Below, one piece after another: positions 1 to 29,794 of a stretch of 29,794 bases of DNA. The notes under the pieces are model-generated. The model worked only from the letters and a program-made list of their open reading frames with translations, was not told where the DNA came from and searched no databases. Location of the stretch: positions 72,555-102,348 of the IMG/VR virus record IMGVR_UViG_3300020204_000022. The stretch is one strand, 5' to 3'. The stretch is from a virus. Every line of letters starts with the position of its first letter. Position 1 is the stretch's first letter. The position numbers and the translations under genes are program-made.

Positions 1-71
1 AACTGAAAAAGATTGGAAAATTTAAACAAAAGAAAAAACAGAATCACAAATCACTAAAATTACAATAAAAT

Positions 72-79
72 TATAATTC
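72..79 (+). promoter_or_regulatory. TATA-like element upstream of first gene
   Basis: TATAATTC lies 8 bases before the ATG at 88. It belongs to a recurrent group of TATA-like boxes seen just before starts in this window. Promoter function is inferred from that recurrence only; AT-rich DNA produces such strings by chance. Confidence 0.25.
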
Positions 80-87
80 ATATTTCT

Positions 88-333
88 ATGTCAAACAAAT
101 CCAAAATTTTTACAGCTCTCAAAGAGAGACACAGAATTTATCTTGATCTAAAACAAGAAGTTTTAAGTAGAGATCCTTATTGGAATTTGAATTTTCCATT
201 AAAAGGAGAATTACTTTCCGAGTGGAGACAATATGGAGTTAATTTGATTCGTAGTGAATTTGGATATGACCAGAAAAAAGCAGAAATTGAAATGTCTTAT
301 CTTGAAATGGAATATGGATCTTCTTCCACCTAA
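88..333 (+). CDS. hypothetical protein, 81 aa
   Basis: Small soluble protein of unknown function. It is charged, rich in Lys, Glu and aromatic residues, with no signal peptide or membrane segment. It starts at ATG 88 without a recognisable ribosome binding site, as is usual in this window, and ends 12 bases before the HAD/nucleotidyltransferase gene, so the two are probably cotranscribed. I do not recognise the family. Its reality rests on the open frame, the tight spacing to the next gene and the shared strand. Confidence 0.6.
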   Translation: MSNKSKIFTALKERHRIYLDLKQEVLSRDPYWNLNFPLKGELLSEWRQYGVNLIRSEFGYDQKKAEIEMSYLEMEYGSSST

Positions 334-345
334 TTAAAATTCAGA

Positions 346-1710
346 ATGATAAAATTAATTATTTTCGATCTTGACGGTGTTCTTTTAAATTCTAAAAAGT
401 TGCACTTCGATACTTTGAACGAGGCCTTGGGTCCTCAATTCTTAATTTCATGGGAAGAACATCTTGCAAAATTTGATGGTTTGAAAACAAATCAAAAATT
501 AGATATTCTAACGCGGGAAAAGAATTTAAATCCTTCTGAACATAAATCAATTTGGGAGAAAAAACAAAAATTGACAGCACAGTACTTAAAGAACCTAAAT
601 CAAGATCATAAATTAATTCATCTTTTCCAATCTCTTTCAAATTCCGATTATAAGATAGCGGTTTGTTCCAACTCAATTCGAAAAACGGTTTTGATCACCA
701 CGTCAAAGTTGGGAATTATAGAATTTCTTGATTTAATTTTATCTAACGAGGATGTTAGAAATAGCAAGCCCCATCCAGAAATTTATTGGTCCGCTATTTC
801 TTCCTTCGGTTTTACCCCAGAAGAAACTTTAATCGTTGAAGATTCGCCGTATGGGTTATTGGCAGCTTCACGTAGCAATTCCAATGTTCTTCGAGTTTCC
901 GGACCAGAAGAAGTAACTTTAAAAAATATACAATCTAACATAGAAAAAATAAATAAATCAAAAAACAAAATCATCCATAAGTGGAAGGAAGAAAAGTTAA
1001 ATGTTTTGATTCCCATGGCTGGAGCGGGAAGTAGATTCCAACAAGCTGGTTACACTTTCCCAAAGCCTCTGATTGAGGTAAATGGGAAACCGATGATTCA
1101 GGTGGTTGTCGAAAATTTAAATTTGGATGCACATTACATTTTTGTTGTTCAAAAATCACACAGGGAAACTTACAATTTGGATTCATTGTTAAAATTGATT
1201 GCACCGGAATGTGATATTGTTGAAACGGAAGGAATTACGGAGGGAGCAGCTTGTACCGCTCTACTGGCCAAATCTTTTATTGATAACGACCAACCTCTCT
1301 TTTTTGCCAACTCTGATCAATTTGTGGAATGGGATTCCATAGAGTTCATGTACAAAATGAACGAAACACAGGCTGATGGCGGAATGGTCACCTTTGAAGC
1401 CACACATCCCAAGTGGTCTTTTGCTAAATTAGATTCTAGTGGATTGGTAACAGAAGTAGCAGAAAAAAACCCAATTTCTAACGTAGCTACTGTAGGATTT
1501 TATTTTTGGAAAAAAGGTTCAGATTTTGTTAAATATGCAGAATCTATGATACAAAAGGAAATTAGAGTCAATGGGGAATTTTATGTTTGCCCTGTTTTCA
1601 ACCAGGCCATAAAAGATGGGAAAAAAATTATTAATTACGAGATTCAAAAAATGTGGGGACTTGGTACTCCTGAAGATTTAAAATTTTTCTTGGAAAATTT
1701 TGGAGATTGA
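346..1710 (+). CDS. HAD phosphatase - sugar nucleotidyltransferase fusion
   Basis: Two-domain protein of 454 residues. Residues 1-205 are a HAD-superfamily, beta-phosphoglucomutase-like phosphatase or mutase: motif I DLDGV with nucleophile D8, motif II around VCSNS 106-110, the motif III lysine in SKPHP near 141, and the acidic pair of motif IV at E165/D166. Residues 218-454 are a GT-A-fold nucleotidyltransferase with the glycine-rich loop GAGSRF at 226-231, the PKP motif at 239-241, and an NSD metal site near 324. Families of this kind dephosphorylate a sugar phosphate and transfer a nucleotide to sugar-1-phosphate, making an activated sugar. A one-protein fusion would couple successive steps. 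The substrate cannot be read from sequence. The stop overlaps no functional downstream start; the lipoprotein begins 60 bases later. Confidence 0.85.
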   Translation: MIKLIIFDLDGVLLNSKKLHFDTLNEALGPQFLISWEEHLAKFDGLKTNQKLDILTREKNLNPSEHKSIWEKKQKLTAQYLKNLNQDHKLIHLFQSLSNSDYKIAVCSNSIRKTVLITTSKLGIIEFLDLILSNEDVRNSKPHPEIYWSAISSFGFTPEETLIVEDSPYGLLAASRSNSNVLRVSGPEEVTLKNIQSNIEKINKSKNKIIHKWKEEKLNVLIPMAGAGSRFQQAGYTFPKPLIEVNGKPMIQVVVENLNLDAHYIFVVQKSHRETYNLDSLLKLIAPECDIVETEGITEGAACTALLAKSFIDNDQPLFFANSDQFVEWDSIEFMYKMNETQADGGMVTFEATHPKWSFAKLDSSGLVTEVAEKNPISNVATVGFYFWKKGSDFVKYAESMIQKEIRVNGEFYVCPVFNQAIKDGKKIINYEIQKMWGLGTPEDLKFFLENFGD

Positions 1711-1739
1711 ATTTCACATGGAACATTTCATCAATTCAA

Positions 1740-1748
1740 ATATATAAT
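1740..1748 (+). promoter_or_regulatory. TATA-like element before lipoprotein gene
   Basis: ATATATAAT sits about 20 bases upstream of the ATG at 1770 and is followed by TTG. It matches the TATA-like boxes seen before several other genes. It is a candidate promoter; no transcript evidence is available. Confidence 0.3.
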
Positions 1749-1769
1749 TTGAAACTCAAAACCAAAAAA

Positions 1770-1928
1770 ATGAAAATTTTGTTTTTCTTGCTTGTCTCGG
1801 CTTTTATTCTGAGCTCTTGTTCTACCCCCGCAGAAGAAACTGCTCCTTCCGAGGAGACAACAGTGGATTCTACTGTAGTTGAATCGGCGGACACCACCTC
1901 CGTAGATTCAATCGTTGCGGCCCAGTAA
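1770..1928 (+). CDS. small predicted lipoprotein, 52 aa
   Basis: The first 18 residues form a classic lipoprotein signal: MK, a hydrophobic stretch, then the lipobox LSSC with the lipidated cysteine at about residue 18. The mature part is only about 35 residues, rich in Thr, Ser, Glu, Asp and Val and without aromatic residues, so it is probably a flexible acidic tail outside the cytoplasm. A longer reading frame begins at 1707, but the signal peptide fixes the start at ATG 1770. Phage lipoproteins of this size (T5 Llp is the known case) can block receptors against superinfection; that role here is inference. The gene ends inside the first copy of a 51-base direct repeat. Confidence 0.75.
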   Translation: MKILFFLLVSAFILSSCSTPAEETAPSEETTVDSTVVESADTTSVDSIVAAQ

Positions 1929-1973
1929 TTCCGGACAAGCTTAAAACCCGGCCCAATTCAGGTCGGGTTTTTT
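1923..1973 (+). repeat. 51-bp direct repeat, copy 1
   Basis: These 51 bases recur without a mismatch at 3047-3097, 1124 bases downstream. The repeat begins at the last codons (Gln, stop) of the lipoprotein gene and runs through a hairpin terminator into its T-tract. Together the two copies bracket the FkbM methyltransferase gene. Confidence 0.97.
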
Positions 1974-1974
1974 T
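1943..1974 (+). terminator. Rho-independent terminator, copy 1
   Basis: AAAACCCGGCC pairs with GGTCGGGTTTT (11 pairs, one of them G-U) around a 7-base loop, followed by a run of T. It lies just after the lipoprotein stop and should end the transcript coming from the HAD/nucleotidyltransferase and lipoprotein genes. Confidence 0.9.
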
Positions 1975-2003
1975 ATATCATAAAACATAGATAGGTTTTT
2001 GTC

Positions 2004-2010
2004 TATAATA
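2004..2010 (+). promoter_or_regulatory. TATA-like element before FkbM gene
   Basis: TATAATA follows the terminator directly and ends 3 bases before ATG 2014. A gene placed after a terminator needs its own promoter, which supports this site, although so short a gap to the start would give an almost leaderless transcript. Confidence 0.3.
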
Positions 2011-2013
2011 ATT

Positions 2014-2946
2014 ATGGAAAATATTACTTGTAGTTTGTCTGAATGTAGGACTATTTTAACTTTTCATAATAGTGGTGAAGAGAATTTCTTTTCTAATTTT
2101 GCTATATATGATAATGTTTATAATTTATTTGTAAGTGAAGGATGGGTAAGTGTTCCACCTTACGGATATACTAATTTCGAGATAGGTAATATTTTATCAA
2201 ATGCCTTTGATGATGTAAATTTCAAAGGTATCAGAATTTCTTTATTTAATGATAAAGGAGAAAAAAAAGAATATATCATAGGAGACAATTCTTCGAAAGA
2301 AAAATATTTCTATTATAATTCTTTAAATTCTTTGGAGGGACTATTGAGTTGGAAAAATAATGTATATGATGAGGTTTTTTTGGAAACTGATGTTATATAT
2401 GACTTGGGTGCAAATATCGGTATGTATTCATTATGGGTACTCGAACACACTATATCTAAATGTTATTGTTTTGAACCTGATCCTTATGTATTCAATTGTC
2501 TGGAAAAAAACTTAAAAAAATTCACTAATACGAAATGTTTCAATATTGCTATATCTGATAAAAATGGGTTTTCTGATTTTGGTGTAAGTGGTATTCATGA
2601 CGTAGGAAGCTCATTGAATTATAAAAATAATGTTAAAGAGTGGATTAGTATAGAAACTATAAATCTTGAAGATTGGATAAAAAAAAATGACCATACGCCG
2701 CCTACAATTATCAAATGTGATATAGAGCAAGAAGAATGGAACTTTCTAGATAGCTTATCTGATGATTTTATAAAAAGTTTGAGGTACATAATAGTAGAAT
2801 TTCATTGTTTTACAGATGATAAAAAAGAATTACACAATTATATTATTAGATTCTTAGATTTGAATTTTAGTTGTAGAAATATTCCAGGTTTGCATTATCC
2901 GGGATATCACAAAACCCTAAAATTCGTAAATTTAAACTACAAATGA
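2014..2946 (+). CDS. FkbM-family methyltransferase
   Basis: 310-residue protein, starting at ATG 2014 rather than the TTG at 1999. An N-terminal region of about 100 residues, probably beta-rich, precedes a class I SAM-dependent methyltransferase domain. Motif I is DLGANIG near residue 130, an acidic EPDP follows near 155, and the typical FkbM carboxy motif appears as IKCDIEQEEW near 235. FkbM enzymes O-methylate sugars or other hydroxyls, which fits the glycan genes nearby. The gene is notably AT-rich, stands alone between two identical terminator repeats, and is followed by about 100 noncoding bases. This looks like a separately acquired cassette. Confidence 0.85.
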   Translation: MENITCSLSECRTILTFHNSGEENFFSNFAIYDNVYNLFVSEGWVSVPPYGYTNFEIGNILSNAFDDVNFKGIRISLFNDKGEKKEYIIGDNSSKEKYFYYNSLNSLEGLLSWKNNVYDEVFLETDVIYDLGANIGMYSLWVLEHTISKCYCFEPDPYVFNCLEKNLKKFTNTKCFNIAISDKNGFSDFGVSGIHDVGSSLNYKNNVKEWISIETINLEDWIKKNDHTPPTIIKCDIEQEEWNFLDSLSDDFIKSLRYIIVEFHCFTDDKKELHNYIIRFLDLNFSCRNIPGLHYPGYHKTLKFVNLNYK

Positions 2947-3046
2947 AATGGACTGGAATATTTCATAAATATCGCCGAGAGTCCAAAACTAAGTATTAAC
3001 TGAAGAATAAACGGAAATAACCTATGTAAATTCAACCCTTTTAGCA

Positions 3047-3097
3047 CAGTAATTCCGGACAAGCTTAAAACCCGGCCCAATTCAGGTCGGGTTTTTT
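3047..3097 (+). repeat. 51-bp direct repeat, copy 2
   Basis: Identical to 1923-1973. Here the Gln-stop codons at the head of the repeat do not belong to any gene, because upstream bases diverge at once. This copy therefore looks like a duplicated fragment of the lipoprotein gene's end rather than an independent terminator. Confidence 0.97.
3067..3097 (+). terminator. Rho-independent terminator, copy 2
   Basis: Same 11-pair hairpin and T-run as at 1943. It lies about 120 bases after the FkbM stop and insulates the cassette from the next gene. Confidence 0.9.
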
Positions 3098-3111
3098 GTG
3101 GGCAAAAAATG

Positions 3112-3120
3112 GATATATAA
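3112..3120 (+). promoter_or_regulatory. GATATATAA promoter-like element
   Basis: GGATATATAAAT lies just after the terminator, with GATATATA ending 8 bases before ATG 3128. The same GGATATATA with the same 8-base gap precedes the gene at 12335. This suggests a phage promoter, perhaps giving a very short leader. Confidence 0.4.
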
Positions 3121-3127
3121 ATTTAAT

Positions 3128-3565
3128 ATGAATCATTTGGAATCCTTTTTTTCTGTCGTGAAAGAATCTCGAAATTCCACAGACGATGGTGAAAAAATGA
3201 CCTATGATGATTTAATTATTTTTTTTACTGAATTAGGAATTTTTGTTTTTGAGGATCAAATCCAAATGAAAAAATTCGTTGAACAATTCGGAAGAGGCAA
3301 AGATCCCGAGGAATGGGCTGAATATCTTTTTGATTACTATCACAATCCCTATGAATATGATATTGAAGAAGATTCTGAATATTACGAGCAGATCTGTCAA
3401 TTTTACGAGGATTCAGTCGACCCCCACAAGAGGTTTGATTTACATGGATCAGCTATGAGAATAGGACAATACCAGAGATTTGATTTAGATGACATAGAGA
3501 AAACACCAGAATATAAATTGTACAAGGTCATGTCTGAAAAATTAGGTAAAAGAAAAATATCGTAG
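3128..3565 (+). CDS. hypothetical protein, 145 aa
   Basis: Acidic soluble protein of unknown function, rich in Asp, Glu, Tyr and Phe. No signal peptide or membrane helix is seen. A GTG at 3098 is in frame, but it abuts the terminator T-run and lies upstream of the TATA-like element, so ATG 3128 is the better start. The gene precedes the dCMP-hydroxymethylase-like gene by about 40 bases. I do not recognise the family. Confidence 0.65.
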   Translation: MNHLESFFSVVKESRNSTDDGEKMTYDDLIIFFTELGIFVFEDQIQMKKFVEQFGRGKDPEEWAEYLFDYYHNPYEYDIEEDSEYYEQICQFYEDSVDPHKRFDLHGSAMRIGQYQRFDLDDIEKTPEYKLYKVMSEKLGKRKIS

Positions 3566-3585
3566 AAACTTATAAGTTTCCAAGC

Positions 3586-3594
3586 ATATAATTT
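3586..3594 (+). promoter_or_regulatory. TATA-like element before dCMP-hydroxymethylase-like gene
   Basis: ATATAATTT lies 14 bases before the TTG start at 3609. The string also occurs within the element upstream of the lipoprotein gene (1742-1750). Candidate promoter for the modification gene block. Confidence 0.3.
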
Positions 3595-3608
3595 CAAAAT
3601 TCATCCAA

Positions 3609-4385
3609 TTGAAAACATTTCAAAAGCCCTCACAAGCCATAAAGTGGGCTAAGGAAAAATTGATTGACTACGGGTATGTTGTACAGACAGAAAGATGGCA
3701 GGGTATATCTTCCCCCGACGACATGTGGGAAACATTAAATACTTCTTTCTCTATGTTTGTCCCTCACACACTCGAAGGACTACGTGATGAGGTCAGACCT
3801 AATCTTCCCTGGGCGGACGATCACTTTGAAGAAAGAATCGGGGGCCAGCCGCTGAATCCACCCCCTTCTAACGAATGGTGGCCTTTCAACCAAAAGAAAA
3901 ATGCCCAATTCAAAACAGAGGAGAAATTTTCTCACACCTATCCGGAAAGACTTTGGCCGAAATATGCTTCAGATGTTCCAAATTCCATCATGGGAGGAAT
4001 TAGATATCAGTACGGGGACTTTGGAGACGTTATCAATTTGTTGCAAAAAGAGCCTTTTACCAGACAAGCTTTTCTCCCAATGTGGTTTCCTGAGGATACT
4101 GGATCTGTCCACGGGGAAAGAGTTCCTTGCACAATCGGCTATCATTTTATGAGAAGGTCCAATTACCTTCACATTGTGTATTACATCAGGTCCTGTGATT
4201 ATCTTCGCCACTTTAGGGACGATATCTATATGGCATGTCGGAAAGTTTTTTGGGTTCTAGAAAAATTAAGGGAAAAAAATCCCGAATCTTGGGGCGAGGT
4301 TAAACCTGGTTTTTTTACCATGCACATCACTTCTTTGCATTGTTTCAATAAGGAGAAAGAAGTGCTGAAACAAAACAATAAATGA
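3609..4385 (+). CDS. thymidylate synthase-fold enzyme, probable dCMP hydroxymethylase
   Basis: 258 residues, similar in length to thymidylate synthase and T4 gp42. The catalytic cysteine is C174 in VPCTIGYHF, the phosphate-binding RS-D motif is R194-S195-C196-D197, and SLHCF (242-246) matches the carboxy-terminal substrate loop. At the position where thymidylate synthase has the base-reading Asn (N177 in E. coli) this protein has D205, in FRDD. T4 dCMP hydroxymethylase, as I recall it, has FRND with Asp at this place, and also Cys-Thr after the nucleophile. The reaction would therefore be dCMP plus methylene-tetrahydrofolate to 5-hydroxymethyl-dCMP. No in-frame ATG fits; TTG 3609 is used. The stop overlaps the next ATG by four bases, so it is coupled to the glycosyltransferase-like gene. 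A TS-like enzyme making another base is the alternative. Confidence 0.75.
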   Translation: MKTFQKPSQAIKWAKEKLIDYGYVVQTERWQGISSPDDMWETLNTSFSMFVPHTLEGLRDEVRPNLPWADDHFEERIGGQPLNPPPSNEWWPFNQKKNAQFKTEEKFSHTYPERLWPKYASDVPNSIMGGIRYQYGDFGDVINLLQKEPFTRQAFLPMWFPEDTGSVHGERVPCTIGYHFMRRSNYLHIVYYIRSCDYLRHFRDDIYMACRKVFWVLEKLREKNPESWGEVKPGFFTMHITSLHCFNKEKEVLKQNNK

Positions 4386-5461
4386 AAAAATTTTGTGTTA
4401 TAATTGACGCATATCCACAATCAGAGGAGGATCAGAAAATTCTATTGGATAATCTTTTGATTTTCAAAAAGAATAACATAGACGTTCTACTTACAAGTCA
4501 CCATCCGTGTACTCCCGAGATTATTGAAAACACTACTTATTTTATTTTTGAAAAGAAAAACAATTATCATTTCTTAGATTCTGACGTTTTGAATTACAAT
4601 TTGGATGGTGTAGAAAATCCAGTTTATTTGAGTTATCTTCAAATAGGAAACGAAATGTTTAGAGACCATATAGTTGTAGCTGGTTGGTCAGTTTCTATTG
4701 TTTCTCAATTTGTCAATTCAATTAAATTTTTGTGGTCGAAGGAATATGAATTTGCCTTTTATTTTGTTGGAGATTTTAAATGTCCGGGGAATATTCAACA
4801 AAAATTCTCTGAAATTTTTTCAAATTTGGGAGATCACAAAAATTTCTTTATAAAAAATAATCCAAATTTCAGTAGCTGGTATTGTCCACATCTTTTTGGA
4901 TTCACTTTGGAAGAAAGTTTGATTAAAAAAATTCCAAATTTTGATTTTTCTGATAATTCGAATTTTCAAAAGCTTTTTCCAAATTGTTCTCTTGAAGATG
5001 TGATGCTAAAACTTTTTGGTGAAAATAAAAATCTAGTCTATGAACATTCTGAGATGGATAAATTTTTCGGATCTGGAAATTGGAATAAAGTAAGTTCTAT
5101 TATAAAACCTGGACCAAGCGCTTTACATTTCAACACAACTTCTTCTCTATTCTGGAAGGAAGATCTATCAGATTGTTATTTACTTTTTAATGTTCAACAT
5201 GAATGTCCCTTTGACAACGTCAGGTTTATAGTTGATATTGTAAACCAAAGTTCGAAATCAATTTTTAGTCGGGATATGATTCTTGGAAGGGGTGGATGGT
5301 ACAAAGAGAAATTGAATAACTTATTTTCCGATGGAGAAAGGGTAATATTTAATAAGAAAATACAAGATGTAGAAGAAACTTGTTTCTTTTCAGATTCTAT
5401 AAATATAAGAAATACAAGTTTAAAAAAATATACATCTTTGAAAAACTATTATGAAATTTAA
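4382..5461 (+). CDS. glycosyltransferase-like protein
   Basis: 359 residues, no membrane segment. The first 60 residues (a beta strand ending in IIDAYP, then a helix, then IDVLLTSHHP) and the later strand FAFYFVGDF resemble large phage and viral glycosyltransferases with a GT-A-type nucleotide-binding core. A clear DxD sugar-nucleotide motif is not obvious, so the assignment is moderate. The start ATG 4382 overlaps the stop of the dCMP-hydroxymethylase-like gene (ATGA), suggesting coordinated translation and a linked role, for example in decorating a hydroxymethylated base or a phage glycan. Confidence 0.5.
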   Translation: MKKFCVIIDAYPQSEEDQKILLDNLLIFKKNNIDVLLTSHHPCTPEIIENTTYFIFEKKNNYHFLDSDVLNYNLDGVENPVYLSYLQIGNEMFRDHIVVAGWSVSIVSQFVNSIKFLWSKEYEFAFYFVGDFKCPGNIQQKFSEIFSNLGDHKNFFIKNNPNFSSWYCPHLFGFTLEESLIKKIPNFDFSDNSNFQKLFPNCSLEDVMLKLFGENKNLVYEHSEMDKFFGSGNWNKVSSIIKPGPSALHFNTTSSLFWKEDLSDCYLLFNVQHECPFDNVRFIVDIVNQSSKSIFSRDMILGRGGWYKEKLNNLFSDGERVIFNKKIQDVEETCFFSDSINIRNTSLKKYTSLKNYYEI

Positions 5462-5463
5462 CA

Positions 5464-5529
5464 ATGGATAACTCTTACAACTTAAATTTAGAAGGAATAA
5501 TTGGAGGACATCTTAAAACTCTTTATTGA
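5464..5529 (+). pseudogene. N-terminal piece of CmcI-like gene, ended by TGA
   Basis: ATG 5464 opens a frame that stops at TGA 5527-5529 after 21 codons and then continues, in the same frame, into the CDS at 5575. The residues around the stop (LY-stop-GI, then CPFD and YQ) follow the pattern of the CmcI family's amino end, in which a Trp-Gly pair and a Pro-x-Asp precede the SAM motif. The TGA therefore sits where TGG (Trp) would be expected. A point nonsense change is the simplest reading. Confidence 0.65.
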
Positions 5530-5574
5530 GGGATTAGAGCGGAAAAATGTCCTTTTGATTATGTTTTATATCAG

Positions 5575-6105
5575 ATGTTGATTAATGAAATTCAGCCAGA
5601 TTTGATTATAGAGATAGGTACTAATTATGGAGGATCATGTCTTTATTTGGGTGATCTTTTAAATTCTATAGGTAAAGGTATGGTTCATACTATTGACATT
5701 CAGGAAGATTCTTTTTTTTCAAATTCAGAAGAAAAGAGAGGTTTAATTACACGTCATCCAAGGATTCAAAGATTTTTGGGAGGTTATCAAGAATATAACT
5801 TAGATTATGCATCTTCCTTTAAAAAAATTATGTTGATTGAAGATGGGTCACACAATTACTCGGACACTTTGGGTGTTATGAACAAATTTAAGGATATAGT
5901 AAACGAAGATTCTTATATGATCATAGAAAATGGAAGTGTTAACTGGATGGGAATTGAGCAGGCTTATGAAGGTGGTCCACTTAAAGCTATTGAAGAATTT
6001 TTGCCGCAAAATCCGCAATTTCAAATAGATAGAAAATGGTGCGATTTTTATGGTTACAATGTTACTTTCAATCCTAACGGTTATCTAAAAAAAATTAAAA
6101 TTTGA
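5575..6105 (+). CDS. CmcI/rhamnosyl O-methyltransferase-like protein, 5' end interrupted
   Basis: SAM-dependent methyltransferase of the cephalosporin hydroxylase (CmcI) family. Motif I is IIEIGTNYGGS near residues 11-21, followed by an acidic HTIDI strand, EDGSHNY near 95-101 and the strand MIIEN. Family members methylate sugar hydroxyls. The intact protein would start at 5464 and have about 213 residues, but an in-frame TGA at 5527 cuts it. What remains translatable begins at ATG 5575 (or upstream by readthrough) and keeps the whole SAM-binding core, so it could still be active. Spacing and strand place it in the glycan gene block. Confidence 0.75.
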   Translation: MLINEIQPDLIIEIGTNYGGSCLYLGDLLNSIGKGMVHTIDIQEDSFFSNSEEKRGLITRHPRIQRFLGGYQEYNLDYASSFKKIMLIEDGSHNYSDTLGVMNKFKDIVNEDSYMIIENGSVNWMGIEQAYEGGPLKAIEEFLPQNPQFQIDRKWCDFYGYNVTFNPNGYLKKIKI

Positions 6106-6115
6106 AATTATTTTC

Positions 6116-6763
6116 ATGATAGTTGTAGCAACTCACGATTCAATAAAATTTCTTCACCTTTCAATTAATAACATGAGAAAAGTGAATTTAAATGGACATC
6201 GGGTTTTGTTCATTGATACTAATTCTAAAGATATTGAATTTAAGAAAGAATTTGAAATAGCTAAAAATAATAATCCCGAATTTTTATTCGAAAGTCTGGA
6301 CTATACTTGCTGGGACAGCGGGGCATATATTTATGCTTTTGAAAAATATAAAGCGGATTCTTATATTTTTTTACAAGATTCTTTAGAAATACTTGATAAA
6401 GATTACATTTGTTGTTTTGATGATCAACTAAAAAATTTTGATGTAATTGGGCATTTCCCCTTTGATTATTTTTACGATAATGAAGAACAAAAGATTTGGG
6501 TGGAAAGCGATATTAAATTCGATTCATATCCAAAACATGGGATTTTTGGACCAATTTTTGCCGCGACTAGTAATATTTTAGAAAGATTGCCGAAAGAATG
6601 TATAAAATACCCAACGAATAAAAATCAAGGATGTGGTATGGAAAGAAGATGGTCTCTTATGTTTCATTCTATAGGGGCAACTAAAACATATTTGGAAAAT
6701 GATGATTTGTGGAAAAAATTTTCCGAAAAATATATTCACAAACATTTCCCAACGAGACTATAA
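6116..6763 (+). CDS. glycosyltransferase-like protein
   Basis: 215 residues. The opening strand IVVATHD, a second strand RVLFIDT, a WDSGAY motif near 66-71 and SYIFLQDS near 83-90 match the layout of GT-A-fold phage glycosyltransferases, where a central acidic motif binds the sugar nucleotide and metal. No signal or membrane segment. It follows the CmcI-like gene by 10 bases and is followed by a 140-base gap containing a decayed gene start. Donor and acceptor are unknown. Confidence 0.55.
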   Translation: MIVVATHDSIKFLHLSINNMRKVNLNGHRVLFIDTNSKDIEFKKEFEIAKNNNPEFLFESLDYTCWDSGAYIYAFEKYKADSYIFLQDSLEILDKDYICCFDDQLKNFDVIGHFPFDYFYDNEEQKIWVESDIKFDSYPKHGIFGPIFAATSNILERLPKECIKYPTNKNQGCGMERRWSLMFHSIGATKTYLENDDLWKKFSEKYIHKHFPTRL

Positions 6764-6779
6764 ATTGTAAATTTCAACG

Positions 6780-6833
6780 ATGAAAAAATTAGTTCTAATT
6801 AGTTCTCATTGTGATTCTGAAGCTAAACAATAA
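6780..6833 (+). pseudogene. remnant of a glycosyltransferase gene start
   Basis: A 17-codon frame beginning MKKLVLISSHCDSE ends at TAA 6831. The opening looks like the first strand of glycosyltransferase-like proteins in this block. The rest of the gap to 6905 has no usable frame. It is best read as the stump of a deleted gene, although a true micropeptide cannot be excluded. Confidence 0.4.
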
Positions 6834-6905
6834 AAAATTAAAAAATTTCCAGGAAACATCATAACAAAAAAATCTATAATCATTTCATAAGACAGGATTT
6901 ACAAA

Positions 6906-7577
6906 ATGAAAAAAAACATTTTCGAATATTATAATATGGATGAAAATCTTGGTGGTTTATATCCATATCGTCAACATTTTATAAAAAGTTGGTCAACTGA
7001 TATACCATACATAAAAAAATACATAGAAGAAAAATTTACGGATAACCAAATTGGAAGAACAATAGTTGAAATAGGAGTTCAGGGGGGTGGTAGTTTACTT
7101 AAGACTTTTGACCTCATAGAAAATAAAAACGTTAAGCTTTTTGGTATAGACGTTTGGGAAAATGGAGGTGGTGGTTGTAACGGTCAGCCGATGGATTTTT
7201 TCACAGAAGAAAGCCTCGATACGATTGACCAATTGCTGAAAGAGTGCAGAACCAATCTACTGGATATTCTTTCCATATATGACCATAAAAACCAAGTGGA
7301 ATTAATTCACGGATCATCTAGGGACCAAAATGTAATATCCAGATTTGATGATAGGTCTATTGATCTGATTTACATTGATGGGGATCATAGTTTCCAAGGA
7401 TGTTATCTAGATTTAGTTAATTGGTACCAAAAAGTTAAAATTGGTGGTTGTATCATAAATGATGATTACGCAGACGAAAGATTCGAAGTTAAAAAAGCTG
7501 TTGATCAATTTTTGGAAGATATAGGTCAGAAAGATTTATTTTTCAATGGTTGGCAATCTTGTTTCATAAAGAAATGA
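6906..7577 (+). CDS. class I SAM-dependent methyltransferase
   Basis: 223 residues. Motif I is TIVEIGVQGGGSLL near 52-65, followed by FGIDVWE near 79-85, and the conserved IDLIYIDGDHSFQG near 153-166 with GGCIINDDY near 178-186, the pattern of the Methyltransf_24 family. These proteins methylate sugars or small molecules in polysaccharide gene clusters. It lies between glycosyltransferase and aminotransferase genes with 21 bases to the next start. The substrate is unknown; a sugar hydroxyl is the likely one from context. Confidence 0.8.
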   Translation: MKKNIFEYYNMDENLGGLYPYRQHFIKSWSTDIPYIKKYIEEKFTDNQIGRTIVEIGVQGGGSLLKTFDLIENKNVKLFGIDVWENGGGGCNGQPMDFFTEESLDTIDQLLKECRTNLLDILSIYDHKNQVELIHGSSRDQNVISRFDDRSIDLIYIDGDHSFQGCYLDLVNWYQKVKIGGCIINDDYADERFEVKKAVDQFLEDIGQKDLFFNGWQSCFIKK

Positions 7578-7598
7578 GGAACTTTTCAAATCGATAAT

Positions 7599-8258
7599 AT
7601 GGCAAACGGAGTTTATAAAATTACCGAGGATTTCGAAAAATCATTATCGGATTACACGGGTGCACCCTATGTGATATGCCTTGATAACCAAAGTAATGGC
7701 CTTTTTCTTTCTCTATATTACGAACATTATGTTTGTAAAACTTTAACTAGGGATACAATAACAATACCATCGAGGACTTACCCATCAGTTCCTTGTGAAA
7801 TAATACACGCTGGTCTCAAAGTTCAATTTGAAAAAGTTAAGGGTAAAACTCTAAAAGGTGCCTATAACCTTATAGGTAGTAGAGTTTGGGACTCGGCCCT
7901 TAGATTTACTGCAGATATGTATATCCCCAATACATTTATGTGTGTTTCTTTCACTGGACCATATAAACACTTCAAACTTTCCAAAGGTGGAGCCATTTTG
8001 ACTGATGATTATGATGCTTATTTGTGGTTTAAAAGAGCAAGATATTCAGGAAGAAGAGAATGTTCTTATCACGACGACCACTTTGATATGATTGGATGGA
8101 ATTTTTATATGATCCCCGAATTGTCAACAAGAGGTTTACTTCTAATGGGACAATTTTACAACTCAGATGGTAGAAAAAAAAATAATCCAGACCTAGAATT
8201 ACCTTATCCGGATCTTTCTAAATTCGGAATTTACACATCTCATAATACTCAATCGTGA
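7599..8258 (+). CDS. compact DegT/DnrJ/EryC1/StrS-family aminotransferase
   Basis: PLP-dependent sugar aminotransferase fold. The amino end (EKSLSDYTGAPYVICLDN) and TIPSRTYPSVP near 55-65 are typical, D98 in VWDSALRF is the expected cofactor-contacting aspartate, and K123 in SFTGPYKHF lies seven residues before GG, where the PLP-binding lysine of the family stands. The family adds an amino group to keto-sugars such as GDP-4-keto-6-deoxymannose. At 219 residues it is much shorter than the usual 360-400, lacking most of the small C-terminal domain. It may work as a minimal enzyme or be a degraded one. The stop overlaps the next GTG start. Confidence 0.8.
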   Translation: MANGVYKITEDFEKSLSDYTGAPYVICLDNQSNGLFLSLYYEHYVCKTLTRDTITIPSRTYPSVPCEIIHAGLKVQFEKVKGKTLKGAYNLIGSRVWDSALRFTADMYIPNTFMCVSFTGPYKHFKLSKGGAILTDDYDAYLWFKRARYSGRRECSYHDDHFDMIGWNFYMIPELSTRGLLLMGQFYNSDGRKKNNPDLELPYPDLSKFGIYTSHNTQS

Positions 8259-9511
8259 AACTTAAAATATTAGTTTTTCCTTGTGGTAGTGAAATTGGAT
8301 TAGAAATTTTCAATTCGTTGAATTCCATCAAAAACATAGAATTGTTTGGAGCTAGTAGTGTTGATGATAATGGAAAATTTGTTTTCCAAAATTATTTTGG
8401 AAATATTCCAATGCTTCATGAAAAAAATTTCATAGATTCAATTAAAAATTTAGTTTCTAAAAATAAAATAGATTACATTTATCCTTGTATGGATATAGCT
8501 ATTTTGAAATTAAAACAACACGAAAAAGAAATTGGATGCAAAATAATAAGCTCCCCTATTGAGACTGTCATAATTGCTTCAAGAAAAAGTTTAACGTATT
8601 CTAAATTAAAAAATATTATAAGAACACCAAAAATTTTATCTCCGGAAAAACCAGAATTCCCCATGTTTTCTAAACCAGATGTGGGGTCAAGCAGTAGAAA
8701 CACTCTTAAAGTTAATGATCCATTGGATCTTCAATATTCTCGCAAATTATATCCAGAGAATCTTCTTTTAGAATTTCTTCCGGGGGAAGAGTTTACTGTG
8801 GATTGCTTTACCGACAGAAATAGAAAACTTTTGTTCATTGGACCAAGAAAAAGAAAAAGAATTTCAAATGGAATCAGTGTTGGAACCGAAGAAATTGTGG
8901 ACATAAAAATAACGGAAATTGCACACAAGATAAATAATTCCATGATATTCAGTGGGTCTTGGTTTTTCCAGTTAAAAAAGGATAAAAATGAAGAATATTG
9001 TCTTTTAGAAATTGCGTGCAGATTTGGTGGATCTTCCGTTCTTAACAGAATTAAGGGAGTGAATTTTTCACATCTTAGCTTATTGAATGAATTTCAAAAT
9101 GTTCAAATTTTAAAAAATAATTATGATGTAGAAATTGGAAGAAGTCTGGATATTAAATGTAAAAGCAAATTAGAATATTCTAAAGTTTATATTGATTTCG
9201 ATGATACAATCATTATAAATAATGAAGTTAACCTGGATGCAATAAGATTTTTATATGACTGTTTCAACCGAGGGGTAAAGATTATCTTGATAACTAAACA
9301 TAAATATCCAATTAAAGAAACTTTGAAAAAATTCAAAATTCACGAAAGTTTATTTCATAGCATAATACAAATTCAACACTCGGATTCAAAATTCAATTAT
9401 ATAGAAAGTCAAGAATCAATATTCATCGACGATTCTTTCAAAGAATTGATGGATGTAAATAAAAATTTAAATATTCCAGTCATTTCAGTAGAAAACATAA
9501 AACATCTATGA
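8255..9511 (+). CDS. ATP-grasp - HAD fusion protein
   Basis: 418 residues beginning at GTG 8255, overlapping the previous stop by four bases. Residues 1-300 are an ATP-grasp protein of the carbamoyl-phosphate-synthase type: a Rossmann-like pre-domain, KPDVGSSSR near 140-148 as the ATP-binding loop, LLEFLPGEEFTVD near 171-183, and LEIACRFGG near 251-259 with the metal-binding acidic residue. Residues 309-418 are a short HAD phosphatase with DFDDT (D314, D316), LITKH near 345 and FIDDS near 390. ATP-grasp enzymes ligate a carboxylate to an amine or other nucleophile. Fused to a phosphatase in a sugar cluster, it may attach an acid such as an amino acid to an amino-sugar. That role is inference. 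Confidence 0.8.
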   Translation: MKLKILVFPCGSEIGLEIFNSLNSIKNIELFGASSVDDNGKFVFQNYFGNIPMLHEKNFIDSIKNLVSKNKIDYIYPCMDIAILKLKQHEKEIGCKIISSPIETVIIASRKSLTYSKLKNIIRTPKILSPEKPEFPMFSKPDVGSSSRNTLKVNDPLDLQYSRKLYPENLLLEFLPGEEFTVDCFTDRNRKLLFIGPRKRKRISNGISVGTEEIVDIKITEIAHKINNSMIFSGSWFFQLKKDKNEEYCLLEIACRFGGSSVLNRIKGVNFSHLSLLNEFQNVQILKNNYDVEIGRSLDIKCKSKLEYSKVYIDFDDTIIINNEVNLDAIRFLYDCFNRGVKIILITKHKYPIKETLKKFKIHESLFHSIIQIQHSDSKFNYIESQESIFIDDSFKELMDVNKNLNIPVISVENIKHL

Positions 9512-10047
9512 ATAAAAAAATTGTTAGTGAATTAGATAACAAAAATCTTTTAATCATTAGGGAAAATGTTTCTAATTTCATTCGTGATCTCAGCTTAAAT
9601 CACGACCTCAAGGAAAATCGGGTTTTAGATATTGCTCCACAGAAATATTTAGGAGTAAAAGAATTTTTCAAAAATTCAAAAGTTTCCACTTTAGATATAG
9701 ACCCAAATTCTGGAGCTGATTATATATGTGATATTTGTGAAAGTAATCATCATTTAATACCAGATGAAACCTTTGATTTGGTTGTTTGTACAGAAGTTTT
9801 AGAACACGTCAATAACCCATTTCTTGCGGTTCAAGAACTACATAGAATCACAAAAAAAGGAGGTTTTGTTGGATCTTCTACCCCATTTAATTTCAGAATA
9901 CACGGACCACTCCCGGATAATTGGAGATTTACAGTTCACGGTTTGAATATTTTGTTTCAGAATTTTGAAAAGGTTGAAATTTCGGGAGTAGAAGATCCAG
10001 AAAGAAATTTGATGCCTATTCATTATACCATTTGTGCAATAAAATAA
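9508..10047 (+). CDS. type 11 SAM-dependent methyltransferase
   Basis: 179 residues. Motif I (RVLDIAPQKYLG near 38-49), the acidic TLDIDP near 61-66, and the diagnostic post-motif FDLVVCTEVLEHV near 90-102 define a Methyltransf_11-type enzyme. GSSTPF and an HG-PDN-RF segment near 135-145 are also typical of polysaccharide-cluster methyltransferases. The ATG overlaps the stop of the ATP-grasp/HAD gene by four bases, so the two are coupled. The GxGxG loop is partly substituted, but the fold is clear. Confidence 0.85.
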   Translation: MNKKIVSELDNKNLLIIRENVSNFIRDLSLNHDLKENRVLDIAPQKYLGVKEFFKNSKVSTLDIDPNSGADYICDICESNHHLIPDETFDLVVCTEVLEHVNNPFLAVQELHRITKKGGFVGSSTPFNFRIHGPLPDNWRFTVHGLNILFQNFEKVEISGVEDPERNLMPIHYTICAIK

Positions 10048-10049
10048 AA

Positions 10050-11042
10050 ATGACAAAAAGAGCATATATAACCCACGTTACTGAGGAATATCTACCAGTT
10101 GCAAGAAATCTGGGGAAATCTTTAAAACTTTTTTCCGATTTAAATCTTTTGATTTATGTTCTAAATGCAAAAGAAAAATCCGATCAATTTTTTTCGGATT
10201 TGGAAAATGTTAAAATCAGAAATATTAATTTAAATTTAGAAAATTCATCTTCGAACGATTACACTTTTAATCCTTCTGGTAATTTTTACATCGATAGATC
10301 GAGATCTAGAATTTATAAAATTCTTTGTGCTAAAACTTTGGCTATGGAAATGGCTTTAGAAGAAGGATATGAAGAAATTTGCTACTTAGATTCTGATTGT
10401 ATTGCTACCCCTGTGGTGGATGAACTTTTCAACTGGATGAATTTAGTTACAGATTATCCCATTGGTACTGCAGGAATTCACGAGTACATGATAATCATAG
10501 AATCTAATGGATATCAAAGGGGGAATCCATTCGAAAATACCTGGCCTGAGGCAGATCACAAAAAAACTTTAGAATGGCCTTTGATGGAATTTTTACAAAT
10601 GCCAGAAGGATCTAGAGGAAACTACAGAACCACCGGGATTATGCTTATGAACAAAAATTGTTTACCTTTCATTAAAATTTGGAGCGAATTTTGTTTTATT
10701 CTGCCAAAACTAAATTTGAATTTAAACCATCTTGCAGCTTATCACGAAGAAACTATTTACAACGTTCTATCCTGGAAAAAAACAAATATAGGGTTTCCTC
10801 TCTGTTACATAAACTTGAGAGAAGGTTTGACCACAACAAAACACTTTTACGAAGAAGGACAACCTGGATTTTCTACCTGGATGACCGAAGAAAACCCAGA
10901 TTATTCTTTAAATTTTTATTCTATACCACCAGAAAAAAGAAATGTGAAAGTTCTCCATGGGGAAAAGAGGTCAGATGAAGCTGACCTAATTTTACAATAT
11001 CTCACAAAATTGAAAGATGCCAGATTCTTTGAAAGCTTCTAA
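10050..11042 (+). CDS. glycosyltransferase with DSD motif
   Basis: 330 residues from ATG 10050; the in-frame TTG at 10032 would lie inside the previous gene. The core CYLDSDCIATP near 115-125 has the DxD motif that binds metal and nucleotide-sugar in GT-A-fold, GT8-like enzymes. An RxxxIYKILCAKTLAME helix precedes it and an acceptor-side TTGIMLMNK follows, with a late VLHGEK. It resembles the protein at 21991, which has WLDSDC. The start of the next gene lies inside its last codons (26-base overlap). Confidence 0.75.
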   Translation: MTKRAYITHVTEEYLPVARNLGKSLKLFSDLNLLIYVLNAKEKSDQFFSDLENVKIRNINLNLENSSSNDYTFNPSGNFYIDRSRSRIYKILCAKTLAMEMALEEGYEEICYLDSDCIATPVVDELFNWMNLVTDYPIGTAGIHEYMIIIESNGYQRGNPFENTWPEADHKKTLEWPLMEFLQMPEGSRGNYRTTGIMLMNKNCLPFIKIWSEFCFILPKLNLNLNHLAAYHEETIYNVLSWKKTNIGFPLCYINLREGLTTTKHFYEEGQPGFSTWMTEENPDYSLNFYSIPPEKRNVKVLHGEKRSDEADLILQYLTKLKDARFFESF

Positions 11043-11775
11043 TTTAGATTTATCTCTGTTAGTTCACACCTGTGATGCTTATCAAAAATTTTGGGGCGGG
11101 ATGTTATATTCACTCGATTTTAATTGGGACTATGATTTTGTCCCTGTTTTTTGGGCTAGTGAAGAAATCAACATTCACGAAATAGAAATGGATTGTCGGG
11201 GTTTACGTTATGAACCAAATAAAAAAATCACGACCATATTGACCGGAAAAACTGATAAAAATGGGTTTTCTAACAGGATGAAAATTGCCTTAGAAAAAAT
11301 TCATTCCAAATGGGTTATTTACATTCAGGAAGATATGTGGCTAATTTCCTATCCAGGAAATGAAATTCTACAGAAGTTGGTCAATTTTGCAGAAAATCAA
11401 AATGCAGATGGGATAAAAATTCACACAAAGTTACATTATTATGATGGATATGTTTTAGAATACACCCCATTCAAAATTGGGGGAGTTGATATTCTAAAAT
11501 ACTCACCAGGTGAAAATTATTTACACACCCACAATGCAACAATTTGGAATCGAGAATATTTAATTCAAAATCTTGTTGACGGAGAAGATCCCTGGACTAA
11601 TGAGATAAACGGTTCGAAAAGGATGTGTCAAAAACCACACAACCATTTTCATTATAATATACATTGGTATTCTCAACCTGGAATTTGTGAGATGGGTCAA
11701 GAATCCAGAGATTTTTTCACTTTAGCCCCTATTTTGGATGATAGAATGTCCTTGAAATTGAAATTCAAAAAATAG
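11017..11775 (+). CDS. glycosyltransferase-like protein
   Basis: 252 residues. LLVHTCDAYQKFWGGML at the start and VIYIQEDMWL near 98-107 follow the pattern of GT-A-type phage glycosyltransferases where an acidic E-D motif takes the DxD place; HTHNATIWNREYL near 168-180 is a plausible acceptor loop. No membrane segments. It overlaps the preceding gene by 26 bases and is the last gene of the sugar block. The substrate is unknown. Confidence 0.6.
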   Translation: MPDSLKASNLDLSLLVHTCDAYQKFWGGMLYSLDFNWDYDFVPVFWASEEINIHEIEMDCRGLRYEPNKKITTILTGKTDKNGFSNRMKIALEKIHSKWVIYIQEDMWLISYPGNEILQKLVNFAENQNADGIKIHTKLHYYDGYVLEYTPFKIGGVDILKYSPGENYLHTHNATIWNREYLIQNLVDGEDPWTNEINGSKRMCQKPHNHFHYNIHWYSQPGICEMGQESRDFFTLAPILDDRMSLKLKFKK

Positions 11776-11824
11776 GGGAAATAAATACATGCAAGAACAA
11801 TAAAAAGTTTACAAAATTAAAACC

Positions 11825-12091
11825 ATGGTGAAAATTTTCAGAGAGATTAAAAAACCCACGGATTCTTTGTTGTTGCACTACCAGGATCAATTCATCAGAA
11901 ATCAAAACAAGTGGATTAGAAAATCTAAATTGACCCCAGAACATTTGCATCACGAATTCAAGATGGGTAAAACAAAATACAATCTTCGTGGGAGTTTAAA
12001 TCCAACAGAATTTATTCTTGAAGAAGTTGGTACCGGAAAATTTTTTATCGTAGATTCTCATCAGGTCGATTCTTGTATTTTGAAATCCTAA
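11825..12091 (+). CDS. hypothetical protein, 88 aa
   Basis: Basic, soluble protein of unknown function starting at ATG 11825, 49 bases after the sugar block. An AATAAATACATG string with TATA-like character lies at 11779-11791 in the gap. No motif is recognised. It is tightly followed, after 4 bases, by another small gene on the same strand. Confidence 0.55.
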   Translation: MVKIFREIKKPTDSLLLHYQDQFIRNQNKWIRKSKLTPEHLHHEFKMGKTKYNLRGSLNPTEFILEEVGTGKFFIVDSHQVDSCILKS

Positions 12092-12095
12092 TATA

Positions 12096-12299
12096 ATGGT
12101 AACAACAGTTAAAACGAAGACACCAAAATCTCACTTGGAAGTTTGTACCCTAATAAATATGCACAGTTCCCTTATTATAGAATCAAAAATTCTTGGTGAA
12201 GAATTTTACGGTGTGTTTGTGATTGACACAGATCCAGAAACGGTGGATTCTTTTATTATTGCATCTGAAACAGATGTGTGCTGGGATTCTAATTTTTAA
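12096..12299 (+). CDS. hypothetical protein, 67 aa
   Basis: Small protein of unknown function. Predicted alternating strands (CTLINMHSSLIIESKI, YGVFVIDTD) suggest a beta-rich fold. The start is ATG 12096, and the stop lies about 20 bases before the GGATATATA element of the next gene. Confidence 0.5.
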   Translation: MVTTVKTKTPKSHLEVCTLINMHSSLIIESKILGEEFYGVFVIDTDPETVDSFIIASETDVCWDSNF

Positions 12300-12318
12300 A
12301 AAAATCGGGTTTGTGTTG

Positions 12319-12326
12319 GATATATA
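12319..12326 (+). promoter_or_regulatory. GATATATA promoter-like element
   Basis: GGATATATA ends 8 bases before ATG 12335, the same sequence and spacing as before ATG 3128. The element is flanked by GTTGGA/TCCAAC (12315-12320 and 12328-12333), a perfect 6-base inverted repeat that could also form a small hairpin around it. Confidence 0.4.
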
Positions 12327-12334
12327 GTCCAACT

Positions 12335-12730
12335 ATGGAACCTAACCCACTCGCCGATACCATACGTGCTATTTTGCACGAAGAACTTTCTCTTACTAGA
12401 ACAGTCCCTTCCAGCGATCTTAGAATTATTCAGATTGCTATGGAAGATCTTAAAAACTCTCAGGCAGAAATGAAAAGAGAGCTATCAGATATTAAGAGAA
12501 AATTGCTTGATCCAGATGATGGGGTTATAGTCAAGGTGAACGAAAACACCAGATTTCGAGCCGAATTTGAAAGAAGGCAAGAACGTGAAGACATTGCTTA
12601 TCAAAAGATGCTCTTAGAACACTCTGATCTTGTGAAATGGAAATCCGGGGTAAATAAAGCACTTTGGATTTTCTTCACCACACTAGTTGGTATTCTTGCA
12701 AAAATATTTTTCCTATCGGAAACACCTTAA
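12335..12730 (+). CDS. XhlA-like coiled-coil membrane protein, possible holin component
   Basis: 131 residues from ATG 12335; the upstream TTG at 12311 would place the TATA-like element inside the gene. Residues 30-60 are a charged heptad-like coiled coil, followed by a second helix with KVNENTRFRAEFERR near 67-81 and LVKWKSGVNKALW near 99-111, then one membrane helix at 107-127 at the very C-terminus. This layout matches XhlA/haemolysin-type phage lysis accessories, which act at the membrane with holin and endolysin. The following gene encodes the DNFxKW module also found on the endolysin. Confidence 0.6.
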   Translation: MEPNPLADTIRAILHEELSLTRTVPSSDLRIIQIAMEDLKNSQAEMKRELSDIKRKLLDPDDGVIVKVNENTRFRAEFERRQEREDIAYQKMLLEHSDLVKWKSGVNKALWIFFTTLVGILAKIFFLSETP

Positions 12731-12733
12731 ATT

Positions 12734-12910
12734 ATGAAAACAGTTACACCACAATCAAAATATACCACACCCGATAATTTCATCAAGTGGTACGACCAAA
12801 AGATTTTTGGAACCAAAAAAGGGTCACTGGGATTGAAACATTCTACAGTGGGAAAATTGATGGGGTTTGAAGATTTTAAGAAAACTTTCACTGGTTTACA
12901 ATCTAAATAA
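12734..12910 (+). CDS. stand-alone DNFxKW-module protein, 58 aa
   Basis: Small protein that begins in the same TTAAATTATG context as the tagged enzymes at 17897 and 23834. Residues 14-32 (DNFIKWYDQKIFG, then SLG) align with the amino ends of the GH19-like endolysin (VDNFQKWLVKQRKDSFG) and the beta-lactamase-fold protein (VDNFEKWLIKQREEAFG, then SLG). The remaining 26 residues include a second FEDFKK stretch. It therefore looks like the shared module encoded alone. No signal peptide. Function unknown; virion or assembly-core association is one possibility. Confidence 0.7.
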   Translation: MKTVTPQSKYTTPDNFIKWYDQKIFGTKKGSLGLKHSTVGKLMGFEDFKKTFTGLQSK

Positions 12911-12949
12911 TTTCAATCCTCTTTTTGGAAATTTTTTTGACATTTGATG

Positions 12950-12957
12950 TATAAACA
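12950..12957 (+). promoter_or_regulatory. TATAAACA promoter-like element before glutamine synthetase
   Basis: TATAAACAAC lies 21 bases before ATG 12979 and is repeated exactly before the gene at 15146. It resembles the T4 late promoter box TATAAATA. A TTGACA at 12937 is too close (7-base spacer) to serve as a sigma-70 -35 box. Confidence 0.4.
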
Positions 12958-12978
12958 ACATCAAAATTAAAATTTCTT

Positions 12979-14037
12979 ATGAAAATAAAATTGGAATATG
13001 TATGGCTTGATGGATATGAACCAGAGCCTAATTTGAGATCTAAAATAAAAATTTTAGATATTCCATTCGAGGGAGAAAGTTCATTTTCTCCAATGCACTG
13101 GGCAAGAAATAATTTTTCTAAAATTCCAGAATGGAATTTCGACGGTAGTTCTACCAGACAGGCAGAAGGAAAACTTTCCGATTGTATCCTAAAACCGGTT
13201 AAGATTTATCCAGACCCGCTCAAATCGGGATTTTCATTTCTTGTGTTATGCGAAGTTTTAAATTCGGATTATTCCCCCCACATATCAAATACTAGGGCAA
13301 AAATTTCAAATGACAATCAAGATGTGTGGTTTGGATTCGAACAGGAATATGTTTTGAGAAAGTTCGATAAAGGAAGAAGTCTTCCCTTGGGATTTGAAAG
13401 CTTCGAATTTCCGGAAGAACAAGGAAGATATTACTGTTCAGTAGGACATCCATATTCTTCTGGAGGAGGAATCCCAGAACAACATCTAGAAGCTTGTTTG
13501 GCTTGCGGAATCAATATTACCGGAATTAATGCAGAGGTGATGCTCGGACAATGGGAATATCAAATTTTTGGAACTGGGGAAAAAACAGCGGCAGACGACC
13601 TTTGGATATCTAGATTTCTTTTGCTTCGAATTGCAGAGTCTTGCAAAATAAAAGTTGATTTTCACCCAAAACCCATGCAAATAGGGGATTGGAATGGTTC
13701 TGGAATGCACACCAACTTTTCAACACACGGTATGAGGGAAACCGGCGGAAAAGAACTTTTTGATAAAATATGTGGAGAACTAGAAAAGTCACACGAAACA
13801 GCAATTGGATTTTATGGATCTGATAATCATCTGAGATTAACAGGAAACCACGAAACACAAGACATCGAAAAATTCAGCTGGGGGGTTAGCGATAGAGGTG
13901 CTTCAATTAGAATTCCCTTATCTACCTCTCAATCGTGGAAAGGATATTTGGAAGACCGGAGGCCAGGATCAAATGCAGACCCATACAAAGTCACCAATTA
14001 TCTTTGTGGAGTCCTGGAGTCAATTTCTGAAAAATAA
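12979..14037 (+). CDS. glutamine synthetase, type II (GSII)
   Basis: 352 residues, the length of type II enzymes. It shows the full active-site series: EWNFDGSST near 51-59, FGFEQEY near 118-124, GHPYSSGGG near 155-163, the HLEACLACG/GINAEVMLGQWEYQ block near 168-193, GDWNGSGMHTNFST near 236-249, GSDNHLRLTGNHET near 279-292, and SDRGASIRIP near 303-312. It condenses glutamate and ammonia with ATP to glutamine. No residues essential to the family look lost. A phage copy could raise glutamine for nucleotide synthesis or supply amino groups to sugar or base modification. It starts at ATG 12979, with its own TATA-like element. Confidence 0.93.
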   Translation: MKIKLEYVWLDGYEPEPNLRSKIKILDIPFEGESSFSPMHWARNNFSKIPEWNFDGSSTRQAEGKLSDCILKPVKIYPDPLKSGFSFLVLCEVLNSDYSPHISNTRAKISNDNQDVWFGFEQEYVLRKFDKGRSLPLGFESFEFPEEQGRYYCSVGHPYSSGGGIPEQHLEACLACGINITGINAEVMLGQWEYQIFGTGEKTAADDLWISRFLLLRIAESCKIKVDFHPKPMQIGDWNGSGMHTNFSTHGMRETGGKELFDKICGELEKSHETAIGFYGSDNHLRLTGNHETQDIEKFSWGVSDRGASIRIPLSTSQSWKGYLEDRRPGSNADPYKVTNYLCGVLESISEK

Positions 14038-14042
14038 AAGAT

Positions 14043-14348
14043 ATGAAGACGAATTTTTCTTTCAGTGATGATCTTTCTTTTGAAGAGAAGGATAAATTTT
14101 GGTCGATAATCTATGCCCAGGTTTCAAAAGCAATCACAAAAAAACATGATTACACAATCATTTTTCAAATAGATGATAAAGAGGTTGGTGGCGAGGGTTA
14201 CTCCATCATTATTGAAAAACAAAATTTTGAACTTTTTCTTAAAAACTTTCTTCTTTGGTGCGAAGAATTAGAACGTTATGAAATTTGCTCAGAGGTAAAA
14301 AAACAAATACAAAAATTAAAAAAATGGAACATAAAGACTACAAGCTAG
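14043..14348 (+). CDS. hypothetical protein, 101 aa
   Basis: Soluble, charged protein beginning 5 bases after the glutamine synthetase stop, so probably cotranscribed with it. The carboxy end is a lysine-rich helix. No recognised motif. Its last 25 bases overlap the next gene's start. Confidence 0.6.
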   Translation: MKTNFSFSDDLSFEEKDKFWSIIYAQVSKAITKKHDYTIIFQIDDKEVGGEGYSIIIEKQNFELFLKNFLLWCEELERYEICSEVKKQIQKLKKWNIKTTS

Positions 14349-14548
14349 CCAACTCAGCCTACGTTCAGGGGATGAGGGTTGAAAAAGGTGATATTCTGAG
14401 AGAATTATCAACCAGAAAAACTGTTAAGGTTTTGAACGTATACAAAAATTCACAGGATCAGACCCTTTTACAAGTGGAATATAATGCACCTGGTGACTTT
14501 GGTCTACCATTTCAAAAAACAGTTGATTCTTTTCAATTTTTGACCTGA
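14324..14548 (+). CDS. hypothetical protein, 74 aa
   Basis: Starts at ATG 14324 inside the end of the previous gene, rather than at the TTG 14285. The sequence suggests a small beta-barrel (VEKGDILREL, TVKVLNVYKN, LLQVEYNAP), possibly nucleic-acid or protein binding. No family is recognised. Confidence 0.55.
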   Translation: MEHKDYKLANSAYVQGMRVEKGDILRELSTRKTVKVLNVYKNSQDQTLLQVEYNAPGDFGLPFQKTVDSFQFLT

Positions 14549-14565
14549 TTCATCTGTTGTTATGA

Positions 14566-14573
14566 ATATATAA
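14566..14573 (+). promoter_or_regulatory. ATATATAA promoter-like element
   Basis: GAATATATAAG lies 8-9 bases before ATG 14582, repeating the arrangement seen at 3112 and 12319. Candidate phage promoter. Confidence 0.3.
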
Positions 14574-14581
14574 GTGAGAAA

Positions 14582-14791
14582 ATGATTTTACTTATGTCTC
14601 AACCTAAATCAATCGAAGATCTAAATTGGGCTCTAGGAATTTATGCAGAACTTATAAAGAATGGAGAAAGAAGTTCTGCCTGGAAAGAAAATGAATCTTG
14701 TTTGGAAATTTTGGAATCATTTGAGGAATACGAAAAGTGCGAAGAATTATATCGGGTTCTAACCAAAAGGAAAGATCCAAGGAATAAATAA
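14582..14791 (+). CDS. small EEYEKC-motif protein, 69 aa
   Basis: Helical protein of unknown function. The segment SFEEYEKCEELYRVL near 46-60 recurs in the next gene as STEEYEKCKYVTEFF, so the two look like small paralogues. ATG 14594 is an alternative start giving MSQPKS at the amino end; 14582 is kept because it leaves room for the TATA-like element upstream. Confidence 0.55.
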   Translation: MILLMSQPKSIEDLNWALGIYAELIKNGERSSAWKENESCLEILESFEEYEKCEELYRVLTKRKDPRNK

Positions 14792-14802
14792 AAATAAAAA
14801 AA

Positions 14803-15063
14803 TTGGAAAACGAGCCAAAACTGGATCGAAATATTTATGAGAGTGCCCTTCAGAGAATGGAAAAAATGGGTTCTCGGGCTTTGATGCACCCACACCTGAT
14901 TCAAAGAAGGGAAATCATCAAAGCTTCCTTGTTATTGTACTACGAGTCAACGGAGGAATACGAGAAATGTAAATATGTAACCGAATTCTTTTTAAAATTA
15001 GAAAAGGATCTTCTCATTGAATCCATAGTGAAGTCAGCAGAGAAAAAAAATTTAGAATCTTAA
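14803..15063 (+). CDS. small EEYEKC-motif protein, 86 aa
   Basis: Helical, basic protein starting at TTG 14803, 11 bases after the previous gene; no in-frame ATG lies upstream, and the next one is at about codon 20. It shares the EEYEKC helix with its neighbour. HPHLIQRREIIKASLLLYYES near 28-48 precedes the motif. Function unknown; small phage proteins with this helix could be adaptor or inhibitor proteins. Confidence 0.55.
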   Translation: MENEPKLDRNIYESALQRMEKMGSRALMHPHLIQRREIIKASLLLYYESTEEYEKCKYVTEFFLKLEKDLLIESIVKSAEKKNLES

Positions 15064-15133
15064 AATTAATTTTTTCGAATTCGAAATTTTTCTTTTCAAC
15101 TTAAGTATATAGCAAAACCCGTTCGGGACAAAA

Positions 15134-15141
15134 TATAAACA
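15134..15141 (+). promoter_or_regulatory. TATAAACA promoter-like element
   Basis: TATAAACAAC is identical to the element at 12950 and ends 4 bases before ATG 15146. A second box, AGTATATAG, lies at 15104-15112 and leaves a more usual distance to the start. One or both may drive the metallophosphoesterase gene. Confidence 0.35.
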
Positions 15142-15145
15142 ACCC

Positions 15146-16681
15146 ATGAGTTCATTTTCACTGAGAGATCTAGTTTTAAAGTATGAAGAAGAAATCCGAC
15201 AGTTACACCAGAACGGTCTAAGTAAAACTGATATTGCAAAAAAAATTGTAGAGGACAAACACATAACTTTAGGCTCTGCCCAATTGGATTCATTTCGTAG
15301 AGCAATTTCTTCTCGTTTAGCAGAGCCAGATTCGGAATCAGAAGTTGCAGAACACATACAGGAAAAATTTAAACACGAAGAGGTAGAGGATGAAGATTTA
15401 GAAAAAATGATTCAGGAAGAAGAATCTGCAGCTAGATCAGCATTTAAAAAGTACAAACATAGCACCGATTATTATTACGACGAATCCAAAGATTTATACA
15501 TCGTCTATATCAAAAATAAGGCATACAAATTTACTGGCACAATTATTCGTGACATGAAAAGCAGGTATTCTGCTTTAACCGGATCATCTGAATCTATAAA
15601 CGAGATTTGTAGAAATTTTGAAATTCCTCGAAACATCTTTGTTGCTTTGAAGACAATTTTGGGATGGACCCACGATTCTGAGCCTTTTACCGACGAGGAG
15701 ATGTTCATGAGAGGAGAGGAGGAAATGGTGGCAGATGCCTTGCAAAAAAGAAAATTTTCTTTCTTCCAGAAATATACGAGAGAAGAGGAAAAAATGATCA
15801 AAGAGGCGGCAAGCAATTGGTGGGCATTTAGGGGTTTAATCATCAATCCTTTAGTTGAAAAACTTTCCCAGGTTTTTGCCAAATATGAAGTACCCAAATT
15901 GAAATTACCTGAAGGAGATCCCCATTCATTAGTGATCTCCCCCTTCGATCTTCATTATGGAAAATATTCATGGTCTGGGGAAGTTAGGGAGGCATACAGT
16001 AGACAAACTGCTAAAGACCTTTTGATGGCAAAGACCGCAGAAATTTTGGCCGACGTTATCCATTACAATGTGGAAAAAATTGTAGTTCCTGTTGGATCTG
16101 ATTTTTTCCATGTCGATACTCTTGGTGGTACAACCACCAAAGGTACCCCACAAGATTGCGATGGAACCTTCATTCAAATTATGGTTGAAGGACAACAGCT
16201 CATGGTTGAATTCATTGACACTCTAAGACAGATAGCTCCTGTTGAAATTCTTTTAACCGCAGGAAATCACGATTTCAAACTTTCTCACGTTCTTTTACAA
16301 TATCTAGGTGCATATTATCGGAATTGCACTGATGTCAATGTTATCCGTTGTCACAAGTTCAGACAGTATTTTGAGTATGGTGAGAATCTGCTGGGCTTCA
16401 CACACGGAGATGGTACAAAGCTCCAAGAACTTCCCTATCTTATGGCTAACGAAGCACAAGAGGCTTGGGCCAGAACCAAACACAGGAGTTTTTTCACCGG
16501 ACACCTCCATCACGAAATGGTGAAAGATTATAAGGGGGTTAAAGTATTTCAAATGCCAAGTCTTTCGGGATCGGATAGGTGGCACCACAACCACGGATAT
16601 GAAGGATCTACCCGAGCATTACATGGTTATCTAATTCATCCTTCTAAGGGTTTGAAGGTTACCCTTATGGCCAATGTATAA
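15146..16681 (+). CDS. large calcineurin-like metallophosphoesterase with N-terminal HTH-like region
   Basis: 511 residues. Residues 1-60 look like a resolvase-type helix-turn-helix (LHQNGLSKTDIAKKIVED). An acidic linker follows near 70-95. The carboxy half, from about 255, is a calcineurin-fold phosphoesterase with all metal motifs in order: SPFDLHYG, GSDFFH, GNHDFK, THGDG and GHLHHE. The fold hydrolyses phosphodiesters or monoesters; family members in phages include SbcD/Mre11-like nucleases, and a DNA-binding amino end would fit a nuclease. No SbcC-like ATPase is visible. It is followed at once by an ATG. Confidence in the fold is high, in the substrate low. Confidence 0.8.
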   Translation: MSSFSLRDLVLKYEEEIRQLHQNGLSKTDIAKKIVEDKHITLGSAQLDSFRRAISSRLAEPDSESEVAEHIQEKFKHEEVEDEDLEKMIQEEESAARSAFKKYKHSTDYYYDESKDLYIVYIKNKAYKFTGTIIRDMKSRYSALTGSSESINEICRNFEIPRNIFVALKTILGWTHDSEPFTDEEMFMRGEEEMVADALQKRKFSFFQKYTREEEKMIKEAASNWWAFRGLIINPLVEKLSQVFAKYEVPKLKLPEGDPHSLVISPFDLHYGKYSWSGEVREAYSRQTAKDLLMAKTAEILADVIHYNVEKIVVPVGSDFFHVDTLGGTTTKGTPQDCDGTFIQIMVEGQQLMVEFIDTLRQIAPVEILLTAGNHDFKLSHVLLQYLGAYYRNCTDVNVIRCHKFRQYFEYGENLLGFTHGDGTKLQELPYLMANEAQEAWARTKHRSFFTGHLHHEMVKDYKGVKVFQMPSLSGSDRWHHNHGYEGSTRALHGYLIHPSKGLKVTLMANV

Positions 16682-17098
16682 ATGAAATTCAATAATATGT
16701 CAGAATACGGTTCTTTTCAAATCGATCTTATAACATCAGAAAAAGCAGAAAAAGAAAAACTAGAATTTCTTCAATCGGAAATTTTGAAATTAAATTTCGA
16801 AAAAAATTTATTGGAAAAAATTTCGGACAGCATCGAGATAGGGAAAACTGGGTTTTGGGAAATTTTCTTGGAGGAGGATGGAATTGAAATCCTAGATGAT
16901 GAAGATTTCTCGAATTTGATCTTTACCCTAGAATCTATCTTTGGTGGATTTGACCAGGGATCAAATTATTCATATACAGTAGATCTTCCATATTCTTCCA
17001 AAGTTTGGAAGAAAGAATCTGACGGGTGGGATTTAATTTTTGAAGAGGAAAATCCATACGAAGAAGAAGAAGGTTTCAATCACTGGGACGATGAATGA
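16682..17098 (+). CDS. acidic hypothetical protein, 138 aa
   Basis: ATG 16682 directly follows the TAA of the metallophosphoesterase gene, implying cotranslation. The protein is strongly acidic, with a predicted coiled helix near 18-50 and an Asp/Glu-rich C-terminus. It could be a partner of the upstream enzyme or a DNA mimic by charge. No family is recognised. Confidence 0.6.
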   Translation: MKFNNMSEYGSFQIDLITSEKAEKEKLEFLQSEILKLNFEKNLLEKISDSIEIGKTGFWEIFLEEDGIEILDDEDFSNLIFTLESIFGGFDQGSNYSYTVDLPYSSKVWKKESDGWDLIFEEENPYEEEEGFNHWDDE

Positions 17099-17867
17099 TC
17101 CTTTACGTTCTTATGGAGGTCCCGGATATTTTAGAGCCATTTCCAAAAGCAACAAGGAAGAAAATTTATCAAGGATTAAAGAATCTTCGAATTCTGGAGA
17201 ATCATTCGGAACAAATCCTAGCCGATTCCCCACCAAAGCCTTCGTTATTAATTTAGATAGAAGATTGGATCGCTGGGATGAATTCAAATCCAGAAATTTA
17301 GATTTATTCGATAATTTTAATGTTACTAGGTTTTCGGCTGTTGAGAAAGAAGACAGACAGTCTGCAATTTTCGAATCCCATTTTTCGTGTTTAAAACAGG
17401 GACTATCCAAAGAAGAATGTGTTATTATAATGGAAGACGACTCTTATTTGGTTCCTGGAGCTTTGTCGAAGTTGAAATCCGCATTTGACGATTTGCCATC
17501 TGATTGGGATTGTCTGATTGGCAATCATTATTTTTTTGGTGAAATTCAAGTTTTAACACATAACCTTGCCAAACCTTTATCGTATGCATCAACGATCAAC
17601 TTTGTGGTTTACAGAAACACAATTATTTCAAAAATTGCAGAAAATCTTGAATTTGCAAATGAATTTCCGGACTTCGACCACTTTATCACGTCAGAAAAAG
17701 TTCCAATCCAAAATTACACCATTTGGCCTATGATTTCTAGAGAATTTCTATCTTTTTCGGATCACAAACAAAAGGTTAGGAATATGGAAATTAGAGTTGC
17801 CGAAAATTCAAATTTGTTTCAATTCATCGATTCTGATTCTTATTATCCATCTATTCCAAACTGGTGA
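17091..17867 (+). CDS. GT25-family glycosyltransferase
   Basis: 258 residues from ATG 17091, overlapping the previous stop by 8 bases; an earlier in-frame ATG at 17040 lies well inside the upstream gene. AFVINLDRRLDRWDEF near 48-63 and VIIMEDDSYLVPGAL near 112-126 are the hallmarks of the LPS-biosynthesis GT25 family, with the EDD metal-binding motif. An SHFSCLKQGLSKEE helix lies between them as usual. A disordered Ser/Asn-rich lead of about 45 residues precedes the domain. It probably adds a hexose to a glycan; the acceptor is unknown. Confidence 0.8.
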   Translation: MNDPLRSYGGPGYFRAISKSNKEENLSRIKESSNSGESFGTNPSRFPTKAFVINLDRRLDRWDEFKSRNLDLFDNFNVTRFSAVEKEDRQSAIFESHFSCLKQGLSKEECVIIMEDDSYLVPGALSKLKSAFDDLPSDWDCLIGNHYFFGEIQVLTHNLAKPLSYASTINFVVYRNTIISKIAENLEFANEFPDFDHFITSEKVPIQNYTIWPMISREFLSFSDHKQKVRNMEIRVAENSNLFQFIDSDSYYPSIPNW

Positions 17868-17871
17868 GGGT

Positions 17872-17879
17872 GATATATA
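17872..17879 (+). promoter_or_regulatory. GATATATA promoter-like element before endolysin
   Basis: TGATATATAC ends 17 bases before ATG 17897. The same GATATATA precedes ATG 3128, 12335 and 23420. Candidate late promoter. Confidence 0.4.
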
Positions 17880-17896
17880 CTTAAAAACATTAAATT

Positions 17897-18793
17897 ATGA
17901 GTGGATATTCAAACGAACTTTCCGGAGTAGATAATTTTCAAAAGTGGTTGGTGAAACAAAGAAAAGATTCATTTGGGATTGGTGATGAACAGTCAGTAAA
18001 AAATTTCGGGTCATCATCTGAGATATCTAGAGCTTTGGATGCAAAATCTATTTCTCCCGTTTCCGGCCAAATTGATTTGAGTTCTTCTCCCGTTGATAAA
18101 AAGAAAGCAATGGAATCTATCATGGCTTCTCTAAAAAAAGTCGGGATAACAAATCCCTATGTTCAGGCCGGGGTTCTTGGTGTTTGCCATAAAGAAGGGG
18201 GATTCAATATACAAGGGGGGGAAATGTCCTATAAAAATACACCAGCAACTAGAATTCGGGAAGTTTTCGGCAAACGTGTGAGTGGACTATCGAACTCAGA
18301 AATAGATACACTGAAAAAAAACGACGTGGCATTTTGGGATCGGGTTTATGGGGTAGACGACCCAACTGGAATGGGGAAAAAACTCGGTAACACCTCCCCG
18401 GGCGATGGTTTGAAGTATAGAGGGAGAGGTTACAATGGGATAACATTTAAAACTGGCTATCAAAAATACACCGATATGCTTAGAAAAATGAATCCCCCTA
18501 CGAACGTAGATTTGGTTGCAAACCCGGATATTTTAGAAAAAGATTTACAAGTAGCAGCTGATGTTGCCGCTTTGTATTTTTTGGAGGGTTTGAACAATCC
18601 CATAATCAAACGTAAATATAGAAACAAAGACCACAACGATTTTAAAGACCTTAAAACAGCAACAGAAGCTGTTTCGAATGCAAATGCAGGGCCAGGGAAC
18701 AATGTTTACGCTGGTATAATAGGTGATGGGACGAGAAAGGCAATTGCTTTCGCCCAAAATTTAGATTTGGGAAATTTATCACAAACTGCGTAA
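17897..18793 (+). CDS. GH19-like lysozyme/endolysin with N-terminal DNFxKW module
   Basis: 298 residues without a signal peptide. Residues 8-27 carry the DNFxKW module (VDNFQKWLVKQRKDSFG). A Ser-rich linker runs to about 65, then a GH19/chitinase-like lysozyme domain follows: VCHKEGGF with likely catalytic E100, EMSY with E109, RIREVFGKR near 119-127, and GDGLKYRGRGYNGITFKTGYQKY near 165-190, the signature around the sugar-binding cleft. It should cleave peptidoglycan glycan strands. It could be the lysis enzyme or a virion lysozyme; the shared module with the protein at 23834 favours structural docking in both. Small membrane proteins follow, as in lysis cassettes. Confidence 0.85.
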   Translation: MSGYSNELSGVDNFQKWLVKQRKDSFGIGDEQSVKNFGSSSEISRALDAKSISPVSGQIDLSSSPVDKKKAMESIMASLKKVGITNPYVQAGVLGVCHKEGGFNIQGGEMSYKNTPATRIREVFGKRVSGLSNSEIDTLKKNDVAFWDRVYGVDDPTGMGKKLGNTSPGDGLKYRGRGYNGITFKTGYQKYTDMLRKMNPPTNVDLVANPDILEKDLQVAADVAALYFLEGLNNPIIKRKYRNKDHNDFKDLKTATEAVSNANAGPGNNVYAGIIGDGTRKAIAFAQNLDLGNLSQTA

Positions 18794-18832
18794 ATTTCCC
18801 CCATTTTATTTTTATTTGTGGAAATCTTTTCG

Positions 18833-18840
18833 TAATTTTG
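18833..18840 (+). promoter_or_regulatory. TAnnTTTG-type promoter box
   Basis: TAATTTTG fits the Bacteroidota -7 consensus TAnnTTTG and lies 18 bases before ATG 18859. A TTTG at 18815-18818 could be the -33 element, but the spacing (14 bases) is shorter than usual. Confidence 0.35.
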
Positions 18841-18858
18841 GATATTAAACTTATCCAA

Positions 18859-19296
18859 ATGAAAAACATAGCACCATCCAATTTTCACGTATGGCGAAGG
18901 AGAATCCAAAAAATCTACATTTGGATTGTCAGAAAATTCGACATAGACTATTCTAACAGGTCAGAACTACTACCCCACGAGGGGGATTGTGTAGTTTTAT
19001 GCAAAAAACTCGTTAAAATGAGAGACTCGGTCATTTTAATGACCCCCCTCACAGACAAGAGGTACATTAAAAATCAAAGACTTCAGATTTATGTGATCAT
19101 GCAAAACCAGCACGTTCAAATTATAAATAACGTCCATTCTTACTCAGTTTCCCTAAACCAACGGAGTTGGAAAAGACTAATTGATTTTTACAATCTTGAA
19201 ATGGAAGAACGTCGGTTAGGATTCGAATTGGAAATAACCTCCAACATCAAGCACTCGCTTAAAACAATTTTGAATGAACTCGAACAAAAATCCTAG
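18859..19296 (+). CDS. hypothetical protein, 145 aa
   Basis: Basic protein starting at ATG 18859; the TTG at 18838 overlaps the promoter-like box. WRRRIQKIYIWIVRKF near 13-28 is an amphipathic or weakly membrane-active helix. The rest alternates strands and charged helices. Its last 23 bases overlap a membrane-protein gene. It lies directly downstream of the endolysin, so a lysis role is possible, but I do not recognise it. Confidence 0.6.
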   Translation: MKNIAPSNFHVWRRRIQKIYIWIVRKFDIDYSNRSELLPHEGDCVVLCKKLVKMRDSVILMTPLTDKRYIKNQRLQIYVIMQNQHVQIINNVHSYSVSLNQRSWKRLIDFYNLEMEERRLGFELEITSNIKHSLKTILNELEQKS

Positions 19297-19603
19297 AAAT
19301 TACGGGTTTCAAATTGCCTTTTGGGCCGGCTTGCTTGTGACTCTGTTTACCTGTATCCTAATCCTAGGATTGGTTTTTCAAATTTTCGATCCTCTTCAAA
19401 AATTAATTTATTTACAAATCAAGTCGATAAAAACTGAGCTTTCCTCTCCAAAAGACGAAGTACAACCAAGGGAAATTGCAGAGGATTCACCCCGAAAAGA
19501 CACAATCGTTGTAATAGAAAAAATTTCGCAGGCGTGTAACAGAAACCATTGTGACCCAGATTCTTTGCCCCCTTTATCTTCCCCTTCCGCAGATTCAAAT
19601 TAA
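19274..19603 (+). CDS. single-span membrane protein, 109 aa
   Basis: One strong membrane helix at about 13-37, then an acidic, Pro- and Ser-rich tail of 70 residues containing two cysteines. The layout (short N-terminus, one span, long outer segment) resembles inner-membrane spanins or holin-like proteins, but the coiled coil expected of a spanin is not clear. It overlaps the preceding gene by 23 bases and sits 500 bases after the endolysin. Possible lysis function is from context only. Confidence 0.55.
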   Translation: MNSNKNPRNYGFQIAFWAGLLVTLFTCILILGLVFQIFDPLQKLIYLQIKSIKTELSSPKDEVQPREIAEDSPRKDTIVVIEKISQACNRNHCDPDSLPPLSSPSADSN

Positions 19604-19610
19604 ATTAAAT

Positions 19611-19727
19611 ATGTCAACCAGAAATTTAAATCCAATCTTTTCCTTTATCTCCAATCTAATTTTATTTGTCATTTTGGTTTTTTTCCTTTATGGGATGTAC
19701 ATTTTAATTAAAGATATTCTTTTATAA
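19611..19727 (+). CDS. small single-span membrane protein, 38 aa
   Basis: ATG 19611 follows the previous stop by 7 bases. Residues 9-33 form one hydrophobic helix (IFSFISNLILFVILVFFLYG and on), with a basic amino end. It is the right size for a small holin, antiholin or membrane regulator. The neighbouring membrane protein and endolysin support a lysis cassette. Function is inferred from size and position. Confidence 0.5.
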   Translation: MSTRNLNPIFSFISNLILFVILVFFLYGMYILIKDILL

Positions 19728-19738
19728 AATTAAGAAAA

Positions 19739-20350
19739 ATGGAAAAAATTAAATTTTTTCGGGTCGAGGACAATCGTCCTTCTGTAGATAGAGTCAAAGA
19801 CTTTGGAAAATCCCTTCTATTTTGGAAAGGTAGAAAAAAAGGGATGATTCATACTCGTGATTTGAAGTGGGACGATATTCGTTTTATATTCTTTCCCAAA
19901 AACTTTGCCGAAAAATATGGTTATTTGGGATCCATCCCTGATTACAAATACTATGACCAAGCTATGGTTCCATTGGTTTTGGCTATGGATTATGAGGCAA
20001 AACCATGGTGGTGCCCACGTTGGTTTCTTAGATTCCTTCAAGTATTTGGTAATGATAGTTCTATTGTAAGGGTTCGTAACCGAAAGTTACATAATCTACA
20101 TAATAGATTAACTAAAGGAATTACATTCTATGATTATAAGACAAAGTGGGAGTGGTATGATTTAAGAATTTCAGTTGCGGGGCCAGAATACATTCAAGAT
20201 TTGGCGGATGCTATTGAAGATCATTATTACAAAGTTGGTAAAAGAAAAGATACTATTAAACAAATTAAGACATTCGAGCCTGAGTTTGATAAAACATATA
20301 TGAATACAAAGGATCTTGATGATTATTTAGAAACCTTATACGCTAAATAA
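19739..20350 (+). CDS. hypothetical protein, 203 aa
   Basis: Soluble protein rich in Trp, Tyr, Lys and Asp, with a central WWCPRWFLRFLQVFG stretch near 87-101 and many aromatic pairs. No catalytic motif is recognised. It starts 11 bases after the small membrane protein and 23 bases before the phosphatase gene, so it may belong with either. Confidence 0.65.
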   Translation: MEKIKFFRVEDNRPSVDRVKDFGKSLLFWKGRKKGMIHTRDLKWDDIRFIFFPKNFAEKYGYLGSIPDYKYYDQAMVPLVLAMDYEAKPWWCPRWFLRFLQVFGNDSSIVRVRNRKLHNLHNRLTKGITFYDYKTKWEWYDLRISVAGPEYIQDLADAIEDHYYKVGKRKDTIKQIKTFEPEFDKTYMNTKDLDDYLETLYAK

Positions 20351-20373
20351 GAAATTATTTTGTATATTTAAGT

Positions 20374-21093
20374 ATGAAAACAATATTCATTGGAGATATC
20401 CATGGCCGTTCAATTTGGAAGGACATTGTAGCAAAAGAAAACGCTGATAGGGTTATCTTTATTGGAGATTACTTTGATTCTTTCGATATACCTGGCATAG
20501 ACCAAATTCATAATTTCAAAGAAATAATTGAATGCAAAAAAACAAGCGGTAAAGAAGTTATCCTATTAGTAGGTAATCACGACTTTCATTATATGAATGT
20601 TGGTGAAACCTATTCAGGTTTTCAACCCACTCTTAAATTTGATATTGAAATGGTGTTGAAAGAAAATATGGAACATCTTCAAATGGCATATTCCTTTGAT
20701 AAGTTCCTATGTACACACGCCGGTGTATCTTCAGTATTTATGGATAGGTGGTTTAGAAATATGTGGAATTGTGATAATTTGGTTGAGAAATTAAATGAAA
20801 CATTTATATACAGCCCATCTATTTTTAAATTTACAGGATGGGACCCCTATGGTGATGATGTAAACCAATCACCAATTTGGATTCGTCCACGATCTTTGTT
20901 ATGGTCAAATAAAAAAAGAGGAAAAGATTCTATCAAAGGTAGATTTATTCAAATTGTAGGCCACACTGGGGTCAGCTCTATTGATATCAAAGCAACAGAT
21001 AAATCAATGGGGGGTAAATACTATATGATTGATGCTTTACCTTCAAAAGAATATTTAATATATGATGGTGAACTTAAAGTTGGAAAATTATGA
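20374..21093 (+). CDS. PPP-type calcineurin-like phosphatase
   Basis: 239 residues. It shows the serine/threonine phosphatase (PPP) metal series: GDIHGR at 7-12, GDYFDSFD near 31-38, GNHDFH near 67-72, THAGV near 114-118 and VGHTGV near 198-203. Lambda-phage protein phosphatase has the same pattern. It may dephosphorylate proteins or polynucleotide ends. Its stop overlaps the next start by 3 bases, and two genes on lies a cyclic-phosphate processing domain, which favours nucleic-acid end repair. TGTATATTTA just upstream resembles the TATATTTG boxes at 21837 and 25441. Confidence 0.85.
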   Translation: MKTIFIGDIHGRSIWKDIVAKENADRVIFIGDYFDSFDIPGIDQIHNFKEIIECKKTSGKEVILLVGNHDFHYMNVGETYSGFQPTLKFDIEMVLKENMEHLQMAYSFDKFLCTHAGVSSVFMDRWFRNMWNCDNLVEKLNETFIYSPSIFKFTGWDPYGDDVNQSPIWIRPRSLLWSNKKRGKDSIKGRFIQIVGHTGVSSIDIKATDKSMGGKYYMIDALPSKEYLIYDGELKVGKL

Positions 21094-21368
21094 TGAACGC
21101 AACAACAAAAGAACAAGAAGCAATTAGGGAATGTTATAGGAAACTATATAAGGCATCCACCCCATCAGCTGATTTTGATGAATTAATTAATAAAGCACCC
21201 ATAGATGAAAATGGGCAAAAGGTAATTGATTTTATGGCATATGAAATTTGTGAAAACGAATTTTCTCAAATTGTAGATGAAGTTATTAAAAAATATAAAA
21301 TTAAAACCCGCAGAGTAACACCATTTAAAAACTCTATCTACCTTGGTTGTAGTCCTAAATTTAAGTAA
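21090..21368 (+). CDS. hypothetical protein, 92 aa
   Basis: Starts with two methionines at 21090, overlapping the phosphatase stop. Helical, charged, of unknown family. It lies between the phosphatase and the cREC-domain gene, within 8 bases of the latter, so the three likely form one unit. Confidence 0.6.
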   Translation: MMNATTKEQEAIRECYRKLYKASTPSADFDELINKAPIDENGQKVIDFMAYEICENEFSQIVDEVIKKYKIKTRRVTPFKNSIYLGCSPKFK

Positions 21369-21376
21369 TAGAGAAA

Positions 21377-21826
21377 ATGAAAAAACAAATTTATCTAGAT
21401 GACGTTAGAACCCCCAAAGAAGATATTTGGGTGGTGGTTAGAAATTATGGTGAGTTCGTGGAAACGGTAACGAATATAGGATTGAAGAACATAGATGTAA
21501 TTTCCTTGGATCATGATTTAGGTGATACAGCTATGACAGAGTATTTCACCAACGTCAGTCCTAACTACAAACTAGATTACTCAAACATTCTTGAAAAGAC
21601 TGGAATGGATTGCGCTAAGTGGCTGGTCAATCATTATCTTGACAATTATATTACTCAAGAGAGTAGGTCAGAAAAAAAATCATCTGGTATTGTTTTTCCA
21701 CAAGTGTATACTCATTCGGCAAATCCGATCGGATCTGCCAACATTATGGGATATATCAATAATTTTTGGAAGAATGAGGGCCAACCTCAATCTTGTGTTC
21801 GTGTGAATATTCCACACTTTGTTTGA
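21377..21826 (+). CDS. cyclic-phosphate processing receiver (cREC) domain protein
   Basis: 149 residues with the layout of the cREC family: YLDDVRTP at 6-13, an ISLDHDLGD motif near 43-50, MDCAKWLVNHYLD near 77-89, and THSANPIGSANIMGYINNFW near 112-131. The acidic pair after the first strand and the DHD motif mirror response-regulator receivers, while the HSANP block is special to this family. The family was predicted by others to handle 2',3'-cyclic phosphate ends in RNA repair. With a phosphatase two genes upstream, a phage answer to host RNA-cutting defences is plausible but unproven. Confidence 0.75.
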   Translation: MKKQIYLDDVRTPKEDIWVVVRNYGEFVETVTNIGLKNIDVISLDHDLGDTAMTEYFTNVSPNYKLDYSNILEKTGMDCAKWLVNHYLDNYITQESRSEKKSSGIVFPQVYTHSANPIGSANIMGYINNFWKNEGQPQSCVRVNIPHFV

Positions 21827-21836
21827 TATTTTGTTG

Positions 21837-21844
21837 TATATTTG
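21837..21844 (+). promoter_or_regulatory. TATATTTG promoter-like box
   Basis: TATATTTG fits the TAnnTTTG -7 consensus of Bacteroidota. It lies after the cREC gene in a 164-base gap. A 17-codon frame (21857-21910) follows and the next real gene starts at 21991; a second AT element, TTATATAATTC, is at 21938-21948. Confidence 0.4.
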
Positions 21845-21990
21845 TAAAAAAATAATATGAAAAAATTCACAATTTTGGGGAAAAATTCGTTCAAAATTCG
21901 AAATAAATAGGAACAGTGAAACATGTTCTGGCCCAGATTATATAATTCAAATATAAAGAAAATGATAAATAAAGTTTTCAATTTATAAAA

Positions 21991-22842
21991 ATGAAAAAAG
22001 CATTTGTTTCATTCTATGTTGGGTATGAATATGAAAGAATGACTAATCTTCTCAAAGAAAGTATTGAAACTTTTTCTGATAAACCCTTGATTGTTTTCAC
22101 CCCTAAAGATTTTGACTTAGAATTCCTCCCTGAGAATTGGAAACCTGGTTATATTTATATTTATAAAATTTTATCTTGTTTAAAATTATTGGAAGAGTTT
22201 GATGAAGTGGTTTGGCTAGATTCTGATTGTTTAGTTACCCACAACATTGAAAAAATTCGGGATTACAAAATTGATAAATTTCCTTTATTGCCTAGGGCTA
22301 GGTTTTATAATTTTGTAAATTGGCCAATGCCTTTTTTTGAATGTAGAAGCCCCCATTTCATGGGTGCTGCAAAACAAAAGGTTGAATGTTTTGACCTAGA
22401 TTTCCCCGATGTTTATCTTCAGGCCTGTTGTATGTTTATAAATAAAGATTGTGAACCTTTTTTAAGGGAAGTATTATCTTTTTTCGAAGATTTCGACGGG
22501 GAAAGTTTCTTTTTTGGTGATGAATCTATTATCAATTCTCTTTTTTGGAAATATAAAAATTCAAAAAACCTAGGTGATGTTTTTTTGTGTTCTCATTATT
22601 TTAGTTCTTACATATTCGATTCATTTATTACACTCCAGAAAGCTGAAGATTTTCCAAAATTGTTTGATCCTTCTTACGATGGTATATTTCCAATTGGTAC
22701 ACACCCTAACATTGAACTTAATACACATAACCGTTTAAAATTAATTCATAATAATTTTGAAAATATTTTGTTTTTTCATGGTACTAAAAGTTATGATAAG
22801 CATGAAAATTATCTTGATTCTTTAAAAATTTATAGAAAATAA
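21991..22842 (+). CDS. glycosyltransferase with DSD motif
   Basis: 283 residues. FDEVVWLDSDCLVTHNI near 70-86 contains the DxD metal/nucleotide-sugar motif of GT-A, GT8-like enzymes; ACCMFINKDCEPF near 148-160 and a late ILFFHGTKSYDKH near 258-270 complete the pattern. It resembles the protein at 10050, suggesting duplication of one type within the genome. It stands apart from the main sugar block, after its own promoter-like elements. Substrate unknown. Confidence 0.75.
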   Translation: MKKAFVSFYVGYEYERMTNLLKESIETFSDKPLIVFTPKDFDLEFLPENWKPGYIYIYKILSCLKLLEEFDEVVWLDSDCLVTHNIEKIRDYKIDKFPLLPRARFYNFVNWPMPFFECRSPHFMGAAKQKVECFDLDFPDVYLQACCMFINKDCEPFLREVLSFFEDFDGESFFFGDESIINSLFWKYKNSKNLGDVFLCSHYFSSYIFDSFITLQKAEDFPKLFDPSYDGIFPIGTHPNIELNTHNRLKLIHNNFENILFFHGTKSYDKHENYLDSLKIYRK

Positions 22843-22863
22843 ATTGATGCCTTGGAAATTGGT

Positions 22864-22909
22864 AAATTTCTCATCGATATTGATGGCAAACTTTCCGTAG
22901 GAGAAATTT
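22864..22909. repeat. 9-bp inverted repeat in intergenic gap
   Basis: AAATTTCTC at 22864-22872 pairs perfectly with GAGAAATTT at 22901-22909 around a 28-base loop. No T-run follows, so it is not a standard terminator. A weak regulatory hairpin or chance are both possible. Confidence 0.4.
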
Positions 22910-22926
22910 CTTAATTAAAAAATCTA

Positions 22927-23337
22927 ATGATTTCAAATTCACAAATACAACAGATTTCTTTTTTATTTTCTAAATTTTTGTATCCGCCTAAAAAAAATTA
23001 CGATCTAGAGGAACTCGGTAACAAAATAGGTGTAGCAGTTGCTAGATCTGTTTCAACTCTGAACCCAGACCAGATACAAGAATTCATATCCGGATTTATT
23101 CATGGGGTAAATCTAAATTTGGAAAATACAAAAGAAAAAGAAATTGAGAAAAAGAAATTCGATATTGATCTTGTTTATCAAAATTATTACAATTCCTGGA
23201 TGATGACAACGAACGACCCACTTCCGAAATCTGACTTCATTGCCCGGGTAATAGAAGACAAAGATTTTGCAAAAATATGGGGTGCAATCCCCCCAGATCC
23301 GCAATCGGGTTCAATCAGAGAAAGAAACGACGACTGA
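22927..23337 (+). CDS. hypothetical protein, 136 aa
   Basis: Mixed helical protein of unknown function. A charged lysine/glutamate stretch lies near 66-76 and a proline-rich end follows. No signal peptide or membrane span. It precedes the short-leader protein at 23420 by about 80 bases. Confidence 0.6.
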   Translation: MISNSQIQQISFLFSKFLYPPKKNYDLEELGNKIGVAVARSVSTLNPDQIQEFISGFIHGVNLNLENTKEKEIEKKKFDIDLVYQNYYNSWMMTTNDPLPKSDFIARVIEDKDFAKIWGAIPPDPQSGSIRERNDD

Positions 23338-23397
23338 AAAAACAGACGTTTGGATAAGATGTGATACAAGAAAACCACATAAATACTTTAGATAAAT

Positions 23398-23405
23398 GAT
23401 ATATA
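23398..23405 (+). promoter_or_regulatory. GATATATA promoter-like element
   Basis: TGATATATAG ends 14 bases before ATG 23420. The box and the AATTATG start context match those of the endolysin gene at 17897. Candidate late promoter. Confidence 0.4.
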
Positions 23406-23419
23406 GAAAAAAAATAATT

Positions 23420-23821
23420 ATGAAAAATCTTATTCATTTTGAATCTTTTGATCAAATTGGAGCTCACAATATAAACGAGGAGACATCGAATATATCTTTA
23501 AAAAAATTGGATTCTATGTCAGATACACAACTCTACGATTATTTTTATAAATTAGTTAAAGAAAATCCCGATTCTTATATAAAATATCTCAAAAGCATGG
23601 GATTCAACCCAGTTACCGCTTCCAAATTATATCAGGTAGATTCTAATATGTTGATTCAATTTCTCGAATCCGTTAAGAAGGGGAAACCCCTAGGGTCAGA
23701 TAGTCCTAAAGAAAAAGAATATATGGGGAAGAGATTCAAAGCTGCTTTGTATATCTTATCTGGATTGATCTTGATGGGGGCAGGAACCGAGGGTGAAGTA
23801 TTGGTAAATGGAAAAAAATAG
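23420..23821 (+). CDS. putative head-associated small protein with short N-terminal leader
   Basis: 133 residues from ATG 23420; the ATG at 23396 falls in the promoter-like box. The opening MKNLIHFESFDQ and the nearby INEE resemble the short capsid-targeting leaders of T4-like internal and core proteins (MKTxxEF type, followed by a protease-cut Glu). A helical body and a hydrophobic stretch near 109-121 follow. Its place between other short-leader and DNFxKW genes supports a structural role. Function is inferred. Confidence 0.5.
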   Translation: MKNLIHFESFDQIGAHNINEETSNISLKKLDSMSDTQLYDYFYKLVKENPDSYIKYLKSMGFNPVTASKLYQVDSNMLIQFLESVKKGKPLGSDSPKEKEYMGKRFKAALYILSGLILMGAGTEGEVLVNGKK

Positions 23822-23833
23822 ACCCCTTAAATT

Positions 23834-24838
23834 ATGTCAAACCCAAATTTTTTTATCAATGAATTTTCTGGAGTAGATAACTTCGAAAAATGGCTGATTA
23901 AACAAAGAGAAGAAGCTTTTGGAAAATACAAACAAGATTCTTTGGGTGTAAATTCGGATGGAACCCAAAATGGAGTTAACAAAATAGATTCTTCTGGTGT
24001 AAATTCGAATCAAAACCCATCACAACAAACAAATTTAACAATCAATACAGAAGGAAAAAACAATAAATGTTCAGACTGGATATCAAGCTCAAATTATTGG
24101 CAAACTTCTGACGGTAAGAATTTGCAACAATTGGCTTCACCGTTAGTATTATCAAAAAATACAGGCTTGGGTGGAAACTACAACCCTAAAGTTTTCGAAG
24201 AAAACGTCCAAAATCCGAAAGTTTGGTGGTCAGTTTTTGATATAAACAACAATCGGTTTTTAGCAGAAAGTAAAGATTCTAATAAAAACGTTTATGGTGC
24301 TTCTGTTCCTAAAGTATGTGTAGCTTCGGCAGCATTATCTGTGAATAACGGAACACTCCCAACAGACAAAGATTTGAATTCGCTTATAAAACTTTTGGTG
24401 AAAAGTGATAACAATGTTTGGGATAAAATTTCTGAACTAGGTGGAGGCACCTCTGGAGTAAACGAATGGTCAAAAGCTTTGGGTTTTAAAATGACCCCAG
24501 CAAGAAGAGGAGGAAATAATTGCAATGCACACGATTTGGCTTTGTTTTGGAATTTAATTTGTAAAAATCAAATCCCGGGTTCAGAAAAAATTTTTAAAAT
24601 AACTTCTGCTTGTGATACAAGTAAGTCTAGATCAAGATTATATATGCCTAAAGATGTTTTAATAGGGGGTAAAACCGGATCTTATATGAAATCAAATCAC
24701 GATTCTTGTTGGTTAAAAAATAGCAAAGGTTTTTTTTCTATCACAGTACTCACAGAATTAGGTTCCGGTCCAGGTAGTAAAGGTAGTAATATTATTGCAA
24801 ACCTTTTCCGGGGTCTTTATAATCAATATTGTGATTAG
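23834..24838 (+). CDS. penicillin-binding/class A beta-lactamase-fold serine hydrolase with DNFxKW module
   Basis: 334 residues. Residues 14-38 are the DNFxKW module (VDNFEKWLIKQREEAFG, then SLG); a low-complexity Asn/Ser/Gly linker with repeated GVNS follows to about 75. Residues 110-334 carry all three active-site motifs of the fold: S157-V-P-K160, S191-D-N193 and K280-T-G282. Such enzymes form an acyl-enzyme on peptidoglycan stem peptides or beta-lactams. There is no signal peptide, so export would need lysis or virion delivery. A virion-borne DD-peptidase acting on the host wall is a reasonable guess; a true beta-lactamase is less likely. Confidence 0.8.
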   Translation: MSNPNFFINEFSGVDNFEKWLIKQREEAFGKYKQDSLGVNSDGTQNGVNKIDSSGVNSNQNPSQQTNLTINTEGKNNKCSDWISSSNYWQTSDGKNLQQLASPLVLSKNTGLGGNYNPKVFEENVQNPKVWWSVFDINNNRFLAESKDSNKNVYGASVPKVCVASAALSVNNGTLPTDKDLNSLIKLLVKSDNNVWDKISELGGGTSGVNEWSKALGFKMTPARRGGNNCNAHDLALFWNLICKNQIPGSEKIFKITSACDTSKSRSRLYMPKDVLIGGKTGSYMKSNHDSCWLKNSKGFFSITVLTELGSGPGSKGSNIIANLFRGLYNQYCD

Positions 24839-24866
24839 AAAATTTTATAAATTTGGAATTTGTAAA

Positions 24867-24879
24867 ATATATATAAATA
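24867..24879 (+). promoter_or_regulatory. TATAAATA late-promoter-like element
   Basis: ATATATATAAATA ends 12 bases before ATG 24892 and contains the exact T4 late box TATAAATA at 24872-24879. This is the best single match to that consensus in the window. Confidence 0.45.
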
Positions 24880-24891
24880 AAAAAGATTATC

Positions 24892-25002
24892 ATGGAACAT
24901 TTATTAGAATACGATAATTTTTTGAATGAAATGACACCTCAGAATAATAATCTAGGTTACACTTTCGAAAATTGGAAAAAAAAGATCCTAAAACACGCAT
25001 AA
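24892..25002 (+). CDS. 36-aa leader-like small protein
   Basis: Begins MEHLLEYDNFLNEM, which resembles T4-type capsid-targeting leaders (a short aromatic/acidic helix ending FLNE). A second segment, YTFENWKKKILKHA, ends the protein and loosely echoes the DNFxKW module. The stop TAA shares its last base with the next ATG (TAATG), so it is coupled to the following gene. It may be a small head or core protein, or the remnant of a longer tagged one. Confidence 0.5.
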   Translation: MEHLLEYDNFLNEMTPQNNNLGYTFENWKKKILKHA

Positions 25003-25352
25003 TGAAAGTTATAAAACAACCTGACTTCAAATCTTGGAATTTCTTGGCGCATGCCGAAAAGAACAAATGGTCTGTAGGAATTTCGGTTGTTGAAGATGCA
25101 GGTGATCCAAATGTATCAATAAAAGTCTCTCATGTAGACGGAAAACCAACAAAAGAATACGATATTATACAAAAATTAGCGATGGAACATTTATTCAAAT
25201 TAAAAGGGGCTTCAAAAAATATTTCTTCTGGTAGTAGGTATTTCGATGTTAAAGTTCCTAAAAATGGAAATATTGGACCAATAGCAGATTTTGTTGAAAA
25301 ATGCTATAATATGTGTTGGAATGAAAAGACATTACCAAGGAATATTTATTAG
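25002..25352 (+). CDS. hypothetical protein, 116 aa
   Basis: ATG 25002 overlaps the stop of the leader-like gene by one base; an in-frame TTG at 24972 would extend it into that gene. Mixed alpha/beta composition (SVGISVVEDAG, VSIKVSHVDG, RYFDVKVP). No catalytic motif is recognised. It is the last gene before a strong terminator. Confidence 0.6.
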   Translation: MKVIKQPDFKSWNFLAHAEKNKWSVGISVVEDAGDPNVSIKVSHVDGKPTKEYDIIQKLAMEHLFKLKGASKNISSGSRYFDVKVPKNGNIGPIADFVEKCYNMCWNEKTLPRNIY

Positions 25353-25392
25353 TTGGGTTGAAGTCATAAATTAACCTAAATAATACAAAAAT

Positions 25393-25424
25393 AAACCCCA
25401 ATTTTAAGGGGTTTTTTATTTTTT
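25393..25424 (+). terminator. Rho-independent terminator
   Basis: AAACCCC pairs with GGGGTTT across an 8-base AT loop, followed by a long T-rich run. It closes the unit ending at 25352. Confidence 0.9.
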
Positions 25425-25440
25425 ATCGAATTCTTTTTCG

Positions 25441-25448
25441 TATATTTG
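25441..25448 (+). promoter_or_regulatory. TATATTTG promoter-like box
   Basis: TATATTTG fits the Bacteroidota TAnnTTTG box and lies 16 bases before ATG 25465, directly after a terminator, where a new promoter is needed. No good TTTG -33 element is seen. Confidence 0.45.
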
Positions 25449-25464
25449 CTACAGCTTAAGGCAA

Positions 25465-26112
25465 ATGATTGACAATTTTCATCTAATCAAACCACTCCTT
25501 AATTTTGAGAATCAAGGGGATTTTTACATGTTGTATGTTTTCAAAAGGAAGAAGGACCAACCAGAGGGGGAAAGAGATAACCACCAATCAGTCAGAACAA
25601 TTAAGACCTACTGTGTCGAAAGTGTAGACTACCTGGAACAGAGATATGACGAGATAAAACAACTGTGTGAGATGTTCAAAGCCAGATCATACATCCACGT
25701 ACAAAAACAAAACCACTCCGATATTTCTCTGAATATGATGGTGGCTTTGGCAGAAAGAATTCGAAATGGTCAACCGAATCAAAAAAATCTTTTCGACTCT
25801 GTTGTTGGCCAAATTCAAACCCACGAGAAAAGATGGATCATAGACGTTGATGGAACTCAAACTCCCTCCCCTCTAATGATGGCACATATTGAGTACTCAT
25901 GTGAACCCGTTACCGTGGTCGATTTTGATAAAATCGGAATTCCTATAGGCCACAAAGTTGGTCCGAAGATAGAGGCGATCATTCCAACCAAAAATGGACA
26001 CCATTTAATAACAAAGAAGTTTAATGTCATGGAATTTAGAAAAAAATATCCGGACATAGACATTCAAAAAAAGAACCCAACCCTTTTGTATCTTCCAAAT
26101 TCTCTTTCTTAA
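25465..26112 (+). CDS. hypothetical protein, possible archaeo-eukaryotic primase-like fold
   Basis: 215 residues. The segment RWIIDVDG near 123-130 followed by AIIPTKNGHHLIT near 171-183 resembles the DxD and xGxH metal/nucleotide motifs of small archaeo-eukaryotic primases (PrimPol-like), and the KKNPTLLYLP end looks like a conserved family tail. The amino half is charged and helical. If right, it would make primers or short nucleic acids in phage replication; the DnaA-like gene two genes on fits. The evidence is motif resemblance only, so the function is tentative. Confidence 0.4.
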   Translation: MIDNFHLIKPLLNFENQGDFYMLYVFKRKKDQPEGERDNHQSVRTIKTYCVESVDYLEQRYDEIKQLCEMFKARSYIHVQKQNHSDISLNMMVALAERIRNGQPNQKNLFDSVVGQIQTHEKRWIIDVDGTQTPSPLMMAHIEYSCEPVTVVDFDKIGIPIGHKVGPKIEAIIPTKNGHHLITKKFNVMEFRKKYPDIDIQKKNPTLLYLPNSLS

Positions 26113-26120
26113 TTCAATAA

Positions 26121-26693
26121 ATGAAATTTTTACAAATTGGCTCATCTACGGCAGAAGATCATTTACCACAATTGACAAAAGATAGCTCTGCCGAATTGGT
26201 TGTTTTAGTAGAACCTTTAAAAATCCACCACAATAAAATTTCTGATGCTTATTTTGGAATTCCACATGTTATTTTAGACTGTGCTGTGGTACCAGATCCA
26301 ATTTCAGCGGGAAAAATTCCTTTCTTTTTTCATATGGATGATGGACCAAACTATCCCTTATCTTCTATTTCGGAGGATCATTTTTTCCAGCCGAGGCACG
26401 GATCCTTACAAAAAGAAAAGGTTGTTGAAATTTCCGTTCCTGCTAGAACTCTTTCTTCTATTTTGGAAGAATTTAATTTGTATCGTTTAGATTATTTAAT
26501 GTTAGATGCCGAAGGGATTGACGATCGAATTTTATACAGTTTGGATTGGAGAAAATTTGACATCAAACAAATTTATTACGAGGCGGTTCACATAAACAAT
26601 TTGAAATTAATTTCATTTCTCGAACCCCTAGGATTCTCTGTTACTTACGGTCTGGGACCTTGGGGTTTTGATTGTTTAGCCATTCGACCATAA
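26121..26693 (+). CDS. FkbM-like methyltransferase
   Basis: 190 residues. The end of the domain is clear: PARTLSSILEEFNLYRLDYLMLDAEGIDDRIL follows the FkbM signature (a short leucine-rich helix, then a hydrophobic strand and D-EG). The first SAM motif is reduced to FLQIGSSTAEDH, with an acidic VLVEP following. It differs from the FkbM protein at 2014, which has an extra amino domain. It probably O-methylates a sugar. The start follows the previous stop by 8 bases. Confidence 0.7.
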   Translation: MKFLQIGSSTAEDHLPQLTKDSSAELVVLVEPLKIHHNKISDAYFGIPHVILDCAVVPDPISAGKIPFFFHMDDGPNYPLSSISEDHFFQPRHGSLQKEKVVEISVPARTLSSILEEFNLYRLDYLMLDAEGIDDRILYSLDWRKFDIKQIYYEAVHINNLKLISFLEPLGFSVTYGLGPWGFDCLAIRP

Positions 26694-26713
26694 TAATCCA
26701 TAACTTACGCGAA

Positions 26714-27436
26714 ATGTACCATTCGAAGTTGGACCTTTTAATTTTCGAACACTATGTTAAGGAGATCCAAAGAATTTTTGGATTTAGTCTCGACGAAATC
26801 AAAACCATAAAAAAAACAAGACATCTGGTTGCGGCAAGGCACCTTCTTATGTACGTTTTGAAAGAAAAATTTGGACACATATTTTCTTTCGCTAAAATTG
26901 GAACTTTAATCGACCGAGATCATTCAACTGTTATCCATGGTGTCAATGCCGTTAAACAGGGTTTGAAGTACAAAGAAAAAATTTTCTTTCCTTACTCAGA
27001 ATTTCACCATTTGGATATTCAACCTATAATCCAAGAGATGGAAAAAAATATGTTTTCCCCTAAGATTAATTTCGATGTTTTCAAAGAAATTATTGAAAAA
27101 CTCGAATCCTCACAAGAAAGATGTCGTGCTATAAATCATCATGGAATTGACTTGACAAATTTTGAGGATGAACTTCAAAGTGTTATTTCCATGTTAATTG
27201 GAAGCATATACGGAAAGGAAGGTCTAGAAACTTTTGAGTGGTGGTGTTACGAAAAGGATTGGGGAAAAAGAAAAGAAACACATATGTCTGATTCTGATGG
27301 TAATCTTTTGTGTGAAACCATAAAAGATTTACACGAATGGCTAGAGGAAAATTCGACACCAGATTACGAACTTCCCCGAAAAATGAAAGAAGAAGAAAGA
27401 AAAATTTTGTTGTCTAATTGGATTGGGCAAAAATAA
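26714..27436 (+). CDS. DnaA domain IV-like protein with phage C-terminal domain
   Basis: 240 residues from ATG 26714. The first 85 residues resemble domain IV of DnaA, the part that reads DnaA boxes: ARHLLMYVLKEKFGHIFSFAKIG near 41-63 and DRDHSTVIHG at 67-76, the DnaA signature helix. There is no AAA+ ATPase domain. The carboxy part has LIGSIYGKEGLETFEWWCYEKDWG, a D-x-DG turn and a LHEWLEE helix, a block seen in phage proteins of unknown function. It may bind origin-like sites in phage or host DNA and hijack or block initiation. The stop is followed by a 77-base gap. Confidence 0.7.
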   Translation: MYHSKLDLLIFEHYVKEIQRIFGFSLDEIKTIKKTRHLVAARHLLMYVLKEKFGHIFSFAKIGTLIDRDHSTVIHGVNAVKQGLKYKEKIFFPYSEFHHLDIQPIIQEMEKNMFSPKINFDVFKEIIEKLESSQERCRAINHHGIDLTNFEDELQSVISMLIGSIYGKEGLETFEWWCYEKDWGKRKETHMSDSDGNLLCETIKDLHEWLEENSTPDYELPRKMKEEERKILLSNWIGQK

Positions 27437-27460
27437 TACCACAAAAAATAATTTATTTCG

Positions 27461-27480
27461 GAACAATTTTACGATTGTTC
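27461..27480. promoter_or_regulatory. inverted repeat upstream of rpiB-like gene
   Basis: GAACAAT and ATTGTTC form a perfect 7-base inverted repeat around TTTACG, followed by TAATATAAG, a promoter-like box, 33 bases before ATG 27514. There is no T-run, so it looks more like an operator or a transcript hairpin than a terminator. Confidence 0.45.
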
Positions 27481-27513
27481 TAATATAAGAATGGAAAATT
27501 TCATTCTTGCCCG

Positions 27514-27951
27514 ATGTCAAATCACACCCAAACCATCGTAATAGGATCAGATCATGTTGGTTTTGAATTGAAAACAAAAATCATCGATTGGTTTTCTAAA
27601 AACAATTACGAGGTGATTGATGTCGGTACTTATCATCAGGATTCAACGGATTATCCGGATTTTTCTCACCGTGTATCAGGATTGGTGGATCAAGACAGAG
27701 TTGGAATTTTGGTTTGCGGATCGGGAAACGGTGTTGCAATAACAGCAAACAAGTGGAATAATATAAGAGCAGCTCTGTGTTGGAACTCTGACGTGGCTTC
27801 CCTCGCCAGAAAGCACAATGATGCAAACGTACTGTGTTTGCCTGCTAGATTTATGTCGACAGTTGAGGCAATAAAATCAATAAAAATTTTTTTAGAAACA
27901 GATTTTGAAGGAGGAAGACACTTAAATAGAATAAAAAAAATTCCCATTTGA
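27514..27951 (+). CDS. rpiB: ribose-5-phosphate isomerase B (RpiB/LacAB family)
   Basis: 145 residues, the family's normal length. GSDHVGFELK at 11-20, the TDYPDF motif near 45-50, VCGSGNG near 67-73 with the catalytic cysteine C68, ANKWNNIRAALC near 78-89, ARKHNDANVL near 98-107 and EGGRH near 132-136 are all in place. It interconverts ribose-5-phosphate and ribulose-5-phosphate in the cytoplasm. A phage copy could pull pentose phosphate toward nucleotide synthesis, or feed heptose or other sugar synthesis. The next gene's ATG directly follows the stop. Confidence 0.92.
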   Translation: MSNHTQTIVIGSDHVGFELKTKIIDWFSKNNYEVIDVGTYHQDSTDYPDFSHRVSGLVDQDRVGILVCGSGNGVAITANKWNNIRAALCWNSDVASLARKHNDANVLCLPARFMSTVEAIKSIKIFLETDFEGGRHLNRIKKIPI

Positions 27952-28203
27952 ATGTGGTTCGATTTAATGCCGGGCGAAATTTATTTGTTGGGGCCAAAGT
28001 CTGAAACAAACGAAGAGATTCAATTTTTTTCTTCGACTAAAAAAATCAAGGTCATAGAAAAGACGCTAACAACAATTCTTGTTGAGGAATTAGATTCCCA
28101 AAAATTGGAAAATTGCAGTAGGCATTTAAAAGATTCATTTATTCAAAATTGGAGAATTTTGAAGAAAATTTCTTCCAATACAAAAGAAACCAAATTTGAA
28201 TAA
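27952..28203 (+). CDS. hypothetical protein, 83 aa
   Basis: ATG 27952 directly follows the TGA of the isomerase gene. Small beta-rich opening (GEIYLLG, IKVIEKTLTTILVEEL) and a helical, basic end. Family unknown. Confidence 0.55.
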   Translation: MWFDLMPGEIYLLGPKSETNEEIQFFSSTKKIKVIEKTLTTILVEELDSQKLENCSRHLKDSFIQNWRILKKISSNTKETKFE

Positions 28204-28265
28204 AATCGAAACTATTGAATTTTGGATTTCTATAAAATTTGTTTTTGATTCAAAATCAATAGATT

Positions 28266-28550
28266 ATGTTCAAATGGAAATATAAACCCTGCGGGCTCTG
28301 CCCAGTACAGGCAGAAGGATGGTTTTTAGGATTTTATTTTTATTTTAGAGCTAGGGGCTCATTTGTCACAATAGATTTTTCAAAAACTGAAGAAAGGTGG
28401 GTTGATGGTAACAACAGAAAATCCTTTGTGCTCCTGGAAGTTGATTGGCCAGAAGCTGGATATTTGTCTTTTTGGAAATCCCAACTTTTGGTTTACTGGG
28501 GATGTTTACTTTTTTTACTTACATTTTCTTTTTTACCACAGCAACCATGA
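28266..28550 (+). CDS. small membrane protein, 94 aa
   Basis: Amino half contains two cysteines in CGLCP and aromatic strands; residues 69-90 form one membrane helix near the C-terminus. The stop overlaps the next ATG (ATGA). Function unknown. Confidence 0.55.
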   Translation: MFKWKYKPCGLCPVQAEGWFLGFYFYFRARGSFVTIDFSKTEERWVDGNNRKSFVLLEVDWPEAGYLSFWKSQLLVYWGCLLFLLTFSFLPQQP

Positions 28551-28786
28551 AATTTCTGGTTCGTCTTTATCAGGAATTTCGAATAAAAAATCCGGACTCC
28601 AATTTAAATTTTGTTGAATGGAGAAAGACGATTTCTATCCCTTCACATGATATCACTGATGATTTTCAAATTGGTCCGGATGGATCTTTTTTTTGTGGGG
28701 AATTTTTTCCGGAGGATGAAATATATTTAAAAAAAATTAATAAATTAGAAATACACGAAGACACTGACGATCCAGACGATGTTTAA
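28547..28786 (+). CDS. hypothetical protein, 79 aa
   Basis: Starts at ATG 28547, coupled to the upstream stop; a longer frame opening at 28445 lies wholly inside the previous gene and is rejected. Acidic C-terminus. Unknown family. Confidence 0.6.
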   Translation: MKFLVRLYQEFRIKNPDSNLNFVEWRKTISIPSHDITDDFQIGPDGSFFCGEFFPEDEIYLKKINKLEIHEDTDDPDDV

Positions 28787-28985
28787 TGCCACAATAATGC
28801 CAACTTTAAGAACACAATACCTAAACTTTATTCAGGAGTCTAAAAAGAATGGAGATTTCAAAAGCGAAGAGGAAGTTCCTAGCTTTGAATCTTGGATTGA
28901 AAACAAATTCAAAGACTCACCGAAATTAGATTCGGAATTTTACGATTGGGATGTAACTTTGTTAGATGGTATCGAAGAAGATTGA
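28779..28985 (+). CDS. hypothetical protein, 68 aa
   Basis: Overlaps the previous stop by 8 bases if begun at ATG 28779; ATG 28797 is an alternative start. It contains FESWIENKFKD near 43-53, loosely like the DNFxKW module, and an acidic end. Unknown family. Confidence 0.5.
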   Translation: MFNATIMPTLRTQYLNFIQESKKNGDFKSEEEVPSFESWIENKFKDSPKLDSEFYDWDVTLLDGIEED

Positions 28986-29017
28986 TTGTTTTAAATTTCA
29001 TTTATTAAAAATAAATT

Positions 29018-29338
29018 ATGGTAGCATTGATAATTTTCGGCTTAACCCTAGTAATAGCTATTCTTTGGGCCAGGGGAATACACAGAATGAGTAAGGAACA
29101 CCCATTTTATAAAGGTGAAGATCTTTTTTCTGAAAAATTACCCGGAACTCACCCAGATTCTTCTGTCATGTACACAAGGTATTGTGAATTTGCATTGTCC
29201 TTAGAAGAGATTGATTATGATTATCTAGTTAACGATCCACATCAAAATTGTACCAGAATTATGACAGAAAACGAATTTTGGGAAAGAGTAAGCAAAGATT
29301 CTTCATTTGCACAAAAATTCAACTGGATAGAAATTTAA
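29018..29338 (+). CDS. N-terminally anchored membrane protein, 106 aa
   Basis: Residues 2-18 form one membrane helix (VALIIFGLTLVIAILWA), then a basic turn and a soluble acidic domain of about 85 residues. The start is in the ATAAATTATG context seen elsewhere. Function unknown. Confidence 0.6.
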   Translation: MVALIIFGLTLVIAILWARGIHRMSKEHPFYKGEDLFSEKLPGTHPDSSVMYTRYCEFALSLEEIDYDYLVNDPHQNCTRIMTENEFWERVSKDSSFAQKFNWIEI

Positions 29339-29349
29339 ATTTCTAAAAA

Positions 29350-29736
29350 ATGAACAGAATATTTCTTATTGATATTGATGGAACTATATGCGAAGATATT
29401 TCAAATGACGATTCACATTTGTACTCTAGCGCAAAACCTTTTATGGACGCACAAAAAATTATAAATAAATGGTATGACGAAGGTAATCTAATCACATTTT
29501 TTACCGCTCGTGAATCCAAAGACAGATTTGAGACTGAACAGTGGCTGAAATTAAACGGATTTAAATATCATGGATTGATTATGGATAAACCAACAATTAA
29601 AGATGGCCAAGAATATGTTTGGATTGATAATCGAAAAGCCAGAGCCGTAACTTATTTGGGAACCTGGTCTGAATTAAAAGAGGTGGATGCAAAAATACAA
29701 ACATTCGATATCTCAAACAAACAAACTTATGAATAG
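29350..29736 (+). CDS. HAD-family phosphatase
   Basis: 128 residues. Motif I is LIDIDGTICED near 6-16 with nucleophile D8, motif II FFTARES near 50-56, a lysine in MDKPTIKDG near 78-86, and WIDNRKARAVTY near 91-102. It looks like the small sugar-phosphate phosphatases found in polysaccharide clusters, without a large cap domain. A role in sugar or nucleotide phosphate removal is likely; the substrate is unknown. The next gene starts inside its last codons. Confidence 0.8.
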   Translation: MNRIFLIDIDGTICEDISNDDSHLYSSAKPFMDAQKIINKWYDEGNLITFFTARESKDRFETEQWLKLNGFKYHGLIMDKPTIKDGQEYVWIDNRKARAVTYLGTWSELKEVDAKIQTFDISNKQTYE

Positions 29737-29794
29737 AGAAAATAAACCAGAAGATATACTTTTGTTGATGGGAATAGTAGGGATTGTTGGTATG
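29729..29794 (+). CDS. partial gene, membrane protein start
   Basis: ATG 29729 overlaps the previous stop by 8 bases. Twenty-two codons are visible, with a hydrophobic run (ILLLMGIVGIVGM) that begins a membrane helix. The gene runs off the window. Confidence 0.5.
   Translation, partial: MNRENKPEDILLLMGIVGIVGM

Follow-up and report, generated by a model that had tools for sequence, protein, structure and literature searches.

The gene at 3609-4385 of the window, a 29,794-nucleotide stretch that is part of a 102-kb fragment of a large T4-like phage, was concluded with somewhat better than even confidence to encode a member of the thymidylate synthase (TS) superfamily that is specific for dCMP and modifies it at C5, the adjoining sugar, methyltransferase and aminotransferase genes forming a separate, exchangeable cassette. 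The DNA of this phage probably contains modified cytosine. By analogy with T4 gp42, Cys174 would attack C6 of dCMP and Asp205 would recognise and protonate the cytosine ring. The substituent placed on C5 is probably hydroxymethyl, although the differences in the active site are large enough for hydroxylation or another product to be possible. That the product is hydroxymethylcytosine is a guess, since the enzyme does not group with gp42 and has no equivalent of its Glu60 in the alignment. Removal of dCTP would be the task of a gp56-type enzyme, the gene for which lies in another part of the genome. A phage or host kinase would convert the modified dCMP to its triphosphate, which the polymerase would then incorporate into phage DNA instead of C. 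The position of the cassette next to the enzyme gene would stem from an insertion in one sub-lineage.

Active site of the enzyme

The open reading frame at 3609-4385 encodes 258 residues from a TTG start. (Coordinates are those of the window unless given as genome positions, and all features given in window coordinates are on the plus strand.) The protein matched the Pfam family PF00303 with E=2e-4, which is below that family's cut-off, and PHROG 160, annotated "thymidylate synthase", with E=2e-26, so that the TS fold claimed in an earlier note was borne out at the level of the superfamily. Profile matches and active-site residues assign it to the PHROG 160 clade, with C5 of dCMP as the predicted target.

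The same note had named Cys174 as the nucleophile and Asp205 as the residue at the base-reading position. Both are correct and invariant in 76 relatives. Asp205 occupies the position of the uracil-reading Asn of TS and was found in 76 of 76 environmental relatives. Cys174 is present in each of the 65 relatives that could be aligned, followed by Thr in 56 and by Ser in 9, the same arrangement as in gp42, which confirms the Thr recorded earlier at this position. Tyr111, Arg152, Arg194, Ser195, Asp197 and His244 are also invariant in the 65. In TS, a change to Asp at the base-reading position shifts the substrate to dCMP, and this Asp is characteristic of the TS homologues on cytosine-modified phage contigs (PMC8670742). 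The predicted specificity of the enzyme for cytosine is well supported.

The remainder of the active site is less conventional. In alignments anchored on an invariant Trp, Asn65 falls on the catalytic Glu common to TS, gp42 and AfhB, and by this alignment it is the replacement of that Glu (Glu60 in gp42, which activates methylene-THF). Position 65 is Asn in 59 of the aligned relatives, Asp in five and Ser in one. Gln153, His201 and Phe246 are further substitutions in the clade. Because of these replacements, one-carbon chemistry is not assured. The RSCD motif with the folate-contact residue Asp197 is kept, as is Trp91 in one alignment; the same column shifts in a second.

Relationship to known cytosine-modifying enzymes

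In the family tree, the PHROG 160 enzymes formed a clade of their own (support 100/99) on a branch of length 4.16, a long branch to be read with caution. This fourth clade lies far from TS, from T4 gp42 and from the RB69/AfhB dCMP hydroxylases. The solved structures nearest to the window enzyme are those of cytosine enzymes. Among them, the best profile match (1.6e-6) was the CMP hydroxymethylase MilA (PDB 5b6d, 5jnh), which has the cytosine-reading Asp in common with the window enzyme; MilA differs in its substrate, CMP, and in serving an antibiotic pathway, and the alignment spans the C-terminal half only.

The possibility was considered that the product of the clade is not 5-hydroxymethyl-dCMP but 5-hydroxy-dCMP, formed with the help of a flavin as it is by RB69 ORF048 and HY126 AfhB (PDB 9iqc, 9iqu). 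These enzymes belong to the TS superfamily and have the cytosine-reading Asp and the Cys-Thr pair. Phe246 of the window enzyme replaces a Tyr (Tyr209) as in the RB69 group, and the profile of that group matched the clade (4.6e-10) as well as that of gp42 did (3.7e-9). AfhB (9iqu/9iqc) was also the top Foldseek match of the AF2 model of the enzyme, with MilA among the top folds. However, the model is uneven (pLDDT 78), the rank of the AfhB fold was close to those of MilA and TS, and the tree separates the two groups. Moreover, the diagnostic residues run the opposite way: in AfhB the Glu is retained while the folate-contact Asp (its motif is RSxN) and the Trp are gone, whereas the window clade has lost the Glu and kept Asp197 and Trp91. 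An AfhB-type assignment was not adopted, and 5-hydroxy-dCMP is regarded as an unlikely product, albeit the most credible of the alternatives to the dCMP-modifying enzyme with a separate cassette.

The enzyme had previously been described as dCMP-hydroxymethylase-like on the model of T4 gp42 (PDB 1b5e, 6a9b). The part of this claim that stands is the TS fold with the cytosine-reading Asp and the Cys-Thr pair; equivalents of Cys148, Asp179, Thr149, Tyr96 and Asp171 of gp42 are all present, and in both phages a gp56-type dCTPase is encoded in the same genome. Membership in the gp42 family was rejected, on the grounds that the alignment shows no counterpart of Glu60 and that the two clades separate in the tree. 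The two proteins are about 18% identical and the window enzyme lies on a separate long branch, with Glu60 of gp42 changed to Asn65, Arg124 to Gln153, Gly175 to His201 and Tyr218 to Phe246. A further difference from T4 is that neither a T4-type dNMP kinase nor a beta-glucosyltransferase was found with the window enzyme.

Nucleotide supply

The earlier note had seen no dCTPase and no hydroxymethyl-dCMP kinase in the window. A T4 gp56-like dCTPase gene was located outside the window on the same contig (genome positions 46926-47414) by a phmmer comparison with T4 gp56, which gave 8e-20 for this contig (G000) and 3e-20 for a 230-kb relative (G003), where the homologue is 82% identical. Most of the larger relatives gave similar weak matches to the dCTPase family. 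The kinase was not recovered: the T4 gp1-type dNMP kinase had no match in 14 records, several of which are fragments, and the only phage candidate is a gene of the adenylate kinase family at genome positions 51622-52341. Since gp56 homologues occur in many phages, the dCTPase supports base replacement and does not prove it. Nevertheless, the conservation of Asp205 and Cys174 together with the gp56-type dCTPase makes modification of cytosine at the dCMP stage likely.

The adjacent sugar genes

Sugar genes are found on both sides of the enzyme gene. Upstream are a fusion of a HAD phosphatase and a nucleotidyltransferase at 346-1710 (PF13419, E=1.5e-30; PF00483, E=7e-12) and, in a variable region, an FkbM-type methyltransferase at 1999-2946 (PF05050, E=3e-11). 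A carbamoyltransferase gene lies among sugar genes 6.2 kb upstream (genome positions 68333-69946). The combination of a cytosine-type TS and a carbamoyltransferase on one contig resembles the 5hmC carbamoyltransferase system (PMC8670742). A partnership of this kind was rejected: in contrast to that system, the carbamoyltransferase of the window contig has mostly NodU-like genes of cyanophages as its relatives, and only three of 14 related records contain it.

Downstream, four glycosyltransferase-like genes had been proposed, none of which gave a significant family match. Those at 4382-5461 (359 residues, the first gene of the cassette), 6116-6763 (215 residues) and 11017-11775 (252 residues, the last) have no match in Pfam or PHROG, the first two being glycosyltransferase-like by eye only, and that at 10032-11042 (336 residues, more widely shared than any other cassette gene) matched only GT8 with E=0.08. 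The protein encoded at 4382 is weakly similar (15-19% identity) to other phage-encoded proteins of the window contig and the 230-kb relative; its AF2 model (pLDDT 53) is too poor for a fold search. The three methyltransferases hold up on Pfam evidence: a CmcI/rhamnosyl O-methyltransferase-like protein at 5575-6105 (PF04989, E=4e-24), a Methyltransf_24/TylF-type protein at 6906-7577 (PF13578, E=6e-15; PF05711, E=1e-7) and a Methyltransf_11 protein at 9508-10047 (PF08241, E=3e-10). The supposed aminotransferase at 7599-8258 is of the DegT/DnrJ type (PF01041, E=4e-9), but at 219 residues it is short; the match, residues 7-86, covers 80 of the 360 residues of the family, full-length forms having about 360-390. 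A full-length DegT protein of 386 residues occurs in the same cassette of two related loci (L007 and L009). Of the ATP-grasp/HAD fusion at 8255-9511, the ATP-grasp part was confirmed (PF15632, E=2e-15), and the only sign of the C-terminal HAD-like stretch is a DxDxT motif read by eye. A search of the phage records with the proteins encoded at 4382, 8255 and 10032 returned no matching record in the collection.

On its left the block adjoins the enzyme gene; the right border of the insertion is a conserved core gene (11825-12091). In 13 relatives, where the block is absent from this position, the core gene directly follows the enzyme gene 3', with a gap of 7-849 bp as against 7.4-9.4 kb. The GC content is 30.6% in the block and 42% in the enzyme gene, and the gene content of the block varies among close relatives. 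Its last two genes recur side by side in a 476-kb contig (homologues 62% identical for 10032 and 52% for 11017) in which no enzyme of the PHROG 160 clade was detected. The sugar genes are therefore, judged from the loci of the relatives and this contig, not conserved together with the cytosine enzyme gene.

These data bear on the proposal that the enzyme is a classic dCMP hydroxymethylase making hydroxymethyl-dCMP as gp42 does, and that the adjacent block builds an elaborate aminosugar and attaches it to hydroxymethylcytosine. Asp205, the Cys-Thr pair, Asp197 and Arg203 match gp42, the dCTPase is on the contig, and in RB69 sugar-nucleotide genes adjoin the 5-hydroxy-dCMP synthase gene (PMC13390438). 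Selection in an arms race could also make DNA-sugar genes variable. As had been reported, the stop codon of the enzyme gene overlaps the ATG at 4382, but the overlap is not kept, an extra gene intervening in four related loci (L007, L008, L009 and L038). No homologue of the T4 beta-glucosyltransferase was found in the window contig or the 230-kb relative, and the T4 alpha-glucosyltransferase had no match in 12 records, in a search run without a positive control. Because the block is an indel, differs in GC and has its last genes in a contig without a detected enzyme, the coupling is unsupported; with the missing Glu60 equivalent and the separate clade, the proposal as a whole is improbable.

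Closer is the note's second option, in which a virion glycan pathway adjoins an ordinary hydroxymethylcytosine gene, although this gene is no ordinary one of that kind. The block is better read as a hypervariable, exchangeable cassette for a glycan, next to a cytosine-modification gene that is conserved. It looks separately acquired and not part of a DNA-modification pathway, and its role is most likely in a surface glycan. A DNA glycosyltransferase is possibly hidden among the genes without a family assignment.

Relatives in other phages

At least 110 phage records and 79 viral loci from the environment contain the clade, and no member with a tested function was found. PHROG 160 enzymes of Gordonia, Serratia, Brevundimonas, Streptomyces and other phages are 41-47% identical to the window enzyme. 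Among the clade records listed, nearly all are annotated as thymidylate synthase, one genome paper counts four genes as taking part in thymine synthesis (PMC10353413), and neighbouring kinase, dUTPase and deaminase genes would also suit dTMP supply, but an ordinary dTMP-forming TS is very improbable given that, in TS numbering, Asn177 is Asp in all aligned relatives, His147 is Thr or Ser and Glu58 is Asn, and that ThyX accompanies the clade enzyme in the named relative ctfzr933. ThyX was not found in the 14 records related to the window.

In the small phages, unlike in the window, the enzyme sits in a cluster that also encodes a kinase, an NTP pyrophosphatase, a dCMP deaminase and a DNA polymerase. 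Upstream there is often a gene for a second TS-like protein, of which none was found in the lineage of the window. It is tentatively suggested, at well under even confidence, that the reaction of the clade at C5 of dCMP is unlike those of TS, dCMP hydroxymethylase and flavin-dependent dCMP hydroxylase, giving an undescribed cytosine modification, and that in many small phages it may pair with the second TS-like protein encoded directly upstream. If the clade modifies dCMP, the DNA of the phages that carry it is probably modified and resistant to restriction and Cas enzymes. Since some of them have named hosts (Gordonia, Serratia, Streptomyces and Brevundimonas), the question can already be put to the test. 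The signature of Asn for Glu, Gln for Arg, His for Gly and Phe for Tyr offers a simple way of finding phages with the clade enzyme; it was identical in the four PHROG 160 enzymes of other phages in which it was checked.

Family and active site of the enzyme

The 258-residue product of the ORF at 3609-4385 was assigned by sequence to the thymidylate synthase (TS) superfamily. The phage family PHROG 160, labelled "thymidylate synthase", gives a match at 2e-26, and PF00303 matches residues 138-199 only (E=2e-4, under the family's cut-off). At least 110 records of a phage collection hold relatives, all below 60% identity and nearly all annotated as thymidylate synthase among the matches listed; IMG/VR contributed 79 loci. 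When a profile of 22 relatives was compared with solved structures, MilA ranked first (1.6e-6); L. casei TS scored 3e-5 and the T4 dCMP hydroxymethylase gp42 2.5e-4. Foldseek with an AF2 model (mean pLDDT 78, pTM 0.80) placed the predicted fold closest to the dCMP hydroxylase AfhB of phage HY126, with TS and MilA close behind. AfhB is practically the same protein as RB69 ORF048 (E=4.5e-162 across all 238 residues); in RB69 and its relatives (Mosigvirus), 5-hydroxy-dCMP is made at the mononucleotide stage by a TS-superfamily enzyme (PMC13390438). In a tree, the PHROG 160 relatives (window clade), gp42, RB69-type and TS sequences formed four distinct groups. The branch leading to the window clade measures 4.16 changes per column, with support 100/99. 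The order of grouping was left unused because treekit flags long branches in this tree.

A joint MAFFT alignment was made of 65 window-clade, 56 gp42, 15 RB69-type and 60 TS sequences. Cys174, Tyr111, Arg152, Arg194, Ser195, His244 and a Trp at 68 are common to all four sets. In the window clade Trp91 too is invariant in this alignment, in a column that moved once four named phages were joined. Like gp42 and the RB69 type, the window clade has Asp205 where TS has Asn, and Thr/Ser at 175 where TS has His. In the MetaGPA study (PMC8670742), the equivalents of these two positions told contigs with modified cytosine from those without. Phe246 replaces Tyr, as in the RB69 type; the folate-contact Asp197, which is Asn in the RB69 type, is kept. 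Particular to the window clade are Gln153 in place of Arg, His201 in place of Gly (Val in the RB69 type) and Asn65, where every gp42, RB69-type and TS sequence has Glu. The apparent loss of Glu matters because this residue, Glu60 of T4 and Glu58 in TS, activates methylene-THF (PMC6400193). A second alignment, which included the four named phages, and pairwise profile alignments against gp42 and TS likewise set Asn opposite Glu. All of these alignments, the joint one included, were anchored on the neighbouring Trp, in a region of moderate model confidence.

Supporting nucleotide genes

The enzyme probably acts on dCMP, and its product would be incorporated into DNA. A T4 gp56 search identified a single gp56-type dCTPase homologue on the contig that holds the window (genome 46926-47414, 8e-20) and another in the related record G003 (138285-138767, 3e-20); of 14 related records, 9 have a weak PF08761 match in an open frame of about this length. 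Homologues of gp56 are common among T4-like phages (1371 records, including PAU at 42% identity). Records G003, G007, G008, G012 and G013 carry a dCMP deaminase. Neither ThyX nor a T4-type dNMP kinase was found in the 14 related records, several of which are fragments. An adenylate-kinase-family gene lies at genome 51622-52341 (PF00406, 4e-35).

Sphingomonas phage PAU (219 kb) carries both an RB69/AfhB-type TS homologue (L298:1165-1872) and the gp56-type dCTPase, suggesting that its DNA contains 5-hydroxycytosine, glycosylated or bare.

In small phages, window-clade enzymes are encoded next to a DNA polymerase, a dCMP deaminase, a thymidylate-kinase-like protein and either an NTP pyrophosphatase or a dUTPase, with ThyX alongside in ctfzr933. 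Such neighbours point to dCMP modification more than to dTMP synthesis, although they would also suit a supply of dTMP. Directly upstream of the enzyme in these phages is a protein of 224-375 residues (L085:5190-6047, L086:6192-7001, L295:6093-7001, L296:2909-3679), as also in environmental loci L041-L084. Its pattern Cys-(18-27)-Arg-Ser/Thr/Ala-(9)-Asp, spaced much as in TS, was seen in 26 of 33 aligned members, which are related and hence not independent, versus 5% of shuffled copies. In profile comparison the protein bears a weak resemblance to TS (best E=0.008), and it is possibly a second TS-like subunit. It was not found in the window lineage.

The sugar block

The genes between the enzyme and the core gene at 11825-12091 were described in the earlier note as a sugar-modification block coupled to a dCMP-hydroxymethylase-like enzyme. 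Pfam supports the methyltransferases, DegT stretch and ATP-grasp protein of this block (4382-11775); none of the four supposed glycosyltransferases had a significant family match. The enzyme gene is kept in 75 loci, and most block genes in only a handful. In 13 relatives (L010-L017, L019, L021-L024) the equivalent of the core gene, or its neighbour, lies 7-849 bp 3' of the enzyme, and the interval holds at most small ORFs or one 196-residue ORF. The gap is 2.5 kb in L018 and L020 and 7.4-9.4 kb, with differing contents, in the window group. GC content is 30.6% in the block and 42% in the enzyme gene, against 37% for the contig's initial 68 kb. Homologues of the block's final genes, 10032 (62% identity) and 11017 (52%), sit side by side in a contig of 476 kb, possibly incomplete, in which the clade profile gave no enzyme match.

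These genes are most simply explained as an exchangeable glycan island, presumably making a surface or virion glycan, that flanks a conserved nucleotide gene. The cytosine-type TS homologue of the earlier note is retained. Its identity as a gp42-type hydroxymethylase is opposed by the apparent change of Glu to Asn65 and the separate clade, and coupling by a block that is variable and missing from this site in the 13 relatives. The enzyme is reclassified as a divergent, putative dCMP-type TS homologue beside an unrelated glycan cassette.

The short DegT-type protein at 7599-8258 (219 residues) is probably not a decayed gene, because a 208-residue counterpart is kept at 78% identity in L009; full-length DegT (386 residues) occurs in L009 and L007.

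Sugar-type genes extend upstream of the enzyme too, with a HAD-nucleotidyltransferase (346-1710), an FkbM methyltransferase (1999-2946) and, outside the window, a cupin and a carbamoyltransferase. The latter, of NodU/TobZ type (genome 68333-69946; L005:11333-12943), lies 6.2 kb upstream of the enzyme, has relatives mostly in cyanophages, and occurs in 3 of 14 related records, with two copies in G009.

Genome setting

The window (G000:C1:72555-102348; 29.8 kb) lies at the very end of a 102-kb virus record, with which its relative G003 (230 kb; the record behind L038) is largely syntenic. The remainder of the contig, read by eye, encodes large tail proteins and T4-like replication genes, namely family B polymerase, a gp32-like protein, primase, a UvsW-like helicase and ribonucleotide reductase. 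The large subunit of the reductase (48457-51473) is apparently split by an intein-like stretch whose own reading frame is broken near 49645-49677. The neighbouring genes at 60054-61697 and 61719-63377, about 550 residues each and very similar, are a recent tandem duplication of putative proteins.
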